From positions 1-64,000 of the forward strand of contig CAMLMH010000010.1 of the NCBI GenBank assembly GCA_946481315.1: 64,000 nt of DNA, written 5' to 3'. The notes beneath the pieces were generated by a model. The model searched no databases. It saw nothing but the letters and a program-made list of their open reading frames with translations, and was not told where the DNA came from. This document shows positions 1-64,000 of this stretch, piece by piece. How positions within the stretch are numbered: the stretch's first letter is position 1; each line of letters opens with the position of its first letter. This DNA comes from an uncultured Bacteriovorax sp. (GTDB taxonomy: Bacteria > Bdellovibrionota > Bacteriovoracia > Bacteriovoracales > Bacteriovoracaceae). Position numbers and translations under genes: made by a program.

Positions 1-24
1 AAACTGCCCCACTTGTGTGGGGCT
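1..24. repeat. Left terminal inverted repeat of the IS
   Basis: This pairs with 1105-1128 in inverted orientation, 23 of 24 positions identical. The repeat is itself a hairpin: GCCCCAC, loop TTGT, GTGGGGC. It is followed by a T-rich tract, so it could also stop transcription entering from outside. Confidence 0.85.
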
Positions 25-134
25 CACTTTTTTGTAGAATGCAATCATAATTCTTATGTGATTTACAGAGAATCCTGCAGTATAAATCACTTATAATGCT
101 CAAAACGCACAGTCAGCTTGACGGGCCATAGTGT

Positions 135-1052
135 ATGACTACTGGCTGCCCGAATAAAAACTGCAAACTTTATCTTCAAACCCTTTTTCAAAAAAAAGAC
201 GGATACTATTTTCGATCCGACGATGCTCGTTTCATCCAGCGATACAAATGTAAGATTTGTATGAAAAAATATTCAGCTTCAACACATAAACTGGAGTTTC
301 GCCAAAAAAAGAGGCGTTTTAATCAGCGCATTCGCGAGGATTATGCCGGAGGAAAATCGATGAATCGCCTGGCCCTCAATCTAGGGCTTCATCCAAAAAC
401 GATTCAGCGAAAAATAGAATACCTCGCCCAAAAAGCGCGGCATTCTCAACAGAAATTGCATCAGAAACTAAAAGAGAAAAAGGCCGAAGTCGTTCAATTC
501 GATGACTTAATAACCAGCATTCATACCAAACTAAAGCCAGTCGCAGTGAGTGTCGTGATTAATCCGACCGATCGGTTCATTTTAGGGGCCGTTGTTTCTG
601 AAATACCGGCCTTTGGAAAAATTGCCGAAATTTCAAGACGAAAATATGGTCGACGAAGAAATTTGCATCCACAAAATCTGAATTTACTTTTAGAAAAAGT
701 TAAACCATTGATTGAGCCAGGGGCCCTTTTTAAAACCGACGAGCATCACCGTTATCCGGAACTGATTCAGAAACATTTTCCCCGCTCGCGACATCAGACA
801 TTCAAAGGTGAGCGTGCTAGCGTCGCTGGTTTTGGCGAACTCAAAATGCGAAAGTTTGATCCGCTGTTTGATATCAATCAGATTCTGGCCATGTTTCGCG
901 CGAACATTAATCGCCTTTTTCGGCGTTCCTGGAATACGACCAAAAAAGAAAATCACCTGCAGGATCACATCGATATTTTTATTGATTATTTTAATGAAGT
1001 CTTAAGAGAGCAGGCACCAAAAGTAAGAAAAAGAAACGCGGCCATATATTAG
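135..1052 (+). CDS. IS transposase, zinc-ribbon N-terminus
   Basis: Likely catalyses movement of the surrounding element. The 305-aa protein starts with a Cys4 zinc-ribbon-like region (C5, C10, C39, C42), then a basic region with a helix-turn-helix at about residues 72-95. A DDE-type catalytic fold probably follows, with D123/D124 (QFDD) and D202 (KTDEHHRYPEL) as candidate metal ligands; the third acidic residue is not obvious. The C-terminus is basic (FRRSWNTTKK). The layout resembles IS1 InsA-InsB fused in one frame, or IS1595. The reading frame is intact, so the element may be active. No clear Shine-Dalgarno precedes the ATG. Confidence 0.8.
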   Translation: MTTGCPNKNCKLYLQTLFQKKDGYYFRSDDARFIQRYKCKICMKKYSASTHKLEFRQKKRRFNQRIREDYAGGKSMNRLALNLGLHPKTIQRKIEYLAQKARHSQQKLHQKLKEKKAEVVQFDDLITSIHTKLKPVAVSVVINPTDRFILGAVVSEIPAFGKIAEISRRKYGRRRNLHPQNLNLLLEKVKPLIEPGALFKTDEHHRYPELIQKHFPRSRHQTFKGERASVAGFGELKMRKFDPLFDINQILAMFRANINRLFRRSWNTTKKENHLQDHIDIFIDYFNEVLREQAPKVRKRNAAIY

Positions 1053-1104
1053 ATAGAAATAAAAAATGCAAGTTAGTTTGAAGTAATATTCTTTTTTTTG
1101 AATC

Positions 1105-1128
1105 AGCCCCACTCAAGTGGGGCAGTTT
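1105..1128. repeat. Right terminal inverted repeat of the IS
   Basis: Inverted partner of 1-24. It folds into GCCCCACT, loop CA, AGTGGGGC followed by AGTTTT, so it can double as the transposase terminator. The difference from the left end changes the hairpin loop and preserves stem pairing. Confidence 0.85.
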
Positions 1129-1149
1129 TAATTCGTTTAGAATTATTGG

Positions 1150-2230
1150 ATGCTTAATCGTAATCTCATGCTCGAGAAGGGCTCGTGGCAATTAAATGTC
1201 ATGCTGGTCTTTCCTTTTTTTATGCTCGCCCTATGTGCAGTTGAATATTTTGTTTTCGGCAATCATGCATTTCTGGAGTATCAAAATATTATTCGCTTTG
1301 TGCAAATGAATGTTTTTCTGGACGGGGCACACGTCCTGTTTACCTTTGTCATGTTATGGGGAACAAAAGAAGGAAAAGAGACAGTTCGTTTTTTTTAGAG
1401 AAAGAGTTAATTACCATCTGGTAGTGCGCAGTTTGGTTATTTTCATCGCCTACTACACTCTGACCTATTTTTACTTTGCCCGTCTTTTTGATTTCAATCT
1501 GCTCTTGGGAATCAGTGTATTCATATTTTTAAAGGCCATGCCTATCTGGCATAGTCTCACGCAGGTCTTCGGCATTTCTTTGCATCTAGATCCAGAACTC
1601 ACAGGACAGGAAAGAAAAGTCCGTAAAAATGTCTTTGAAAGTTTCATCATCGCTGTGCTTTTTAATCTGGTTTGTCTGATCTTGTGGCATAGATCGAAAA
1701 AACTCTGGCCGGACTACGCTGATATTTTAACGTTTTTAAATTACGCCTCCCTCGCCTTAGTCATTTTTTCCTTATTTTATGTCTTTTATACCTTCGATGC
1801 CTTACCTGGAACAAAAAAATTTAAAAAATTGAATATGCTATTTTTGGTCCGGCTTATCTTTTATCCGCTGACCCCCTTTACCTCCCTGGTAGGATTCTCA
1901 GCAGCATCTGTTCATGGAATAGAATACGCCTGTATCACGTCTGCTATGCTGAAGAAGGAAAAGAAGAAGTGGATGTTATATGGTTATCTTGCACTGATAG
2001 TTTTAATTTTCCCGCTTTTTACATCTCCCAAGATTTTTTCTCAGTTTGTAGTCAAACTTCCCCGCGAGCTGAGCCTGCATTTACTCTCTTTTTCTTTTGC
2101 CATCACTTTTGTGCATTACAACCTGGACCATTTCGTTTTCAGCCGACGTTATTCGCCGGAAATAAATCCGGCGCCGGCTAAAGATAATGCATCAGCAGCA
2201 CCGGAAGAATCAGGACTCACCTATAATTAA
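1150..2230 (+). pseudogene. Frameshifted multi-pass membrane protein gene
   Basis: Two overlapping frames together make one protein of about 360 aa. The first (1150-1398) gives 82 residues with two hydrophobic segments and stops at TAG just after a run of eight T (1389-1396). The second frame continues from the same point (RERVNYHLVVRSLV...) to 2230 with several more hydrophobic segments and a charged, Ala/Pro-rich tail. Removing one T restores a single frame. I do not recognise the family. The gene could be dead, rescued by slippage on T8, or intact with a sequencing error. It starts just downstream of the IS right end, so its original promoter may have been displaced. It converges on the P450 gene with one base between stops. 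Confidence 0.65.
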
Positions 2231-2231
2231 A

Positions 2232-4442
2232 TCATTCGAGCAGATCACCATCGTCATGACTTTCTAAGGGTGACCACTCTTTTTTAAATAATATATGCTG
2301 ATAATATTTATCAGTCAGAGTATCGAGCTTGAGGGCAGGATTTTTCATACATTTGTTGTAAGCGACTTCATCCGGTTTGCGCAAAATCAAAGCATTTTTG
2401 CCAATACACCCGCGGAATCCCCATTCTAGTCGAGTGTAGAACAAGGCCTGCTCTGCACTCATCTCTTCAGTCACCGGAAAGGCAGTGGCCGACATCGGAT
2501 TTCTATGGGCCATGCGAAAGGTGGCCCGGTCGTAGAATTTCATGTCCTCTTCAAACTCAAAACCTGTATTGATCCCGGCCTTCTCCGGTTCTGGAACTTT
2601 ACTTAGATCCAGAGGCGTCCCAAAAATTTCAGTGTTAAAGAAAAAGTTTTCGTTGGGAGACAGGTGTGTTTTACAGTGCCGGTACTTATCCTGATATCCT
2701 TCGCTCTTTATCTCTTTGATACAATGATGAAAGGATTCAGGCAGACGACAGATAAAGAGGTCTTCAATTTCCCGGACGGTAAACTGCCCCTTGAGATTGG
2801 TGAGAACAGGACTGAAGACATTTTTAAATGTACTTAACGATTCAAAGTTGGAGAGACACTTGCGATAAAAAACCCGGTCGTAATCCATGAGATAATCTTC
2901 AAAAGCAAACCGCGGATCGGCGAGCGTTAATTTATTTTTTACCCGTGGCGAATTGAATTCAACCACAAAACTCTCCGGAAATGGTGAATCGGCCCAGTCG
3001 CGCTTTTCTTCCAGAGCAACGATGTTGTCATCGTAACTGATTCGTCCTATCTCTGCGTCAATCAACCGAATTTCCGGAAGCATGATTAAGGCCTTTAAAA
3101 TTTCCGGAACCATAACTTCGGCAATATGATCGCCCAGGCATTTGTGGTGACCGAATCCGAAATGCAAGTAAGGAGTCTCCGCAGACTGAATGGAAGGACG
3201 GTCGACACGGAAGTTGTTCGGCTTTAAAATTTTTCGTTCATCAAACATGGCAGAGATAACGGCTGCGACAACCATCTGACCTTTTTTTACTTTGTATTCC
3301 CGACTGGTGTCTTTTGCCAGGACATAATCACTTTCAGCATAACGAATAACAACCGTATTGACTGGTCTAAACCGTAAGGCCTCCCAGACAAAACGATCAA
3401 AAAGATCCTGATTTCCTGCCTTCAAGGCCTCTTGTGCTTTAGCGAGAATTTGAGGATGCTTAAGCATAAATTCCAGTGCCTGAACAATTGCGGCCTGAGT
3501 GGTTTCCACTCCGCCAACTAAAGTTCCGATCAGGTTGGTCCGCACCCGTCCGTCATAAAAATCGAGCATCTCACCTTCAGGAACATTTGTTTTTAATAAG
3601 CGGGCCAGTACAGTGTCTTCATTCAAATAGCTTTCATCAGCGCGCTTTTTAGTAATGAGTTTCTTTAGATGAGCATGCATTTCTTTGCCAACCTGCAGGC
3701 CTTTTTCTTCATAGTGCTTTTTGTTAACAACATTGTGAAAAAAACTATACTGAGAGTATTTAGACCAGCGGTACATGGTCCGCAAATCAGGTCCGGTCAG
3801 ACCAAAATACTGCTGAACAATTTCCAGCGGAACTTTACGTGCAATGGCATTGACCACTTCGATTCTTCCGTTGACATTACTCAGATCGATGGCCTTTTGC
3901 GTTTCTTCCCGGACCATCTTACGAATAAGCGGTAGGTCTTCGCGTTTAAGCATCGAGCGCATCCAGGATTTTTCTTTATTTACAGAATCATGATCGTGAG
4001 CAAGCATAAATTTTCCCACGCTCTCATCCATCTTTTTTCGGTAGAAGCGAGTTGAAAAAACTTTGGACTGAGACAAAACTTCCCTGACATCTTCATCCAG
4101 AGTGACGATCACTGTTTTTTGTCTGGGAAGACCATCGTCAATGAGCTTTTTAGAACCCATGATCTCATTAATCTCGTATATAGGTCTCTTTTCCCGCAGG
4201 CGTTCAAACAGCGGAATTGGATTCTGCAGCGACCATTTAAAAAAAGTGGCAACATCATGCTGACCAAATAGACTGGCCATGCTGATACCTTCGGCTTCTT
4301 TAAAAAAATCTTTTCCGACAAATTCTTCTGAAACCTCAGCATATTTACTGGCGACATCCCTCTTTACTACAGGCGAAGAACAGCCAAATACAGAGAGTAA
4401 GCACCCAGTTGAAATTAATTGATGTAAAAAATGTTTTTTCAT
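2232..4442 (-). CDS. Cytochrome P450 with lipoprotein signal and long C-terminal extension
   Basis: All P450 signatures are visible. The I-helix GGVETT is near residue 310, the ExxR motif EALR at 354-357, and the haem-thiolate loop FGFGHHKCLG has Cys435. The N-terminus (MKKHFLHQLISTGCLLSVFGC) reads as a lipoprotein signal, so the enzyme appears exported and membrane-anchored, which is very unusual for a bacterial P450. About 230 residues follow the normal P450 end; they contain several Cys and a GFRGCIG motif, and I do not recognise this domain. The start at 4442 is chosen for AGGA seven bases upstream and because it gives a proper signal; longer starts exist at 4448 and 4466. It lies directly downstream of the di-haem gene, probably in one transcript. 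Substrate unknown; a peroxide- or hydroperoxide-driven reaction is inferred from location and neighbour. Confidence 0.85.
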   Translation of the reverse strand: MKKHFLHQLISTGCLLSVFGCSSPVVKRDVASKYAEVSEEFVGKDFFKEAEGISMASLFGQHDVATFFKWSLQNPIPLFERLREKRPIYEINEIMGSKKLIDDGLPRQKTVIVTLDEDVREVLSQSKVFSTRFYRKKMDESVGKFMLAHDHDSVNKEKSWMRSMLKREDLPLIRKMVREETQKAIDLSNVNGRIEVVNAIARKVPLEIVQQYFGLTGPDLRTMYRWSKYSQYSFFHNVVNKKHYEEKGLQVGKEMHAHLKKLITKKRADESYLNEDTVLARLLKTNVPEGEMLDFYDGRVRTNLIGTLVGGVETTQAAIVQALEFMLKHPQILAKAQEALKAGNQDLFDRFVWEALRFRPVNTVVIRYAESDYVLAKDTSREYKVKKGQMVVAAVISAMFDERKILKPNNFRVDRPSIQSAETPYLHFGFGHHKCLGDHIAEVMVPEILKALIMLPEIRLIDAEIGRISYDDNIVALEEKRDWADSPFPESFVVEFNSPRVKNKLTLADPRFAFEDYLMDYDRVFYRKCLSNFESLSTFKNVFSPVLTNLKGQFTVREIEDLFICRLPESFHHCIKEIKSEGYQDKYRHCKTHLSPNENFFFNTEIFGTPLDLSKVPEPEKAGINTGFEFEEDMKFYDRATFRMAHRNPMSATAFPVTEEMSAEQALFYTRLEWGFRGCIGKNALILRKPDEVAYNKCMKNPALKLDTLTDKYYQHILFKKEWSPLESHDDGDLLE

Positions 4443-4450
4443 AATCATTC

Positions 4451-6553
4451 CTATCGCCCTACACACCGGTCATTTAGAATTTTATAAACCGGAACTGATG
4501 TCCATGATGTCTCCAGTTCCGGTGTGAGAACTTTTAAAAATTCGATTAAGGCCAGTTTATCCTGGTGTTTTAATTCTCCGCCGTACATTGCCGGTGAATG
4601 TCCGGCATTGCTGTTGCCGACAAGTGACGTATCAAAACAGAATGGATCGTCCTGGCTTTTGCAGTCGGCATCTTTTATGCGCGAATCAAATCCCAGATGA
4701 ACATGATCGTACTCCAGTCTTCCGACAATAAATTTAGATGAACGCAAACTCTCCGGAAGCAGCAATTCATACAGATTCAAAACGGAACCATTGTGCAGGT
4801 AAGGAGCGCTCGACCAGACCCCCGCCAGATGCCGGGCCACATAGGCTTTACCCGGTTTTACATTGGCATAAGCAAGTGCGCTGTCTTCGGCAAAACGCTT
4901 TTCTCCCAGAAAGGTGTCGCGGAAAATTTCCTTCCCCCGCACTTCCTCCTGAGCATAATCGGCCTGCGTTTTCTGATCCACACCGAACTCAGCATAAAAG
5001 CCGTCTTTAACTTTGTCTGTAAAACCAAAGATGGCATTTTTAAAATCCGCTCCCTCTGCACTCTTGCTGATATTTTTAATATACTGCCGGTCCGTCCCGA
5101 TTCGTTCCATATCAACGAGTTTATGATCAATAAGTATGCGCTTTGGACCGACCCGTTCAACGCCTGCTTCATGACACTGAATACATTTATTCAGATAAAT
5201 ATTGCAGCCCTTCACAACCTGATCAGTACTGATTTTTTTGTCCGGGAAAAATCGTTGGTATTCCGGAACGGGAACTTTGTGAATGAGCTTCTCCAGCTCA
5301 ATCAAATTAGGAATGTTCACAGTGGATTTCAGTTTATTTTTATCACCCTGAAAGTGCTCAGTTACAATGGCCCCTAAACCGAAGGCCTGACCGACGTTTC
5401 TTGAAACCAGGGAATTGGTGTTGGCATTATAATGGTAGAAGGCCTTGTACTTCATGGCGTACATCGGAGGAAGCGAAACGGGTGCCGTGAGATGGGTGTA
5501 GCTGCGTTTTCTGATCGTGGCATTGGAAATTCTGCCGAAAGCATCTGTGCGGCCATAACCTTCCGGAGTGGTAATGACATCCGGATTTGGTGCGCCGAAC
5601 CAGGTAAGATACTCCATCCTTTTTTGCATCAAAAGAGTCACTTCATCCAGCTCATAAGTTTCCTTGAGCATTCTCATCATGTATTTTGTGAGGATATCTT
5701 TTTTCTCATAAAGCAGTCTGCCTGCTTTAGTGGTGACTGATGCATTGATTTTTTTTCCGATGACTGGTGTTTTAATCAGAAGTTTTATGGCCTCTGTGAA
5801 AAGGGTATCTTCTACTTTAAGTTCTTTTTTCAAATCATGAACAAAATCGTGTGCACGGGCCTGTGCATTTTTAACACCCAGACGGTTATAAAATGCGGCC
5901 AGTTCCTTTTTATCAAACATGGTCTGATAGGTGGAACCGATGATATCGTAAAAAAATCCTTTCATTTCAATGGTCGCTGGTGCTCCATCGACAATTAAAA
6001 TTTTCTGCTGATCATTTTTAACTGAACCTGTGTGACAAAAAGCACAGTTAGCACCAGTCATTGCTATCGTTGGGTCACCTGATTTAAGTTTTTTTAACTT
6101 TGGCAGTGAAGTGAAATCCGTGTCACCATTTCGAAACAGATCCTGCTCCAGATGATCGTCACCGTCCCAAACGGCAGTCATCCCGACCCAGGCGTAAGGA
6201 CTCATTTCACTTTTAGCATATGGACTTCTGATGACTCCATATTTTGAATCGAGATTTTTAAAAAACAAACTTCCTTTTTCCCGGGAGAGAAAGGATTTCA
6301 GATTAAGCAGCCAAAGCGTGGGATAAATGTCTGATCCTTCCGACAGGTGCCACATAGCAAACTGTTCAGCATCCGTCACATTGGTTGGAAACTCCAGAAT
6401 GTGTCCCAGAGACTGCGCTTTGGCCATTAGTTCGGCCTGATACTCGCGCATGGTCTGATCAGCGGGAAGGCGTCCGGGATCTTTTGATTCTTTAAAACTG
6501 ACCTTCGTGCATCCGGAAGTCAGTATCAAGACACAGAAAAATAAGACTTTCAT
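4451..6553 (-). CDS. Di-haem cytochrome c peroxidase-like lipoprotein (RoxA/OdsA type)
   Basis: The signal peptide ends in LTSGC, so this is a lipoprotein of about 685 mature residues. It has two c-type haem sites, CAFCH (170-174) and CIQCH (457-461). It also has blocks typical of the long di-haem family that includes rubber oxygenase RoxA and the Pseudomonas fatty-acid dioxygenase/diol synthase pair PA2077/PA2078: GYGRTDAFGR near 333, and WSSAPYLHNGSVLNLYELLL near the C-terminus. Known members act outside the cytoplasm on isoprenoids or unsaturated fatty acids, forming oxygenated products. The downstream exported P450 starts nine bases after this stop. Likely role: extracytoplasmic lipid oxygenation; the substrate is inference. 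Confidence 0.85.
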   Translation of the reverse strand: MKVLFFCVLILTSGCTKVSFKESKDPGRLPADQTMREYQAELMAKAQSLGHILEFPTNVTDAEQFAMWHLSEGSDIYPTLWLLNLKSFLSREKGSLFFKNLDSKYGVIRSPYAKSEMSPYAWVGMTAVWDGDDHLEQDLFRNGDTDFTSLPKLKKLKSGDPTIAMTGANCAFCHTGSVKNDQQKILIVDGAPATIEMKGFFYDIIGSTYQTMFDKKELAAFYNRLGVKNAQARAHDFVHDLKKELKVEDTLFTEAIKLLIKTPVIGKKINASVTTKAGRLLYEKKDILTKYMMRMLKETYELDEVTLLMQKRMEYLTWFGAPNPDVITTPEGYGRTDAFGRISNATIRKRSYTHLTAPVSLPPMYAMKYKAFYHYNANTNSLVSRNVGQAFGLGAIVTEHFQGDKNKLKSTVNIPNLIELEKLIHKVPVPEYQRFFPDKKISTDQVVKGCNIYLNKCIQCHEAGVERVGPKRILIDHKLVDMERIGTDRQYIKNISKSAEGADFKNAIFGFTDKVKDGFYAEFGVDQKTQADYAQEEVRGKEIFRDTFLGEKRFAEDSALAYANVKPGKAYVARHLAGVWSSAPYLHNGSVLNLYELLLPESLRSSKFIVGRLEYDHVHLGFDSRIKDADCKSQDDPFCFDTSLVGNSNAGHSPAMYGGELKHQDKLALIEFLKVLTPELETSWTSVPVYKILNDRCVGR

Positions 6554-6603
6554 GAATTCTCTCCATAGACAGACTGCTTAATATTTTACCTGCTTATGTC
6601 TCC

Positions 6604-6620
6604 TCCCCCTAGTGGGGGGA
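6604..6620. other. G/C hairpin between divergent promoters
   Basis: TCCCCC and GGGGGA form a short stem around TAGTG in the 150-bp gap between two divergent genes. It loosely resembles the palindromic IS ends at 1-24 and 1105-1128, but no second element is visible. It could be an operator for either gene. Confidence 0.35.
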
Positions 6621-6703
6621 ACCTTCTTTCCAGTCGGAATTTTGACCCTGTAAAAATTACTGACTATCATCACCGCGCTTCTTGAATGCAGTAACATTTA
6701 ACA

Positions 6704-7432
6704 ATGATTTTTGGCCAAAGAACGTTTAAGACATTAAGAACCGGAGTGCTGATACTCACGACTGTGTTTTCTGCTCAGTTATTCGCTGAGAGTGGCGCGA
6801 TTATTCAGCACATGAAAGATGCCACCACCTTAAACCGCGAACGGGCCCCCCGGTACGCCGCTCTTTCTGAGGGGAAATCTTTGCCGCTTTCTTATGAACT
6901 TATTTTGATGGAAAACCTGGCCCAGCTCATTACCCAATCATTAGACGACAAGGCCCGCATTTATAATGCTGAAGGCATTGGTCTTTTTTTTGATGATCTG
7001 ATTGATATGCGTTTCACTCCTTTGTTTCAAAAAACTTTTGGACAAGAAGGGCCGCCAGTAACAAGAATTACGATCGACGTAAAATCTCTGCGTCGACGCT
7101 GGATAAAAATGCACAAGGAAAATAAGCAGACAAAAATTTATGAAGAAGCTCTAACACTTCTCGACGAAGGTGATTTACAGGCCACCAATCAAAACTGTCT
7201 GACCCGGCATTTTGTTGAATCAATCGCCAGATCTATCCTGAATAGAAAATGGCATCAGGACCGTGCGGCCACAGCAAAACTTTCTGATCCTGCTCCAATA
7301 TTGAATTCTTTTCTTTCAATACAGATTAATTCACTATCCTGGGCATATTCTCTTGATCGGCGTGCCTACTCTATCCAAAAAGAAAACATTCCGCTTTTTT
7401 GTCAGGACGTACCCGCCATTCCCTATAAATAA
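6704..7432 (+). CDS. Secreted protein of unknown function
   Basis: A 242-aa protein with an N-terminal signal (hydrophobic TGVLILTTVFSAQLFAES, cleavage after AFA/AES-like residues) and no further membrane segment, so probably periplasmic. The mature part is mostly helical and charged, with Cys near positions 166 and 233. I do not recognise a family. It is transcribed alone, divergent from the di-haem gene, and converges on the NadD-like gene with a single base between stops. Confidence 0.75.
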   Translation: MIFGQRTFKTLRTGVLILTTVFSAQLFAESGAIIQHMKDATTLNRERAPRYAALSEGKSLPLSYELILMENLAQLITQSLDDKARIYNAEGIGLFFDDLIDMRFTPLFQKTFGQEGPPVTRITIDVKSLRRRWIKMHKENKQTKIYEEALTLLDEGDLQATNQNCLTRHFVESIARSILNRKWHQDRAATAKLSDPAPILNSFLSIQINSLSWAYSLDRRAYSIQKENIPLFCQDVPAIPYK

Positions 7433-7433
7433 G

Positions 7434-8174
7434 TCAGTTCGAAAATGACCTTATCATCTCATGGCAATTACCATTTGGTGCAGGTAAAACCTCAAGGGGA
7501 TAATTATATAGTCCACGTTGTTTGATGAATTGAAAGACATTATAGGGCAACATTTCGGGCTGAGCACCTTCGCTTAAAATTTTCCGCACCTCGGTTGAAG
7601 AACTCTCTTCAGAGACTTTCAGTAAATGAACAGGTTTACCATCGAGACTAGAAGGCAATTCCAGGTGTTCATTTCCTTCCCGTCGGGAAACGAGTAACTG
7701 AAACCCTTGCGGAATTTTTACTTGGTTATGATGCAAACTCGCCAGTGTATCATCCCCTAAAATGAGCGACACCTGATCCGCGGGAAACGATTCACGTAAC
7801 ACCTTAAACGCTTCGTTGGAGCGGATGTCTTTCATTTTACGGGCCACTTCGGCGGGAATGAGTTTTAACTTTGGTTCATCGGCAAGCATCAGCTCAATCA
7901 TCTGATTGCGAATACCAATGGGCTGCTTGTTGGGCTTATAGTCGGCCTTATCCCGAGGAATAAAATAGACGACATCCAGTCCGAATTTCCTTTGCATCGC
8001 CCGGGCGAGACTTTTGTGACCCAAGTGGGGCGGATCAAAAGTACCGAAGAGAATTCCTACCTTTTGGATCTGTCCCTGGGCGGGCGATCGCTCATAGACT
8101 GCCCGTTCCGGTGAAAAAACCAGAGAGCTGGTAAAAAGAAAAAAGGAGAGAAATAAAACGGAAGCGACTCGCAT
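7434..8174 (-). CDS. NadD-like nucleotidyltransferase with N-terminal signal/anchor
   Basis: The core is a nicotinate-nucleotide adenylyltransferase fold: GTFDPPHLGH matches the GxFxPxHxGH nucleotide-binding motif, and SSSTEVRK matches the C-terminal ISSTxxR motif. NadD normally makes NaAD from NaMN and ATP in the cytosol. Here a hydrophobic stretch (VASVLFLSFFLFTSSLVF) precedes the catalytic core by about 15 residues, predicting a membrane anchor or export signal. ATG 8174 is preferred; a TTG at 8201 would add nine residues. It is the last gene of a tryptophanase / radical SAM / NadD-like unit. It may not be the housekeeping NadD; a tethered or periplasmic role is inference. Confidence 0.75.
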   Translation of the reverse strand: MRVASVLFLSFFLFTSSLVFSPERAVYERSPAQGQIQKVGILFGTFDPPHLGHKSLARAMQRKFGLDVVYFIPRDKADYKPNKQPIGIRNQMIELMLADEPKLKLIPAEVARKMKDIRSNEAFKVLRESFPADQVSLILGDDTLASLHHNQVKIPQGFQLLVSRREGNEHLELPSSLDGKPVHLLKVSEESSSTEVRKILSEGAQPEMLPYNVFQFIKQRGLYNYPLEVLPAPNGNCHEMIRSFSN

Positions 8175-8212
8175 AAAAGCTTTTCGTAAAAGAGGGTTCA
8201 AAGCTGAAGAAA

Positions 8213-9481
8213 TTACTTCATTACCTGAGTACCATACGCGGATTTAATTTTCTCCATATAGGCCTTTTTCATATGGAATTCAAAATCTGCGTTACTTTCA
8301 TAGCGGTAACCCAGGACCTTATCCCACATTTCATAAGGCTCCATACACAAATAGAAAAAAACGTCAGCATGCCAGCCTGAAAAGGCATGATAAACCGTCC
8401 TGAAAATATCTTCTTTAATCTCATTGGGATAAGAAAACTTTCCGGCGACCTCTCTAAAGGGCATCTGTAAAATTTTGCTGGTTATTTGTTTGTTTCTGAT
8501 TTCGTTAATTGTTTTTTTATTAAAAGTTACAGTCCCCAGAGAAATCAAGGCACAATCTTTCGGGTGGAACGTCGTGGTGATCAAATTCACCACGTCAGTG
8601 TAATCCTGCCTGAACTCTTCATAAAAAATAATGGGGTGAAAATGAAATCCTACCAGATTGCCTTTTGCGACTATTTTCTCTGCGGCCTTTATCCGCTCAT
8701 GCAATGAGGCCGTGCGATGTTCTTCATTGTCGATGATGCGCTCGGGATTAAGACTCCAGGTCGTAATTACATTGCGGGGTAAATCGATGCCGGTTAAAAA
8801 ATCAACATTAGACGATTTGGTTTTTAGCTCCAGAATAAGACTAGGATGTTTGCGCGCAAACTCGATTAACTCTGCCAGATGTCCCTGTTTATTTCCCCAG
8901 AGAAGTGAATCAGACGACTGACCTGTACCAAAATGATAGAGGCGGTCAGGATCTATTACAGTGCTCATTAATTTATTTTTAAAATCAGCATCAATGATGA
9001 CTTCATTTTCATTAAAGTAAGATTGAATTGAACAATAACTGCAGCCATAGGAGCAGTTCCTGAAAGCATCGATCGTTTCCAGATTGCAGCAAAGAGTTTT
9101 TTCCGAGGCCACGGGACATCGTCCCATAATTTTTGCATCCGGATTTACTTCCTCCACAATGTGATAAGGAGATTTTAAAATATGATCCTTTCCAGAAAAA
9201 TGAGAATAAGATTTGCTGACTTTAAGTCCCTGATAGATGGCATCAACCGCTTTCAGGTAGTCCTGCTTATTTTCAATTATTTTTCCGACGAGATGATCCG
9301 GCAGACTCTCATTCCACTGAGCAAGATCCAGCAGCACTGTAGCGAGAGTATTAAATTCCTGAAACGTCAGGTGATATTGAAAACAAATCTTCTCCAGATA
9401 ATGTTTTTCATTATCCCGAAGAAGATTCATTTTTGTTTTATCGAATTTGGAAAACTTTGATCTGTAATCAAACCTTGTCAT
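8213..9481 (-). CDS. splB: Radical SAM protein, spore photoproduct lyase-like
   Basis: The radical SAM cluster motif is C143-x3-C147-x2-C150 (NCSYGCSYC). Flanking blocks match the spore photoproduct lyase family: ELKTKSSNV, NVITTWSLNPERII, EEHRTASLHERI and GFHFHPIIFYEE. The family uses SAM radical chemistry to reverse the thymine dimer (spore photoproduct) in DNA. At 422 aa it has about 80 extra N-terminal residues compared with Bacillus SPL. It sits 15 bp after the tryptophanase stop and 38 bp before the NadD-like gene, same strand. No sporulation genes are visible; a UV or desiccation repair role, perhaps in a resting stage, is inference. Confidence 0.8.
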   Translation of the reverse strand: MTRFDYRSKFSKFDKTKMNLLRDNEKHYLEKICFQYHLTFQEFNTLATVLLDLAQWNESLPDHLVGKIIENKQDYLKAVDAIYQGLKVSKSYSHFSGKDHILKSPYHIVEEVNPDAKIMGRCPVASEKTLCCNLETIDAFRNCSYGCSYCSIQSYFNENEVIIDADFKNKLMSTVIDPDRLYHFGTGQSSDSLLWGNKQGHLAELIEFARKHPSLILELKTKSSNVDFLTGIDLPRNVITTWSLNPERIIDNEEHRTASLHERIKAAEKIVAKGNLVGFHFHPIIFYEEFRQDYTDVVNLITTTFHPKDCALISLGTVTFNKKTINEIRNKQITSKILQMPFREVAGKFSYPNEIKEDIFRTVYHAFSGWHADVFFYLCMEPYEMWDKVLGYRYESNADFEFHMKKAYMEKIKSAYGTQVMK

Positions 9482-9496
9482 ACAAACATTCAGTCA

Positions 9497-10846
9497 CTAC
9501 AGAGGAGCAAAACGCGCCGTAAAGTGCCGCAAGAATGGGGGCTCATATACGATTTTCATTCCCCGCAAATCTCTTTTGCGTTTAACAATCTCTTCCATCC
9601 CCTCGAGAATGTAATCGAAATGTGACTGAGTATAAACTCTGCGCGGAAAGGCCATCCGGACTAATTCCATACTGGCCGCATTTCCAAACATCGCTGAGCC
9701 AATTTCACAGGTTCTGATTCCATCATTTAAATAAAGCTCCACCGCCAGAGATTGTCCGGGAAACTCAGCAGGAGGAATGTGCGGAAGAAATTCTTTTGCA
9801 TCGATATAAACAGCGTGCCCTCCGGCCGGAAGCACGGTCGGTATCCCCATTGCATTTAATCGTTTGGTCATGTATTCACAGGTCGCAATCCGATAAGCGA
9901 GATAACTCTCATCAATCACTTCGTACAATCCCACTGCCATCGCCGCCAGATCGCGGGCCGCCAGTCCTCCGTAAGTCGGAAAACCTTCAGTAAGAATAAG
10001 CAGATTGCGTAGATCGCCCAGCCACGTATCGGTTTTAAGGGCAATAAAACCACCGATATTGACGAGCGCATCTTTTTTAGCACTCATCAGACAACCATCT
10101 GCCAGTGAAAAAATCTCCTGCACAATTTCTTTTATACTTCTGTCCTGCTGGCCTTTTTCCCTGGTCTTGATAAAGTAAGCATTTTCAGCAAAACGACAGG
10201 CATCAATGATAAAAGGAATGGAATGCTTTTTATAAATGGCGGCGACTGCGCGCAGGTTTTCTAAGGAAACCGGCTGCCCTCCTCCCGTATTATTGGTAAT
10301 GGTAATCATCCCGAAAGGAATTTTTCCGCTATGCTCGCGGCAATAATTCTCCAGCTTTACCAGATCAATATTTCCTTTGAACGGATATGTGCTGCGTGGA
10401 TTTTTCCCCTCTTCAATCACCAGATCGTGCGCTTTTGCTTTTAAATATTCAATGTTGGCCCGGGTTGTATCAAAATGATTATTGGAAGGAACCATCTGCC
10501 CCTCACTCACCATTTTTCCAAAAAAAATGCGTTCAGCTGCCCTGCCTTGATGTGTTGGAATGACGTGTGGAAATCCCATGATGTCTGTCACGGCCGCTTT
10601 AAATTTCTGAAAACTTCTTGATCCGGCATAGGACTCATCGGCGGTCATCATCGATGCCCACTGTTCAGCACTCATGGCCGTTGTGCCTGAATCGGTGAGA
10701 AAATCAAAAGTAATCTGATCACTTCCCAATAAAAATAAATTATACCCGGCCTCTTTCAAAACATTTTCTCGGTGCTCCCGCGTATGAAAATGCAGTGGCT
10801 CGACCATTTTGATTTTAAACGGCTCAATAATCGTTTTTCTTGTCAT
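9497..10846 (-). CDS. tnaA: Tryptophanase (PLP-dependent beta-eliminating lyase)
   Basis: Converts L-tryptophan to indole, pyruvate and ammonia using PLP. It is collinear with the tryptophanase/tyrosine phenol-lyase family: LTDSGT, IPTHQGR, NTGGGQPVSLENLRAV, DACRFAENAYFIK, the PLP-lysine region MSAKKDALVNIGG, GFPTYGGLAARD, and the C-terminus LRHFTARF. The specificity region reads CEIGS. Tryptophanase has Ile here, whereas tyrosine phenol-lyase has the phenol-binding Arg (MERG), so I favour tryptophanase; other blocks look TPL-like, leaving some doubt. The start at 10846 has AGGA upstream; an in-frame extension to 10918 lacks one. No tnaC-like leader was seen. Confidence 0.85.
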   Translation of the reverse strand: MTRKTIIEPFKIKMVEPLHFHTREHRENVLKEAGYNLFLLGSDQITFDFLTDSGTTAMSAEQWASMMTADESYAGSRSFQKFKAAVTDIMGFPHVIPTHQGRAAERIFFGKMVSEGQMVPSNNHFDTTRANIEYLKAKAHDLVIEEGKNPRSTYPFKGNIDLVKLENYCREHSGKIPFGMITITNNTGGGQPVSLENLRAVAAIYKKHSIPFIIDACRFAENAYFIKTREKGQQDRSIKEIVQEIFSLADGCLMSAKKDALVNIGGFIALKTDTWLGDLRNLLILTEGFPTYGGLAARDLAAMAVGLYEVIDESYLAYRIATCEYMTKRLNAMGIPTVLPAGGHAVYIDAKEFLPHIPPAEFPGQSLAVELYLNDGIRTCEIGSAMFGNAASMELVRMAFPRRVYTQSHFDYILEGMEEIVKRKRDLRGMKIVYEPPFLRHFTARFAPL

Positions 10847-11065
10847 ACATATCCTAGCGTTGAATGATTTTTTGATCGCAGGAATTTTAACAAGCCCTGA
10901 TCCGGAAGTGGAATCCAATTCTCAATTTGCTAAGCAATATCATAAAAATCCCGCTTTTTATGTTCCGGGAATGTCCCTTCCTCCTTTGTAAAATTTACCC
11001 TGTCCTCTCCTCAAAGTCCCTCGCCCCGTTTTATAGTCATGCCACTTTTATTAAGGGAGAAAATA

Positions 11066-11554
11066 ATGAAAAAAATCGTAGCCGCCATTTTGCTTACTGG
11101 ATTGTGTGCTCAGTCTCACGCCGCTTCAAATCTCACACTGGTTAAAGTCAAAGAACTAGGCCCTATGAAGAACAAAGTTGTTTTTCAAAGCAAATCCGTG
11201 AAGAAAGTCAAAGGAACAAATATTGTCACTGGAAAACTGATTGCCCAGTGGGGAGTGCATGTTTTTGAAGTCGTAAATGGCTACTACACATGTAACACAA
11301 AAAACGTCTGCAAACTTACCGACTATGAAAGAGTCGCTACCTATGAGAGCTGCACAATTAAAAAACAAACGGCAAAATGCTCTAAAAAACTATCCGGCGA
11401 TGACAGCAGTATTGAAGAATCCACTCGCGATATTACTGTTTCACCAGACGGTGTTCAGGATGAACGTGACGGCCATACCGATCCACGGGATTCAATTGAT
11501 GAAGTTAACGATGAATTTGGAAGTAACATAAACGCTGAAGCGGATATCATCTAA
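11066..11554 (+). CDS. Small secreted protein of unknown function
   Basis: The start at 11066 follows a strong AAGGGAG and gives a clean signal peptide (KKIVAAILLTGLCAQSHA). The mature protein of about 140 aa has two halves. The first is basic with five Cys (YTCNTKNVCKL, ESCTIKKQTAKCSK), likely disulfide-bonded. The second is acidic, Asp/Glu-rich and probably disordered. No family recognised. It is monocistronic, ending at a strong bidirectional terminator. Confidence 0.75.
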   Translation: MKKIVAAILLTGLCAQSHAASNLTLVKVKELGPMKNKVVFQSKSVKKVKGTNIVTGKLIAQWGVHVFEVVNGYYTCNTKNVCKLTDYERVATYESCTIKKQTAKCSKKLSGDDSSIEESTRDITVSPDGVQDERDGHTDPRDSIDEVNDEFGSNINAEADII

Positions 11555-11556
11555 AT

Positions 11557-11589
11557 AAAAAAAAGGTCGCTTAAGCGACCTTTTTTTTT
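11557..11589. terminator. Bidirectional intrinsic terminator
   Basis: GGTCGC-TTAA-GCGACC is a perfect stem flanked by A8 on the left and T9 on the right, so it serves both the gene ending at 11554 (+) and the ankyrin gene ending at 11588 (-). Confidence 0.92.
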
Positions 11590-12475
11590 ACTTAAAGTCC
11601 GGACAATACTTATCCAGATTTTTGATCTGTTCTTTGTTTTTCATTTTCCACATCCGCACACAAGGACTCTTCTTCCATTGATCGATGTAGTTAGGATCGG
11701 CCCCATTTTCCAGCGCGAAATTGATCACATCGGGATTGCCGTTAATGATAGCAAGATTTAAAAGACTGATTCTTTTTCTAAAACCGATTGTGCGGTTGAT
11801 GTTTGCTCCGTGCTTGATCAGCATCTCAGCAATCCGCAGATTGGGCTTAAGTGATAAAACTGTCACAAAGGCCAGCGGTGTTTCATTCTTCAGGTTAAAA
11901 CTATCCGGGTTGGCCCCGTTTTCCAGCAACACACGCACGGCCTCTTCGTTGCTGATGGCATACCACAATGGCGAGCGGGAATAGAAATCGCGTTTTTCAA
12001 TATCTTTCCCCTGTTTTTTTAGTTCAGCAATATCGCCCAGACGATTGTCGCGGATGGCACAGTGATAAGGAGTTTCTTCGCATTTAAAAGGAACTTCTGC
12101 CTTAAGTACTTCCGCATTGGTCATGACCATGTACTGATAGGAATACACCACAGCGTAATTGCTGGCGATGGCCAGAAGGGCCAGGGCAACCGCAATACGC
12201 GTGCTCAGTTTCTTTCCTAAAAACCAACCAAACGCGGCCAGCGGAAGTGTCGCTACCAGCGAAGCATACATCCCGGCCTGAAAGCCAACTTCAAAATTTC
12301 CATAGCGCAAAAGCTGTTCGCGAACGGCCATGAACAGGAGCGGACCACATGAAAAGGTCATCCCCAAAAACGCCGGCATGACCCATTTTTCTTTTTTTAT
12401 GAGCGACCAGACAGTGAGTAAAACCACCAAAGCAAACGGCATTAAAGTCACGATTAATTCATTTGAATCTTGCAT
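11588..12475 (-). CDS. Membrane-anchored ankyrin-repeat protein
   Basis: Four hydrophobic segments fill the first 130 residues (LIVTLMPFALVVLLTVWSLI; MPAFLGMTFSCGPLLFMAV; MYASLVATLPLAAFGWFLG; VALALLAIASNYAVVYSY). About 150 residues of ankyrin repeats follow: DIAELKKQGKDIEKRD, SPLWYAISNEEAVRVLLENGANPD, TPLAF..AEMLIKHGANIN, LLNLAIINGNPDVINFALENGADPN. Ankyrin repeats bind protein partners; the partner here is unknown. Single gene, divergent from the SOS-type umuD operon. Confidence 0.8.
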   Translation of the reverse strand: MQDSNELIVTLMPFALVVLLTVWSLIKKEKWVMPAFLGMTFSCGPLLFMAVREQLLRYGNFEVGFQAGMYASLVATLPLAAFGWFLGKKLSTRIAVALALLAIASNYAVVYSYQYMVMTNAEVLKAEVPFKCEETPYHCAIRDNRLGDIAELKKQGKDIEKRDFYSRSPLWYAISNEEAVRVLLENGANPDSFNLKNETPLAFVTVLSLKPNLRIAEMLIKHGANINRTIGFRKRISLLNLAIINGNPDVINFALENGADPNYIDQWKKSPCVRMWKMKNKEQIKNLDKYCPDFK

Positions 12476-12622
12476 TTCATTTCTCGAACAAAGTAGATTT
12501 TTAGATACCTCTTAAGCATAGATGCATTTCTCACCTTGTAAACAACATAGGCCATTTTTGGGTGTCAAATGGCCCATAAGCGTCGGAAATGACAAAGTTT
12601 CACAGAAATTTCTAAAACGGGC

Positions 12623-12651
12623 TTGCAACTTACGCAAAATTTACGCATACT
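12623..12651 (+). promoter_or_regulatory. SOS-type promoter/operator of the umuD-umuC-like operon
   Basis: A -35 box TTGCAA (12623-12628) and -10 box CATACT (12646-12651) are separated by 17 bp. The spacer carries TTACGC-N5-TTACGC (12630-12646), a direct repeat of period 11. The same arrangement lies in front of lexA at 58219-58247, so LexA is the likely repressor (inference). The predicted start of transcription falls at or next to the ATG at 12658, suggesting a leaderless transcript. Confidence 0.7.
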
Positions 12652-12657
12652 CAGGTT

Positions 12658-13206
12658 ATGAGTAATACAGATCACGACTATATTTACGATGCCCAGGAAT
12701 TTGAAGTTTACAGCGAAGACATAAAAAAAGCTGAGCACCGACCAGGCCCGGTTTTAATGGGCAAAGAACGCGACTACTTTAACCGTAAGCGCGAAGCCAC
12801 CGCCGAATTCGAACTGCAAAACAACGCTGACCTCGCGGCGGAATACAAAAAGAAAGTCGATACGACTCCGCAGCTTTTCGGTATCAGCAATCAAAACCAC
12901 AATCAACGCGTCTCTCTCGACGAAAAATTTCCAGGAGACATGCTCTACAAAGTCACCGCCGACAACATGAGTCCGTTCATTCTGCCCAACACCTATGTCA
13001 TGCTGAAATTCAGTGATCAGCATGCCAGCGGTGAAATTTGTGTGTTCAGATACCGGGGAAAAACCTACTGCAATCAAATTAAAATCATAAGCAACAAAGT
13101 CGTCGCCATCTCCATGAACCCCAAATACAAACCGGTGGTCTTAGATCCGGATGACTATATTTTTATCGCCGTCGTCTCCTCTATCCACCGCTCACTCAAA
13201 GGCTAA
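12658..13206 (+). CDS. UmuD/LexA-fold protein lacking the catalytic Ser and Lys
   Basis: The C-terminal half (about 95-180) follows the S24 LexA/UmuD fold: LYKVTADNMSPFILPNTYVML aligns with the VxGDSMxxxIxxGD block, and GKTYCNQIKI with the GExTVKxL block. The nucleophile position is Asn103 instead of Ser and the general-base position is Asn139 instead of Lys, so self-cleavage should be impossible. The N-terminal 90 residues are charged and unlike a LexA winged helix. It directly precedes a Y-family polymerase gene, the usual umuD-umuC layout, and is under a LexA-type operator. Probable role: polymerase accessory subunit that does not need RecA-stimulated processing (inference). Confidence 0.75.
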   Translation: MSNTDHDYIYDAQEFEVYSEDIKKAEHRPGPVLMGKERDYFNRKREATAEFELQNNADLAAEYKKKVDTTPQLFGISNQNHNQRVSLDEKFPGDMLYKVTADNMSPFILPNTYVMLKFSDQHASGEICVFRYRGKTYCNQIKIISNKVVAISMNPKYKPVVLDPDDYIFIAVVSSIHRSLKG

Positions 13207-13210
13207 GTTC

Positions 13211-14530
13211 GTGCACACGCCGAATCTCTTCAGCAAAAACCGTATCGCTATCTTCGATGCCAACGGCTTTTATGCCCAGGTGGAAACCATTCACCGCCCG
13301 GAACTAAGAGACGAACCCATCGCCATCCTGGGAAACACCGGCGGAATTGTCATAGCTGCTTCCAAAGAAGCAAAGGAACTGGGCATCGACATCGGCGTCA
13401 CTGCCTGGGAAATTAAAAAAGTCGCTGGCGGCAATCACGTCTATGCCTTCTCCGCCAACTTTGAAACCTACGCCTATTTTTCCCGCCTGCTTTTTTCCGA
13501 ACTAAGAAAACACACTTCCTTTCTAAAAATTTACTCCATCGACGAAGGCTTCATGGACATCAATCATGTTCCGCACACTGAAACCTTAAACTTCGGCATG
13601 CAAGTTGTAGCGGCCCTTGAACGCCACACCCGAATCAGAGGCTGCGTGGGCATCGCTCCCAACATCACCCTGATGAAAATCGCCGTCAAAATCGCCAAAA
13701 AAAATCCCGTCTACAAAGGCGTCTTCGAAATTAATGAATACAACCTGGACTGGGCCTTAGAAAAAACGCCCATCGAAAAACTGTGGGGCATCGGCAAATC
13801 GCGCGCACGCCAACTAAAAAACTTAGGCATCAACAACGCTAAACAATTTCGCGACTACCCCGGCATTGAAAAAATTCAGAAACTTCTCACCATTAACGGC
13901 AGAAAAATACAATTGGAACTGCAAGGTGTGCAATGTTTTAAAATCGACGAACCGGTAGAAAAAAAACGCGAGATCTCGCACATGCGAACCCTCAAACATC
14001 GCACCAATGATCTCGAACTCCTCCGGCAATCACTCGCTACCTATGCCACTCTCGCTTCGGAAGATTTGCGCCGGGAAGGTTCCGTCTGCCGCGACATCAG
14101 CCTTTTTCTCATCACGGATTCTCATCGTCCCGAACTTCCGCAAACCGGCGTGAGTGTGCGCACGAGCTTACCAACCTACACAATGGACACAGTGAAAATC
14201 ATCCGCACCGTCTGGGAGCTGCTCGATGTCCTCTATGACGAAATGTTTGAATACAAAAAAGTCGGTGTCACCCTCTCCGATTTACAAGATTTCGAATCGC
14301 ACCAGTTCTCCCTTTTTAAAGAAGACGACGATCCCAAGCGCATCAGTCTCATGCAAACCATCGATGCTATCAACAAGAAGGTCCGTCCCGACGCCATTCG
14401 CAGTGCCGCTTGCGGAATCGGCAATGGCAATTTCGAAGCCGAACGCCCGATGATGACTCCATCCTACTGCACGAAGTGGAGCGATATTTTGGTGATTGAT
14501 GAGGTGATTACTTCAGCGAAAAAACGATAA
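13211..14530 (+). CDS. umuC: Y-family DNA polymerase, UmuC-like
   Basis: Translesion polymerase. Catalytic acidic residues are Asp16 (FDANGFYA) and Asp110-Glu111 (YSIDEGFMD). The helix-hairpin-helix region (IEKLWGIGKSRARQLKNLGI) and little-finger domain follow. It is about 440 aa, near UmuC length and longer than DinB. I choose GTG 13211, with AAAGG upstream just after the umuD-like stop; an in-frame ATG at 13151 would overlap umuD by 56 bp. Codon use is richer in GC than the following genes. Co-transcribed with the UmuD-like gene. A degenerate second copy of the 3' end lies at 16199-16290. Probably DNA-damage induced. Confidence 0.88.
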   Translation: MHTPNLFSKNRIAIFDANGFYAQVETIHRPELRDEPIAILGNTGGIVIAASKEAKELGIDIGVTAWEIKKVAGGNHVYAFSANFETYAYFSRLLFSELRKHTSFLKIYSIDEGFMDINHVPHTETLNFGMQVVAALERHTRIRGCVGIAPNITLMKIAVKIAKKNPVYKGVFEINEYNLDWALEKTPIEKLWGIGKSRARQLKNLGINNAKQFRDYPGIEKIQKLLTINGRKIQLELQGVQCFKIDEPVEKKREISHMRTLKHRTNDLELLRQSLATYATLASEDLRREGSVCRDISLFLITDSHRPELPQTGVSVRTSLPTYTMDTVKIIRTVWELLDVLYDEMFEYKKVGVTLSDLQDFESHQFSLFKEDDDPKRISLMQTIDAINKKVRPDAIRSAACGIGNGNFEAERPMMTPSYCTKWSDILVIDEVITSAKKR

Positions 14531-14649
14531 TCACATTAACTTAAGCTTCAAGTAGAATAATCATGACACTAAAATCAATTTTTTCTAAGTGCATAAATGC
14601 ATATCAACTTGAGAAACGCAGCCACTGCTTATTGAAACTACAAAAAATT

Positions 14650-15330
14650 TCAATCCGAGATCCAGACTTCATTGAAGGTTTGGCCTTTAGGGATATATAC
14701 TCTTGCGCTCTTATCATAGTGAACAAGCATAATGTATTCAGACTCATAAAGAGTTTCACTCTCGACCTCCGACTCTTTTAATAGTTGTGCTCGTGAAATT
14801 TTCGTGAGGTATAAATCTTTTGGAAAATTCTCTAATTCTTTAATTAACTTTAAACCATTTTGATCTTGATAAACTAAAACCAATGCAGGACCTAAAACTG
14901 CAAGATTTGCGCAGTCCCAATTATTTGCTCTAAAATAACCACAAATTTTCCCAGGAATTAAAATTCTATCTTTCCTAAATTCAGGGATGAGATCGGCATC
15001 GAGATGTTTATGTGTGTACATATAGCTATCTATGCGCTTATCAAGTGACTGCAAATCACTAAGAAAATATTGTTTCCCATTGGAAAAATAAATAAAATCG
15101 TTATCCGATGGTTCTTTTGGCAACTTTTCCGGGATCTCGCCATCAGGAAACATTAAACAGTTTTTTGAATTTATAAATTCATCCAGCCCAAATTTTGAAA
15201 GTGGATACGATCCGCAATTCTCTTTGTATAATGCCAACTTTTCTTGAAGGTGCACTATCTGAAAGCGCGTGGCCTCGGAAGGACGGCTAAGCCTAATAAA
15301 GACAAAGACGCCCCCAAGAACAGTAATCAT
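14650..15330 (-). CDS. Pseudopilin-like membrane protein with possible 5' frameshift
   Basis: One hydrophobic N-terminal segment is followed by RFQIVHLQEKLALYKENCGSYPLSKFGLDEF, which resembles major pseudopilins of type II secretion (GspG), where an amphipathic helix leads to YP and Cys. The remaining 150 residues are not recognised. The ATG at 15330 truncates the membrane segment and has no Shine-Dalgarno. A better start is ATG 15361 (AAAGG upstream, short spacing), but it is out of frame by one base across an A7 run (15348-15354). Deleting one A gives MTEKRIVVTLMITVLGG joined in frame. The gene lies in an AT-rich block. It may be a secretion-system relic or a stand-alone pilin-like protein. 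Confidence 0.5.
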   Translation of the reverse strand: MITVLGGVFVFIRLSRPSEATRFQIVHLQEKLALYKENCGSYPLSKFGLDEFINSKNCLMFPDGEIPEKLPKEPSDNDFIYFSNGKQYFLSDLQSLDKRIDSYMYTHKHLDADLIPEFRKDRILIPGKICGYFRANNWDCANLAVLGPALVLVYQDQNGLKLIKELENFPKDLYLTKISRAQLLKESEVESETLYESEYIMLVHYDKSARVYIPKGQTFNEVWISD

Positions 15331-15489
15331 AAGTGTAACAACAATTCTTTTTTTCAGTCATTTACCTTTAACATCAATGCGAACAAGCAATGTGAATAAT
15401 GCTTACGAGATTATATCTTTCAATATTATTTATTCATTGTAGAATAATGTAAAGAATTTCAAAACCATTACAAACAAAAGAGGCATATA

Positions 15490-16182
15490 GTGCCTAAAGT
15501 TACTCTCATCTCGATTACAAATCAAAAATGGAAGTTTTATACTTCTGTGATACTTGCAATAAGTTTTGGACTTTTAGCACGTTTAAGTCGGCAAGAGTCT
15601 ACTGTCTTTTCATCCATAATGCTTGTCTCATCATTTATTTGTTTTTTTGTTTTAATCTGGTGGATAAGGTGCCCCAATTGCAAGAAATCTTTCGGCGATT
15701 ACTATTTTAAAAATTCAAGATTCACGATGTTTTACAGTGATTTTTTGAATTGTACAAAGTGTCCGCACTGTAAATTTACTATTGCCGATGAGAAAAAAAA
15801 TTTAATACAAAAGCATGATGATGAATATATATTGTCAATTATCAAAGCAGTACTCGATGGAAATATAGAACTAGAGGAACTTTACAAGCACAAATACATC
15901 TGTAATCTAGGAGAAAAGTATAGCTACATTTATGAAAGTTTAGAAAATGCCGTACAACATACTCCGGGCTATCTTTTCAAAAAAGGCATAGATCGAAAAT
16001 CTTGGGAAAAACAATATGAATATGCGGTTGTTTTAATGGATTACAATTTATTCCCAAAGATCCACGATGAGAGTTGGTTTCGCCTTCGGACAAAAATTCT
16101 TATTGAATATTCAAAAAATAAAACCCAGGACTATATGAGTATTACTCAAGCAGTCTTAAATGAAGAAGAAAATATTAACTGA
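15490..16182 (+). CDS. Membrane protein with zinc-ribbon-like Cys pairs
   Basis: GTG start with GAGG upstream. Residues 15-58 carry two hydrophobic segments. A cytosolic region follows with CPNC (about 61-64) and CPHC (about 93-96), a plausible zinc ribbon. The rest is charged and helical. No family recognised. Bounded by a probable pilin-like gene on the opposite strand and a polymerase pseudogene fragment, in AT-rich DNA. Confidence 0.6.
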   Translation: MPKVTLISITNQKWKFYTSVILAISFGLLARLSRQESTVFSSIMLVSSFICFFVLIWWIRCPNCKKSFGDYYFKNSRFTMFYSDFLNCTKCPHCKFTIADEKKNLIQKHDDEYILSIIKAVLDGNIELEELYKHKYICNLGEKYSYIYESLENAVQHTPGYLFKKGIDRKSWEKQYEYAVVLMDYNLFPKIHDESWFRLRTKILIEYSKNKTQDYMSITQAVLNEEENIN

Positions 16183-16198
16183 GATTAGTTAATTGAAA

Positions 16199-16290
16199 GC
16201 CACAGTGCCGCTTGCTGAATAGGCAATGCCTATTTCGAAGCTGAGCTGCCAATTCTAACTTCTTCTATTGCGTAATCTTTTGGTGAAGAA
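16199..16290 (+). pseudogene. Decayed copy of the 3' part of the umuC-like gene
   Basis: The segment from about 16205 aligns closely with 14399-14463 inside the umuC-like gene: CAGTGCCGCTTGC, then GAAT, GGCAATG and ATTTCGAAGC are shared, with scattered substitutions and in-frame stops (TGAATAG). Similarity fades after about 16265. It is a relic of a second polymerase copy or of a duplication. The rest of the 302-bp gap 16183-16485 shows no supported gene. Confidence 0.7.
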
Positions 16291-16485
16291 CAAGTTGTAT
16301 TGACGACTGTTTTGCCAGCATGTTACTTCAACCCCCATGACATTTCAGAATTAAAGCGTAGCAAAAATAATTCTCAATATTTTCTTTGGCCACACTGGAC
16401 TCTTCATCAAACATTAAGATATTCCTGAGTTTGTTCTACAAATAAAATTCTAGGACTGTTCTCAAAACTAGAGAATTTACATTAC

Positions 16486-17301
16486 TTAATTACAGCTATT
16501 CGCTTGAGGAAACTCTATTCTGATTCTCGAACCAACGTTGAATCCCCACTGTTGGAAATGTTTATCGATTTCTTCCAGGTGGACATTATTGAGTTTGTCT
16601 AAGCTTTTTAAAGTTAAATATTTTGAAAAATGTTTCTGAAGATCCTCGAGTGGCACATCTCTATACACAAAAAGAAACGCAAGAATGATGTTTTGAGCAG
16701 TACCTGGAGTCATTTGTTTTCTCAATTTATCGATTTCTTCGTCAGATAATGTTTTACCTAGAGCTTTGAATAAGTTGATATGAAAATATGAGAACGTATT
16801 CACGTTTGATTCTATTACCTTAGCTTCCTTAACAAAGTGAGTAATAACTTGTAGTCTTTGCTTATTCGGAGGATTATTTTCTAAACTCTTAACATATTCG
16901 ATTAGCGCCGGCCTTGCATTTATCGAAGTCCCATCTTCTTCAAGCCGAGATATTTTTTTAACTTCTTCCTGGTTGAAAAAATTGTAAAGTTCATCTAACT
17001 CTTTCGATGACCATTCATTAATCAACCTCGTTTTTAGACGAGCTATAATAATTTCAGGTTTTAATTCAGACATCGTTAACTTATATAGCTTTTCAACTTG
17101 CTCATTAGTTAACTTTTTATTTTGCTTGATCCCTACCTTAATTTGATCAGCGAAATTTTCCTTTATTTGCATATCCTGTTTTTGAATTCCAGAGAGATCC
17201 AAAATGGCCTCTACTTTTCTCTCTTTCTGCAAATCAGCTTCTGCTTGTAATTCGACAGCATAAAGAAATAGAGACAAACAAATAACAATTTTCTTAAGCA
17301 T
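16486..17301 (-). CDS. Secreted protein, DUF2059-like
   Basis: GGAGGATTC precedes the ATG. The signal peptide is MLKKIVICLSLFLYAVELQA. The mature part is all-helical; WSSKELDELYNFFNQEEVKKI resembles the DUF2059 block (ELxxLxxFYxSxxGxK) seen in periplasmic proteins of unknown function, and a related motif recurs at LSDEEIDKLRKQMTPGTAQ. Function unknown. Located in the AT-rich block next to tRNA-Cys. Confidence 0.6.
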   Translation of the reverse strand: MLKKIVICLSLFLYAVELQAEADLQKERKVEAILDLSGIQKQDMQIKENFADQIKVGIKQNKKLTNEQVEKLYKLTMSELKPEIIIARLKTRLINEWSSKELDELYNFFNQEEVKKISRLEEDGTSINARPALIEYVKSLENNPPNKQRLQVITHFVKEAKVIESNVNTFSYFHINLFKALGKTLSDEEIDKLRKQMTPGTAQNIILAFLFVYRDVPLEDLQKHFSKYLTLKSLDKLNNVHLEEIDKHFQQWGFNVGSRIRIEFPQANSCN

Positions 17302-17488
17302 GAATCCTCCGATAAATTCCTATCGGACTAATGTATGTCAAATGATTAAACTTATTTTTTTTATTTGGTAAAGCCTATTAGTTTTAAAGACTTGTCAATA
17401 AAACGTCTCAATAGAACAAGGAAAAATGTCTAAAAACAGCAACAAAAAGAAGGCAATTGGGAGGAGTTTGAGAATTACTATCTCCGGA

Positions 17489-18247
17489 CTAGTCTTTTTT
17501 TAATTTTTCAAAAGATTCAATCAAAAGGTTACTGTCATTAAAAATAAACGCAGGAAGGATAAGAGATCTATTCTTATTTGTTAGATTGATAAATGCTAGG
17601 CCAAGTTTTTTTGAAATGGTTACTGAGGTATGTTCGTCTATTTTAAAAATTTGCTTTTTAAACTGAAGAAAGCTCTCGCGACTTGTTTGAATTGTAATCT
17701 TTTCATTAGAAATATCTAGTACAAACATAAAATGAACTAGATAGAATAAAAGGAACACTAGCAATGCGGGCTCTAATTCCAACAAATCAAACCCAAGAGC
17801 AACGGCCATGAAAAATGTCATTAATACCAACAAATGCCTCAAGTTGACTCGAAAGATTTCCATTCGATTTCGTTTTCTTGAGACTAAGGGGGAATTGAAA
17901 TGATCTTTAATCTTCAAAAAGAATTGATCACCATTTTCGATCGCCCACAAAGGAACTTCTATTTTCCGTCCATTGGTAGATAGACTAACGGTTTTAATGA
18001 TTAAGAATTCCTTTTCTTCGAGGACATCAATGCTCTCCCAGGTAATCTTTAGATCTCCAATAACTAGCATTGTTTCGGTTATTTCATACTTCGTTAAAAA
18101 ATAACTCAAACACGCACAAGCGCTCATCAAAGAATAATAGAAAACAAAAGACGACATACTGTCAGTACAAAAGTAGATAATTGGGGCCATGGCCACGATA
18201 ATTATTATGGTAATTATTTTTTTTAGCCTATACGTTACACAATACAT
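17489..18247 (-). CDS. Membrane protein of unknown function, two similar halves
   Basis: Two halves share one plan: a pair of hydrophobic segments followed by a soluble beta-rich region. The first pair is IITIIIIVAMAPIIYFCTDSMSSFVFYYSLMSACACLSYF; the soluble part that follows includes ITETMLVIGDLKITWESIDVLE. The second pair is LLVLMTFFMAVALGFDLLELEPALLVFLLFYLVHF; the soluble part that follows includes ISNEKITIQTSRESFLQFKKQIFKID. It could be a tandem PH-like membrane domain protein; I am not certain. AAGGA precedes the ATG. Confidence 0.6.
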   Translation of the reverse strand: MYCVTYRLKKIITIIIIVAMAPIIYFCTDSMSSFVFYYSLMSACACLSYFLTKYEITETMLVIGDLKITWESIDVLEEKEFLIIKTVSLSTNGRKIEVPLWAIENGDQFFLKIKDHFNSPLVSRKRNRMEIFRVNLRHLLVLMTFFMAVALGFDLLELEPALLVFLLFYLVHFMFVLDISNEKITIQTSRESFLQFKKQIFKIDEHTSVTISKKLGLAFINLTNKNRSLILPAFIFNDSNLLIESFEKLKKD

Positions 18248-18308
18248 TTAAGTCCTTAACTAACTCCAAGAAGAAAAGAAACATATTTTTTTCCATCTCT
18301 CATCAACG

Positions 18309-18456
18309 TTATTTTAAATTCTCTGTATTAAGATCTTGCTTCACATTTGACTTTCTAACTTCATTCTCTAGATCTGCTGTAAATTTTTCCATATACATTA
18401 TAGAAAAAAGCAATACAAATAGAAATATTACTAGAGACCCAAGTGATAAAAGTCAT
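18309..18456 (-). CDS. Possible small membrane protein, frame uncertain
   Basis: ATG 18456 overlaps the stop of the preceding small gene (ATGA), implying coupling, but its frame ends after 31 codons. The +1 frame encodes a hydrophobic segment (LLSLGSLVIFLFVLLFSIMYM) and a charged tail ending at TAA 18309; deleting one T of the TTTT near the start joins the two. Either a frameshifted small protein or chance. Confidence 0.25.
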
Positions 18457-18656
18457 GATTTTTTCACCTTCTTTAATAATCGATATTGATCTACAGACAA
18501 ACTATTAACATAATCACTTTTTTTAAATAGTTTAATTTCTGCTTTAGAATTTTTTTTAATTAAAAAGTAATATAAAAAAATAGACCTCAGAAAGAAAAAT
18601 ATAAGTGCCATTAAAGAAATCGTGAGTAACACGCTAATGTAATAACTAAAGTGCAT
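18453..18656 (-). CDS. Small single-pass membrane protein
   Basis: A 67-aa protein with a strong GGAGG five bases before the ATG, one or two hydrophobic segments (YYISVLLTISLMALIFFFLRSIFLYYF) and a basic C-terminal tail. No family recognised. The ribosome-binding site is the main reason to accept it. Confidence 0.6.
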   Translation of the reverse strand: MHFSYYISVLLTISLMALIFFFLRSIFLYYFLIKKNSKAEIKLFKKSDYVNSLSVDQYRLLKKVKKS

Positions 18657-18965
18657 CTCATCCTCCTATGGCCGAACTTTAAACTGTAGTGTTCACAAAA
18701 AAACTTCCTCTTCATTAATGTATTCCGAGAAGTCTTCAAGTTTCTTAAAACTATCTAATGCATTTCGGAATAATTACAACCACGCTAAATGAATTTAATT
18801 CCCAGACAAAATTAAAACACTGAGTGATGAAACGAAGTGAGCAATTCAATTATAGATTGTTCAGATTCTAGAAACGACGAACGAAAACGAGGGAGCATAC
18901 ACCGAGTATGTGACCGAGTTTGAGATGAGGAAGTGACGACGAAGATGAATAATATAGGATTGAAT
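18657..18965. other. Gap without a supported gene, next to the tRNA-Cys 3' end
   Basis: No ORF with a convincing start is present. Near 18890-18925 a short inverted repeat (CATAC/GTATG) and an ACCGAG direct repeat occur, of unknown meaning. The gap forms the junction between the AT-rich block and the tRNA gene. I saw no direct repeat of the tRNA 3' end. Confidence 0.5.
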
Positions 18966-19043
18966 TGGAGGTGACGGGCGGATTTGAACCGCCGGCTTTA
19001 CGGTTTTGCAAACCGTTCCATTGGACCACTCTGGCACGTCACC
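18966..19043 (-). tRNA. tRNA-Cys (GCA), CCA encoded
   Basis: On the minus strand the acceptor GGTGACG pairs with CGTCACC. The anticodon arm is ACGGT-TTGCAAA-ACCGT with anticodon GCA. The T arm is GGCGG-TTCAAAT-CCGCC. The discriminator is T, as in other tRNA-Cys, and the 3' CCA is encoded. It lies downstream of the HU/IHF-like gene on the same strand. Its 3' end faces the AT-rich block. Confidence 0.95.
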
Positions 19044-19059
19044 AATGAAATTAAGGTAA

Positions 19060-19082
19060 GAGGGATTCTGCTCGAATCCCTC
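19060..19082 (-). terminator. Hairpin between HU-like gene and tRNA-Cys
   Basis: GAGGGATTC and GAATCCCTC form a perfect 9-bp stem with a 5-base loop, 26 bp past the HU-like stop. The U-tract on the minus strand is weak, so it may be a partial terminator or an RNA processing signal ahead of the tRNA. Confidence 0.5.
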
Positions 19083-19108
19083 GATTATGTCAATGCAAAT
19101 TCAGGCGA

Positions 19109-19414
19109 TTATGCTTCGCGGATGACGTATTTGTCTTTGCCTTCGTCCACCATTTCTTTTAGTTCTTTACCAACTTTAAAGAATGGAACTTTTTTCGGCG
19201 GAACTTTAACGATTTTGCCCGTCTTAGGATTGCGTCCTTCGTAGGCCTTGTAGTTTCTGTTCGCGAATGATCCAAAACCTCTGATTTCGATTCTCTCGTC
19301 TTCGTAGAGGGCCTTAATCATACTGTCGAAAGTAATATTGATGATTGTTTCAGCTTGCTTGTGGGTTAGATTGGCCTGTTTTTCAAGAGCTGCAATCAAA
19401 TCTGCTTTCGTCAT
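19109..19414 (-). CDS. HU/IHF-family DNA-binding protein
   Basis: A 101-aa histone-like DNA-bending protein that acts as a dimer. The beta-arm and signature are clear: RIEIRGFGSF followed by GRNPKTGKIVKVPPKKVPFFKVGKELK. The ERIEIRGFGSF form is typical of IHF-beta, but single HU-like proteins outside Proteobacteria share it, so I leave the subunit open. An additional 10-residue C-terminal tail is present. AAGGAG precedes the ATG. Upstream at 19467-19485 a perfect 7-bp inverted repeat (GACTAAA/TTTAGTC) may be regulatory. Confidence 0.9.
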   Translation of the reverse strand: MTKADLIAALEKQANLTHKQAETIINITFDSMIKALYEDERIEIRGFGSFANRNYKAYEGRNPKTGKIVKVPPKKVPFFKVGKELKEMVDEGKDKYVIREA

Positions 19415-19732
19415 GGACGTTCTCCTTAGAGTTATATCAAGTCTTGTGTGATCTCTATCGGTTAGAGACTAAAAATACTTTAGTCAGCCACCGATTTTGG
19501 GCATCTTTAGAAACAGGCTATACTACCCTGCTCGGGTTAACACCTTAATATTACAGTAATTTTTGGGGCGGAACAAATAGTTTCAGGGACTTTTTGGGCT
19601 AGCGTTAAAATACTCATAAGAGTTTTGTTTTGAGTGGGCGCACCTTAAGAGGGGAAATTCTTGCCTAAAGTTTTGGGTGAGAGAGTCGATCAAGTTAAGA
19701 GGAATTAAGCGCGCGTATTAAAGAGAACTTAA
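19415..19732. promoter_or_regulatory. Divergent intergenic region, no gene
   Basis: 318 bp between the HU-like gene and a lipoprotein gene. It holds the inverted repeat at 19467-19485 and G-rich stretches (TTTTTGGGGCGG, TTTTTGGGC). It presumably carries both promoters, but I cannot assign boxes confidently. Confidence 0.4.
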
Positions 19733-21427
19733 ATGAAAAGAGCTTTTTGGAAATCACTTCAAAAAAATGTTCTGCCAACAGTTATTGTTGGTGTTGCTCT
19801 CCTTGTCTCTGGCTGTATGCAGGGCCAGAGTTCGTCAGGAAAAAAAACCAAAATTAAAGACTTCTCGATTGTGACGGAATTCACTGGATGTCCGGAATCG
19901 TTTTTGATGATGGATGTTCCCTCGCCTAATGAATGTGCTGAAGCCTGCTCGGAAGGAACTCATGCCGCAACGATTGAGGAGCTGGCGGAATTAAAGAAAG
20001 AACTGATCGCTGAAAAAAATGAAGGTCTGCTGGATCTGGTGAACGGATCACGCAACGTTTGTTTGAGTGATGTGCAGGTTGAAAAGCGTCCGACAAAACA
20101 AATTGAAATTAAAAATGATTTTTGTTCGTGTCTGGGTGGGAAAAGTGACATCATCAATGACTGCGAACAGACTTGTGCCGGAAAGCCGAGCACTAATGAG
20201 CCTCTGTTATATGTGAACACGATTATCGGTCCGGAAATTTATCTCAATGACAAAATAAAGAATTTGTATAACTGGTGTTCGGTGCAATTAGCGAGTGATG
20301 ATACAGCTCCTCAGTGTGCGCTTAGTGCAACTGATGGTGCAAGCACCGTGAGCATTCCGATTAATATTACACCGGGATCGAATTCATTTACCGCTAATAT
20401 CAATGCGCTGGCCTTTGACCGCACTTATGTGGTGAAAATTGTCGAGGCGAAAGCGGGATCAGAAGCCGAATCAAAAGAATTCCAGATTCGCCGTAAGAAG
20501 CAGTCAACGACAGATGACTCAACCGGAATTTTGAAGGTTGCCAATATCAGTCAGTATTCGTGTCTGCAGTATGGTGGACGCGTGGACAGTGCGGGAATTA
20601 TCCGTCGATATGCTGAAACATTTATCCGCAACTATTATTATTTCCCGGCCAATGAAACACCTGCACCGATGGCGCCGGTCATTTCGCCGAATGAGTCTTT
20701 GTTTGTCTGTCATGATGAACAGTTGCACCCAGGAAACGACAATATTGAGTATCCTCGTTTCGAACATATTCCAATGGCCTTCACTCTCTGGAGTAAGTCC
20801 GACAGCCGCTTTGCAACGTCAGGCTCTAAAATGGCGATTACAACGATCATTGAAAATCGTCTGGCCAATGAGTATCCGGGAAGTGGTATTACCGGAGCAA
20901 GTTTATTTACCTCACTTTCAATTGCCAATCGTCCGGGGAATTCAACTCAGCCGGTGTTAGGCGTTTTCATGATTCCTTTTACGGATTCCGTGACTAAAAA
21001 GTCTTATTGTCCGAGTGCTTCTCAGCTGCAGAATCCAACCAATCCATTGTTTGCGATCCTGGCCGATTATGTAGTGGATACAGAAGGATTGTTCCTGGCA
21101 GAAAAAGAAGCGGAAGTTGTTCTCGACAGCGGATCTTATAAAACACTTTACGGAACCATTCTGGTTCCGGAATCAGTGGTTAAAAATTACGGCTTCTACA
21201 TTGAAAATGGTCTGCGTATTAAGGCCAATGAAGCTGTCATGAGTACCAAAACCATCCATTTCTACTGGCCGGTTAATCCGACAGCAGATCCTCTTTTATC
21301 CGGCGGACGCAAGCTCTTTACAGTGCGATCGAAAAGCACACTGGCGGGTCAATCTCCGGTCTCGTTACCGACAGAGGGTGAAACAACTGATAAACGTATT
21401 GGTTGTATTCCTAAATCAGCAAATTAA
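19733..21427 (+). CDS. Cys-rich lipoprotein of unknown function
   Basis: The signal peptide ends in LVSGC, so this is a lipoprotein of about 535 mature residues. The N-terminal third is rich in Cys (FTGCPESFLMMDVPSPNECAEACSEG; FCSCLGG; CEQTCAG). Two beta-rich regions follow, one with an Ig-like feel (INITPGSNSFTANINALAFDRTYVVKIVEA). No known domain recognised; probably surface-exposed. The stop overlaps that of the convergent membrane protein gene by 4 bp, leaving no room for a terminator. Confidence 0.75.
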   Translation: MKRAFWKSLQKNVLPTVIVGVALLVSGCMQGQSSSGKKTKIKDFSIVTEFTGCPESFLMMDVPSPNECAEACSEGTHAATIEELAELKKELIAEKNEGLLDLVNGSRNVCLSDVQVEKRPTKQIEIKNDFCSCLGGKSDIINDCEQTCAGKPSTNEPLLYVNTIIGPEIYLNDKIKNLYNWCSVQLASDDTAPQCALSATDGASTVSIPINITPGSNSFTANINALAFDRTYVVKIVEAKAGSEAESKEFQIRRKKQSTTDDSTGILKVANISQYSCLQYGGRVDSAGIIRRYAETFIRNYYYFPANETPAPMAPVISPNESLFVCHDEQLHPGNDNIEYPRFEHIPMAFTLWSKSDSRFATSGSKMAITTIIENRLANEYPGSGITGASLFTSLSIANRPGNSTQPVLGVFMIPFTDSVTKKSYCPSASQLQNPTNPLFAILADYVVDTEGLFLAEKEAEVVLDSGSYKTLYGTILVPESVVKNYGFYIENGLRIKANEAVMSTKTIHFYWPVNPTADPLLSGGRKLFTVRSKSTLAGQSPVSLPTEGETTDKRIGCIPKSAN

Positions 21428-22206
21428 AGAAAAGTTTCGTTGAAGACCTTCATGGCAGGAGTCAGCTCCTTGCCGTAAAAATAGCCTATAATGGCGAAGC
21501 GAACGCCGGTTAAGATCAGGACTCTTAAGAAATAAAGGCCGATGGAGCCCAGGACAGAGCGCCCCTCTTTTCGCATCATCCTTTCCAGTAAAAAGCCCAG
21601 AAGAAAGGTAGAGATCATGACACCGCCAAACCAGATGAGTTTGTCTTTGTCTTCAGCGATTTTAACCGCGGAAGGAATCGCCTCTTTATCTTTGATCAGC
21701 TTGATGGAAAATAGTGTGAGCTTGGGAAATTTATCCAGGTAAGGCCCAAACTGTGACTCTTTGGTGTTTTCTTTTAAAAGTTTCAGCAATTCTTCTTCGC
21801 TGAGTTTTTGTAGTGTCGCTAGTGGAATGCGGATGTTTTCTGAAAGTGATTGTCCGGGAAGAGTCTTCTTTTTTTCTTCGGCCAGCTTCTTTTTTAAGTA
21901 CGCCTCACTTGCCTTATGAAGGGTATCATCTGGACGCATTTCATTGATTTCTGAATCAGAGACTTCGGTGGTTGTTGCATCAGTATTGTGTATTTTGGAA
22001 GTGTCATCGATGACTTTTTCCTGGTCTGTCTGATAACGCTTGAGCATGTTTTCCAGTTCTTTATTGTCGTGAATTTCCTGGGCCTGCTCGACCTGTGCTG
22101 CCGGTTGTGTATCAGACTGCGCAAAAGCCGGGCCTTCAAAATGAAGGCCCGTTAGTAGACAAATAGATAAGATAAAAAGTGAATTAAACCGTAACTTTCT
22201 TTGCAT
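21424..22206 (-). CDS. Membrane protein downstream of secF
   Basis: About 260 aa. It has an N-terminal signal (LFILSICLLTGLHFEGPAFA), a charged helical region of about 150 residues rich in Glu/Lys/Thr, then two or three hydrophobic segments near the C-terminus (LIWFGGVMISTFLLGFLLE; IGLYFLRVLILTGVRFAIIGYFYG). ATG 22206 overlaps the secF end by 23 bp, so it is probably translationally coupled. Position suggests an envelope or Sec-associated protein; not recognised. Confidence 0.65.
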   Translation of the reverse strand: MQRKLRFNSLFILSICLLTGLHFEGPAFAQSDTQPAAQVEQAQEIHDNKELENMLKRYQTDQEKVIDDTSKIHNTDATTTEVSDSEINEMRPDDTLHKASEAYLKKKLAEEKKKTLPGQSLSENIRIPLATLQKLSEEELLKLLKENTKESQFGPYLDKFPKLTLFSIKLIKDKEAIPSAVKIAEDKDKLIWFGGVMISTFLLGFLLERMMRKEGRSVLGSIGLYFLRVLILTGVRFAIIGYFYGKELTPAMKVFNETFL

Positions 22207-23119
22207 TATTTTTTGAACCAAATCGTTTTGACAACGTATCAGTTAAAACGACAAATCCGGCTGCCACGTAGACAGTGGAATATGTTCCCAGGAAAATCCC
22301 TACAGAGAGAACGAAGAAGAAATCTTTAATCGCTCCACCGCCGAAGAAATACATCGCTAGACACACGATTAAAGTGGCAAGGGCCGTAACGATTGTTCTT
22401 GAAAGTGTGTCGTTTACTGCGTCGTTGATGTTTTCCATCAGGGACTTCGTTGGATTTTTTGTTTCGTATTCGCGGATACGGTCGTAAATAACAACGGTAT
22501 CGTTAACTGAGTAACCAATCAGAGCAAGTAGTGCACCAACGATTTGCAGAGAAAATTCCATTCCGGTAAAAGCAATGATACCTCCGATGATCAGAAGGTC
22601 GTGAATAATGGAAACCATTGTTCCCGGGGCATATCTGAAGTCAAATCGAACCGAAACATAAATCATAATACTTAGGATTGCCCAAAACATGGCCTTAATG
22701 GCCGATGTTCGAAGTTCGGCTCCGGCCTTAGGACCTACGATATCGACTTTTTCAATTTCAGCTGCATTTCCGGCAAAAGCACTCTGTAGTGTTTTTCCGA
22801 TTTGTTCAGTGACTGCGTTTAACTGAGACTCTTCGGCCTGAACTTTTACCAATACAGAATTTTGATTTGCTTCACCAATTGTCTGAACGGTTACGCCTTT
22901 GAAGCCGGCCGTTGTGAGAATATTTCTCAGGTCATCAAGCTCAACGGATTGAGCAAATTTTAACTGGACTTCCGCTCCACCGCGGAAATCGACACCGTAA
23001 TTCATTTTATTAAAGATCGCCCATAAAGAAACCAGACAGACGATCAAAGAAGCCAGCGTAATAAATTTCATTTTTCCCATGAAATCGATACGTGTTCCAC
23101 TTTTAATTAATTCGAACAT
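22184..23119 (-). CDS. secF: Protein translocase subunit SecF
   Basis: Partner of SecD in the SecDF complex, which uses proton motive force to pull exported proteins through SecYEG. Six membrane segments with the expected periplasmic domain between the first two; family blocks include GVDFRGGAEVQLKF, VGPKAGAELRTSAIKAM, GYSVNDTVVIYDRIRE and NDTLSRTIVTALATL. 311 aa is the normal length. GGAGAG precedes the ATG. 24 bp after secD. Confidence 0.95.
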   Translation of the reverse strand: MFELIKSGTRIDFMGKMKFITLASLIVCLVSLWAIFNKMNYGVDFRGGAEVQLKFAQSVELDDLRNILTTAGFKGVTVQTIGEANQNSVLVKVQAEESQLNAVTEQIGKTLQSAFAGNAAEIEKVDIVGPKAGAELRTSAIKAMFWAILSIMIYVSVRFDFRYAPGTMVSIIHDLLIIGGIIAFTGMEFSLQIVGALLALIGYSVNDTVVIYDRIREYETKNPTKSLMENINDAVNDTLSRTIVTALATLIVCLAMYFFGGGAIKDFFFVLSVGIFLGTYSTVYVAAGFVVLTDTLSKRFGSKNNAKKVTV

Positions 23120-23143
23120 ATATTTACTCTCCAGAAGTATTCA

Positions 23144-24853
23144 TTAAATGCTGAGCGATTTTCCGCCGTTTTTATCCATATAAAGTTCAAAGAGAATCTT
23201 TGATACCGCGTAGGCCGTATATAAAGTCACTGCCAGACCGATTAAAAGTGTGACGGCGAAACCGCGGATTGGACCTGTACCGAAGTTAAGAAGACAAAAT
23301 CCTGCCGCAGCTGATGTAATGTTGGCATCTAACAGTGTCCAGAAAGCAGAATCAAATCCCAATTGAACCGCGCGAATATTACTGATTCCGTTTCGCACTT
23401 CATCCCGGATTTTTTCCATAATAATGATGTTTCCGTCGACCGCCATACCAACAGTCAGAGCAATACCAGCAATCCCCGGAAGAGTTAGTGTGGCGTCCAT
23501 TGAAATGAGCACGGCCATAGTGAAGAGTACGTTTAAAATAAGTGTCACTACGGCAATCACGCCGGAGAAACGGTAGTAAAACATAGCAAACAAGAAGACC
23601 AGTACACAGCCGATAATGGAAGCATAACGGGCCTTGGCGATAGCATCCTGACCAAGGTTAGGACCAACCGTTCTTTGCTCTAAGAAGTCCAGCTGGACTG
23701 GTAAGGCACCGGCACGAAGAACCAGGGCCAGATCGCGGGCTTCAGACATTGTCTTATTAAAGTCACCCTGACCTAACGTGATCTGGGCGCGTCCACCACC
23801 GATTTTTCCCTGAATAACAGGCGCCGAATAAACATTACCATCTAAAACAACCGCCATTCTCTTTCCGATATTGTTTCCGGTTGTCTCCTCAAAGCGTTTC
23901 GCTCCCTGAGTTTTAAAATCCATAGAAACATACGGCATATTGTTTTGCGGATCAATCTGCACGATCGCGTCTGAGAGATCATCACCAGTAATTCTTGGAG
24001 TTGCTTCGATCAGGTAAGGAATGGTTGGAGCTGTTTCATTCACATTTGCTGAATTTGGTTTTTCAAAGGCAATCTCATGGTTTTCCGGCAGTTCAGCACG
24101 CACGTGATTGTTTAATTTTTGCAGGTAATCTGAAAAGCGTTCACCTTTTTTGTACTCAATACCTGCGGCCTTCGCTTTATCAATCCAGCTCATCAACTGA
24201 GTCGGAGGGATCGTATCGTTTACAATTTTAAATTCCAGTTTAGCTGTTTTTCCGATCAGCTCTTTTGCTCTTTCAATATCCCGAACACCCGGAAGCTGAA
24301 CGACGATGCGGTCATTACCCTGAGCGGTAATTTCCGGCTCGGTTACACCGAATTCATCAATACGGTTTCTAATAACTTCGATTGATTTACCAACAGATTG
24401 TTCTTCAATTTGAGATTTAATCGGAGCAGACAGAGCAATCTGAAATTTCTCTCCCTGCTCCATTGTGATTCGAATTGTATTGCTGCCGAAGTATTCTTTA
24501 ATGCGTTTTTTTGCAGCTTCAGCATCACTAACCTTTGAAAGGGAAAATGATTGTTTTGGATCCAACGGATCAGATGTATCCAGGGCACCGATGGTCATCG
24601 GAATTTCCTGATCCTTAAGCAAAGATTCAATTTTGCGCACGTGAGTCTGAACCTCATCGCGGTAAACTTTCTTGAAATCAATCCCCATAATCATATACAG
24701 ACCGCCCTGAAGGTCGAGGCCTAGATTGATTTTGGATTTCATTGGAAACGATGATTTTTCATCCAGATTGAGCGCCGTCGGTATAATCGTAGCGATCGAA
24801 AGGACAACTAGAATTACAAGTACACTGAAGCGTACCCACCAGCTGGTCTTCAT
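23144..24853 (-). CDS. secD: Protein translocase subunit SecD
   Basis: Six-pass inner-membrane protein with a large periplasmic P1 domain; works with SecF and YajC. Visible blocks are GLDLQGGLYMIMGID near the start, NRIDEFGVTEPEITAQGNDRIVVQLPGV, DLALVLRAGALPVQLDFLEQRTVGPNLGQDAI, and AVDGNIIIMEKIRDE in TM4. 569 aa fits short-loop SecD. AAGGGAG precedes the ATG. A long inverted repeat separates it from tatA. Confidence 0.95.
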   Translation of the reverse strand: MKTSWWVRFSVLVILVVLSIATIIPTALNLDEKSSFPMKSKINLGLDLQGGLYMIMGIDFKKVYRDEVQTHVRKIESLLKDQEIPMTIGALDTSDPLDPKQSFSLSKVSDAEAAKKRIKEYFGSNTIRITMEQGEKFQIALSAPIKSQIEEQSVGKSIEVIRNRIDEFGVTEPEITAQGNDRIVVQLPGVRDIERAKELIGKTAKLEFKIVNDTIPPTQLMSWIDKAKAAGIEYKKGERFSDYLQKLNNHVRAELPENHEIAFEKPNSANVNETAPTIPYLIEATPRITGDDLSDAIVQIDPQNNMPYVSMDFKTQGAKRFEETTGNNIGKRMAVVLDGNVYSAPVIQGKIGGGRAQITLGQGDFNKTMSEARDLALVLRAGALPVQLDFLEQRTVGPNLGQDAIAKARYASIIGCVLVFLFAMFYYRFSGVIAVVTLILNVLFTMAVLISMDATLTLPGIAGIALTVGMAVDGNIIIMEKIRDEVRNGISNIRAVQLGFDSAFWTLLDANITSAAAGFCLLNFGTGPIRGFAVTLLIGLAVTLYTAYAVSKILFELYMDKNGGKSLSI

Positions 24854-24884
24854 TAAAAACTCCCTTTTTTAAGAACTATATATA

Positions 24885-24927
24885 CAAAAAAACTATACTC
24901 TTTAGCTTGATCTAAAAAGTATAGTTT
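24885..24927 (-). terminator. Hairpin between tatA and secD
   Basis: AAACTATACT and AGTATAGTTT form a perfect 10-bp stem with an 18-base loop; on the minus strand it runs into TTTTTTT. It should at least partly end the queA-tgt-yajC-tatA transcript before secD. Confidence 0.7.
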
Positions 24928-24961
24928 AACTAGATTAAGAATTGCAACAATTTAAGACTGT

Positions 24962-25225
24962 TCAGGAGATTTTCGACTTCTCGTCTGCCTGAGTCTCTGC
25001 CGGTGAATCAACTTTCTGGGCCACAACTTCAATGTCTTTTTTCACTTCCGTTGCGGGTGGAGCTGGTGGTTTATTGATCTCATTCATCATCTCGTCACGG
25101 GCCTTTTGAAATTCTCGAACGGCCTGTCCCAGACCTTTAGCAAGTTCCGGAATTTTTTTTGGTCCTAAGAATAAAAGCGCGATTACGAATATAAGTAGTA
25201 ATTCTCCGCCGCCTAATCCAAACAT
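24962..25225 (-). CDS. tatA: Twin-arginine translocation protein TatA
   Basis: Pore-forming component that transports folded proteins. 87 aa: one N-terminal membrane helix (GGELLLIFVIALLFLGP), the hinge LFLGPKKIPELAKGLGQAVREF with its amphipathic helix, and a charged Pro-rich tail. GGAG before the ATG. TatB and TatC are not in the window. Confidence 0.92.
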   Translation of the reverse strand: MFGLGGGELLLIFVIALLFLGPKKIPELAKGLGQAVREFQKARDEMMNEINKPPAPPATEVKKDIEVVAQKVDSPAETQADEKSKIS

Positions 25226-25262
25226 ATCTATCTCCTAAGGGTCTCTAGTCTCTTTGCTGTGC

Positions 25263-25634
25263 TTATTTCTTTGTTTCTTTTTCTTCCAGCACAGATTTCG
25301 CAAGACCTGCAATTTGGCTCTTTAAAATTTTAAAGCGCACACCATTATGAACTTCCAGGTCTACAACTTTATCACTGATTCCGTAAATTGTGCCAATGAT
25401 CCCGGATTTTGTGTAAATTTCATCCCCTTTAGCTAAGGATTTTAGTAGAGCTTGCTCTTCATCGAATTTTTTCTTTTGAGGACGAATCATCAGGAAATAG
25501 AAAATAACAAAAACCACAACCAGTGGGAGAAATTGCATCAATGGATTTTGGGCCTGAGTTCCTGCTGCTGCATCTTGAGCAGAGGCTGCCGATGAAAGTA
25601 CTAAGAATACAAGAAATGAAACTGTTTTAGTCAT
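25263..25634 (-). CDS. yajC: Preprotein translocase accessory protein YajC
   Basis: Small SecDF-associated membrane protein. The start at 25634 has AAGGA upstream and gives an extra N-terminal hydrophobic stretch before the family core: FLPLVVVFVIFYFLMIRPQKKK, then ALLKSLAKGDEIYTKSGIIGTIYGI. It lies between tgt and tatA, a commonly conserved neighbourhood. Confidence 0.92.
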   Translation of the reverse strand: MTKTVSFLVFLVLSSAASAQDAAAGTQAQNPLMQFLPLVVVFVIFYFLMIRPQKKKFDEEQALLKSLAKGDEIYTKSGIIGTIYGISDKVVDLEVHNGVRFKILKSQIAGLAKSVLEEKETKK

Positions 25635-25654
25635 GAGGGCTTTCCTTAAAGATA

Positions 25655-26776
25655 TTAATTCCAATAATTTGATTGATAAGAGTTATAGAACTTCACGTAA
25701 TAATCGTCAAACTCATCTGTGAGAATGGCCTTTCTAGCTTCGCGAGTCATCTGCAGATAAAAGTGCAGATTGTGATAGGTAATGAGGTTTCCGGCCAGGT
25801 ATTCTCCAACCGTGAAGAGATGTCGAATATACGCTCTACTATATTTGCGACAAACCTTACACGAGCACTCCGGATCCGGTGGAAGTAAATCTTCTTTAAA
25901 GCGCTCCTTCTTAATGTTGAGCGGCCCCATCTTGGTTAAAAACTGACCGTTTCGCGCGTTTCTGGTCGGGAGCACGCAATCGAACATATCAATGCCCGCT
26001 TTGATCCCATTTAAAATATCCAGCGGCTTTCCCACTCCCATCAGGTAGCGCGGTTTATGCTCCGGCATGGTGTGCACGAAATGATCCAGGAAATTGACCA
26101 TCTCTTCATTTTTTTCACCGACGGACAATCCACCGAGAGCGTAGCCTTCAAAATCCATCTCGATTAAGCGTTCCATACACTCTGTGCGAAGATCCGCATG
26201 CAACCCGCCTTGAATGATCCCGAAGAGGTTCTGATGGTCTTTAAGCCCAAAATTTCTGCAGCGCTGGGCCCAGCGTAATGTGAGTTCCATACTCTCCCGC
26301 AGGCGATCTTTAGTTGCCGGAAGCGCTGGGCATTCATCAAAATTCATCACGATGTCACTGCCTAAGGCCCGTTGAATCTCCATCGATTTTTCCGGGGAAA
26401 TCAGGTGCCGGGATCCATCTAAATGCGACTGAAAAGTCACACCCTCTTCCGTCACTTTATTCATCGCTGAAAGTGAAAAGACCTGGTAGCCGCCACTGTC
26501 CGTAAGAATGGCCTTATCCCATTTCATAAAGCCGTGCAGACCACCACCCACTTTTTCAATCAGCTCGTGCCCTGGACGCAAATAAAGGTGATAGGTATTG
26601 CCCAGGATGATCTGAGCATTCATTTCCTCTAAATCTTCCTGCCACATGCATTTGACTGAAGCGCGTGTTCCTACCGGCATGAAAATCGGCGTTTCAATAT
26701 CGCCGTGAGCGGTGGATATTATTCCCGCCCGTGCCTTCTTACTCTGTCCTAATTTTTTAAAAATCTGTTTACTCAT
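25655..26776 (-). CDS. tgt: Queuine tRNA-ribosyltransferase
   Basis: Exchanges guanine-34 for preQ1 in tRNAs with GUN anticodons. It shows the active-site block TDSGGYQVFSL, the second aspartate region (MFDCVLPTRNARNGQFLT) and the zinc site CSCKVC with a following His. 373 aa, standard length. Directly downstream of queA (17 bp), giving two consecutive queuosine steps. Confidence 0.95.
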   Translation of the reverse strand: MSKQIFKKLGQSKKARAGIISTAHGDIETPIFMPVGTRASVKCMWQEDLEEMNAQIILGNTYHLYLRPGHELIEKVGGGLHGFMKWDKAILTDSGGYQVFSLSAMNKVTEEGVTFQSHLDGSRHLISPEKSMEIQRALGSDIVMNFDECPALPATKDRLRESMELTLRWAQRCRNFGLKDHQNLFGIIQGGLHADLRTECMERLIEMDFEGYALGGLSVGEKNEEMVNFLDHFVHTMPEHKPRYLMGVGKPLDILNGIKAGIDMFDCVLPTRNARNGQFLTKMGPLNIKKERFKEDLLPPDPECSCKVCRKYSRAYIRHLFTVGEYLAGNLITYHNLHFYLQMTREARKAILTDEFDDYYVKFYNSYQSNYWN

Positions 26777-26793
26777 AATTTTTCTTTTTTTCT

Positions 26794-27867
26794 CTAACGA
26801 ATAATCATCATCGCATCCCCATAGGAGAAAAAGCGATACTTTTCTTTAACAGCAATTTCATACAGCTCAAGCGTTTTCTTTCTGCCCACCAGAGAGCTCA
26901 CTAACATCAGCAAAGTCGATTCCGGCAAATGGAAATTGGTAATCAGTCCGGCGATACTTTTAACTTCCACGCCGGGATGTAAAAAAATATCGGTTGAATA
27001 ATTCTGGTCCGCCTGAAAATCAAAAACACGCAGCGAACTCTCCAGCACCCGCAGAGACGTTGTTCCCACGGCAAAAACATTTTTTGCTGATCGAATTTTT
27101 GCTAAATTTTCAGCATCAATAAAATACTGCTCTTCATGCATGATATGGTCTTTTATATTTTCCACCGATACGGGACGAAAGGTTCCTAGTCCCACGTGTA
27201 GTGTAACGTAAGCATCCTTCACACCACTAGCTCGCAATTCATTCATCAGGCCGTGAGTAAAGTGTAGTCCCGCTGTCGGTGCAGCAACCGATCCAACATG
27301 TTTACTGTAAATGGTCTGATAGTCCGTGCGGTCAGCTTCATCACTTTCCCCTTTTCGGATATACGGCGGAATAGGAATCAGCGCATTTTTTTCCAGGTAT
27401 TCCATCAGCGACGAATATTTTTCCGGAAGATTTATTTTAACCTTAAACGTTCCATCAATTCCCAGTTCAGAAAGCTCGACTTTAAATCCATCAGCAAAAA
27501 AATACTGACTGCCAATGTGTTTTTTAGACGTCGTTCGAATCAGACACGGATACTGTCCATTTTCATCAGCATCTATGGAGAGAAACAGGAGTTCTGCCTT
27601 TCCCCCACTTTCTTTTTTTCCCAAAAGCCGGGACGGAAAAACTTTGGACTGATTAAAAACCAAAGTCGTTTCAGCAGGAAGATACTTTCCGATATTACAA
27701 AATTTTTCGTGAATGATTTCGTCAGTTGATGATTTATAAATTAAAAGACGTGACTGTGCCCTGTCCTCGCTGCTGATTGGACGTTGGGCAATGAGCTCGG
27801 GCGGAAGCTCAAAATGATAGCTTGATACAAGCGTGTCTGTATGACGGGGATCAGTACTGTTGGTCAT
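26794..27867 (-). CDS. queA: S-adenosylmethionine:tRNA ribosyltransferase-isomerase
   Basis: Adds the cyclopentane-like ring from SAM to preQ1-tRNA, forming epoxyqueuosine. Family blocks: FELPPELIAQRPI, VFNQSKVFPSRLLG, GSVAAPTAGLHFTHGLM, VTLHVGLGTFRPV, TTSLRVLES and SYGDAMMII at the C-terminus. 357 aa. First gene of the queA-tgt-yajC-tatA unit; divergent from a small secreted protein gene. Confidence 0.95.
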   Translation of the reverse strand: MTNSTDPRHTDTLVSSYHFELPPELIAQRPISSEDRAQSRLLIYKSSTDEIIHEKFCNIGKYLPAETTLVFNQSKVFPSRLLGKKESGGKAELLFLSIDADENGQYPCLIRTTSKKHIGSQYFFADGFKVELSELGIDGTFKVKINLPEKYSSLMEYLEKNALIPIPPYIRKGESDEADRTDYQTIYSKHVGSVAAPTAGLHFTHGLMNELRASGVKDAYVTLHVGLGTFRPVSVENIKDHIMHEEQYFIDAENLAKIRSAKNVFAVGTTSLRVLESSLRVFDFQADQNYSTDIFLHPGVEVKSIAGLITNFHLPESTLLMLVSSLVGRKKTLELYEIAVKEKYRFFSYGDAMMIIR

Positions 27868-27938
27868 AAAAGGCGTTTTAGCACAAAATGTCTCCTGAGG
27901 CCCTTTTAAAACGCCAATACCTGTGGAAAACTAGTTGC

Positions 27939-28247
27939 ATGCGTATTCTCTCCCTCGCTTTTTTATTGATGAGTTACTCCCTCAATGCCCAGGAAACGGC
28001 AGAAGAAGTCGACTATTCCCACTTTGATCAGGAACTGCAATACCTCGAAGAAGCCGCCCGAAAAGAAGAAGAAAAACTACTCCAAAATGTCGATAAAATC
28101 AGTGAAGAAAAAGTCGAATCCTCACCTGTGGCCGGCGATGCCGTGACTGACGTCGTTTCCACCAAAATGGCAGCGGAAGGACCTGCAGCTGCTCCCGTTA
28201 TTCCGCCTCCGCCGGTAGAAAAACCGCGAAGAATCCGGTCTCGTTAA
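27939..28247 (+). CDS. Small secreted protein, Glu-rich with Pro-rich tail
   Basis: The start at 27939 gives a signal peptide (MRILSLAFLLMSYSLNAQ). About 85 mature residues: an acidic helical part (QYLEEAARKEEEKLLQNVDKISEEK) then a Pro-rich, basic end (PVIPPPPVEKPRRIRSR). No family recognised. A longer in-frame start at 27888 lacks an RBS. Confidence 0.6.
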   Translation: MRILSLAFLLMSYSLNAQETAEEVDYSHFDQELQYLEEAARKEEEKLLQNVDKISEEKVESSPVAGDAVTDVVSTKMAAEGPAAAPVIPPPPVEKPRRIRSR

Positions 28248-28370
28248 CAACAGCTCCCCGCATCATTTCGATTGAGAAATAACTTCAGTCTTTAAAGTTT
28301 ATGAAAAGTATTTATTTTTGGACTAATGATAAATGGCCTGAAAAGGCTAACCAAGAATTTGAGAAGTTTT

Positions 28371-28423
28371 CTGGTGGAGGTGAAATGACCGCAACATTTC
28401 AAAAAATCTCCACCAGTTTTTTT
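28371..28423 (+). terminator. Intrinsic terminator with stacked inner hairpin
   Basis: CTGGTGGAG and CTCCACCAG pair over 9 bp, enclosing a second stem GAAATG/CATTTC, followed by T7. It ends the transcript of the 27939-28247 gene. A 44-codon ORF (28301-28435) overlaps it but has no supporting RBS. Confidence 0.8.
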
Positions 28424-28446
28424 ATTCTAACATAAATCCAGAAAAT

Positions 28447-28743
28447 TTAAGCTTCTTTTTTCTTCTGAAAAGAGTTCATCATCTGCTGGGCTTGAAAGAT
28501 CAGCTCGATGAATTTTTCAAAGATTGAGTCCATGAATTTTTTGACTTCCATGAACATGGCATAAGACTGAACCTGGGCCAGCAGCATTCCCAGGATGCCT
28601 TCAATGATCGGCATGAACTTATCCAGACCGGTTTTTTTCAGGATCATATCAAAGATGCCTTCTGCCTCTTCCACATCGACTCCATTTTTTCTGACAACGT
28701 ATAAAGGGTTCGTTGATTTTTTCTTTTCTTGTTGTTCTTCCAT
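28447..28743 (-). CDS. Small helical protein encoded after ParA
   Basis: GAGG precedes ATG 28743. 98 residues: a charged N-terminus, then amphipathic helices rich in Met, Phe and Ile (FMPIIEGILGMLLAQVQSYAMFMEVKKFMDSIFEKFIELIFQAQQMM), suggesting oligomerisation or membrane contact. Not recognised. It follows the ParA gene by 22 bp in the same direction and may be its partner or cargo adaptor (inference). Confidence 0.6.
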   Translation of the reverse strand: MEEQQEKKKSTNPLYVVRKNGVDVEEAEGIFDMILKKTGLDKFMPIIEGILGMLLAQVQSYAMFMEVKKFMDSIFEKFIELIFQAQQMMNSFQKKKEA

Positions 28744-28765
28744 AATCGCCTCGCTCGAAAATTGA

Positions 28766-29590
28766 TTAATGAGTTTGGGCCCATGTTTCAATGTGATCAG
28801 CAATTCGTCCAAACTGGTCTTTGAGTTCCGAGAACTCCTGACCTTTGAAGTTAAAAACCGATTTACGTTGGGCCAGAGATTTTACGAGACCAGCTTTATT
28901 GAGAAAGGGTGTCGACATTTTATTGTCGCCCTTTTCCGTTTTAATGGTCTCCAGAATTTTCTCTAAATCATCTTGCTCTTGCTTTCTTCGCAAATCAACC
29001 AGATTTGGGATATGGACAATGACTTCCGGCGCTTTGACAATGCCCATGTCTGAAATGTCGCTTAATACCTGATAAAAATGTTCAAGTCCCTTAAGGGAGA
29101 AGTCGTCGGCCTTGAATGGAATAATAACGCCATCACTCGCGCAAAGTGCGTTGATAACGAGAAGACCAAGTGTCGGCGGACAATCAATCACGATGTAATC
29201 ATAACGATCTTTAAGAGCATTGATGTCCAGAAATTTTTTAAGAATGAGTTGTCTTGGAGCATTGATACCCGCAACAGTTAATTCAAATCCAGAGAGCTCC
29301 TGCCCCCCAGGGATAAGATCGACGACTGCTTCGCCTTTGGAGTAATGCAGGATTTCGCTCATCAGTGCCGGAACGTGCAGCGGCCTTAACTCTTTGATGG
29401 AGTTGATCAGCAGATGGTGAAGGTTGTTGTCATTTTTGGCTTCAAAAAGCATGGTGAGATTGGCCTGAGGATCGAGATCGATCGCAAGCACTTTTTTCTT
29501 TTTTCCAGCAAGAGCGAAGGCCGTATTGAAGGCCATGGTTGTTTTTCCAACGCCACCTTTTTGATTAATGAAGCTGATGATCTTTCCCAT
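28766..29590 (-). CDS. ParA/Soj-family ATPase
   Basis: Deviant Walker A motif KGGVGKTT (residues 11-18), IDLDPQANLT, and YIVIDCPPTLGLLVINAL define a ParA-type ATPase of 274 aa that switches between DNA-bound ATP dimer and monomer. No N-terminal HTH. No ParB is adjacent, and the chromosomal parAB context (gidA/gidB) is absent, so this is likely an orphan ParA that positions another cargo, as in McdA/ParC/PpfA systems (inference). Confidence 0.85.
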   Translation of the reverse strand: MGKIISFINQKGGVGKTTMAFNTAFALAGKKKKVLAIDLDPQANLTMLFEAKNDNNLHHLLINSIKELRPLHVPALMSEILHYSKGEAVVDLIPGGQELSGFELTVAGINAPRQLILKKFLDINALKDRYDYIVIDCPPTLGLLVINALCASDGVIIPFKADDFSLKGLEHFYQVLSDISDMGIVKAPEVIVHIPNLVDLRRKQEQDDLEKILETIKTEKGDNKMSTPFLNKAGLVKSLAQRKSVFNFKGQEFSELKDQFGRIADHIETWAQTH

Positions 29591-29608
29591 GTAATTTATC
29601 CTTTTTCC

Positions 29609-29953
29609 TTAGGTGTTGATCTTATCTTTGAAAATAAAAAATGCGGCCAGTACCAGACAAAGACTTGCGTATAAATAGTTTTTTGTCAGCGGCACTTTCA
29701 TGTAAATCACTGCAAACGCCGCAAACACCGTCATGGTGATAATTTCCTGAATGACTTTTAGTTGTCCCAGACTGAAATGATTGATGCCGATACGGTTGGC
29801 CGGCACTTGAAAACAATATTCAAAAAAAGCAATTGCCCACGACAGCAAAATGACCATCCACAAAGCTGATGACTGATGATTTTTCAGATGCCCGTACCAG
29901 GCAAACGTCATGAAAAGATTGGAAATAAGTAAGAGACCGATTGTCTGCCACAT
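29609..29953 (-). CDS. DUF486 family membrane protein (DMT-like)
   Basis: 114 aa with four hydrophobic segments, like a small multidrug-resistance-type half transporter. The family block PANRIGINHFSLGQLKVIQEIITM is well conserved. Transport substrate unknown. 18 bp upstream of the ParA gene on the same strand. Confidence 0.8.
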   Translation of the reverse strand: MWQTIGLLLISNLFMTFAWYGHLKNHQSSALWMVILLSWAIAFFEYCFQVPANRIGINHFSLGQLKVIQEIITMTVFAAFAVIYMKVPLTKNYLYASLCLVLAAFFIFKDKINT

Positions 29954-30032
29954 GGATGTAAGCGTCCTTGCTTAGTCACGATTGGTTAAAACCATTCAAT
30001 GATAAACAAAAAAACTTCGGCAGACAAAAGAA

Positions 30033-33000
30033 TTAATAAGGATACGAGTGGTTTGTCACACCAGCGGCCGGGTAGCGAGAATTAGGCACTGGAACAATGC
30101 ATCTAAAGCCTACGTCTTCCGCTTTATACGTGGTCGGCAGAACTTCCGTAAACCATCGCCCCGCCCATGATCCAGCAATGTATGATCCACCGGCAGTCAT
30201 TGAACCCGTTCCACCATCTAGATCATCGCCTTTTAAAACAAATCCGTCATCGTGCAGACGTGAGTTCGTAATACCTGATGATGGGCCGATATCCAGCAAG
30301 AATGCAATGGCCGGAGATCCAAGCGTATTAACATTGGTCAGAATATTGTTACTGATTGGCATACTGGTTGGTAAAGAAAATTTTCCAGCTTCATAAAACT
30401 CATCGGCAAATAACCAATCAGTGATATATGGATCCGTTACTTCAACACCATCGGCATTAACATCACTGTAAGGTCCGGTGACATGATCAAACGCATATAG
30501 TTTTGTCCCCGCTCCCGGATCAAAATCAAAATTACTCATGCTCGATGTTCCAGTAGCTGAACACACTTTGGCAGCACAAGACATCTGATCAGTAGTCCAT
30601 TCAGTGACGTTACCAAAAATATCCTGCACGCCATAACGGGATTTACAGCTCTCTGTGGATTTTGATGAGCCTAAAGGAACCGATCCTGTAACCAGTGAGC
30701 GGATACCTGAAGCCGCTGTGCCCGGAAGTGTATACATAAAACTGGTGGAAGGAATGTTTGAATCAGTATAGGCCGTTTCCAGTCCTGAGGCCTCTGATGA
30801 ATTACAACGGCTCGCTACATTCAATGAGAATCCTTGCTCGAGATCGCTGATGTCAGCATCATTCATATCGATCGGAAAACCAGAGTATGCGACATAATCT
30901 TTTTTCGAAGGTAATTTCGGAGTTATAGCACCTGTAAGCTCAGGATACAGAGACGCTTGATCTCCTCGTTGAGTACAAAGAGCAACTGATCGGGCCTGTG
31001 TCACCTGAGTGAGAGGTGCATTTAAAGCTGAGCGCATTTTACTGGATATTGAGCTAGTCACCAGACCAATAACGGCCGTATCTAATTCTGCCCATGCTCC
31101 ACCATTGTTAATATGACAAGTTCCACTGGAGCGATCATAATAAATATCTCCCGCAGTCGTGCTCGCAGGCGGAGCGCCGATTCCCACACATCCGTTAGCC
31201 GAACAGCTTGGGGCCGGCGTATAAGGACAACCCATCTCTTGTAAATCGACCAGTAAATCTTCACCATAATCGTAATAACCCGAACCATTGTCTCCTGGTC
31301 CGTAATAAGGACAACGGAAGTTTGCTGTCGGATCAACTTTGTTGGTTGTGGTTGTTGTCATGTTCATGCTGTTACAGATTTCCTGATTAATCATCCAGCG
31401 GTGAACAAATACATAATTCGGTGTCGGAGCAAGCACCCGCACTTCTGAAAAAATTTCAGCAGTATGGGTTGGGATTTGCTGACGGTTATCCACTGGACGG
31501 ACAACGTAGAAATAAAGTTTTCCGGCCACAGCAGTTGTATCGGTAAAGGTTCTGGTTCCCGGATCAGTAATAGTGAAGGTCGAGGTTGAAGAAGCATTCT
31601 TCAGGTGACCACCTTTAAAGTTATAGTCTGAGTCTTTTTCACGACGATAAACATTCCAGCCGGCAATTTGAACACCGCTGTCAGCACCAGATCCGGAAAT
31701 GGTGAAGTTTTTCCAGCTAAGTGTGATTTTGGAAGGAATGTATGCGTCAGCATCCCAACCCCACACTCCGGAAGAAATTTCTTCACTCTTATGACAGGTT
31801 TTATTATCGGCATCGTAATAATATTGATTTTCAGCTGTTGAAACCGGAGTTGTTGCAACCGGTGTTGATGTTGAATCTTCAATAAGGTTTTGACCATTGG
31901 CCGTGTATGTGACAGCGTCCCCTGAACTATGAGCAGCAGCAGTAGTGGCATTTACACCGCGGGTTGCTCCCGTGAAAGTAGAAGCTGTTTTACCCGTATA
32001 AGAAATTTGTTCTGTTCCGATGGTAATTGTTCCTGCTGTCGGAAACCCTGTTGTCGAAGCAACAGTTATAGTAGCTGCTCCAGCTGTTATGGCAGAGCTT
32101 AATGTTGTCGGAGAAATGAAAATTCTCGTCACAGGACAAGATGTTGAAAAATCCACCCATGAAAATTGGGATGCACTTGTGGAGCGATAGCATTTTCTAT
32201 TAGAAGAGTCGTAAAAAATAACATTAGCGTCGTCCGGAACAATCACACCGTGAGGTGAACTTGTACCGGTACAGTCAGAGCCTGAGCATTTTTTTAGATC
32301 AGTTGATTTATTGTAATTACACTGAAAATCACTTTCATTGACCGGAGTTCCATTTTTGTCGGTCTTAATACCAACGGCCGCGATGTTTTCCCAACCGCCA
32401 TGCAGGGCCGCAATTGGATGCACGACAAGTGAGAAGCTCATTGTTTTTGTTCTGGCAGGTGTTGCTGGTGCGACGATGGCCGGCTGTGTGGCCGTCACTG
32501 TAATATTGACGTTACCGGAAATTCCACTGACTGGTTTTAATTTAAGGTAAACTTTGTGATCACTGACATCATCAGTGGCCGCTGTTTCAAGATTTGCACC
32601 ATGGGCCCGGGCTTCCAGTGCATCTTCGACTCCGTTATCATTCATGTCATAAAAAACAGTGATAGCTGAGACCGGAAGAACGGCCGTATTGTCAGTGGTA
32701 AAAGTTAAACGAACGGGTTCTGCGTCTTCGTCGGCTGAAGAGCCTAAGTCTTCGTCGATGACGATGCCGTCTGTCTGCACCTCTCCGCCTTCATTAGTAC
32801 GCACGACTGTAATTGGTGTGGTGAAGGCCGGAGGATCATCGACCATTGTCACAGTCAACTGAAAGTCATCTGTCACTTCATCATCTTCACCAGCGAGAGC
32901 TGTTCCACCCGAATCTTTTGCTGTTATCGTAATATTTGCAATACCAGAAACGTTTGTTGTTGGCTTCACTGTCAGTTTATACTGATCATAGCCCGGAATG

Positions 33001-35105
33001 TCCGGAGACTCAGCGACTTTCTCAATTTTTAAGTTGGTTGTTGTGTTCGGTATAAGGGCCGTGTTGTCACTAGTTGCAGTAAGCGTGAAAGTTTGGGAAT
33101 TTTCATCAGTTCCCCCACCTGCGGCGACATAGATATTGTAAATGCCTTCAGTCGGAACAGTCGAAGTACTCTCGGCAATTGTGGCATCTGCTAGTGCCGT
33201 GACCGGAGAAAACGTCGTATTGGAACTAATTTTGGGTTCATCGTTTTTTGGTGTTACGGTAATTATTAATGGACGTGCCGCAATCGCCTGCGACGTAGTT
33301 CCGTCGTCGGTTTCAATGACATAAGATAACGTATAAGTTCCGCTGACATCTGCATTCGGCGTGATATCAACTGAACAGGTTGTACCCACACAGGTACATG
33401 CACCGATCGTTATTTTACCTGGAAAAAGAACGTCATCTGAAACTGAACAAGTGTTAACATAAGTCAGGGTCCCTGTATCGGAATCGGTAAAATAAGATAA
33501 ATCAACTGCAGTTACCAATGCATCTTCCAGCACGGTCTTTGAAGTTGAAAGAGTTGTGGCCACTGGTAAATCATCCGTTGGATTCATTTTTATCGTCACT
33601 GTAGCTGTATTATCAGAATAAAGTGTTCCGTTACCAACACTAAAAGGAATTGTATCAAAGGCACCGGCACCTGCTGCCAGTGTCGTACTTGCTGGTAATG
33701 TTGCGGAAGGAATAGTTGCAGCACTGATTCCTGAAGCGACAACTAGTTTAGAGGCCTGCGGATGACCATTGATCAGTTCACGCACATCATCATAGGTGGT
33801 GACACCCGGATTGACGAAGACTCTGACAGCATTACCATAAACTCGCACGAATGCTTCGTTATAGGCAGGAGAGATCATTCCGAATATTTCGGTTTTGGAC
33901 AGATAAGGATCGACTGAGATGAGACTGTTTTGAATGTTATAAATCTGCACAGTGATAGAATTACCAAACGCACCTTCTGTCAGGGCCGTGAAAGTGAGAG
34001 GGGCAATGCTGTTTGTTGCTTTGGCCACAACTGCACTGTCATAGGCGTTTCCGGAAGTCGGTTGATAAAGACATGTTTTGTCTGTTGATCCTGATGACCC
34101 AGTCAGGTCCATACAACCCCAGACTTTTCCATTGGTGGTTACACCATAATTGCTACCATCTTTTGTTCCGGCATAAGCATATCGCCAGGAAGTTGTTCCC
34201 TGCAAATCGCCACCGCCGGGAAGAGTGATTGCGTAACTAGATGGCGTTGTGGTTGCACTTTCACTTATAGTTGTATAACTGGATTCAGCAACTGGTTTTA
34301 TATGAGTCGCCGTTGTAGGATGCGCTGATATAGTTGTTGTCACTGAACGGGACGCACTCTCCCCGTCTGCATCAGTCACAGTATAACTAAATCCCCCCGT
34401 CCCCGTCTGGTTATCTTTTGGAACAAGTGTAGTCGTACATAATCCAGCTGCACACTCGCAGCGATTATCTACCATCGTAAGCAGTGGATTTAGAGTTGTA
34501 AGACGAGAGGCAGTTAAATTATAAAAAAACTGCACACTGGTGTTGCTGGTATTACCAGCACCGATTGTCACTATAGTAGTGACATGAGTTTTAAAAACTC
34601 CCATCTGGGCAATAATTTTGGCATAGCTATAAGTGGCGCGTGCAGTAGCGAGAGCTGTGGCCATAGCACTCTGAGCATTGAGCACAGCAGTTTCATCTGC
34701 TCCGCCGTTTGGAAGAACTGCCACTAGTGAAGTGGCCAGATCATCAGCGGCGTCTTCAACTTCTAGTGCGCGGGTAAAAAGTGATCCACTGATAATAAGT
34801 GGTGACATGACTTCTAGATTGCTGGAGATTGAAGTGACACTACAGCTCGTTGCCTGATCATTGTTTTTATCAGTATAGGTCAGGGTGATTGTTTTCGGAG
34901 TTTCCTGCGCCAGGGTTTCGCTCGTTTTAGTAGCGACAGGTTTATAGCGGATTTCTGCAATACTGTAACAGCTGCGACTAACACTATCGAAGGCCTGATT
35001 AGTTCCACATACAGCTTTTTTATCAGATGCTTTAGGTACGCATCCGCCACTCACAATTATTGTGAGCACCATGAGTATGCCTAATTTAATTCCTGATAAA
35101 TTCAT
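30033..35105 (-). CDS. Giant modular surface lipoprotein with FGE-sulfatase-like C-terminus
   Basis: 1690 aa. The signal ends in VSGGC (lipidated Cys near 22). The central part is a series of beta-sandwich modules with cadherin-like traits (DSDTGTLTYVNTCSVSDD; SGTYTLSYVIETDDG; GIANITITAKDSGG; SGNVNITVTATQ). A separate repeat-like module, TTLSSAITAGAATITVASTT followed by TGATRGVNATTAAAHSSGDAV, resembles phage-fibre and surface-protein segments. About 350 C-terminal residues look like the formylglycine-generating-enzyme/sulfatase-modifying fold (YGVQDIFGNVTEWTTD, DVGFRCIVP), which in many surface proteins binds ligands instead of catalysing. Probable adhesin, perhaps for prey or surfaces (inference). 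Confidence 0.8.
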   Translation of the reverse strand: MNLSGIKLGILMVLTIIVSGGCVPKASDKKAVCGTNQAFDSVSRSCYSIAEIRYKPVATKTSETLAQETPKTITLTYTDKNNDQATSCSVTSISSNLEVMSPLIISGSLFTRALEVEDAADDLATSLVAVLPNGGADETAVLNAQSAMATALATARATYSYAKIIAQMGVFKTHVTTIVTIGAGNTSNTSVQFFYNLTASRLTTLNPLLTMVDNRCECAAGLCTTTLVPKDNQTGTGGFSYTVTDADGESASRSVTTTISAHPTTATHIKPVAESSYTTISESATTTPSSYAITLPGGGDLQGTTSWRYAYAGTKDGSNYGVTTNGKVWGCMDLTGSSGSTDKTCLYQPTSGNAYDSAVVAKATNSIAPLTFTALTEGAFGNSITVQIYNIQNSLISVDPYLSKTEIFGMISPAYNEAFVRVYGNAVRVFVNPGVTTYDDVRELINGHPQASKLVVASGISAATIPSATLPASTTLAAGAGAFDTIPFSVGNGTLYSDNTATVTIKMNPTDDLPVATTLSTSKTVLEDALVTAVDLSYFTDSDTGTLTYVNTCSVSDDVLFPGKITIGACTCVGTTCSVDITPNADVSGTYTLSYVIETDDGTTSQAIAARPLIITVTPKNDEPKISSNTTFSPVTALADATIAESTSTVPTEGIYNIYVAAGGGTDENSQTFTLTATSDNTALIPNTTTNLKIEKVAESPDIPGYDQYKLTVKPTTNVSGIANITITAKDSGGTALAGEDDEVTDDFQLTVTMVDDPPAFTTPITVVRTNEGGEVQTDGIVIDEDLGSSADEDAEPVRLTFTTDNTAVLPVSAITVFYDMNDNGVEDALEARAHGANLETAATDDVSDHKVYLKLKPVSGISGNVNITVTATQPAIVAPATPARTKTMSFSLVVHPIAALHGGWENIAAVGIKTDKNGTPVNESDFQCNYNKSTDLKKCSGSDCTGTSSPHGVIVPDDANVIFYDSSNRKCYRSTSASQFSWVDFSTSCPVTRIFISPTTLSSAITAGAATITVASTTGFPTAGTITIGTEQISYTGKTASTFTGATRGVNATTAAAHSSGDAVTYTANGQNLIEDSTSTPVATTPVSTAENQYYYDADNKTCHKSEEISSGVWGWDADAYIPSKITLSWKNFTISGSGADSGVQIAGWNVYRREKDSDYNFKGGHLKNASSTSTFTITDPGTRTFTDTTAVAGKLYFYVVRPVDNRQQIPTHTAEIFSEVRVLAPTPNYVFVHRWMINQEICNSMNMTTTTTNKVDPTANFRCPYYGPGDNGSGYYDYGEDLLVDLQEMGCPYTPAPSCSANGCVGIGAPPASTTAGDIYYDRSSGTCHINNGGAWAELDTAVIGLVTSSISSKMRSALNAPLTQVTQARSVALCTQRGDQASLYPELTGAITPKLPSKKDYVAYSGFPIDMNDADISDLEQGFSLNVASRCNSSEASGLETAYTDSNIPSTSFMYTLPGTAASGIRSLVTGSVPLGSSKSTESCKSRYGVQDIFGNVTEWTTDQMSCAAKVCSATGTSSMSNFDFDPGAGTKLYAFDHVTGPYSDVNADGVEVTDPYITDWLFADEFYEAGKFSLPTSMPISNNILTNVNTLGSPAIAFLLDIGPSSGITNSRLHDDGFVLKGDDLDGGTGSMTAGGSYIAGSWAGRWFTEVLPTTYKAEDVGFRCIVPVPNSRYPAAGVTNHSYPY

Positions 35106-35258
35106 GTGATCCTGATAACTCCTTCACCTACGCTTATCGAGACTCTTAAGGGGATCTTTACTATTTTATCTCTGACTTCCATTGTCCGGTATAACGGACT
35201 CGATCACTCCTGTAGGTTGAAAAAGCCTTTTTATCCTGACTGTTTAGGACGGCTTGAG

Positions 35259-35271
35259 TTAGGGGCCCTAA
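35259..35271. promoter_or_regulatory. Palindrome in divergent intergenic region
   Basis: TTAGGGGCCCTAA is a perfect odd-length palindrome midway between the giant lipoprotein gene and the beta-barrel gene. A second inverted repeat, GTCCG-GTATAA-CGGAC, lies near 35190. Either could be an operator; neither matches a site I know. Confidence 0.35.
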
Positions 35272-35330
35272 AGTGAAGCGGAAGGAAAAGTGACTCTTTT
35301 TATTGGCAGAGATCCTGTTATGATAAGAGT

Positions 35331-36242
35331 ATGAAACTAAAACTCTTCGCTTTTATTCTGCTCATCCTGGCATCTTCGCCAGGTCAGCTGCAGGCCAAAG
35401 AAGAACTCACTGTTGTTCAGACGGTGGCCCGCGACCGGCGCTCGTTTGTTGTTGGGAAAGGAATTAAAGACGGAGTTTTAAAAAATCAGGAAGCCATCTT
35501 CGCCAACGAAAATGTCAGCATCGTCTGCAAGGCCATTGAAGTTAACCGCAATTTTTCTATGTGGGTACCGATTGATTCACTCATCACTATACCATTTAAA
35601 AAAGAGGAGATCGTCTCCAGTAACTCCGCCGTCTACGGTAACGTGGCCCTGGATGTTGCGACCGATGAATCACTAATTCCCAAGGAAAGTGTCAATGCCG
35701 AATACCGCAAACTGCGTTTAGAAGATAATTTCGCGCTTATGATCGGCTATAACAAGGCCCTGTCGCAATCTACTTCAGCAGTTGCCGAAGATCAGACTTC
35801 TACTGGAGTTGGGTTTAATTTTATTGTGGAATACAACAGCCGCTTTATGCCGGAATTCGAGCTCAATTATGGATTTCGCTATGATAAAGACGTTTACCGG
35901 GTTGAAGACCAGCAACTGGACGTTCCCACGACCCGCCTCATGGGGACATTAGGAGCGACTTACCATTTCGTCAATTTTTCAGAAGACAATAAGAATGTCT
36001 ATGTGTCGCTGGTTCTGGGAATCGGACAATCTAAAACAGATGTCAGCGGAACAGTAAGTTCGGGAATAGTGACGCTGCTTCCGGAAGTGCGACTGGGATA
36101 TATCGTGCCTTTTACCAAAACCAAAGCACTGGTGTTTGAAGCGGCCATCGATTCACTCAGCTCCACTGAAGAATTCTCCAGTGGTGCCGAACAAACCACA
36201 AACGTCGTTAATCTCAAAGGATCAATTGGTCTGCGTTTTTAA
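35331..36242 (+). CDS. Outer-membrane beta-barrel protein
   Basis: Signal peptide (MKLKLFAFILLILASSPGQLQA), then a soluble N-terminal domain of about 95 residues (VVGKGIKDGVLKNQEAIFANENVSIVCKAIEV). An 8-10-stranded barrel pattern of alternating residues follows, ending in the outer-membrane C-terminal signature LKGSIGLRF with terminal Phe. The soluble domain loosely resembles the C-terminal domain of the partial protein at 63324-64000. Function unknown. Confidence 0.75.
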   Translation: MKLKLFAFILLILASSPGQLQAKEELTVVQTVARDRRSFVVGKGIKDGVLKNQEAIFANENVSIVCKAIEVNRNFSMWVPIDSLITIPFKKEEIVSSNSAVYGNVALDVATDESLIPKESVNAEYRKLRLEDNFALMIGYNKALSQSTSAVAEDQTSTGVGFNFIVEYNSRFMPEFELNYGFRYDKDVYRVEDQQLDVPTTRLMGTLGATYHFVNFSEDNKNVYVSLVLGIGQSKTDVSGTVSSGIVTLLPEVRLGYIVPFTKTKALVFEAAIDSLSSTEEFSSGAEQTTNVVNLKGSIGLRF

Positions 36243-36247
36243 TTTTC

Positions 36248-37189
36248 TTATTTTATCAGTCCAATTTCTCTTAATCGCTGATTCAGGAAATCACCGGCAG
36301 AGATCGGTGGATACTTCGCTCCAGTACCTACGCATGAAGGAATACATTTTAATTCAGCATTCGAGTGCGGGTGAACAAAAAACGGCATTGAAAAACGTGC
36401 CTTGCCATCGTCACTAGGATTGATCACCCGGTGAGTTGTCGCCGGAAGAACGTCATTAGTGATTCTCGACATCATATCCCCGGTATCAACCACGATTTCA
36501 CCCGGACGGGAATCAACATCCAGCCAGGTTCCATCGCGCTCTAAAAGCTGCAGTCCTGAGTCAGTCGCTCCCACCAGCATAGTGATCAGGTTAATATCTT
36601 CATGAGCAGCAGCGCGGATAGAATTTTTTGTATCTTCACCTTTTGTCGGTGGATAATGAATGGTGCGGATGATGGAATTTCCGTCTTTGATCATGTCAGA
36701 AAAATAATTATTCGGAACGTCCAGAGCTTTTCCGATGGCCTCGAGTAAATGAACCGATGTGATGTCCATCGCTTCATAAAGTTCCACGAAAGCTCTTTTG
36801 AATTCAGAAACTTCTGAAGGCCAGACATTTTCCGGATAAATACCTTTATACTGTGATGAGGCAGCTAATTCGCGGCCGACGTGCCAGAATTCTTTCAGGT
36901 CTGGATTCTTGTTGTTTTTTGCGTGTTCAGTTTTAAACGGAGTGTATCCGCGCTGACCGCCGTTATTGCCCTGATATTTTAATTTTAACTCCAGCGGCAA
37001 ATGAAAAAATTCCTGAACCAGCTCATATGCACGGTCGATTTTTTTCTGCTCGATGGTGTGATCTTTTAAAATGATGAAGCCGTAATCCTTAAGACCGGTG
37101 AAGAGCTGATCAACAAATTTATTTTTGTCGTTATTCGTTCCATTGACGTAACTTAATAAACTTAATTCCGGAACTTTTCTTGTCGTCAT
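36248..37189 (-). CDS. 2-oxoglutarate/Fe(II) dioxygenase, isopenicillin-N-synthase-like
   Basis: Non-haem iron oxygenase with the facial triad H196-x-D198 (AAHEDINLITML) and H253 (TTHRVINP), and R265-x-S267 (RFSMPFF) for 2-oxoglutarate. The N-terminal DIOX_N block is present (LKDYGFIILKDHTI). 313 aa. Family members oxidise small molecules such as gibberellins, ethylene precursor and beta-lactam precursors; substrate here unknown. Single gene. Confidence 0.85.
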   Translation of the reverse strand: MTTRKVPELSLLSYVNGTNNDKNKFVDQLFTGLKDYGFIILKDHTIEQKKIDRAYELVQEFFHLPLELKLKYQGNNGGQRGYTPFKTEHAKNNKNPDLKEFWHVGRELAASSQYKGIYPENVWPSEVSEFKRAFVELYEAMDITSVHLLEAIGKALDVPNNYFSDMIKDGNSIIRTIHYPPTKGEDTKNSIRAAAHEDINLITMLVGATDSGLQLLERDGTWLDVDSRPGEIVVDTGDMMSRITNDVLPATTHRVINPSDDGKARFSMPFFVHPHSNAELKCIPSCVGTGAKYPPISAGDFLNQRLREIGLIK

Positions 37190-37351
37190 AAGCTCACCCT
37201 CCCCGGTTGATCACTGCTTTTTTGCACTATAACAACAAAAAAGACAATCTTCCTATAGAAAAGGCGTAAGTCGCTTATCTCTTTTTTAGATAATACTAAT
37301 GATGTCATTAAGGTTGAACTAAAGGGAGATCATTCTAAGTACTGAATTTTT

Positions 37352-38038
37352 TTATTTAAAAATGAGAGAACCAATGCGGACATAGTCGGCCCCTTCTTCC
37401 AGGGCCAGTTGGTAGTCCTGACTCATGCCCATGGAGAGCTTAAGGTCATTGAGCTGATAATCCCGTACCAGATTGTTTTTGATTTCCCGCAAACGTTTAA
37501 AGCAGGCCGTGGCATCGCGCTCGAAAGCTTCCGTACGGATTACTCCCATCGTCATCAGCCCATGCAGCTGCAGTTTGCTTTCTTTTTTGGTCATCATAAG
37601 ACTTACGGCCTCACATAATTCTTCATAGGATTCAAGGCCTGATTTTTCTGCTTCAGCTGATGTCTTCACCTGTAAAAAGAGCAGAAGTTTTTTTCCTTTA
37701 AATTCGTGTTCTCTTTTATAAAGCTCTTCTAAAAGTCGCAGGGAATCGACGGAATGAACGGCATAGAGGTAAGGAATTTTATAAAGCTCCCGGACTTTGT
37801 TGGTTTGCAGATGACCGATGAAATGCCAGCGAATATCTTCGATATTTTTTGCCTGGAGGGCCTGCGCTTTCTCCAGTAAATCACTGGTTCGGTTTTCGCC
37901 AAAGTCTCTTTGCCCGGCCGCATAGGCAAGCTCGATGTCGGAAAGAGGAGAATATTTGGTGACTGCCACCAGGACAGCTCCTTTACATTCTCCTTTTAAG
38001 TCCTTTAAGTTTTTTTCGATCTTTTTCTTATCGCTCAT
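37352..38038 (-). CDS. yggS: YggS/PLPBP family pyridoxal phosphate homeostasis protein
   Basis: Binds PLP via Lys28 (VAVTKYS) in an alanine-racemase-like barrel; controls free PLP and amino-acid balance. Other family blocks: DFGENR, WHFIGHLQTNKV, HSVDSLRLLEEL, LMTMGVI and LSMGMSQDYQLALEEGADYVRIGSLIF. ATG 38038 lies inside the end of the phasin-like gene (overlap 11 bp), implying coupled translation; a longer in-frame start lacks support. Confidence 0.93.
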   Translation of the reverse strand: MSDKKKIEKNLKDLKGECKGAVLVAVTKYSPLSDIELAYAAGQRDFGENRTSDLLEKAQALQAKNIEDIRWHFIGHLQTNKVRELYKIPYLYAVHSVDSLRLLEELYKREHEFKGKKLLLFLQVKTSAEAEKSGLESYEELCEAVSLMMTKKESKLQLHGLMTMGVIRTEAFERDATACFKRLREIKNNLVRDYQLNDLKLSMGMSQDYQLALEEGADYVRIGSLIFK

Positions 38039-38354
38039 CTTTCTTTTTGAATTTGAACTTAGCTTCAACTTCAACATCGTAGCGATCGAGAATATCCATC
38101 GCTATTTTCGATGCATCGACTTTGGAGAGATAATTTCTGATTTCTTCCCGGATACCATTGGTGAAATCTTCCTTGGCCCCTTTGGCATTTTGCACGAGCC
38201 CGGAGAGAATTTCTTTTGGTAGAGGCAGATCTTCCAGGATTTTCTTTACTGATTCTTCAGTCATGAAAGCCGCACCAACACCAACGGACACTACCTTGCG
38301 GATAATTCCTTCGATGGGTGAGTTTTTTTCTGGTTTTTCTGATTTATCGTTCAT
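38028..38354 (-). CDS. Phasin-like small helical protein
   Basis: 108 aa, Lys/Glu-rich, with helices VKKILEDLPLPKEILSGLVQNAKGAKEDFTNGIREEIRNYLSKVDASKIAMDIL and a conserved-looking tail YDVEVEAKFKFKKKDE. This matches the small phasin/PhaI-like regulator type often found near granule or lipid metabolism genes, though no PHA synthase is in the window. Overlaps yggS. Confidence 0.55.
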   Translation of the reverse strand: MNDKSEKPEKNSPIEGIIRKVVSVGVGAAFMTEESVKKILEDLPLPKEILSGLVQNAKGAKEDFTNGIREEIRNYLSKVDASKIAMDILDRYDVEVEAKFKFKKKDER

Positions 38355-38371
38355 AGGCCTATCCTTGTTTT

Positions 38372-38797
38372 TTATCTGGATTTAGCGCGTTTAAAGAATG
38401 ATTCCATCATTAAAGGAAGATTTTTAGAAGTTAATGCAGACAAAATAGAATTCGGTGCAAACATCTTGAAATCCACTTCCAGCGTATAAGTCACTTCCGT
38501 CTTACCATTACCAAGGTCACGCAGTTTCCACTCGCCTTCATTTTTTTTGAATAAATCACCGGACTCCAGTGTCCAGGAAACATTTGAAGGCCTTGTTTGT
38601 TTGGTGGCCAGAGTGTATTTGAAACTTTTAATCATGTTGACTGAGTACTCCACTTTCGCACTTTTTTCATCCTGAGCAAGAACTTTAGTGCTGGAAACTC
38701 CATCAACGAACTCTGGATATTTCGCGTAATCGACGATCACGTCGTAAAGCTTATTAATATCAACATCAACAACTTCAGTTCTTGTAGCCGTGGCCAT
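38372..38797 (-). CDS. SRPBCC/START-like protein, COQ10 type
   Basis: GGAGG precedes ATG 38797; the longer in-frame extension would overlap glpX. 141 aa: RTEVVDVDINKLYDVIVDYAKYPEFVDGVSSTKVL is the typical start of the polyketide-cyclase/COQ10 fold, which binds hydrophobic ligands such as quinones or lipids. Located between glpX and the phasin-like gene, same direction. Confidence 0.8.
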   Translation of the reverse strand: MATATRTEVVDVDINKLYDVIVDYAKYPEFVDGVSSTKVLAQDEKSAKVEYSVNMIKSFKYTLATKQTRPSNVSWTLESGDLFKKNEGEWKLRDLGNGKTEVTYTLEVDFKMFAPNSILSALTSKNLPLMMESFFKRAKSR

Positions 38798-38840
38798 TAC
38801 ATTTCCTCCGTAAAATATTATAAGTAAGCTTAGTAAAAGC

Positions 38841-39794
38841 TTAATACCTAGGTTTTTTATCAAAGTGATGTTCCGCTTCGATTCTTCTGATTGTACCAGA
38901 AGCTGATCGCATAACAATGGAATGAGTAATTGCACCCCATGATTTAAATTTTACTCCTGGAAGGAAGTTTCCGCTCGTCACTCCAGTTGCACAGAACATA
39001 ACGTCTCCGCGGGCCAGATCATCTAGCTTAAAAACTTTATTCAGGTCAGTTATACCCATTTTTTTTGCACGTGCGATTTCTTCATCATTTCTCCATTGAA
39101 GGATACCCTGAAAATCTCCTCCCATACAACGCATGGCCGCTGCGGCCAGTACTCCTTCCGGAGCTCCACCGATCCCGAAGAGTATGTCGACACCAGAATT
39201 TGGATCACAACAGGCAATGGCCGCAGAAACATCACCATCACCGATTAGCTGAATACGAGCTCCTGCTTCTCTGATTTCTCCGATGAGTTCTTTATGGCGG
39301 GGACGATCAAGGACGATGGCCGTCAGGTCAGCGATCCGGCATTTCTTAGCATCGGCAAGACGGCGAAGATTTTCTTTTGGTGATTCATTGATATCGATCA
39401 GTCCACGGCCTTCTTTACCACAAGCAATTTTTTTCATGTAGGTATCAGGGGCGTTGAGAAAATTTCCTTTTTCGGCAATCGCCATAACGGAAATTGAGTT
39501 ATATCCACCAGTCGCACAAACGGTTGTTCCTTCCAGCGGATCAAGAGCGATTTCCAGCTCCGGTCCTTTTCCTGTTCCGACTTTTTCTCCAATATAAAGC
39601 ATTGGAGCTTCATCGCGCTCACCTTCACCAATCACAACTGTTGCATCACAATCAACTGAATCTAAGAGTGCCCGCATGGCATCGACAGCGGCCTGATCAG
39701 CAGCTTTTTCATCTCCCCTTCCCATCAGACGGGCAGAAGCTATAGCGGCCATTTCGGTTACACGGACGAATTCAAGGGCAAGATTTCGATTCAT
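38841..39794 (-). CDS. glpX: Class II fructose-1,6-bisphosphatase
   Basis: Gluconeogenic hydrolysis of fructose-1,6-bisphosphate. Blocks of the GlpX family are clear: NLALEFVRVTEMAAIASARL at the N-terminus, GEGERDEAPMLYIGEKVG, DPLEGTTVCATG with the metal-binding acidic residues, GDGDVSAAI, and FGIGGAPEGVLAAAAMRC. 317 aa, normal length. GGAG before the ATG. Confidence 0.95.
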   Translation of the reverse strand: MNRNLALEFVRVTEMAAIASARLMGRGDEKAADQAAVDAMRALLDSVDCDATVVIGEGERDEAPMLYIGEKVGTGKGPELEIALDPLEGTTVCATGGYNSISVMAIAEKGNFLNAPDTYMKKIACGKEGRGLIDINESPKENLRRLADAKKCRIADLTAIVLDRPRHKELIGEIREAGARIQLIGDGDVSAAIACCDPNSGVDILFGIGGAPEGVLAAAAMRCMGGDFQGILQWRNDEEIARAKKMGITDLNKVFKLDDLARGDVMFCATGVTSGNFLPGVKFKSWGAITHSIVMRSASGTIRRIEAEHHFDKKPRY

Positions 39795-39863
39795 AAGGAA
39801 CGCTCCATTTATAAATTAATTGCTGGTAGCAATTATAGAAGGGATGTTCCACTACGAAAAGGA

Positions 39864-40598
39864 TTAACCGCCGAGCTTGTAAATTAAGAATTCCCGGGCC
39901 TCGAGGGGTAACTGTTCCTCGGACATTTGCCGGACAACGCCCAAGGCCATTTCGACTTTATCAGTCGTCACGGCTCCATCGATCTGAAAGACAAATTCGT
40001 CCTCTAGCGAGAGCGGAGTTTCCAGGTTTCTTTGAGTCATCACTCTTCCGGTTTTAAGACCAACACCTTCTTCCCATTCGATGAAATGCTCCATCATCAG
40101 GACCTGAAAGCGGGAGATGCCAGAAGAAGCATGTTCCCAGACAAAAACATCCAGTACGCCGTCGGCCTTCAGCCAGAACTTCAAATTATTGGGAAGCTCC
40201 AGACCAAGATCGCTTTTATGCAAAGGCTTAATATGCGAAACAATATTCTCGAAGGATAAAAAGCTGCGCATTTTTTCCTCAAAACTAATGCTCGAATCAA
40301 AAGATAAACCAATGGAATCTTCCCTCACCCACTGAATCTTTCCTTTGACCTTTATGACGGATGTTCTCCAATGCAGTTCACCGGCAATGCTCGATCCAAC
40401 CCGATAATTATGAGTGCCATCGCGAAAGGCGAGCTGCATACCGCTAAGAGAAATATCTTTTACCTCAAAGACCATTTTATTTTCCTGCTGATCCTTTTGA
40501 TCTTCTTTAAAAATCATAAAGCCGAAGGGAAAACGGGGGAAAACTCTTTTTTCCAGTTCCTGATAATCAGTTTTAATCAAACTTAAGTGCCGCTCCAT
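39864..40598 (-). CDS. PilZ domain protein, probable c-di-GMP receptor
   Basis: The PilZ signature is complete: RxxxR as RVFPR near residue 18 and DxSxxG as DISLSG near 48, with the beta-barrel ending at GLSFDSS. About 140 further residues form an unrecognised C-terminal domain. c-di-GMP binding follows from the family; target unknown. Divergent from pgsA. Confidence 0.85.
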   Translation of the reverse strand: MERHLSLIKTDYQELEKRVFPRFPFGFMIFKEDQKDQQENKMVFEVKDISLSGMQLAFRDGTHNYRVGSSIAGELHWRTSVIKVKGKIQWVREDSIGLSFDSSISFEEKMRSFLSFENIVSHIKPLHKSDLGLELPNNLKFWLKADGVLDVFVWEHASSGISRFQVLMMEHFIEWEEGVGLKTGRVMTQRNLETPLSLEDEFVFQIDGAVTTDKVEMALGVVRQMSEEQLPLEAREFLIYKLGG

Positions 40599-40666
40599 TT
40601 TTTCTCCTAGTAAGCTTTATATCTCTTAGGTTAAGATAGTCTTGAAAAATAGATAAGAAGGAAAAT

Positions 40667-41347
40667 ATGGAGCATCAAGCAGACTCGGCCGGGGCCCAAA
40701 GTAACGAATGGGAGATTGATAATCTTCCGAATCGACTGACTATGTTTAGGGTCGTATTGATTCCTATTATTATTTTTTCTCTTTTTGCGACTATAGGCCA
40801 ATTTGAATGGGCCCGAGAACACACTAAACTTCTCAACTATATCGCGGCCTGGACATTTGTGGCGGCTTCCATCACCGATTTTCTGGATGGCTATATTGCC
40901 CGCAAAAAAAATATTGTGACGGTCTTCGGGTCTTTTCTGGATCCGATTGCCGATAAATTCCTTGTGATTTCTTCCCTGGTCATGTTGCAATCATTAAACC
41001 GAGTGCATGTTCTGGTTGTACTGATTCTCATTCTCCGTGAAATGTACATCACCGCTCTTCGCCTTCTTGCCATGGAAAAAGGTATCAGTGTACCGGTAGG
41101 AACACTGGGAAAATGGAAAACGGCAACTCAGATGGTTGGGATCCCGCTACTCATGGCCTTTGACCATCCCTGGGGCATTGATATGCCGACACTGGGAACT
41201 GTCCTCATTTATCTTTCCTCATTATTTTCCGTCTATTCAGCGCTGGAATATTCTCTGGGGCTGCTGAAAAAAATAAAAAAAATTCGCCGTGAAAAAAGAC
41301 GCGAAAAAATGCGGGAAAAGCAAAAAAGGACATCTCTCGATGGTTAG
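40667..41347 (+). CDS. pgsA: CDP-diacylglycerol-glycerol-3-phosphate 3-phosphatidyltransferase
   Basis: Makes phosphatidylglycerol phosphate at the inner membrane. The CDP-alcohol phosphotransferase motif is perfect: D71xxD74G75xxA78R79(x8)G88xxxD92xxxD96. Five to six hydrophobic segments and a Lys/Arg-rich tail. A 20-residue hydrophilic N-terminus precedes NLPNRLTMFRVVLIPI. AAGGAA before the ATG. The stop overlaps serB. Confidence 0.92.
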   Translation: MEHQADSAGAQSNEWEIDNLPNRLTMFRVVLIPIIIFSLFATIGQFEWAREHTKLLNYIAAWTFVAASITDFLDGYIARKKNIVTVFGSFLDPIADKFLVISSLVMLQSLNRVHVLVVLILILREMYITALRLLAMEKGISVPVGTLGKWKTATQMVGIPLLMAFDHPWGIDMPTLGTVLIYLSSLFSVYSALEYSLGLLKKIKKIRREKRREKMREKQKRTSLDG

Positions 41348-42551
41348 ACATCACAGTACTCAGGATCTTGGAAATAAAATTATTCTCGTCACAGTTTCAG
41401 GTCAGGATGGTCCGGGAATCACTTCCCGGTTGATGAAAATTACCAGCGACTACGATGTCGATGTTCTGGATATGGGTCAGGCCGTCACTCATGGACTTCT
41501 TTCACTCAGCTTTGTTCTGGGACTTAAACCGGATGAAAAAAACGGCAATGGAAATGTACTCAAGGATTTGCTTTTTGAAGCTAACATGATGGGACTAACT
41601 CTCAGCTATAAAGTAGTCGAAGAAAAAGTATTCACACCCGAAATGACCGGTGAAAAGTTTATCGTCACCTGCGTTTCAGCACATACCATCACGGCACACT
41701 TTATTTCCGACGTCGCCCATGTTCTCGCCTTCTGTAAAATAAACATCGAACGTATTGATAAAGTGTCACCGCAGGATTTCTCTTCGCTGGAAATCACCAC
41801 TACTATTCCCCGGGACCTGGACACGAAAATTTTAAAAGAAGAGCTGATGCGTGTATCAACAATACACAAAGTTGACGTTGCATTCCTGAAGGACAATGTT
41901 TTCCGCCGCAACAAAAGACTGATTGTTTTTGATATGGATTCCACACTCATTCAGGCCGAAGTGATTGATGAACTGGCCGAGATTGCCGGAGTGGGACCGA
42001 TGGTAAAAGAAATCACTCATCGGGCAATGAATGGAGAAATCGATTTTGATGAATCTCTTCGTCTTCGCGTCTCCCAGTTAAAAGGTCTTCCCGCTGCCAA
42101 AATGCAGGAAGTTCTGGAGCGTCTGCCGCTTACTCCCGGCGTAGAAGAATTCATTAAGACGATCAAAAAACTGGGCTATAAAGTCGCTCTGATTTCCGGG
42201 GGATTCACTTTTTTTGCCGATGCTTTAAAACTTAAACTCGGACTGGATTACTCTTTTGCCAATGAGCTGGAAATCGTCGATGATAAGCTTACCGGAAAAG
42301 TTGTAGGGACTATTGTTAACGCCAATCAAAAGGCCATCCTGGTTAAACTCATTGCTCAACAGGAGAATATTTCACTGGAGCAGGTAGTGGCCATCGGTGA
42401 TGGGGCCAATGATTTACCAATGCTCGCAACGGCCGGGCTGGGAATTGCCTTTCATGCTAAAGATGTCGTGAGAAAAGAAGCGCAACAACACTTAAGTCAC
42501 GGGCCTATGACTTCAATTCTTTACTTCTTAGGTATTCCCGGGCCGAAGTAA
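41340..42551 (+). CDS. serB: Phosphoserine phosphatase with N-terminal ACT domains
   Basis: Last step of serine synthesis. Two ACT-like domains (ILVTVSGQDGPGITSRLMK; FIVTCVSAHTITAHFISDV) fill the first 180 residues, as in long SerB. The HAD catalytic motif DMDST has D198 and D200; ISGGFTFFA and GDGANDLPML complete it. The start at 41340 has AAGGA nine bases upstream and overlaps pgsA by 8 bp. Confidence 0.93.
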   Translation: MVRHHSTQDLGNKIILVTVSGQDGPGITSRLMKITSDYDVDVLDMGQAVTHGLLSLSFVLGLKPDEKNGNGNVLKDLLFEANMMGLTLSYKVVEEKVFTPEMTGEKFIVTCVSAHTITAHFISDVAHVLAFCKINIERIDKVSPQDFSSLEITTTIPRDLDTKILKEELMRVSTIHKVDVAFLKDNVFRRNKRLIVFDMDSTLIQAEVIDELAEIAGVGPMVKEITHRAMNGEIDFDESLRLRVSQLKGLPAAKMQEVLERLPLTPGVEEFIKTIKKLGYKVALISGGFTFFADALKLKLGLDYSFANELEIVDDKLTGKVVGTIVNANQKAILVKLIAQQENISLEQVVAIGDGANDLPMLATAGLGIAFHAKDVVRKEAQQHLSHGPMTSILYFLGIPGPK

Positions 42552-42577
42552 CGATTGATAAGGAAAGTTTAAAAATC

Positions 42578-42922
42578 ATGTTAAGACAATTGCTTCAAAG
42601 TAAAATTCACAAAGCAACTATCACCGAAGCTGATTTATCCTATATCGGAAGCATTACGATCGATCAGGATTTGTTGGACCGCGTGGATTTATGGCCTGGC
42701 CAGAAAGTCACAGTGGTTAGCAATACCAGCGGCCATCGTCTGGAAACTTACGTTATTTCCGGAACCCGGGGTTCAGGTATGGTTTGTATAAATGGTGCAG
42801 CCGCTCTACTTATAAAAAAAGGTGAAGAAGTCATCATTTTCAGCTACGCTTTAAGTGACAGACCAATTGCCCCGAAATGCATATTGGTTGACTCACAAAA
42901 CAAATATGTCCAGGATCTTTAG
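42578..42922 (+). CDS. panD: Aspartate 1-decarboxylase
   Basis: Makes beta-alanine for pantothenate/CoA. The pro-enzyme self-cleaves between Gly24 and Ser25 (YIGSITID) to form the pyruvoyl group, at exactly the E. coli position. LLQSKIHKATITEADL and NGAAALLIKKGEEVIIFSYA are family blocks. 114 aa. 26 bp after serB; the serine and pantothenate genes probably share a transcript. Confidence 0.95.
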   Translation: MLRQLLQSKIHKATITEADLSYIGSITIDQDLLDRVDLWPGQKVTVVSNTSGHRLETYVISGTRGSGMVCINGAAALLIKKGEEVIIFSYALSDRPIAPKCILVDSQNKYVQDL

Positions 42923-42923
42923 G

Positions 42924-43514
42924 ATGGATGATTCCCGGTTAGAAAAAAAAGCGACAATCAGGTGTTATGAGACCGATACTCGTTTTCCCATTGAATGTTT
43001 AAACGTCTGGGACCTGACTGAGCTGGAAATCATTGGCGGAAGTTTTAGTTATTTCCCTGCCGATATCTCTCAACTTAAACACTTAAAAAAATTCTCACTT
43101 ATCTCTACGAAAGTTGCAGAACTTCCGGTTGAGCTTTTTGAATTACCCGAACTGGAATATCTCAATCTGAAAAATAATAAAATCGAATTTTTGCCTCCGC
43201 TCTTTCAGGACAACAAAATAAAAGAACTGATCATTGGCCGGAATGCTTTAACCACCAGTGCGCTGACAACTTTTTTTAATGCCTTTAAAGAACTGCGCGT
43301 CCTGGATCTGGGACACAATAACCTGCATGTCTTGCCGGAAAGTTTATTTGATCTAAAAGAACTGCGAAGACTCAACCTGGAAAATAATCAGTTAAAAAAA
43401 CTGCATCCCCGCCTGAAAAATCTGGTCCTCTTAGGACATCTCTCTTTGACCAATAACCCCTTTTCTGAAGAAGAAAAAGAAGTCATTGGCAAAGATTACA
43501 ATATCTCATTTTAA
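42924..43514 (+). CDS. Leucine-rich repeat protein
   Basis: 196 aa from ATG 42924, chosen because CAGGA lies eight bases upstream. About six LRRs of the bacterial type, LxxLxxLxLxxNxLxxLPxxL (ELPVELFELPELEYLNLKNNKIEFLPPLF; ELRVLDLGHNNLHVLPESLFDLKELRRLNLENNQL). No signal peptide, so cytosolic. Starts one base after panD. Partner unknown. Confidence 0.85.
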   Translation: MDDSRLEKKATIRCYETDTRFPIECLNVWDLTELEIIGGSFSYFPADISQLKHLKKFSLISTKVAELPVELFELPELEYLNLKNNKIEFLPPLFQDNKIKELIIGRNALTTSALTTFFNAFKELRVLDLGHNNLHVLPESLFDLKELRRLNLENNQLKKLHPRLKNLVLLGHLSLTNNPFSEEEKEVIGKDYNISF

Positions 43515-43521
43515 ATTTTGG

Positions 43522-43869
43522 CTAGATTTTGATTCTTGCATTGGCCTTGCGAAGACGGTCTAAGAGTGTATGCAAAAGAGCGGTAAACCACTTAGGAAGT
43601 CCTGCAAGTGTCCCATCCAGTTTATCCGAAGGGATGATGACCAGAACAGATTCCGTCATTGCCTGCACAGAAGCAGATCGCGGATGTTTATCTAAAAAAG
43701 ACATCTCTCCTACAAGCTCTCCGGAAATTATAGTTCCGATTTGATGCTCTTTATCCCCTTTACGTTTAAACACAGCAAGTGTTCCTGACTGCAAATAATA
43801 CATTTCTGTACTTTCTTCACCTTCACGCAAAAGATACTCTCCGGGATTTAGTCGGATTGATTCGCTCAT
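43522..43869 (-). CDS. Stand-alone cyclic nucleotide-binding domain protein
   Basis: 115 aa consisting only of a Crp-type cNMP-binding barrel: LNPGEYLLREGEESTEMYYLQSGTLAVFKR, GELVGEMSFLDKHPRSASVQAMTES (phosphate-binding cassette with Glu and Arg). There is no DNA-binding helix-turn-helix, so it probably signals by protein contact. Convergent with the LRR gene. Confidence 0.88.
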   Translation of the reverse strand: MSESIRLNPGEYLLREGEESTEMYYLQSGTLAVFKRKGDKEHQIGTIISGELVGEMSFLDKHPRSASVQAMTESVLVIIPSDKLDGTLAGLPKWFTALLHTLLDRLRKANARIKI

Positions 43870-43934
43870 TAAAAACCTCAGTTCAAAAGATTGGATGGGT
43901 TTATGTTAACAGAATTTTGGAAGTTGTTTAGGCG

Positions 43935-43970
43935 GCAAAAAACAAGCGGAGCAACAGAGTGCTCCGCTCG
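43935..43970 (-). terminator. Terminator of clpB
   Basis: On the minus strand, AGCGGAGCA pairs with TGCTCCGCT over 9 bp (6-base loop), followed by TGTTTTTT. It lies 12 bp after the clpB stop. Confidence 0.88.
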
Positions 43971-43981
43971 GAAATAAGGTT

Positions 43982-46351
43982 TTAAAAAGTAATATGCTGA
44001 GGACCCTCATCGCTCCAGTGACCAGTGAGTGTGCCACTTTCCAGATTACCCGAGAGTAAACGTTTGGACAGAGGACGGGTGACAAGTTGTGAGAACACTG
44101 ATTGCAGTGGTCTTGCCCCGAACCGAGGGTCATAACCGCGTTTAGCAATTTCGGCATAAGCGGCTTCGTCCAGTTCGATTTTAAGCGATTTTTGGGCCAG
44201 ACGCTCATTGAGCAACTTCAATTGCTTGTTGATCAGGTCGCGCATGATTGTCTGATCCAGCGATTTATATGTCAGTACACTATCGATACGGCCTAAAACT
44301 TCCGGCTTAAAATCTTCTGTGATATTCTTCGAGTTCGTAGTCATTAAAATAATGGTATTCCTGAAGTCAATTGTCCGTCCTTTGTTATCTGTCAGACGTC
44401 CGTCATCGAGAATTTGCAATAGGATATCTGAGAAGTCACGGTGGGCCTTTTCGACTTCATCAAAGAGGATGACAGCATAAGGTTTACGGCGAACGGCTTC
44501 GGTCAATACACCACCTTCTTCATATCCAACATAACCCGCAGGAGCACCAATTAGTTTGGCCACGGAGTGTTTTTCTGAAAATTCTGAAAGGTCAAAACGA
44601 ATCAGGTTTTCTTCATTATCAAAAAGAAACTGGGCAAGTGCTTTTGCTGTTTCTGTCTTACCGACACCCGATGGACCTTGTAACAGGAATGATCCCAGTG
44701 GTCTCGTCGGATCAGATAAACCGGCATGAGCTGTTATCAGGACTTCTGCCACTTCATGCAGGGCCTCTTTTTGACCAAACACGCGGGAATTTAAAAAGCC
44801 CTCCAGTTCAAGAATATTATCCTGTTTTGATTTCAGGATTTTTTCTACCGGAATTCCTTTTTGACGGGAAATAACATTCGCAATATGCAGTGGAGATAAA
44901 ATCCACTCACTGCTTTCCTGCTCAATTTTATGTTCAGTATCCGGAATAAGTGAGTACTTTAATTTGGAAGCGTACTCATAATCCTGATTTCGTTGTGCGA
45001 CTTCCAGATCATACTTATACCGGTCGAGCTGATGTTTAAGCTCAGAAACTTTTTTCAGGGAGAGAACTTCTTTTTCCCATTCGGCTTTTCCTTTAATAAA
45101 CTTTTCTTCCAGATCCATGATTTCCTGCTGAATCTCTTTTTGATTCGCCTGAGTTTTTGCATAAATCTTTTTTGATCTGATTTCAGCTTCCAGTTCAACC
45201 AGATGAGCAGGCATTGCTTCAGCAGCTAGTTTCAAGGCCGAGGAGGCTTCATCGATCAGGTCAATGGCCTTGTCCGGTAAATTCTTATCGGTAATATATT
45301 GAGTCGACAAAAAGACTGCATTGTAGATGGCCTCATCAGAGATTTTAATCCCGTGGTGAATCTCCATTTTTTCTCTGATTCCCATCAAAATTTCAATAGC
45401 GTCTTCTTTGCTCGGCTCATCGACCGGAACAGAACGGAATCGTCTGTCCAGTGCGGAGTCATTCAGAATATATTTTTGATATTCTTCCGGTGTGGTTGCA
45501 CCGATACAGTGCAGTTCTCCACGGGCCAGGGCCGGTTTTAATAAATTTGCCGCATCCATGGCACCGTCAGTCCGTCCGGCCCCAACTAGCTGGTGAAGCT
45601 CATCGATAAAAAGAATTGCCTGTCCGTTTTGATCTTTGATGAATTTTAATAAGGCCTGTAAGCGCTCTTCAAACTCACCACGGTATTTTGTTCCGGCCAT
45701 TAATGATCCGAGATCCAGAGAGTAGACAGTTTTTCCTTCCAGAACATCCGGAACCCGACCTTTGACAATTTCACCGGCGAGACCTTCAACGATGGCCGTC
45801 TTACCAACACCGGCAGGTCCGACCAGCACTGGATTGTTTTTTCCTCTGCGGCCTAAAATCTCCATCACCGCACGGATTTCTTTGGAGCGTCCGATGACTG
45901 GATCGAGTTTCCCCTGTTCAGCAAGTTCATTGAGATTAGTCAGGAAGTTCGGTTTTTCAGTCGCGTCTTCAGCGTTTTCTGCTTTTAAATCGTTATAGTC
46001 GATTTTAAAATTCGGCAGAATTTGTGGAAGATATTTCAATAAGTCAGTTTCTGTAATTTCACCGCGACCATTTTGGATGGCATAAGAAGAAGCATAAGTC
46101 AGCCACTCACTTAACTTGGAGTGAGGGCGAAGATTCTCCATCTCAATTTTTTTGGCAGTGGTTGGAAGAACATCAATAATTTTTTCCAGGTCTTTTTTAT
46201 ATTTTTTCAGAGCGCGGGAAGAATATGACTGAGGGTTATTTATCAGTCCCAGCATTAAGAGCTCCGGATAGAACTCAGCGCATTTACGCTTTAATGCTTC
46301 ACTCTGAGCAATGGCCAGTGATCCTTCGACAATCTGATTGAATTTGTTCAT
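43982..46351 (-). CDS. clpB: ClpB-type AAA+ disaggregase
   Basis: Two AAA+ modules with Walker A GPAGVGKT and GPSGVGKT, Walker B ILFIDE and VILFDE, and the ClpB-like coiled-coil middle domain ([21 protein letters not shown]). It extracts proteins from aggregates with DnaK. No ClpP-binding IGF/IGL loop was obvious. The N-terminal 140 residues do not follow the usual tandem Clp-N repeat and look divergent; total 789 aa is shorter than the usual 850-870. Start at 46351 fits GGAGA spacing; a GTG lies two codons earlier. Confidence 0.88.
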
Positions 46352-46423
46352 AAACACTCTCCTTCCAATGAAATCCTAATTACATTTCATTTCAATTGAA
46401 AGATGGGAGTGGTTATAAGAGTG

Positions 46424-46819
46424 TCAAGCCTTGGTGTTTGATAATACTTTCAGGACCTTCTCCTGAAAACTTTCTTCATTGAAGGGCTTGACGAGAAAGT
46501 TTTTGACCCCACGCTGGATCACTTTGGCAATGGTTTCTTTTTCCAATGCGCCGGAAACAATGATCACTGAATCTTTATGATTAAGACCGTCAGTATCAAT
46601 TTCCAGTATAGTATCCAGACCGTTTTTCTTCGGCATATTGATATCAAGTAATATGAGAGAGAATTTTTGGTTACGCAGCTTCTGAGAAGCCATGGCCCCA
46701 TCAGTGGCCACAACAATATTTTTAAAGCACCCCATGCTGCTGCAATACTCTTTCATGATGTCGCAAATATCTTTATCATCATCAACAATTAAAACGTCTT
46801 TTTGTTTTTTATCGTTCAT
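46424..46819 (-). CDS. Single-domain response regulator (CheY-like)
   Basis: 131 aa receiver domain only: acidic pocket VDDDKD, phospho-acceptor Asp in LLDINMP, and Lys in VKPF. No output domain. No adjacent histidine kinase, so it receives phosphate from elsewhere. It follows the S1/P1 nuclease gene by 11 bp, same strand. Confidence 0.9.
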   Translation of the reverse strand: MNDKKQKDVLIVDDDKDICDIMKEYCSSMGCFKNIVVATDGAMASQKLRNQKFSLILLDINMPKKNGLDTILEIDTDGLNHKDSVIIVSGALEKETIAKVIQRGVKNFLVKPFNEESFQEKVLKVLSNTKA

Positions 46820-46830
46820 ATTCGCGAATC

Positions 46831-47646
46831 CTACACGTTGTCTTTTACCTTTTGCCTTAACTCAAGGTAGCTCTTATCTGGTTTTTGGTTCTTGAAAATA
46901 TTGTTCAGTAGATTGGCCAGCCGCAGACCGGCCTGTCGCAGGCGCAGCTCATAAACTGGTTTTACTTTAAAATGGTATTCATATCCCGCCGACTCACCAA
47001 CATCATAGACAACATTGCGCAGGTCTTGTGATTCTTTGGCCCAGTCAAGAAAGGTGCCGCTGGTGAATGATTTTTTTTCTTCTTTGGTAAAATGGTTCAG
47101 GATTTTTGAATACTCGGTATATGAGAGCTGCTCGAAGTCTACGATGTTTTCATCCCAAAGAGCATGCAGGTTAGTTTCCGTTTTAAACCATTTGAGACGA
47201 ACAGTATTGCCGCCTCGATCTTCAGCAAGCCCCACATGTAACGGCTGATGCAGATCTCCCATCATATGAACCATGAATCGAAGAGCATCTTTTTTTTGCT
47301 CCGGTGAAGATTTGGGATCCCTAAGTGTTTCTTCAAACTGAAATAGAGCAAAAATAACGTCACCTTCAGGTGGACGTTTTTGATCAAAGTAAGTTTTTCC
47401 ACTAGGAATGCTCACATAATGCCAGGGAGAAGAATAACTGTATTTTTTGTCGGAGCGTATTTCATCCGGCCAGGTTGAAACACGGGCCAGATCTTCATTT
47501 CCCAGAATTTTTTCAATGGCCTTTTTAGTTCCTGGTAAAAGATTTTGCTGAGCGATTTCGCCGACGATACGATGTCCGTTTTTACCCCAGGCAAACGCAC
47601 TGGTTGAAAGTAAACTCATAGAAATAATTAATATTGTTTTTTTCAT
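46831..47646 (-). CDS. Secreted S1/P1-type nuclease
   Basis: Zinc-dependent nuclease that cuts single-stranded DNA/RNA and releases 5'-nucleotides. The signal peptide (MKKTILIISMSLLSTSAFA) ends just before Trp-Gly, so the mature N-terminal Trp can ligate zinc as in P1 nuclease. Other zinc-ligand blocks: GHRIVGEIA, STWPDE, WHYVSIP, MVHMMGDLHQPLHVG and LHALWD. Outside the cell or in the periplasm it could salvage nucleic acids. ATG overlaps the previous stop (ATGA). Confidence 0.92.
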   Translation of the reverse strand: MKKTILIISMSLLSTSAFAWGKNGHRIVGEIAQQNLLPGTKKAIEKILGNEDLARVSTWPDEIRSDKKYSYSSPWHYVSIPSGKTYFDQKRPPEGDVIFALFQFEETLRDPKSSPEQKKDALRFMVHMMGDLHQPLHVGLAEDRGGNTVRLKWFKTETNLHALWDENIVDFEQLSYTEYSKILNHFTKEEKKSFTSGTFLDWAKESQDLRNVVYDVGESAGYEYHFKVKPVYELRLRQAGLRLANLLNNIFKNQKPDKSYLELRQKVKDNV

Positions 47647-49049
47647 ATATCGCACTTTGCTCCGAATAAACATTTCGCTTTAACTGTTTTAGCGACAGAA
47701 GGAGGAACAAACTTTTCCCACCCTTCGGTTCCATCCTGAATCATCTTTAGGACTCTTCTTGACCAAATAGAAACAACTTCCGGATTAAAATCAGTAATAT
47801 CCGAGACATGATTGTTTTCTTTTAAATATGACAAAAAATTCGCTAAATCCGGTGAAACGGTCAGCGTATCCAGAGTTTTCATTTCGCCCGCTTCGTCGTC
47901 GCACGCGGGATAGATAAAGAGTTTTGTCTGCGGCTCAATCAATGTTCCGATGGAACCAATGAGACCAAACCTCCCCCCCTGGTAACGTGCGGGATTTAAA
48001 ATTTCTTCAAAGTTATAAGCGGCAAGCACGAAAGCAATTTTTTTCTTGGCATACTTAGTGAAGAACATATTCAGATCGCTGTAGGATTCAGAATTGGAGA
48101 TCAAAACTCTCTGACCTAAAGCAGACAAAAGATCAACTCGCGCCAGAAAATCTTCATTATCAACCGTTCCGCGATCAAGCAGAAGTGACATGGATATTTC
48201 CGGGATGACGATGATGTTTTCCTGTTGTGTTTTATCCAGGGTGGCCTTAAATTTTCGAAGTCCGCACTCCAGCATATCTAAACTGAGATTCGTCGGCGGA
48301 CGATACCCCCCCCGCACTACCAGAACATTTTTTTTATACAGAACGTCTGAAGCCTGAGAGACACCGCCATCTACATCAAAGATCACGGCTTCACAAAGTT
48401 TCATTTTGACCAGTTCCAGACACAAGAGGCGGCTGTCTTGCCCCTGGAAAGCATCGCCGGAAACACGAATCATATCGATTTTTATTCTGGAGGTTGTCAG
48501 CCCATCCATCAGACTGGCCACAAACTTTTCTCTGTCGCCAGTTTGATTATAAACAGCATAGACCAGGTTAACTCCAATCAGGCCCAGAGCTTCTTGTTGC
48601 TGAATGTTTTCTGCGTCCAGCATACTTACGTGTAAAATACACTGGGAGGGCGCGGCCTTGGGAGCATTCTGGAATTTAATTCCAATCCAGCCATGGTTTT
48701 CTCCTGTCCCCTTAAATGACTTTGCTGCGACAGTATTGGCAAAAGCAAAAAAAGTCGTTCCTGGGTGGCGAATATCCATTAAGCGTTCCACCAGAATATC
48801 GTATTCGGTGTCCAGCATTTTCTGGAGACGATCGAAGCTGACATAGCGGCCTGACTTTTCTTTGCCGTAAATAGCATCACTCATGGTCATGTCGTAGGCC
48901 GAGATGCTTTTGGCAATTGTCCCTGCAGCACCACCAGCGCGAAAGAAATGCCGGGCCACTTCCTGTCCGGCGCCAATTTCAGCAAATGTTCCATAGATAT
49001 TATTGTCGAGGTTGATTTCCAGCGCTTTTTGCTGATGCCCTAATCCCAT
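47643..49049 (-). CDS. Conserved protein of unknown function
   Basis: 468 aa, no signal peptide. The N-terminal block LGHQQKALEINLDNNIYGTFAEIGAGQEVARHFFRAGGAAGTIAKSISAYDM is strongly familiar from a family found also in Bacteroidetes, often loosely labelled TonB-dependent receptor or nicotinate-nucleotide adenylyltransferase; neither label fits anything I can see in it. Mixed alpha/beta with HGWIGIKFQ and an ELVKMKLCEAVIFDVDGG segment. Coupled to the S1/P1 nuclease by a 4-bp overlap. Confidence 0.7.
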   Translation of the reverse strand: MGLGHQQKALEINLDNNIYGTFAEIGAGQEVARHFFRAGGAAGTIAKSISAYDMTMSDAIYGKEKSGRYVSFDRLQKMLDTEYDILVERLMDIRHPGTTFFAFANTVAAKSFKGTGENHGWIGIKFQNAPKAAPSQCILHVSMLDAENIQQQEALGLIGVNLVYAVYNQTGDREKFVASLMDGLTTSRIKIDMIRVSGDAFQGQDSRLLCLELVKMKLCEAVIFDVDGGVSQASDVLYKKNVLVVRGGYRPPTNLSLDMLECGLRKFKATLDKTQQENIIVIPEISMSLLLDRGTVDNEDFLARVDLLSALGQRVLISNSESYSDLNMFFTKYAKKKIAFVLAAYNFEEILNPARYQGGRFGLIGSIGTLIEPQTKLFIYPACDDEAGEMKTLDTLTVSPDLANFLSYLKENNHVSDITDFNPEVVSIWSRRVLKMIQDGTEGWEKFVPPSVAKTVKAKCLFGAKCDI

Positions 49050-49158
49050 AAAGATCCCCAGTAGAAATTGAAACTTGTCTAAGATATGATATCGGCAATC
49101 AGGACGCTTGCAAATAACGAAAAGAACCTAAAAACACTGCGCAAGAGGATATTATTCA

Positions 49159-49458
49159 ATGAAACCACTTAAGGCCCACCTGCTCGTTTGCACGAGTTGT
49201 ACGTATAAGAAACTCGATGGATCGGAATCAACACCGGAAGAGGCTTATCAGCTTAGAAAATGCCTTAAAAAACGCGCTAAAGAAGCCTTTCCCAAAGATG
49301 AGGTTCGGGTAACGGCCGTCAATTGTCTCGACGAGTGTGACGACGGCATTGCTACTGTCTTCTATCCTCAGGGGGAGTGGCATTTAAACCAGCGCCCAGA
49401 AGATGAGGACAAACTTTTCAACCGTTTATCCGAGCTGGCCGCTCAGGTTAAGGAATAA
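49159..49458 (+). CDS. Thioredoxin-fold [2Fe-2S] ferredoxin-like protein
   Basis: 99 aa. Cysteines C11, C14, C35, C56 and C60 fit the (2Fe-2S) ferredoxin-like thioredoxin fold (LLVCTSC...NCLDECDDGIATVFYP). Probably cytosolic electron transfer or sensing. Followed 68 bp later by a 39-aa membrane peptide gene on the same strand. Confidence 0.8.
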   Translation: MKPLKAHLLVCTSCTYKKLDGSESTPEEAYQLRKCLKKRAKEAFPKDEVRVTAVNCLDECDDGIATVFYPQGEWHLNQRPEDEDKLFNRLSELAAQVKE

Positions 49459-49526
49459 ATTATTGTGTCGATAAGTCTTTTGCGTAATAAATGGCCAAAG
49501 CCGGCCGGTAGCGCAAAGGACGATTT

Positions 49527-49646
49527 ATGACAATGATGGATTTAACAGCGTTTTTGATCGGAACATCAATCGTGATGCTGGTATTTGTTTCAAAAACCAA
49601 CATCGAAAAATCCCGGGTAAAAGTTCCAGTAAAAATTAAGAAATAA
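49527..49646 (+). CDS. Small single-pass membrane protein, 39 aa
   Basis: AAAGGA lies six bases before ATG 49527. The peptide has one hydrophobic helix (LTAFLIGTSIVMLVFV) and a Lys-rich tail with Val/Ile-Lys alternation (VKVPVKIKK). It overlaps the end of the acyl-CoA ligase gene on the other strand by 11 bp. The strong RBS and charge pattern support a real small protein; function unknown. Confidence 0.55.
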   Translation: MTMMDLTAFLIGTSIVMLVFVSKTNIEKSRVKVPVKIKK

Positions 49647-51123
49647 GAAAAAGAGCGTCAGCTTTTAATTTTTTGCGATCCACTTTTCCGTTGGGAAGAA
49701 GGGGAAAAACCGTCAAGCACTGCAGATGCTGAGGATGTTTGTAACGGGAGAGTTTATCATTTAAAAAAGTTCTCAGCTCTTCCACCGAAATCTCTTTGTC
49801 CGTCTTTAAAAAAGCAAATCCGACTTCACCCCATTTTGCATTTGGAACAGCAACGACAACTGCTTCGGCAATGTCCGGATGCGATGTTATGTGTTTTTCC
49901 ACTTCTCCGGGATAAACATTTTCTCCGCCGGAAATATACATGTCTTTTATCCGGCCTACGACATAATAAAATCCATCGGCATCAACCTTAACTAAGTCAC
50001 CGGTATAAAAATATCCATCTTTGAAGGATTCTTTGAAGGCCTTTTCATTTTCATAATAACCGCACGTCACGTGCGGGCCGCCGATTAGCAATTCTCCCGG
50101 TTCATTCACCGCTGCATCCTGACCGTGCTGATTGATCACTCGTACTTTTGAATGAGGCATCGGTTTACCTATAGATCCCGCTTTAGTCACGGCGAATTCT
50201 TCATCCAGCAAAAAGCAATTAGGACCGACTTCTGTCAGGCCAAATCCCTGCTTAAAACAAAGATTTTTGCGCTGATATTCTTCAATCATCGGAATCGGAC
50301 AGGCCGCTCCTCCGGAGATAAAAAAGCGGATGGAAGAAAAATCACACGTTTTGAAACGCCTGTTTTCCATCAGCATCTGAAACATGGTTGGAACGGCAAA
50401 ATAGACACTGACTTTTTCTTTTTCAATGCAGTTAAAAACATTATCAGCAACAAAACCTGTAGCGAGGATACTTGTTCCTCCTAGATATAACAGCGGAAGA
50501 AGTAATACATTGTATCCGCCGGTATGAAAAAAAGGTGTTTCTACCAGTGTAACATCAGTCGATTTTAATCCCCAGCCCCGGCATGTTTCAATCTGATTGG
50601 TAAGCAGCATTTCACCGTGAAACATGACCCCCTTAGGCATTCCGGTTGATCCAGAAGTAAAAAGCATCAGGATCGGGTCCTGCATGCCCGAGCGAGTGTT
50701 TTCAAAATCGCGGTCTGTAAATTCGTGGTTTAATTTTACACTCTGGATATCGAGATACTGCCCGCTGCTTTTAAGCAACTGGGATCCGACTCCGGCATAG
50801 AGCTTAGGAGAAAGATGCGAGAGAACGGTTTCTAATTCGCTAACTGAAAGACGAAAATTGAGTGGAACAAAAAGTGCCTTTATTTTTGCACAGGCAAGCA
50901 TAAGAGTGAGGTGGGCCAGGCAATTGGCCGGAGCATGAAAGGCCACGCAGTCTGCTGCTCCTACTCCGCGCTCTTTTAAAACACCGGCCCAGGCGTTTAC
51001 TTCCTGATTTAATTCTAAATAGGTTAATGAGCGAGACTGCCCATTTTCCAGCTGGGCAATGACAGCTGTTTTCTCTTTAAACTCACGCGCATTTTTTTCT
51101 AAAAATTCAATCCAGTATTTCAT
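49636..51123 (-). CDS. AMP-forming acyl-CoA synthetase
   Basis: Activates a carboxylic acid with ATP and CoA. The P-loop is FTSGSTGMPKGVMFHGEM; GFGLTEVGPN and YYTGDL-type block YFYTGDLVKVDADGFYYVVGRIKDMYISGGENVYPGEVE, plus the final GKVDRKKLK lysine, are present. 495 aa. Closest in style to medium/long-chain acyl-CoA and OSB-CoA ligases; chain length cannot be read. Last gene of a five-gene operon; its ATG overlaps the hydrolase stop by 4 bp. Confidence 0.9.
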   Translation of the reverse strand: MKYWIEFLEKNAREFKEKTAVIAQLENGQSRSLTYLELNQEVNAWAGVLKERGVGAADCVAFHAPANCLAHLTLMLACAKIKALFVPLNFRLSVSELETVLSHLSPKLYAGVGSQLLKSSGQYLDIQSVKLNHEFTDRDFENTRSGMQDPILMLFTSGSTGMPKGVMFHGEMLLTNQIETCRGWGLKSTDVTLVETPFFHTGGYNVLLLPLLYLGGTSILATGFVADNVFNCIEKEKVSVYFAVPTMFQMLMENRRFKTCDFSSIRFFISGGAACPIPMIEEYQRKNLCFKQGFGLTEVGPNCFLLDEEFAVTKAGSIGKPMPHSKVRVINQHGQDAAVNEPGELLIGGPHVTCGYYENEKAFKESFKDGYFYTGDLVKVDADGFYYVVGRIKDMYISGGENVYPGEVEKHITSHPDIAEAVVVAVPNAKWGEVGFAFLKTDKEISVEELRTFLNDKLSRYKHPQHLQCLTVFPLLPNGKVDRKKLKADALFLIS

Positions 51124-51833
51124 AGTATAGTCTCTAACCAGGGAACAATATGTGTATCCATAATACCTGGCCGTTCAATGAGTGAAGCATGTCCGCCCGG
51201 GGCCACTTTTAGCTCGGCATTCTTTGTTTTTGTCAGCATTTTTTCATGAATAAAAACCGGAGTCAGAACATCTTCTCGTCCGGCAATAAAAAGCACAGGG
51301 CAACTAATTTCAGTGAGGTCAATAGACGTTTCCATGGCCCCCAAAATCAGTCCACGAACAACATGCCCGGGAATATCTCCGGCCCGAGTGCGATAAGATA
51401 AAAGAAGTTCGTTTTTATCATTGAATACTTCTTCGCCCCAGATCCAGGGAGTGGCAATATCAAAACGATGCTCGCCACCGCCTTGTTCATAGGCTGCTAA
51501 CCAGCTGCCGAGTTTCGCTTTCATCATCGGCGTCGGTATATCGTAAGTGTCACAGGCCACACAGGCCTTAACTTTCTCACTAAAACGCCGGGAGAATTCC
51601 AAGGCAATTCTTCCACCGTTAGATAAACCAATCAGGATAATATTTTGCAGTTCGTGCTTATCCAGCACGGCAAGCAAATCTTCCACATGATCATCGAGAT
51701 GATAAATATTGTCCGGTTTAGGAGATTTCCCCTGTCCACGACAGTCATATCGTAAAATCTGAAACTTCTCTCGTAGATAAAAACAAGCTCCGTCAAATGA
51801 AGTGAGATCGGCAAATAGTCCGTTCACCATCAC
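51120..51833 (-). CDS. Alpha/beta hydrolase with unclear start
   Basis: Visible: GQGKS, nucleophile elbow GLSNGG, Asp in GREDVLTP and His in PGGHASL. The GTG/ATG at 51833/51830 has no RBS and removes the first beta-strand. The frame stays open upstream to about 51893 and encodes IRLELFSQLEGTKRHPADPTVVMVNGL in two overlapping segments, which looks like the true N-terminus. Only a rare ATT codon, behind GGTGG, is available there, overlapping the FabG-like stop. Either a non-standard start or a lost one. Probably a thioesterase or ester hydrolase acting with its operon partners. Confidence 0.75.
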   Translation of the reverse strand: MMVNGLFADLTSFDGACFYLREKFQILRYDCRGQGKSPKPDNIYHLDDHVEDLLAVLDKHELQNIILIGLSNGGRIALEFSRRFSEKVKACVACDTYDIPTPMMKAKLGSWLAAYEQGGGEHRFDIATPWIWGEEVFNDKNELLLSYRTRAGDIPGHVVRGLILGAMETSIDLTEISCPVLFIAGREDVLTPVFIHEKMLTKTKNAELKVAPGGHASLIERPGIMDTHIVPWLETIL

Positions 51834-51886
51834 AACAGTTGGATCTGCCGGATGTCGTTTTGTTCCTTCTAGCTGTGAAAAAAGTT

Positions 51887-52618
51887 CTAGCCTAATATTG
51901 TACCACCATCAACGTTCAGGCATGTACCTGTAATGTAAGAAGCATCATCACTTGCTAAGAATGCATAAGCAGCAGCAATGTCCGCCGGCTCCCCTAATCT
52001 TCGAAGACTTGCTTTTTCTTCCATCATGGCGAGAACTTTTTCCGGCATTTTCTTAACCATTGGAGTAGCGATGAATCCAGGGGCCACAGCGTTCACGCGG
52101 ATTTTATCTTTACCTAATTCTTTGGCCATAGTCTTGGCCATAGCGATTACACCGGCCTTAGTTGCAGAGTAGTTTGTCTGTCCGAAGTTTCCGTAGTGAG
52201 CAACAACCGAAGCAGCATGAATGATAGATCCACCTTTTCCAGCTGCCTTCATGACTTCAGCAGCAGCTTTAGAAAGCTTGAATATAGAAGTGAGGTTAAC
52301 AGCGATAACGTCGTCCCATTGCTCATCTGTCATTTTTAACAAAGTCGCATCTTTTGTAATCCCGGCATTGTTGATTAGAACGTCTACACCTTTTGCCATT
52401 TCTGCTTTGATCGCGTTTAATGTATCAGCTTTTGTAACGTCACCAGAAATGTATGTCATCTTATTGGGAAATAGGGCCTTGAGCTCTGATTGCTCCAGCG
52501 TCGGCATATCAATTAAGACCAGTTCTGATCCTTCAGCATAAAATCTTTCCGCTGTCGCGCGACCGATCCCTGAAGCAGCACCTGTGATAAAGACTCTTTT
52601 GTTTGTTAAACCTTTCAT
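51887..52618 (-). CDS. FabG-like short-chain dehydrogenase/reductase
   Basis: Classical SDR of 243 aa: TGAASGIG cofactor loop, NNAG, catalytic Ser-Tyr-Lys as HAASVVAH, Y154-x3-K158 (YSATK), and PG motif VAPGFIATPM, with C-terminal NVDGGTILG. Likely reduces a 3-ketoacyl thioester made by the neighbouring KASIII-like enzyme. Acyl carrier could be CoA or ACP. 21 bp after the KASIII-like gene. Confidence 0.88.
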   Translation of the reverse strand: MKGLTNKRVFITGAASGIGRATAERFYAEGSELVLIDMPTLEQSELKALFPNKMTYISGDVTKADTLNAIKAEMAKGVDVLINNAGITKDATLLKMTDEQWDDVIAVNLTSIFKLSKAAAEVMKAAGKGGSIIHAASVVAHYGNFGQTNYSATKAGVIAMAKTMAKELGKDKIRVNAVAPGFIATPMVKKMPEKVLAMMEEKASLRRLGEPADIAAAYAFLASDDASYITGTCLNVDGGTILG

Positions 52619-52639
52619 AAATTCTCCTGCTATTATTTT

Positions 52640-53674
52640 TTATCCTAAATCCTGAAGTTCATTCGTCTCAAATGTGTTTGTGTCCCAGCGAAGGGACATC
52701 GCAGACCACATGTAACCAATACCTGCTGATGCCAGTACCACGTGATCACCTTTTTTCAAAAGACCACGTTTTTCAGCAAGTCCCAATGAAAGAACCTGAT
52801 CAGGGGCTCCGAAGTGACCATAGTGATCGAGGTAAATCGATTGCTCTGACTTTAATTCCATAGGCCCTAAAATCGCATCGTGTGCTGATTTTTTCATGTG
52901 CAGCAATGCCAGGTAATCAATTGGTTTTTTAAGTTCATTGTCGGCCGCTTCCCGAATCACTTGCAAAAAGTTGACGATTGATCGCTTTTCAAGACGCTCG
53001 CGCATTCCCTCAACATCCGGAACCTGAAGAAAACTCATGCTGACATCCGGATTGTCGCGAAGCGGATTTCTTGTTCCACCGGCCGGCACGATAACGTCAG
53101 TTGTGAAATCGCCATCAGTGATGATGGAAGATTCTAAAAGAGGATTTTCTGCTATATCGCTTTTTTCCAGAAGGATCGCTGATGCGCCATCGGCAAGATT
53201 GTATAAAAAACGTGTGTTGGGATCTTTGTAATTTACCAGGTCACCGGTTTTGTGTCCGCCACAAAGCAAAACGCGGTTAATTTTTTTGTCCGTTAACATC
53301 AGAGATTTTGCTAAATGCAGACCCAGGATTTTATTTGAACAACGGGCAGAGATATCAAAGGCGCGGGCCTTTTTTAATCCCAGCTCTCTTTGGACGTAAA
53401 TTCCTGCTGTCCAGACGATATAGTCTTTGTATTCTGATCCTGTCCAGATCACCATATCGATGGAATCCGGATCGATACCTTTCATTACTTTTCGGGCGGC
53501 CATCACGGCCATATCACCCGGATGAGTAAATTTATCTGCACGACATTTGCGGACAATTCCCATTTTGGATTTAACGACGTGTTCAGGAACTCCGGATTCG
53601 CGGGCAATATAGGCCGCATCCTCAAATCCTTCCGGTAACCAGACAGCTGCTTTTTTCAGGTTGATGAATGTCAT
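52640..53674 (-). CDS. KASIII-family (FabH-like) enzyme with altered active site
   Basis: 344 aa thiolase-fold protein. Catalytic Cys112 (DISARCSNKILGLHLA) and His259 (ALLHMKKSAHD) are in place. The third residue, Asn in FabH (YGNTSAAS), is His287 here (HYGHFGAPDQV). The fold and ends are otherwise intact. This pattern recalls divergent KASIII relatives that make non-standard condensations or transfer acyl groups (OleA-, PqsD-, CerJ-like). Its ATG overlaps the upstream hydrolase stop (TAATG). Function is inference. Confidence 0.8.
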   Translation of the reverse strand: MTFINLKKAAVWLPEGFEDAAYIARESGVPEHVVKSKMGIVRKCRADKFTHPGDMAVMAARKVMKGIDPDSIDMVIWTGSEYKDYIVWTAGIYVQRELGLKKARAFDISARCSNKILGLHLAKSLMLTDKKINRVLLCGGHKTGDLVNYKDPNTRFLYNLADGASAILLEKSDIAENPLLESSIITDGDFTTDVIVPAGGTRNPLRDNPDVSMSFLQVPDVEGMRERLEKRSIVNFLQVIREAADNELKKPIDYLALLHMKKSAHDAILGPMELKSEQSIYLDHYGHFGAPDQVLSLGLAEKRGLLKKGDHVVLASAGIGYMWSAMSLRWDTNTFETNELQDLG

Positions 53675-54489
53675 TAGAGTTTCCCTTTAAAAAATTGTGT
53701 TAATCTTGCAGCGACTGCTTGTGGTTTTTCCAGAAAAAAGAAGTGATCGGTTTCATCGATCCAATCTGTTTCAACTGTCGCTTGAGTCAGCATTTTTTTA
53801 AATATGTTCGGTGAATCAGGAGACACAAACCGGTCTTCCCGTCCGGCCAGGGCCAGTACCGGCATAGTAAGTTCTGATAGATCAGTTTCTTTTTCAATAA
53901 AGGCCACGGCCGCACGATTTTGACGAACGAGCTCTTCAATATCAGCTTTATGCTCTAAGCGCAGATTGATAATGCGGGAAAAGCGATCCGGATTTTTTTC
54001 TGCAAGAGTTGGATGTACTGTTCCCATTGTCGCATATTGCGCCTGAACCAGCGGATCAAAACTATTAAATTGCCGTAGTCCTTCTTCAGTGAGTTTTGTC
54101 GGATGATTAAAATGCGGAGGACCGGAAGTTGTGCACATTAAAGCAAGGGCCGAAACTCTCTTTGGATCAAGCAAAGCTAGCTCCTGAGCGATAAAACCCC
54201 CCATGGAAATTCCCATAACACCAAATCTCTTAGTTCCAACGGCATCCATGATGGCCAGCGCATCTTCCGCCAGATTTTTGATCGTATAATCCTCCGGAGT
54301 TTTTCCGGATTTGCCCATGCCGCGGTTATCAATTAACACAATGGTAAAATGTTTTTGTAATTCAGGAGCTAGATCAATGTAATTGTAATGAGAGCAACCA
54401 AAGCCAGACAGTCCTAAAAGAACAGGTCCTTGACCTGCAACATAATAGGCCACATCCCCGAAATCTCTTTTGATATATTGGAGAATCAT
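53674..54489 (-). CDS. Alpha/beta hydrolase
   Basis: First gene of the acyl operon. Oxyanion block LGLSGFGCSHYNY, nucleophile elbow GISMGG, Asp in GREDRFVSPD, and His in DETDHFFFLEKP. About 271 aa. ATG 54489 is preferred; GTG 54501 is possible. Resembles 3-oxoadipate enol-lactonase/OleB-type hydrolases, but substrate cannot be read. Same strand and coupled with the four genes after it. Confidence 0.82.
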   Translation of the reverse strand: MILQYIKRDFGDVAYYVAGQGPVLLGLSGFGCSHYNYIDLAPELQKHFTIVLIDNRGMGKSGKTPEDYTIKNLAEDALAIMDAVGTKRFGVMGISMGGFIAQELALLDPKRVSALALMCTTSGPPHFNHPTKLTEEGLRQFNSFDPLVQAQYATMGTVHPTLAEKNPDRFSRIINLRLEHKADIEELVRQNRAAVAFIEKETDLSELTMPVLALAGREDRFVSPDSPNIFKKMLTQATVETDWIDETDHFFFLEKPQAVAARLTQFFKGKL

Positions 54490-54701
54490 CTTTATACCCA
54501 CTTAAAAAAAATGAAGTCCAAAAAGTCACGCTTCTCCCTCTTATTGTCAAGGTGAGTCTCATCATATTTTTCAATCTAACTTTTTCTGACATCACTACGG
54601 AGAATCACTCCTTAACCTCGACGAATACACTGCCCTCAACTAGTATCTATTTTTTTTTAGACTCATTGTTCAAACCTGGATTTTTCTCGAGGATACTTTT
54701 G

Positions 54702-55691
54702 ATGAAGAAATTTTTAACACTGATAGGTTTTCTGTTTGCAACACATACTGCGATGGCCGCAAATGATGGAATGGAAACCGGAAGTTATCGTGGTGCTTAT
54801 GGAACACGCAACTTTAAAGTATATGTTCCAAAAAATAAGTCAGGAGTCCGATCACTTAAAACAAAACTTCCGGTCGTCGTTATGCTTCATGGTTGTCAGC
54901 AAAATGCTGATGATTTCGCTAAAGGTTCCCGTATTACAAAATGGGCCGATAAAGAAAAATTCATTGTACTTCTTCCGGAACAAAATCTTGCCTACAATCC
55001 TTTCAAATGCTGGAATTGGATCATTCCTTCCAACAACTCCCGTTTTGGTGAATCTGAAGTTATCGTTTCTATGGTTGATCAGGTCATCGAAAAATATAAT
55101 GGTGACAAAGAACGGGTGTTTGCTGCCGGCATGAGTGCTGGTGCTTCAATGGTCAACATTCTAGGGAACTGTTATCCGGAGCGCTTTAAAGCACTGGGCT
55201 CACATGATGGAACTCAATACTACTCTTCTTATTACGGTCTGGACTTCGCTGAAGTCGTGCTCTCTGGAGCTTCTGTTCCTGCTCACGTTTCGGCCTTCAC
55301 TGGTTATGCCTGTGCCAGCATGGTCAAAGAGCGTCCGAAAAAAATGCCGATCATTATCTTCCACGGCATGAAGAGTCCGCTGATGAGCCCGATGCACGCA
55401 TTTCAGGTTGAATCGGAATTTAAAATTTTCAACGATCTTCTGGATAACGGTATCAGAGATAATTCTTACTTTCTGGATAAAAATGTTGAAAACGTCGCCG
55501 AGGGTGATCGCTACGGTTACAATAAATATTCAGTGATAGATCAGGACAATGATGTGCTGATTGAGCGCTACATGATCAATGATCTGGGACATGGCTGGAG
55601 TGGTGGAATGCCGAATATGCCTTACAATGATCCCAAAGGCCCGGATGCAACGGCCCTCATTATTAAATTTTTCAAACAATACGGATTATAA
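54702..55691 (+). CDS. Secreted PHB depolymerase/feruloyl-type esterase
   Basis: GAGG precedes ATG 54702; signal MKKFLTLIGFLFATHTAMA. Oxyanion block MLHGCQQNADDFA, lipase box GMSAGASM (nucleophile Ser), and the final His in LGHGWSGG match the LpqC/PHB-depolymerase esterase family, which is secreted. Cys in HGCQQ, KCWNW and GNCYPERF suggest disulfides. 329 aa. Likely substrates are short polyesters or aryl esters. Ends at a bidirectional terminator. Confidence 0.88.
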   Translation: MKKFLTLIGFLFATHTAMAANDGMETGSYRGAYGTRNFKVYVPKNKSGVRSLKTKLPVVVMLHGCQQNADDFAKGSRITKWADKEKFIVLLPEQNLAYNPFKCWNWIIPSNNSRFGESEVIVSMVDQVIEKYNGDKERVFAAGMSAGASMVNILGNCYPERFKALGSHDGTQYYSSYYGLDFAEVVLSGASVPAHVSAFTGYACASMVKERPKKMPIIIFHGMKSPLMSPMHAFQVESEFKIFNDLLDNGIRDNSYFLDKNVENVAEGDRYGYNKYSVIDQDNDVLIERYMINDLGHGWSGGMPNMPYNDPKGPDATALIIKFFKQYGL

Positions 55692-55717
55692 AAAAAAGGC
55701 CTGCAAACGCAGGCCTT
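55691..55717. terminator. Bidirectional terminator
   Basis: AAGGCCTGC-AAAC-GCAGGCCTT, 9-bp stem. On the minus strand it continues into seven T, so it is strongest for the gene ending at 55743; on the plus strand it also ends the esterase gene. Confidence 0.88.
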
Positions 55718-55742
55718 GTTGATTCTTCATTTTTTTGTTTTG

Positions 55743-56660
55743 TTAATCGAGCTTATAAAGTTTCCCGTCACCAGTTACGAAAAATGATTCTGCTGTTGTG
55801 ATGTTTCTCGTCCAGTTTTTTACTGTGTACTGGATTTCAACTGTGGCCCCTGCAACTACGTTTTGTGGAGTTCCGATGTTAGAAATCTGAATGAGCTGTG
55901 ACGTTGCATCCAGGTCAAATCCCCATGAGATTGTAATATTTCTGGCCGAAGCTCTGATACCTGTAAGGTATTTTCCTTTTCCTTCATACTGGCCGCCGTA
56001 CTGGAAACTTACACTGTAAACGAAGGAGATAACTTCAGCACCCAGTCCGTTTGTATAAACGATCTTGTAGTGTTTTGTTACCGGAAGGGACCAGTTCCCC
56101 ATTTCGTGGACAACAGGATCTTTTGTATCCAGACGCGGAAGAACAGAAACTGAGGCCATTGGATTGTTGTTTACAACGGCTCGGCCTTTATCGATTGTCG
56201 GCATGATTTTTTGTCCGATGGCAATAAGCTTATCGACAACCATGATGACACCGTCAAGAAATCCACGTGGTGCCGGAGAAGAACCTCCGCCTTCAGCTGC
56301 GACCAGATCTCCGAGATTATTCGAAGGAGGACTAGGTGGAATTTTTGGAGGACGATTATCTTTATTCTTTTTTGTGTTAATCACTTCACCTTCATCGTTA
56401 ACTTCCGTCACACTTTTAGGTGTTGCATTGATGAACTCCATCGCTTCTTCATCAGTCAGCTGTCTGACTTTAACAGATTTGATCTGAAAGTATGGATCAG
56501 TGATAGCTTCTTTTTTAGAAGTAAGCAGAGTTTCTTTAATTCTTTTTCCGCTGATTTTTCTGATTCGAGAAACTTCAGTTGCCTGTGAATTGACGGCTCC
56601 TAAAAGAAGTGCTGCCGTTAATACGGCCAGTGTAGTTCTCGATAAATTAGGTCTACTCAT
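55743..56660 (-). CDS. Secreted protein of unknown function
   Basis: Start at 56660 fits GGGGG spacing. The signal (TTLAVLTAALLLGAVNSQA) leads to a mature protein of about 275 aa: a charged N-terminal region, a Pro/Asn/Gly-rich linker (NRPPKIPPSPPSNN), and a beta-rich C-terminal domain (HYKIVYTNGLGAEVISFVYSVSFQYGGQYEGKGKYLTGI). No family recognised; possibly a surface protein. Confidence 0.75.
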   Translation of the reverse strand: MSRPNLSRTTLAVLTAALLLGAVNSQATEVSRIRKISGKRIKETLLTSKKEAITDPYFQIKSVKVRQLTDEEAMEFINATPKSVTEVNDEGEVINTKKNKDNRPPKIPPSPPSNNLGDLVAAEGGGSSPAPRGFLDGVIMVVDKLIAIGQKIMPTIDKGRAVVNNNPMASVSVLPRLDTKDPVVHEMGNWSLPVTKHYKIVYTNGLGAEVISFVYSVSFQYGGQYEGKGKYLTGIRASARNITISWGFDLDATSQLIQISNIGTPQNVVAGATVEIQYTVKNWTRNITTAESFFVTGDGKLYKLD

Positions 56661-56819
56661 TGGTAATCCCCCCACATAATTTTGTTACGAGAGGATGTAT
56701 CCGTAATTTGGAAAAATCTCAATCAAAGACGTATGCATGAGTAAATTTTACAGTAAACCGTGCCCTTCGAGCTTTAACCTTGGCAAAGACTATGTTCTTT
56801 TTTTATGGTGGGGAGAAAT

Positions 56820-57656
56820 ATGTCACCGAGACCAAAATCCATTTTAAGAAAAGAAGGGCTCTTCTATCATCCTACTTTTGTCAAAAAGGCGGAAAAAGAA
56901 GAGATCTTAAGTTATTTGCGAACGTTGTACCCCATCTGGGAGATGCGCTACTCTGAGCACAATCCCCCGCCCGAGGGCGATACTCAGCGCCAGCTTCTGC
57001 GGCCTGTGTATTGGTTGGGGAACTGGCAGTTTGCCTGCCTTAATTATTATCATCCGCCCAAAGGCATTCACAATCGTTGCATTCACGCGGAAGAGTATCC
57101 TCCGGTACTAAAAAAAATGCTTCAAGTGATTGAGGGAATAACCAAGACACATTTTAAAAAACATGAAATTCCAAAAGGCTGGAAGCTCAATACTTGTCTG
57201 ATTAATTTCTACGGAACGAAGATTGAAGAAGACGGAAAAAAAACAGATACGGCCCGGGTGGGAGATCACAAAGATTTTGAACTAGGTCCGGTGGCCTCAA
57301 TCTCGTTCGGTGAACGGGCCTTCTTTCAATTTGTGATAGGAAAAAAAGACCTGAAGAACAATGTTGTTTATGAACAGTGGCTGGACGATTGTTCACTGCA
57401 GATTTTCGGTGGCGATCTCTATAAGGACCGTCTTTTTCATCGTGTTCAGAGGGTGGAAAACAAGCTTAAAACACCTTTTCAGCTCAATGTCGGCAACTTT
57501 GAAACAAGAAGAATCAATTTTACCTTCCGCTATGTTCCTGCCGAGCACATTGTGGACTTTGCCCGGCTGCCCGCTGACTTAAAAAGTGATATTACTCCTT
57601 ACGTAAAGGAGCTTGCATCGCATAACTCTTTTTGGGAAAAAATCCTTAAAAATTAA
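56820..57656 (+). CDS. alkB: AlkB-like 2OG-Fe(II) dioxygenase
   Basis: Oxidative dealkylation enzyme. Iron ligands H150-x-D152 (GDHKDFELG) and H207 (LFHRVQRV), and 2-oxoglutarate Arg in RRINFTFRYVP (R231, R237). ISFGERAFFQF is the typical AlkB strand. 278 aa, longer than E. coli AlkB. GGGGAG precedes ATG 56820; an earlier in-frame ATG at 56805 is possible. Probably repairs alkylated DNA/RNA, though some relatives act on tRNA or protein. Confidence 0.85.
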   Translation: MSPRPKSILRKEGLFYHPTFVKKAEKEEILSYLRTLYPIWEMRYSEHNPPPEGDTQRQLLRPVYWLGNWQFACLNYYHPPKGIHNRCIHAEEYPPVLKKMLQVIEGITKTHFKKHEIPKGWKLNTCLINFYGTKIEEDGKKTDTARVGDHKDFELGPVASISFGERAFFQFVIGKKDLKNNVVYEQWLDDCSLQIFGGDLYKDRLFHRVQRVENKLKTPFQLNVGNFETRRINFTFRYVPAEHIVDFARLPADLKSDITPYVKELASHNSFWEKILKN

Positions 57657-57690
57657 AAAGTTGTTGCCTTTGTCTACTTCTTCAATTATT

Positions 57691-57708
57691 TGTTTGAGCA
57701 ATCAAACA
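57691..57708. other. Perfect inverted repeat before a secreted-protein gene
   Basis: TGTTTGA-GCAA-TCAAACA, 7-bp stem, 23 bp before ATG 57732 and 35 bp after the alkB stop. It lacks a U-tract, so an operator or mRNA leader hairpin is more likely than a terminator. Confidence 0.45.
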
Positions 57709-57731
57709 TCTTAATTTAAGGAGTGTTCTTA

Positions 57732-58175
57732 ATGAAAGCTATGCTTTTTTCACTCGTTCTTTTCTCTTTATCCTCTTATGCCCATGTTGAACCAGGCAAC
57801 TATTCAGGCCGGGATCAAAACGGTAAAGATTGTTCATTCATTGTCGGCGACATGTGGTTTGAAGATAACATGCACCATCCTCTGACTGAGCGTTTACCTG
57901 TTTCTGGAATTACTTTCGCTGGTGTGCAAATGGACAACGTCATCTGGAATTTAGGTCATCCTCCGGTGATCAATACAGAAGTAGGAACGAACCGCTACAA
58001 TCATGGTTTGTTTCAGCAAATTATTCCGACAAAAGTGGGAGCTGAAAGTGTGACCCTTCTCAAAAGAGACGACAAAGAAGATGAAGAAGATGGACGCCCG
58101 GTGGGAATTATCTTTGTTAAAGACAATTACCGCAGTCGCGATCTCTCAGTAGTTAGGACTTGTTTGCTTGATTAA
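57732..58175 (+). CDS. Small secreted protein of unknown function
   Basis: AAGGAG before ATG 57732; signal MKAMLFSLVLFSLSSYA. The 130-residue mature part starts HVEPGNYSGRDQNGKDCSFIVGDMWFEDNMHHPLTERL and ends RTCLLD, with two Cys likely disulfide-bonded. Beta-rich; the GxYxGxDxxGxxC start is common in small periplasmic proteins. No function can be assigned. Confidence 0.7.
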   Translation: MKAMLFSLVLFSLSSYAHVEPGNYSGRDQNGKDCSFIVGDMWFEDNMHHPLTERLPVSGITFAGVQMDNVIWNLGHPPVINTEVGTNRYNHGLFQQIIPTKVGAESVTLLKRDDKEDEEDGRPVGIIFVKDNYRSRDLSVVRTCLLD

Positions 58176-58218
58176 GAAAAAAATATTTTAGAGTTTTTAA
58201 AAAAGGTGAAGCCTGGGC

Positions 58219-58247
58219 TTGACTTACGCAAAAGTTACGCTTAGGCT
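58219..58247 (+). promoter_or_regulatory. lexA promoter with direct-repeat operator
   Basis: -35 TTGACT (58219-58224), 17-bp spacer, -10 TAGGCT (58242-58247). TTACGC-N5-TTACGC at 58224-58240 fills the spacer and matches the site before the umuD-like gene. Together they suggest a LexA operator of direct-repeat type. ATG 58256 lies about where transcription should start. Confidence 0.72.
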
Positions 58248-58255
58248 TTATCTAT

Positions 58256-58867
58256 ATGGCACTTACAAAAAAACAAAAAGAATTCTATGACTTTATTGTG
58301 GCCTACAACCAGGAACATGGCCACTCTCCCACGCAAAAAGAAATCAAAGATCATTTTGGTCTTAAGTCTTTTGGCTCGGTTCAAAAATATCTGCAGTATC
58401 TCTCAAAAGAAGGATTGATTGAAACAGAATGGAACCAGCGCCGAAGCCTGGAAGTCAAAGCTCCGGATGTTGAATCCGATTCAGATCATATCCCGCTTTT
58501 AGGGATGGTCGCAGCGGGAAATCCGATTGAGGCCATAGAAAATCCCACTAACACCATCGCTGTTCCCCGCTCCTTTTTAAAAGGCGGTTATCGTTATTTC
58601 GCTCTCACTGTTAAGGGTGACTCCATGATTGAAGCCGGAATTTTAGAAGGTGACGTGATTGTTTGTCGCTCTACCAAAGAAGCCCGAAATGGTCAGATAG
58701 TCGTTGCGGTTATTGATGGCGAGGCCACAGTGAAAACTATCAGTTATCAGAAAAAATCGATTGAACTACTTCCCTCCAATAAAAATTATAAACCGATTGT
58801 TGTCGATGAAACTGTCGGTGATTTCAAAATTGTGGGAAACTTAGTAGGACTGCTGCGTTCTTATTAA
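58256..58867 (+). CDS. lexA: LexA repressor
   Basis: SOS repressor. N-terminal winged helix (LTKKQKEFYDFIVAYNQEHGHSPTQKEIKDHFGLKSFGSVQKYL) and S24 self-cleavage domain with cleavage site Ala87-Gly88 (VAAGNP), nucleophile Ser123 (GDSM) and Lys160 (GEATVK), all intact. 203 aa. It probably represses itself, dinB behind it and the umuD-umuC-like operon at 12658. No Shine-Dalgarno at the start. Confidence 0.95.
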   Translation: MALTKKQKEFYDFIVAYNQEHGHSPTQKEIKDHFGLKSFGSVQKYLQYLSKEGLIETEWNQRRSLEVKAPDVESDSDHIPLLGMVAAGNPIEAIENPTNTIAVPRSFLKGGYRYFALTVKGDSMIEAGILEGDVIVCRSTKEARNGQIVVAVIDGEATVKTISYQKKSIELLPSNKNYKPIVVDETVGDFKIVGNLVGLLRSY

Positions 58868-58911
58868 AAATAAGTTTTAAAAAATAAAGATACCCTGCAA
58901 TTTATAAAACA

Positions 58912-60009
58912 ATGAACCGTAAAATTATCCATGTTGATATGGACTGTTTCTACGCTCAGGTCGAAATGCGTGATCGCCCGGAGCTTAGAAATGTTCCGCT
59001 GGCCATTGGTGGCAAACCGGGAACGAGAAGTGTTCTTTGCACCAGCAATTACATTGCCCGCACCTATGGGGTGAAGTCAGCGATGCCTACAGATTTCGCG
59101 GTAAAGTTATGTCCCAAGCTTGTCGTTCTTCCTCCTGACTTCCGCAAATATGAAGAAGCCTCGGAAATAATCCATTCCATTTTCTGGAAATATTCATCCA
59201 ATGTTGAAAGTGTTTCACTGGATGAAGCGTACCTGGATGTCACCGGTGCTGTGAACGCTACGGAAATCGGGCGAAAGATTAAACAGGATATTCTGGAGGC
59301 CACAGGACTTACTTGTTCAGTGGGAATTGCCCCTAACAAATTTCTCTCTAAAATTGCCAGCGACTGGAAAAAACCTAATGGTCTTTTCGTTATTCGGCCG
59401 CAAGAAGTGGAAGATTTTATCATTGATTTACCGGTAAAACTTATTCCGGGTGTAGGGAAAAAAAGTGCTGAGTACATGGAATCCATGGGAATCAAAACCT
59501 GCCGGGATATTCGAAAAACTGCTCCGGAAATAATGCTACTGTCCTTCGGTAAATTCTCCCACGATCTTTATGAATATTCGTTTGGACGCGATGATCGGGA
59601 GGTTATAAGTGAATGGGAACGCAAATCATTAAGTGTGGAGAATACTTTTTTAAAAGACATGACTGACTTCAAAGAAATGGAAGCGGCCTTAAGTGATGTG
59701 CTTGATGAAATGAAATTACGCTTAATTGGTCACCTGGAAGATGAACCTCATAAAAAAATCAAAAAAATATTCGTCAAAGTAAAATATGCTGATTTCAAGC
59801 AGCTCTCCAGTGAAGAATCCATTATCCCTTTTGATAAAACTGAACGGGATATTGATAATTCTATTGTTATTGAAGATTTTATCCGCCTGCTTCGCATGAC
59901 ACTTCTGCGCAAAAATGCCCCGGTAAGACTTTTAGGCGTGGGTGTGCGCTTTCTCACTGCAGAAGAAGGCTCTCCTATTCAGCTTTCTTTTCTGCCATTA
60001 TGTGGCTAA
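58912..60009 (+). CDS. dinB: DNA polymerase IV (Y family)
   Basis: Translesion polymerase. Catalytic Asp9 (HVDMDCFYA) and Asp104-Glu105 (SLDEAYLD); GIAPNKFLSKIASDWKKPNGL and LIPGVGKKSAEYMESMGI are family blocks. 365 aa. The C-terminus ends IQLSFLPL, similar to a beta-clamp binding motif (QLSFLPL). 44 bp after lexA, probably one transcript and damage-induced. Confidence 0.94.
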   Translation: MNRKIIHVDMDCFYAQVEMRDRPELRNVPLAIGGKPGTRSVLCTSNYIARTYGVKSAMPTDFAVKLCPKLVVLPPDFRKYEEASEIIHSIFWKYSSNVESVSLDEAYLDVTGAVNATEIGRKIKQDILEATGLTCSVGIAPNKFLSKIASDWKKPNGLFVIRPQEVEDFIIDLPVKLIPGVGKKSAEYMESMGIKTCRDIRKTAPEIMLLSFGKFSHDLYEYSFGRDDREVISEWERKSLSVENTFLKDMTDFKEMEAALSDVLDEMKLRLIGHLEDEPHKKIKKIFVKVKYADFKQLSSEESIIPFDKTERDIDNSIVIEDFIRLLRMTLLRKNAPVRLLGVGVRFLTAEEGSPIQLSFLPLCG

Positions 60010-60019
60010 ACTAGCTAAC

Positions 60020-62125
60020 ATGAGCGCTCAGTCTTTCCGCCAGCACATCAATCAGTTAATGACTCTTTCCGATTCATGCCTTTTTTATAAAACCTCCGGG
60101 AAAGAAATTTCTTATCCGCAGTTTTTTAAACTCACTAAGGAAATCATAACTGCCCTTCAGCATGAAAAAGAAAAAAAATTGATCGTAAAATGTCAGGATC
60201 CGCTGTTTGTTTTTTCAGTTGTTCTGGCCGCATTCTTTGCCGGAAAAAAAATCTTTCTTGTTCCTGGTTCTCTGCAGGAACACCAGCTTTCATTATATGA
60301 GCTGAACGGACTTAAATGTCTGACTTCCCTGAATGATTTAGCGATCAGTGAATCGCAAAAGGATAGTGATCTTTTTGCTTCTGCGTTCAATGAAACCCAA
60401 CCCTATCTCTATTTCTTCAGTTCGGGAACGACAGGAAAACCTAAGGCCATTGGTCATTCCATCCGGACACTGACGGCTTCTGCCGGGTCCATAGTTTCAG
60501 TATTCAAAATGCAAAAAGGTCAGACGACTTATTTAAATCTTCCTGTGCATCACGTAGGCGGACAGATGACCTTATGGCGGGCCTTTTTGTCTGAAGGTCT
60601 GATTGATCTAAGCGGTGACCATTTTGATTATGCTTCTTTTGTGCCTTTGCAGATTGAACGTATGCTGGATGATGCCCCCCAGACTGAAAAATTAAAAAAG
60701 GCCCGGGCGATTCTTATCGGTGGCGGAATTTTAAAAGAAGATCTGAAAACAAAACTGCAAGAACTACAAATTCCTTTTTTTGAAACTTATGGGATGACCG
60801 AGTCGGCTTCGGCGGTCATGCTCAATGGAAAACCATTGCCTGAGCAGCAAATAGAGCTTGAAAACGGAAAGTTCAAAATAAAAGGACCGACGCTCGCCCC
60901 CACTGTGAAATTAGATGCCGATGGTTTTTACCGGACAAATGATTGTGGTGAATGGAAAAGTGATGGTCACATGGTTTTCACGGAAAGAAGTGACCTCAAT
61001 TTTAAAAGTGCCGGTGAACTGATTAATCCATTAGTGATTGAGAGTGTGATTAAAGAACTCTCCTGGATCAAAGAAGCCGTGGTCACGGGCCTTCCGGATG
61101 CTACCTGGACACAGGCGGCGACGCTGTTGTATCAGACGAATCATTTGCGAATGGAAGACGATACAGAAAAAGAGCGGAATGAAATTTCCGCCCATATAAA
61201 AAAATTTCTTCCTTCCTATATGGTACCCAAATATTTTTTTCGCCATCAGTTTGCTGAAGAGGGAATAAAGCCTTCACGCTTTTTGCTTTTAAAAAAAGCA
61301 CGCCAATATCAGGCGCAGGAATTAATTAATCATGACTTTATTCCCGCCAGAAAAGAAAAGCAGCGTTTAATTGTTTTTCTGCATGGTTTTATGGGGACAC
61401 TCTCCGATCTTAAGGAATGTTTTGCTCAGTCAGTGCAGGAGCATTTTCCCCACACGGCCCAGCTCTACATTGATCTACCCGGACATGGAAAAACAAAATT
61501 TGCTGCTGTATCAACACGTGTGGATGCCCTCCTGAAATTAAGCGATCTGATTGAAGCTTATCGTTCATCTGACAATGAAGAGCTCCTGCTCTATGGATAT
61601 TCCATGGGAGGAAGACTTGCCCTGGATCTTTCCCTGCGATATCTTCCGGTCACAAAACTAATCGTGGAATCTTCTTCTTTTGGATTGTCATCGCCTGGTG
61701 AGCGCGAGGAAAGATTAACAAGTGATCAGACCTTAATATCAGAGCCCCAATTTAAGCAGGAAGCCTTTTTGCGAAAGTGGTATGCAGCTCCGCTTTTTTA
61801 TAACTACAACTCTCATCCGCGTTTTGAATCTGATTTAAAAAATAAGCTGCCACACGACTATCGGGAATGGCAAAAGGCCATGGCCCTCTTTTCTCCGGGA
61901 TATGATTCGTTAAAAAGTGAAACCATCGCTGATTTAAAAATGAAGGCCCTGTCCGTTTATATGGTCACCGGTTCTCATGATGAAAAATACCGGGATCACA
62001 TGCAGGAAATAGCCACTGAGCTGGGCTTGTCCCTGGATTTCGTTACAGAGGCCGGCCACAACCCTCACCGCACTCATCCCATCGAGATGCGCGCTATTCT
62101 TCTGAAAATATTAGCATTAAAGTAA
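60020..62125 (+). CDS. MenE-MenH fusion: OSB-CoA ligase plus SHCHC synthase
   Basis: Two menaquinone-biosynthesis enzymes in one chain of about 701 aa. Residues 1 to about 450 are an AMP-forming ligase of MenE type: FSSGTTGKPKAIGHS, YLNLPVHHVGGQMTLWRAFL, IPFFETYGMTESAS, KSAGELINPLVIE. The rest is an alpha/beta hydrolase of MenH type: FLHGFMG, GYSMGGRLALDLSLRY (nucleophile Ser) and TEAGHNPHRTHP carrying the MenH-type His block. The steps are not consecutive chemically. ATG 60020 is chosen; it begins 10 bp after dinB. No other men gene is in the window. Confidence 0.85.
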   Translation: MSAQSFRQHINQLMTLSDSCLFYKTSGKEISYPQFFKLTKEIITALQHEKEKKLIVKCQDPLFVFSVVLAAFFAGKKIFLVPGSLQEHQLSLYELNGLKCLTSLNDLAISESQKDSDLFASAFNETQPYLYFFSSGTTGKPKAIGHSIRTLTASAGSIVSVFKMQKGQTTYLNLPVHHVGGQMTLWRAFLSEGLIDLSGDHFDYASFVPLQIERMLDDAPQTEKLKKARAILIGGGILKEDLKTKLQELQIPFFETYGMTESASAVMLNGKPLPEQQIELENGKFKIKGPTLAPTVKLDADGFYRTNDCGEWKSDGHMVFTERSDLNFKSAGELINPLVIESVIKELSWIKEAVVTGLPDATWTQAATLLYQTNHLRMEDDTEKERNEISAHIKKFLPSYMVPKYFFRHQFAEEGIKPSRFLLLKKARQYQAQELINHDFIPARKEKQRLIVFLHGFMGTLSDLKECFAQSVQEHFPHTAQLYIDLPGHGKTKFAAVSTRVDALLKLSDLIEAYRSSDNEELLLYGYSMGGRLALDLSLRYLPVTKLIVESSSFGLSSPGEREERLTSDQTLISEPQFKQEAFLRKWYAAPLFYNYNSHPRFESDLKNKLPHDYREWQKAMALFSPGYDSLKSETIADLKMKALSVYMVTGSHDEKYRDHMQEIATELGLSLDFVTEAGHNPHRTHPIEMRAILLKILALK

Positions 62126-62152
62126 TTGAGTATTTTGGTCGAAAAGCTTCTT

Positions 62153-62455
62153 ATGAACGACCCTATTCGCAGAATTAACATGCTTCGTGCCTTTCATACC
62201 GGTAGAGAAGCAGGCTCTTCTTCTGAAGTCACCCGGGAACTCAAACAGATTAAGGGTGAGCTGCGCATTTTGAATGATGAAAATGCCCGCAAAACTACGC
62301 CAATCACCAATGCGACTAATTCACCTTATTTGCCGGATCAGAGCTTTCAGACACCGGGTGTAGTTTTTAACTCCACGGAAGAAACGGAATGGAAAGAAGT
62401 GAAGACGGCCGAGCAGCAACTGGCCCAGGCCCGACGAAAACTCAACATACTCTAA
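62153..62455 (+). CDS. Small hydrophilic protein after menE-menH
   Basis: About 100 aa, charged, no signal or membrane segment. A helical start (DPIRRINMLRAFHTGREAG; EVTRELKQIKGELRIL), a Pro/Thr/Asn middle, and a C-terminal helix. A TTG start at 62126 directly after the menE-menH stop is possible. Not recognised. Same direction and tightly packed, so probably co-transcribed. Confidence 0.5.
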   Translation: MNDPIRRINMLRAFHTGREAGSSSEVTRELKQIKGELRILNDENARKTTPITNATNSPYLPDQSFQTPGVVFNSTEETEWKEVKTAEQQLAQARRKLNIL

Positions 62456-62485
62456 AAAAAAAGGGCGATTTACACCGCCCTTTTT
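62453..62485. terminator. Bidirectional terminator
   Basis: AAGGGCG-ATTTACAC-CGCCCTT with A-run before and T-run after; it lies between two convergent genes and serves both. Confidence 0.88.
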
Positions 62486-62508
62486 ATTCATGCCTTTAAT
62501 TTAATTTT

Positions 62509-63240
62509 TTATTTTTTCTTTTTCTTTTTCATTTTGATCAGGAAGAAGGCCACTGCCGCTGCCCCAATCAGTCCAATCATTGTCGTTGTATCAGAATTGT
62601 CTCCGGAACCTTTAGCATTTTTATTCACGCCGATGTCAGCTTTGTTTCCGGCATCCGGGATATAAGTCGTATCACCCAGTAGATTTTCATCTTTATTTTT
62701 TGGTTTATAAGTTTCTCCGGAAGCAGCTTTCTGATCGAATACTTTCAGTGTTGCAATGATCTTCTCGAAAATATCCTGGTAAGCATCATAGTGATCCTTA
62801 GCAACTGAAAAAGTAACAGCGATTCCCAATGAATCTTTTACAGTGGCCAGATACTTTGTATAGAAACCTGGAACTTCAGAGGCAAGGTGAAGTGCATCGA
62901 CCCATTTTTGTCCGTTGATTTCCCGAACGGTCACTGACTTAGCTTCGGAAATTTGTGTTTTTCCACCAGGCAGAGTGAAGGCCTTAGCTTGTTTTAAATA
63001 GGCCTGATATTGATCCAGTGAATCCTGTTCACCTCTGTACTTAGCGGCAAGAATAATAATGGCTTCTTTTTTGCGGTCTTTGTTTTCACTCTGACAAACC
63101 CATTCCGAACCCTCAAGAGCACATTCCCAACCATTTGGTAATTCAAATTCACAAAACTGTGAGGTAAATGTCTTAGCAAAAACCGCCGGAACAAATAGCA
63201 TAAAGGCCAGAACTATAATCAAAAGCTTCTCAAATCTCAT
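62509..63240 (-). CDS. Exported protein with C-terminal membrane anchor
   Basis: Signal MRFEKLLIIVLAFMLFVPAVFA, a mature domain of about 150 residues starting KTFTSQFCEFELPNGWECALEGSEWVCQS (three Cys), a hydrophilic linker rich in Lys/Asn/Asp/Gly, then a hydrophobic helix (TMIGLIGAAAVAFFLIKM) and a run of lysines at the end. The layout resembles C-terminal anchoring or sorting tails such as the PEP-/Myxo-CTERM type, though no known tripeptide motif is visible. Function unknown. Confidence 0.7.
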   Translation of the reverse strand: MRFEKLLIIVLAFMLFVPAVFAKTFTSQFCEFELPNGWECALEGSEWVCQSENKDRKKEAIIILAAKYRGEQDSLDQYQAYLKQAKAFTLPGGKTQISEAKSVTVREINGQKWVDALHLASEVPGFYTKYLATVKDSLGIAVTFSVAKDHYDAYQDIFEKIIATLKVFDQKAASGETYKPKNKDENLLGDTTYIPDAGNKADIGVNKNAKGSGDNSDTTTMIGLIGAAAVAFFLIKMKKKKKK

Positions 63241-63323
63241 GCGTTTCTCTTGGGTAAAAGAGTTAATAATGTATTTGTTTAATCTTACACTAAGAAATAT
63301 TTTTTGGAATAGTTAATTCATGC

Positions 63324-64000
63324 CTATGGATTTTCAATTCCTCGGGCGGCAAAGCCTGGCTTGATGGCAATCTCATTATATTTTTTTACGAGTTTAATGA
63401 CCGACCAATCTGATCCGACTTCATAAACCACACCAGTGGCCACCAGCACGTTTCCACCGAAATAATCAGTCTGATAGACATCAAAACGCATACCTTTTTC
63501 CACATCAGTTGAGAGTCCCTGATCGATACGAATAAAATTTCCACGAGCTGACACTTTTAAAACAGAACCATCGATAGTGTATTCTTTAAAAGATTCAATC
63601 TTAATTGATTCTTTGGTCACTCCACTGGTGGCAAAACGAAGCCCAAGTTCAATAAAATTTCCCCGGTCAGTTGACTGCCCCTTGACCACAGATCCTCCAC
63701 GAGCAAAAAGATTTACACTATCCAGTGCATAGGCTGCGCCCAGATAAGGCAGAATGCGTTCACGGTTAATACTGTTAAAAAGGGCCGTCGCTCCCGTTGC
63801 CTGAAAAGGTTTAGTCGCGGGTGCATCGCTAAAGGGATCAGTGCTCAAGGAGTGGATGCCTTCTACACCGGCAAACAAAGAGAGCTTCGTCCAGTTATAG
63901 GATCCTTCAACCTGATATGTTATTTCTTCACTCAGATCATTGCCTGGATTATTATATCCTACCCGGAAATCCCATCTCCAGGCCTTAAGGCCATGAGAGA
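63324..64000 (-). CDS. Outer-membrane beta-barrel protein, 5' part beyond window
   Basis: The frame is open to the window end (SHGLKAWRWDFRVGYNNPGND... then LSLFAGVEG), so the annotated TTG at 63878 is not the start. Alternating beta-strands precede a C-terminal soluble domain (VLKVSARGNFIRIDQGLSTDVEKGMRFDVYQTD), which loosely resembles the N-terminal domain of the barrel protein at 35331. Function unknown. Confidence 0.65.
   Translation of the reverse strand, partial: SHGLKAWRWDFRVGYNNPGNDLSEEITYQVEGSYNWTKLSLFAGVEGIHSLSTDPFSDAPATKPFQATGATALFNSINRERILPYLGAAYALDSVNLFARGGSVVKGQSTDRGNFIELGLRFATSGVTKESIKIESFKEYTIDGSVLKVSARGNFIRIDQGLSTDVEKGMRFDVYQTDYFGGNVLVATGVVYEVGSDWSVIKLVKKYNEIAIKPGFAARGIENP

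Follow-up and report, generated by a model that had tools for sequence, protein, structure and literature searches.

Cytochromes P450 are generally regarded as cytosolic proteins or as membrane proteins that face a reductase, and a c-type di-haem protein must mature outside the cytoplasm. What, then, might an operon do in which a P450 and a di-haem protein both carry export signals? Such an operon lies in the 64,000-nt stretch of an uncultured Bacteriovorax sp. contig analysed here (CAMLMH010000010.1, hereafter the window), and we propose that it probably encodes a two-enzyme extracytoplasmic lipid-oxidation cascade.

The operon and the location of its products

Both open reading frames were confirmed on the minus strand, the di-haem gene preceding the P450 gene (Table 1). 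Only 8 bases separate the di-haem stop codon (4451-4453) from the P450 ATG at 4442, and because of this gap and the AGGA that overlaps the stop codon, co-translation is plausible. The ATG is the likely P450 start, the GTG at 4466 being the start of the mechanically called ORF; the lipoprotein signal is retained with either, and the cytosolic start raised in the initial annotation as a counter-case did not materialise. The flanking genes at 1310-2230 (+) and 6704-7432 (+) are oppositely oriented and have no family match over cut-off. Elsewhere in the window, an ORF at 135-1052 has helix-turn-helix and zinc-finger matches under their cut-offs and is transposase-like in look, and a spore photoproduct lyase-like protein (PF20903, 3.9e-15) is encoded at 8213-9481 in a lineage that is probably non-sporulating.

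Table 1. Positions of the features discussed, in the window unless a locus is named (A1, alignment of 42 long-form P450s; A2, di-haem alignment of 27 rows; both include the window row)
Feature	Position	Strand	Basis
RoxA-like di-haem cytochrome c lipoprotein, 700 aa	4451..6553	-	PF21419 2.7e-13; NF040606 1.6e-81
Di-haem signal peptide, lipobox Cys15	6509..6553	-	Cys in 24/27 A2 rows
First haem c site CAFCH (170-174)	6032..6046	-	Cys170, Cys173, His174 invariant in A2
Second haem c site CIQCH (457-461)	5171..5185	-	Cys457, Cys460, His461 invariant in A2
PYLHNGSV motif (584-591), MauG/RoxA group	4781..4804	-	LHNGS invariant in A2; aligned to RoxA PYFHNGSV
His652, likely distal haem ligand	4598..4600	-	Invariant in A2; aligned with RoxA GNDNGGH stretch
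AGGA, Shine-Dalgarno-like site of P450, overlapping di-haem stop	4449..4452	-	Read from sequence
Exported P450 lipoprotein with C-terminal domain, 736 aa	2232..4442	-	PF00067 1.5e-24
P450 lipoprotein signal, residues 1-21, lipobox Cys21 at 4380-4382	4380..4442	-	Cys in 42/42 A1 rows
P450 domain, residues about 63-497	2952..4256	-	Fold-comparison rows span 47-499; sole Cys (435) in 42/42 A1 rows
I-helix acid-alcohol pair E313-T314 (GGVETTQ)	3501..3506	-	Invariant in A1
ExxR motif E354-R357	3372..3383	-	Invariant in A1
Haem-thiolate ligand Cys435 (FGFGHHKCLG)	3138..3140	-	Invariant in A1
C-terminal domain, residues about 508-730, six Cys (529, 565, 574, 590, 679, 698)	2253..2921	-	Cys nearly or fully invariant in A1
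C-terminal domain, repeat 1, residues 508-622	2577..2921	-	hhalign vs repeat 2
C-terminal domain, repeat 2, residues 623-730	2253..2576	-	hhalign vs repeat 1
DUF1304 adjoining P450 or di-haem	L127:10118-10483, L131:10488-10859, L136:5339-5701, L145:10859-11227, L146:6786-7157		Pfam

Export of the window P450 is well supported. As the initial annotation had claimed, both proteins carry lipoprotein signals: each has a hydrophobic N-terminal segment ending in a lipobox Cys, as judged by the rule-based criterion for bacterial lipoproteins (signals were assigned by rule and by eye), and this Cys is found in all 42 P450 rows of A1 and in 24 of the 27 di-haem rows of A2, the window's own included. 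Cys counts give the best individual evidence of an oxidising compartment. The P450 domain has one Cys only, the haem ligand, in all A1 rows, and among the fetched loci the exported P450s averaged 1.4 Cys (n = 17) vs 3.3 for the cytosolic ones (n = 73; p = 3.5e-8); 14 of these 17 have a single Cys and the other three have 3, 3 and 4.

The window P450 has the haem-thiolate Cys loop, the ExxR motif and the fold of the cytochrome P450 superfamily, and all 50 rows shown in a fold comparison of the whole model were P450s. In a protein search it matched long-form P450s first, after which similarity dropped to stand-alone P450s of ∼420 aa. The di-haem protein has the features of the RoxA-like/FadCcp group (two CxxCH, PYxHNGSV and a distal His), and RoxA (4b2n) was the best PDB relative of profile A2 (5.4e-21), sharing the di-haem c layout, the C-terminal PYxHNGSV and the distal His region. 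The initial label 'RoxA/OdsA-like' fits PF21419 and the di-haem motifs, but not the curated models: RoxA, RoxB and RoxC gave 32.8, 35.2 and 42.3 bits against cut-offs of 1000, 900 and 900, and the central region could not be aligned with RoxA in sequence. It falls instead in NF040606, di-haem cytochrome c peroxidase (275.1 bits, curated cut-off 150), a family of which we know no member with tested activity. Its nearest named relative, from a Bdellovibrionales bacterium, is 64% identical.

Conservation of the pair and the C-terminal domain

The initial annotation had taken the two genes to be a pair that a survey of co-occurrence should find conserved, and the survey agrees. In 368 genomes from the phylum of L001, a Bdellovibrionaceae MAG, 15 had both genes, 1 the P450 only, 4 the di-haem gene only and 348 neither (Fisher p = 3.5e-22); absences are not certain, as the best 2 (P450) or 3 (di-haem) first-look candidates were scored per genome. 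The P450 profile was matched in 36 genomes, of which the 16 counted were hand-picked as long or lipoprotein form, and G309, with a partial P450 copy lacking the haem Cys, was left uncounted; NF040606 was over its cut-off in 19 of the 368. In 12 of the 16 P450 genomes the two genes are found a short distance apart on a single contig; G004, G197 and G368 have them on separate contigs, and G194 has a P450 contig of 6.1 kb and a partial di-haem match. Gene order varies: di-haem first, P450 first, divergent and convergent arrangements all occur, and G172 has P450, di-haem and P450. An indirect indication comes from protein lists of metagenomes: for 11 of the first 20 P450 entries, counting the window's own, the longest contig has exactly the length given for a di-haem entry. 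At L135:1764-8112, a P450, a di-haem gene and a second P450 stand in a row, the second P450 being without the haem Cys in the alignment.

DUF1304, a family of small proteins that appear to be membrane-bound, adjoins the P450 or the di-haem gene in 8 of the 16 genomes (L127, L129, L131, L136, L137, L138, L145 and L146) and probably in a ninth, G194, hinting at a role in lipid peroxide metabolism. It is present in 156 of the 368 genomes, mostly in single copy. DUF1304 as an essential part was ruled out for the window, in all 64 kb of which a six-frame profile search found none.

The C-terminal domain of ∼230 residues that had been noted on the P450 is confirmed at residues about 508-730 and has no convincing relative in Pfam or the PDB: the window row gave no Pfam match, and PDB sequence matches only at E 0.3 and 0.58. 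Its Cys number is 6 in 25, 7 in 15 and 4 in 2 of the A1 rows. The two repeats, whose boundaries were fixed by eye before they were compared, matched each other in hhalign with probability 98.9 and score 97, vs a peak of 18.4 in 100 column shuffles. In the full-length model the domain is helical, with block pLDDT of 70-95 except at about 531-560 and in the last 16 residues; modelling the isolated domain from 11 sequences gave a poor result (pLDDT 59.7). As modelled, the domain is a duplicated Cys-rich helical unit made of two units of ∼100 residues. When residues 500-736 were searched against a database, each of the 14 proteins retrieved carried PF00067, and the domain profile was matched in 13 of the 368 genomes, every one among the 16 with the P450; among the best 80 of 264 related loci (below) it was found only in L021. 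The domain may also exist as a stand-alone protein. A weakly related stretch lies within a separate 256-aa ORF behind a 619-aa P450 in G207 and G208; at L142:9371-12000 and L143:8444-11073 the weak relative likewise has an ORF to itself, which follows a shorter P450 and begins with a signal-like N-terminus.

Partners and location in related loci

A genome scan gave 264 P450 relatives, and the best 80, ranked on P450 similarity alone, were taken; removal of L001-L004, L012 and L021, which are of the long or Bdellovibrionota type, left 74 related loci. Within 3 kb of the P450, these 74 (from the best 80 of 264) had a di-haem partner, defined as a match to the A2 profile, in 55 cases, a COX-like partner in 10, a lipoxygenase in 1, both COX-like protein and lipoxygenase in 1, and none in 7. 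Three of the partnerless loci are at contig edges (L007, L016 and L071) and four are not (L013, L015, L067 and L074). As a control, none of 13 other P450s of the phylum had such a partner in flanks that were shorter, ∼1.5 kb beyond the matched stretch.

Pfam found PF03098 in L005, L006, L011 and L041, and PF00305 in L008 and L011; seven actinobacterial COX-like proteins (L027, L029, L042, L047, L066, L075 and L079) rest on a profile made from the former four. The COX-like protein of L006, the one compared with the PDB, is similar over its full length to prostaglandin G/H synthase 2 (residues 18-497, 1.9e-74), far above its matches to other peroxidases and to alpha-dioxygenase. In cyanobacterial L011 (9893-15881), a P450, DUF1304, a lipoxygenase and a COX-like protein are encoded in a row. 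The I-helix Glu-Thr pair is present in 67 of the 74 loci; the same seven actinobacterial P450s, all COX-paired, have Glu-Ser or Glu-Asn, that is, Ser or Asn at the distal Thr position. Over all di-haem frames, two CxxCH were found in 81/81, PYxHNGS in 78/81 and a hydrophobic N-terminus in 77/81, Bdellovibrionota included.

Of the 74 related loci, 73 were scored as having a cytosolic P450; the exception is Prosthecobacter L009, which has a lipobox. The hydrophobic-stretch rule missed L009 and flagged 7 of the 74 frames (L011, L016, L022, L041, L061, L071 and L077); these were counted as cytosolic because most of the stretches precede the conserved start or fall within the domain, with L041 and L061 not certain. 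Thus in the related loci the P450 and the di-haem protein appear to be in different compartments, and simple channelling does not explain their association.

In a careful tree, for which 52 of 96 rows were kept, the clade was separated from three outgroup P450s with 100/100 support, and the exported rows grouped with Prosthecobacter L009 at 85/94; a single export event is the simplest reading, although not firmly shown. This tree has 1 location change and at least 2 partner changes when two partner states are scored (di-haem vs COX/LOX), and a quick tree, in which L009 was labelled cytosolic and four partner states were scored, had 2 location and 5 partner changes. No P450 alignment included L140, which is split over three frames, or L139, which is partial; the trees and the Cys count also omit L012 and L021 (duplicates of L133 and L132) and the L135 second copy and L144 (both without haem Cys). 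A single clade of COX/LOX-paired P450s was rejected (p-AU 2.7e-32), the constraint group having been defined by partner after the quick tree was inspected. The weight of this test lies with rhizobial L041 (COX-like), which clusters at 100/100 support with three di-haem-paired P450s, those of Methylobacterium L020 and of Nitrobacter L070 and L077 (in L020 the di-haem gene is 1.8 kb away).

These data raise a wider proposition, for and against which we see about equal grounds: that an unnamed bacterial P450 clade in at least five phyla (Pseudomonadota, Cyanobacteriota, Actinomycetota, Verrucomicrobiota and Bdellovibrionota, as assigned from record titles) is a dioxygenase-P450 module whose dioxygenase is interchangeably COX-like, lipoxygenase or di-haem, and whose P450, in the single branch that holds Bdellovibrionota and Prosthecobacter, became an exported lipoprotein. 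The P450s of Nitrosomonas, Methylobacter, Nitrobacter, cyanobacteria, Nonomuraea and others belong to the same clade and have the same kind of partner, but unlike that of the window they are ∼420 aa long, lack the C-terminal domain and, except for Prosthecobacter L009, were judged to be without signal peptide.

Candidate chemistry of the pair and its known counterparts

In the cascade that we propose, the di-haem protein would oxygenate an unsaturated fatty-acyl substrate with O2, in the periplasm or at the outer membrane, to a hydroperoxide, and the P450 would use the O-O bond of this hydroperoxide directly, either by isomerisation (to a diol, epoxy alcohol or allene oxide) or by oxygen transfer, without NAD(P)H or a reductase. 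The C-terminal domain, probably a disulfide-stabilised helical duplication, may keep the P450 at, or present it to, the membrane, the partner protein or the substrate. We infer surface display of the pair, and likewise that its substrate and product are lipids. Two of the three partner families contain known fatty-acid dioxygenases, and so does the third when taken as the wider RoxA/PA2077 group. Coupling through a shared product would account for three unrelated families in the same place beside one P450 clade, and export would be permissible because a hydroperoxide-using P450 needs no reductase.

A conventional monooxygenase fed with electrons outside the cytoplasm, for example from quinol through the DUF1304 membrane protein and the di-haem protein to the P450, would be compatible with the Glu-Thr pair, which is kept in all 42 A1 rows as in O2-activating P450s and speaks against the cascade. 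The DUF1304 genes beside the pair in half of the P450 genomes and in the L011 cluster also fit such a chain. However, the di-haem protein is replaced in related loci by COX-like proteins and lipoxygenases, which are not known as electron donors, and DUF1304 is missing from the window and occurs in 156 of 368 genomes. Because unrelated hydroperoxide-forming partners interchange, we favour the hydroperoxide cascade and regard the electron chain as unlikely. Retention of T314 is also less contrary to the cascade, since the seven actinobacterial rows have Glu-Ser or Glu-Asn and since fungal 8R- and 9R-AOS, as described in PMC13049297, have Thr at the distal position too and are self-sufficient as far as known; T314 was matched to that position by eye from printed motifs. 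Against the cascade stand also the cytosolic P450s beside exported-looking di-haem proteins in 73 of the 74 related loci, the seven loci without partner and the shorter flanks of the control loci.

Less probable still is an H2O2-driven peroxygenase that acts on the same lipid independently of the partner's hydroperoxide. Such a shunt would suit both export away from reductases and an intact proton-relay pair, but it leaves the dioxygenase-type partner in 67 of the 74 related loci unexplained, and the window P450 scored 32.2 bits on the CypC model of the CYP152 peroxygenases against a cut-off of 600. That the di-haem protein cleaves isoprenoids as RoxA does, with the P450 oxidising its products, seems to us very improbable: PF21419 and the PDB ranking of RoxA point that way, but the RoxA/B/C scores are far too low (33-42 bits vs cut-offs of 900-1000), and the COX-like proteins and lipoxygenases that replace it in related loci speak for fatty acids.

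The initial annotation had proposed a hydroperoxide made by the partner as the P450 substrate. With the COX-like and lipoxygenase swap, this remains the likeliest chemistry; its comparison with plant CYP74 does not hold for the P450 itself. The two systems are alike in placing a (here proposed) hydroperoxide-using P450 behind a dioxygenase, and cyanobacterial L008 and L011 adjoin a lipoxygenase, but the I-helix motif FNxxGG that replaces the acid-alcohol pair in CYP74 (as given in PMC13049297) is absent from the window P450 (TNLIGTLVGGVETTQ), which keeps Glu-Thr. Closer in layout are the fungal DOX-CYP fusions (linoleate diol, epoxy alcohol and allene oxide synthases) and COX followed by PGIS or TXS, where, according to the same source, a P450 with no reductase consumes the peroxide formed by a COX-like haem dioxygenase. 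They resemble the neighbouring COX-like and P450 genes of the cyanobacterial, one rhizobial and the actinobacterial relatives; the window differs in its separate genes, its c-type di-haem dioxygenase candidate, its exported P450 and GGVETTQ in place of the SRS4 motif N/T/I-QxQ. The fungal LDS/EAS/AOS mark, this motif together with DOX fusion, was not found in the window P450, which is unfused and reads T314-T-Q-A with positions paired by eye; many relatives read T-T-S/A-Q, with Gln at +3 (matched by eye to fungal SRS4).

To our knowledge, none of the nearest known systems has an exported P450 or a di-haem/P450 pair. The open literature that we searched on exported P450s and bacterial dioxygenase-P450 pairs, a scope mostly outside subscription papers, gave no description of either, and two passages of the review PMC11719350 make no mention of a bacterial P450 of the exported, dioxygenase-paired kind. 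If the proposal is true, the operon provides a naturally occurring P450 that works outside the cytoplasm and needs no reductase, and the oxylipin cascades of fungi and animals have an analogue in bacteria that is possibly related to them. The partner data suggest a bacterial counterpart of the eukaryotic oxylipin and prostaglandin cascades; the swap would offer a bacterial setting for the dioxygenase-P450 cascades of fungi, plants and animals, with separate enzymes for mechanistic work, and would point to lipid signals made by bacteria, or to chemistry of their envelopes, among Bdellovibrio-type, nitrifying and photosynthetic groups. Moreover, P450s that are exported as lipoproteins and whose P450 domain has no Cys other than the haem ligand make reductase-free chemistry directly testable.

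A two-step exported pathway is described in PMC4496055 for the oleate-diol synthase of P. aeruginosa (PA2077, 10S-DOX; PA2078, 7,10-DS). It starts with a di-haem protein that has two CxxCH and the sequence PYFHNGSVP. The second enzyme there is also di-haem, whereas here it is a P450; PA2077 was compared by this description only. Tandem di-haem genes upstream of the nitrifier P450 in L014, L019, L028, L035 and L063 recall PA2077/PA2078.
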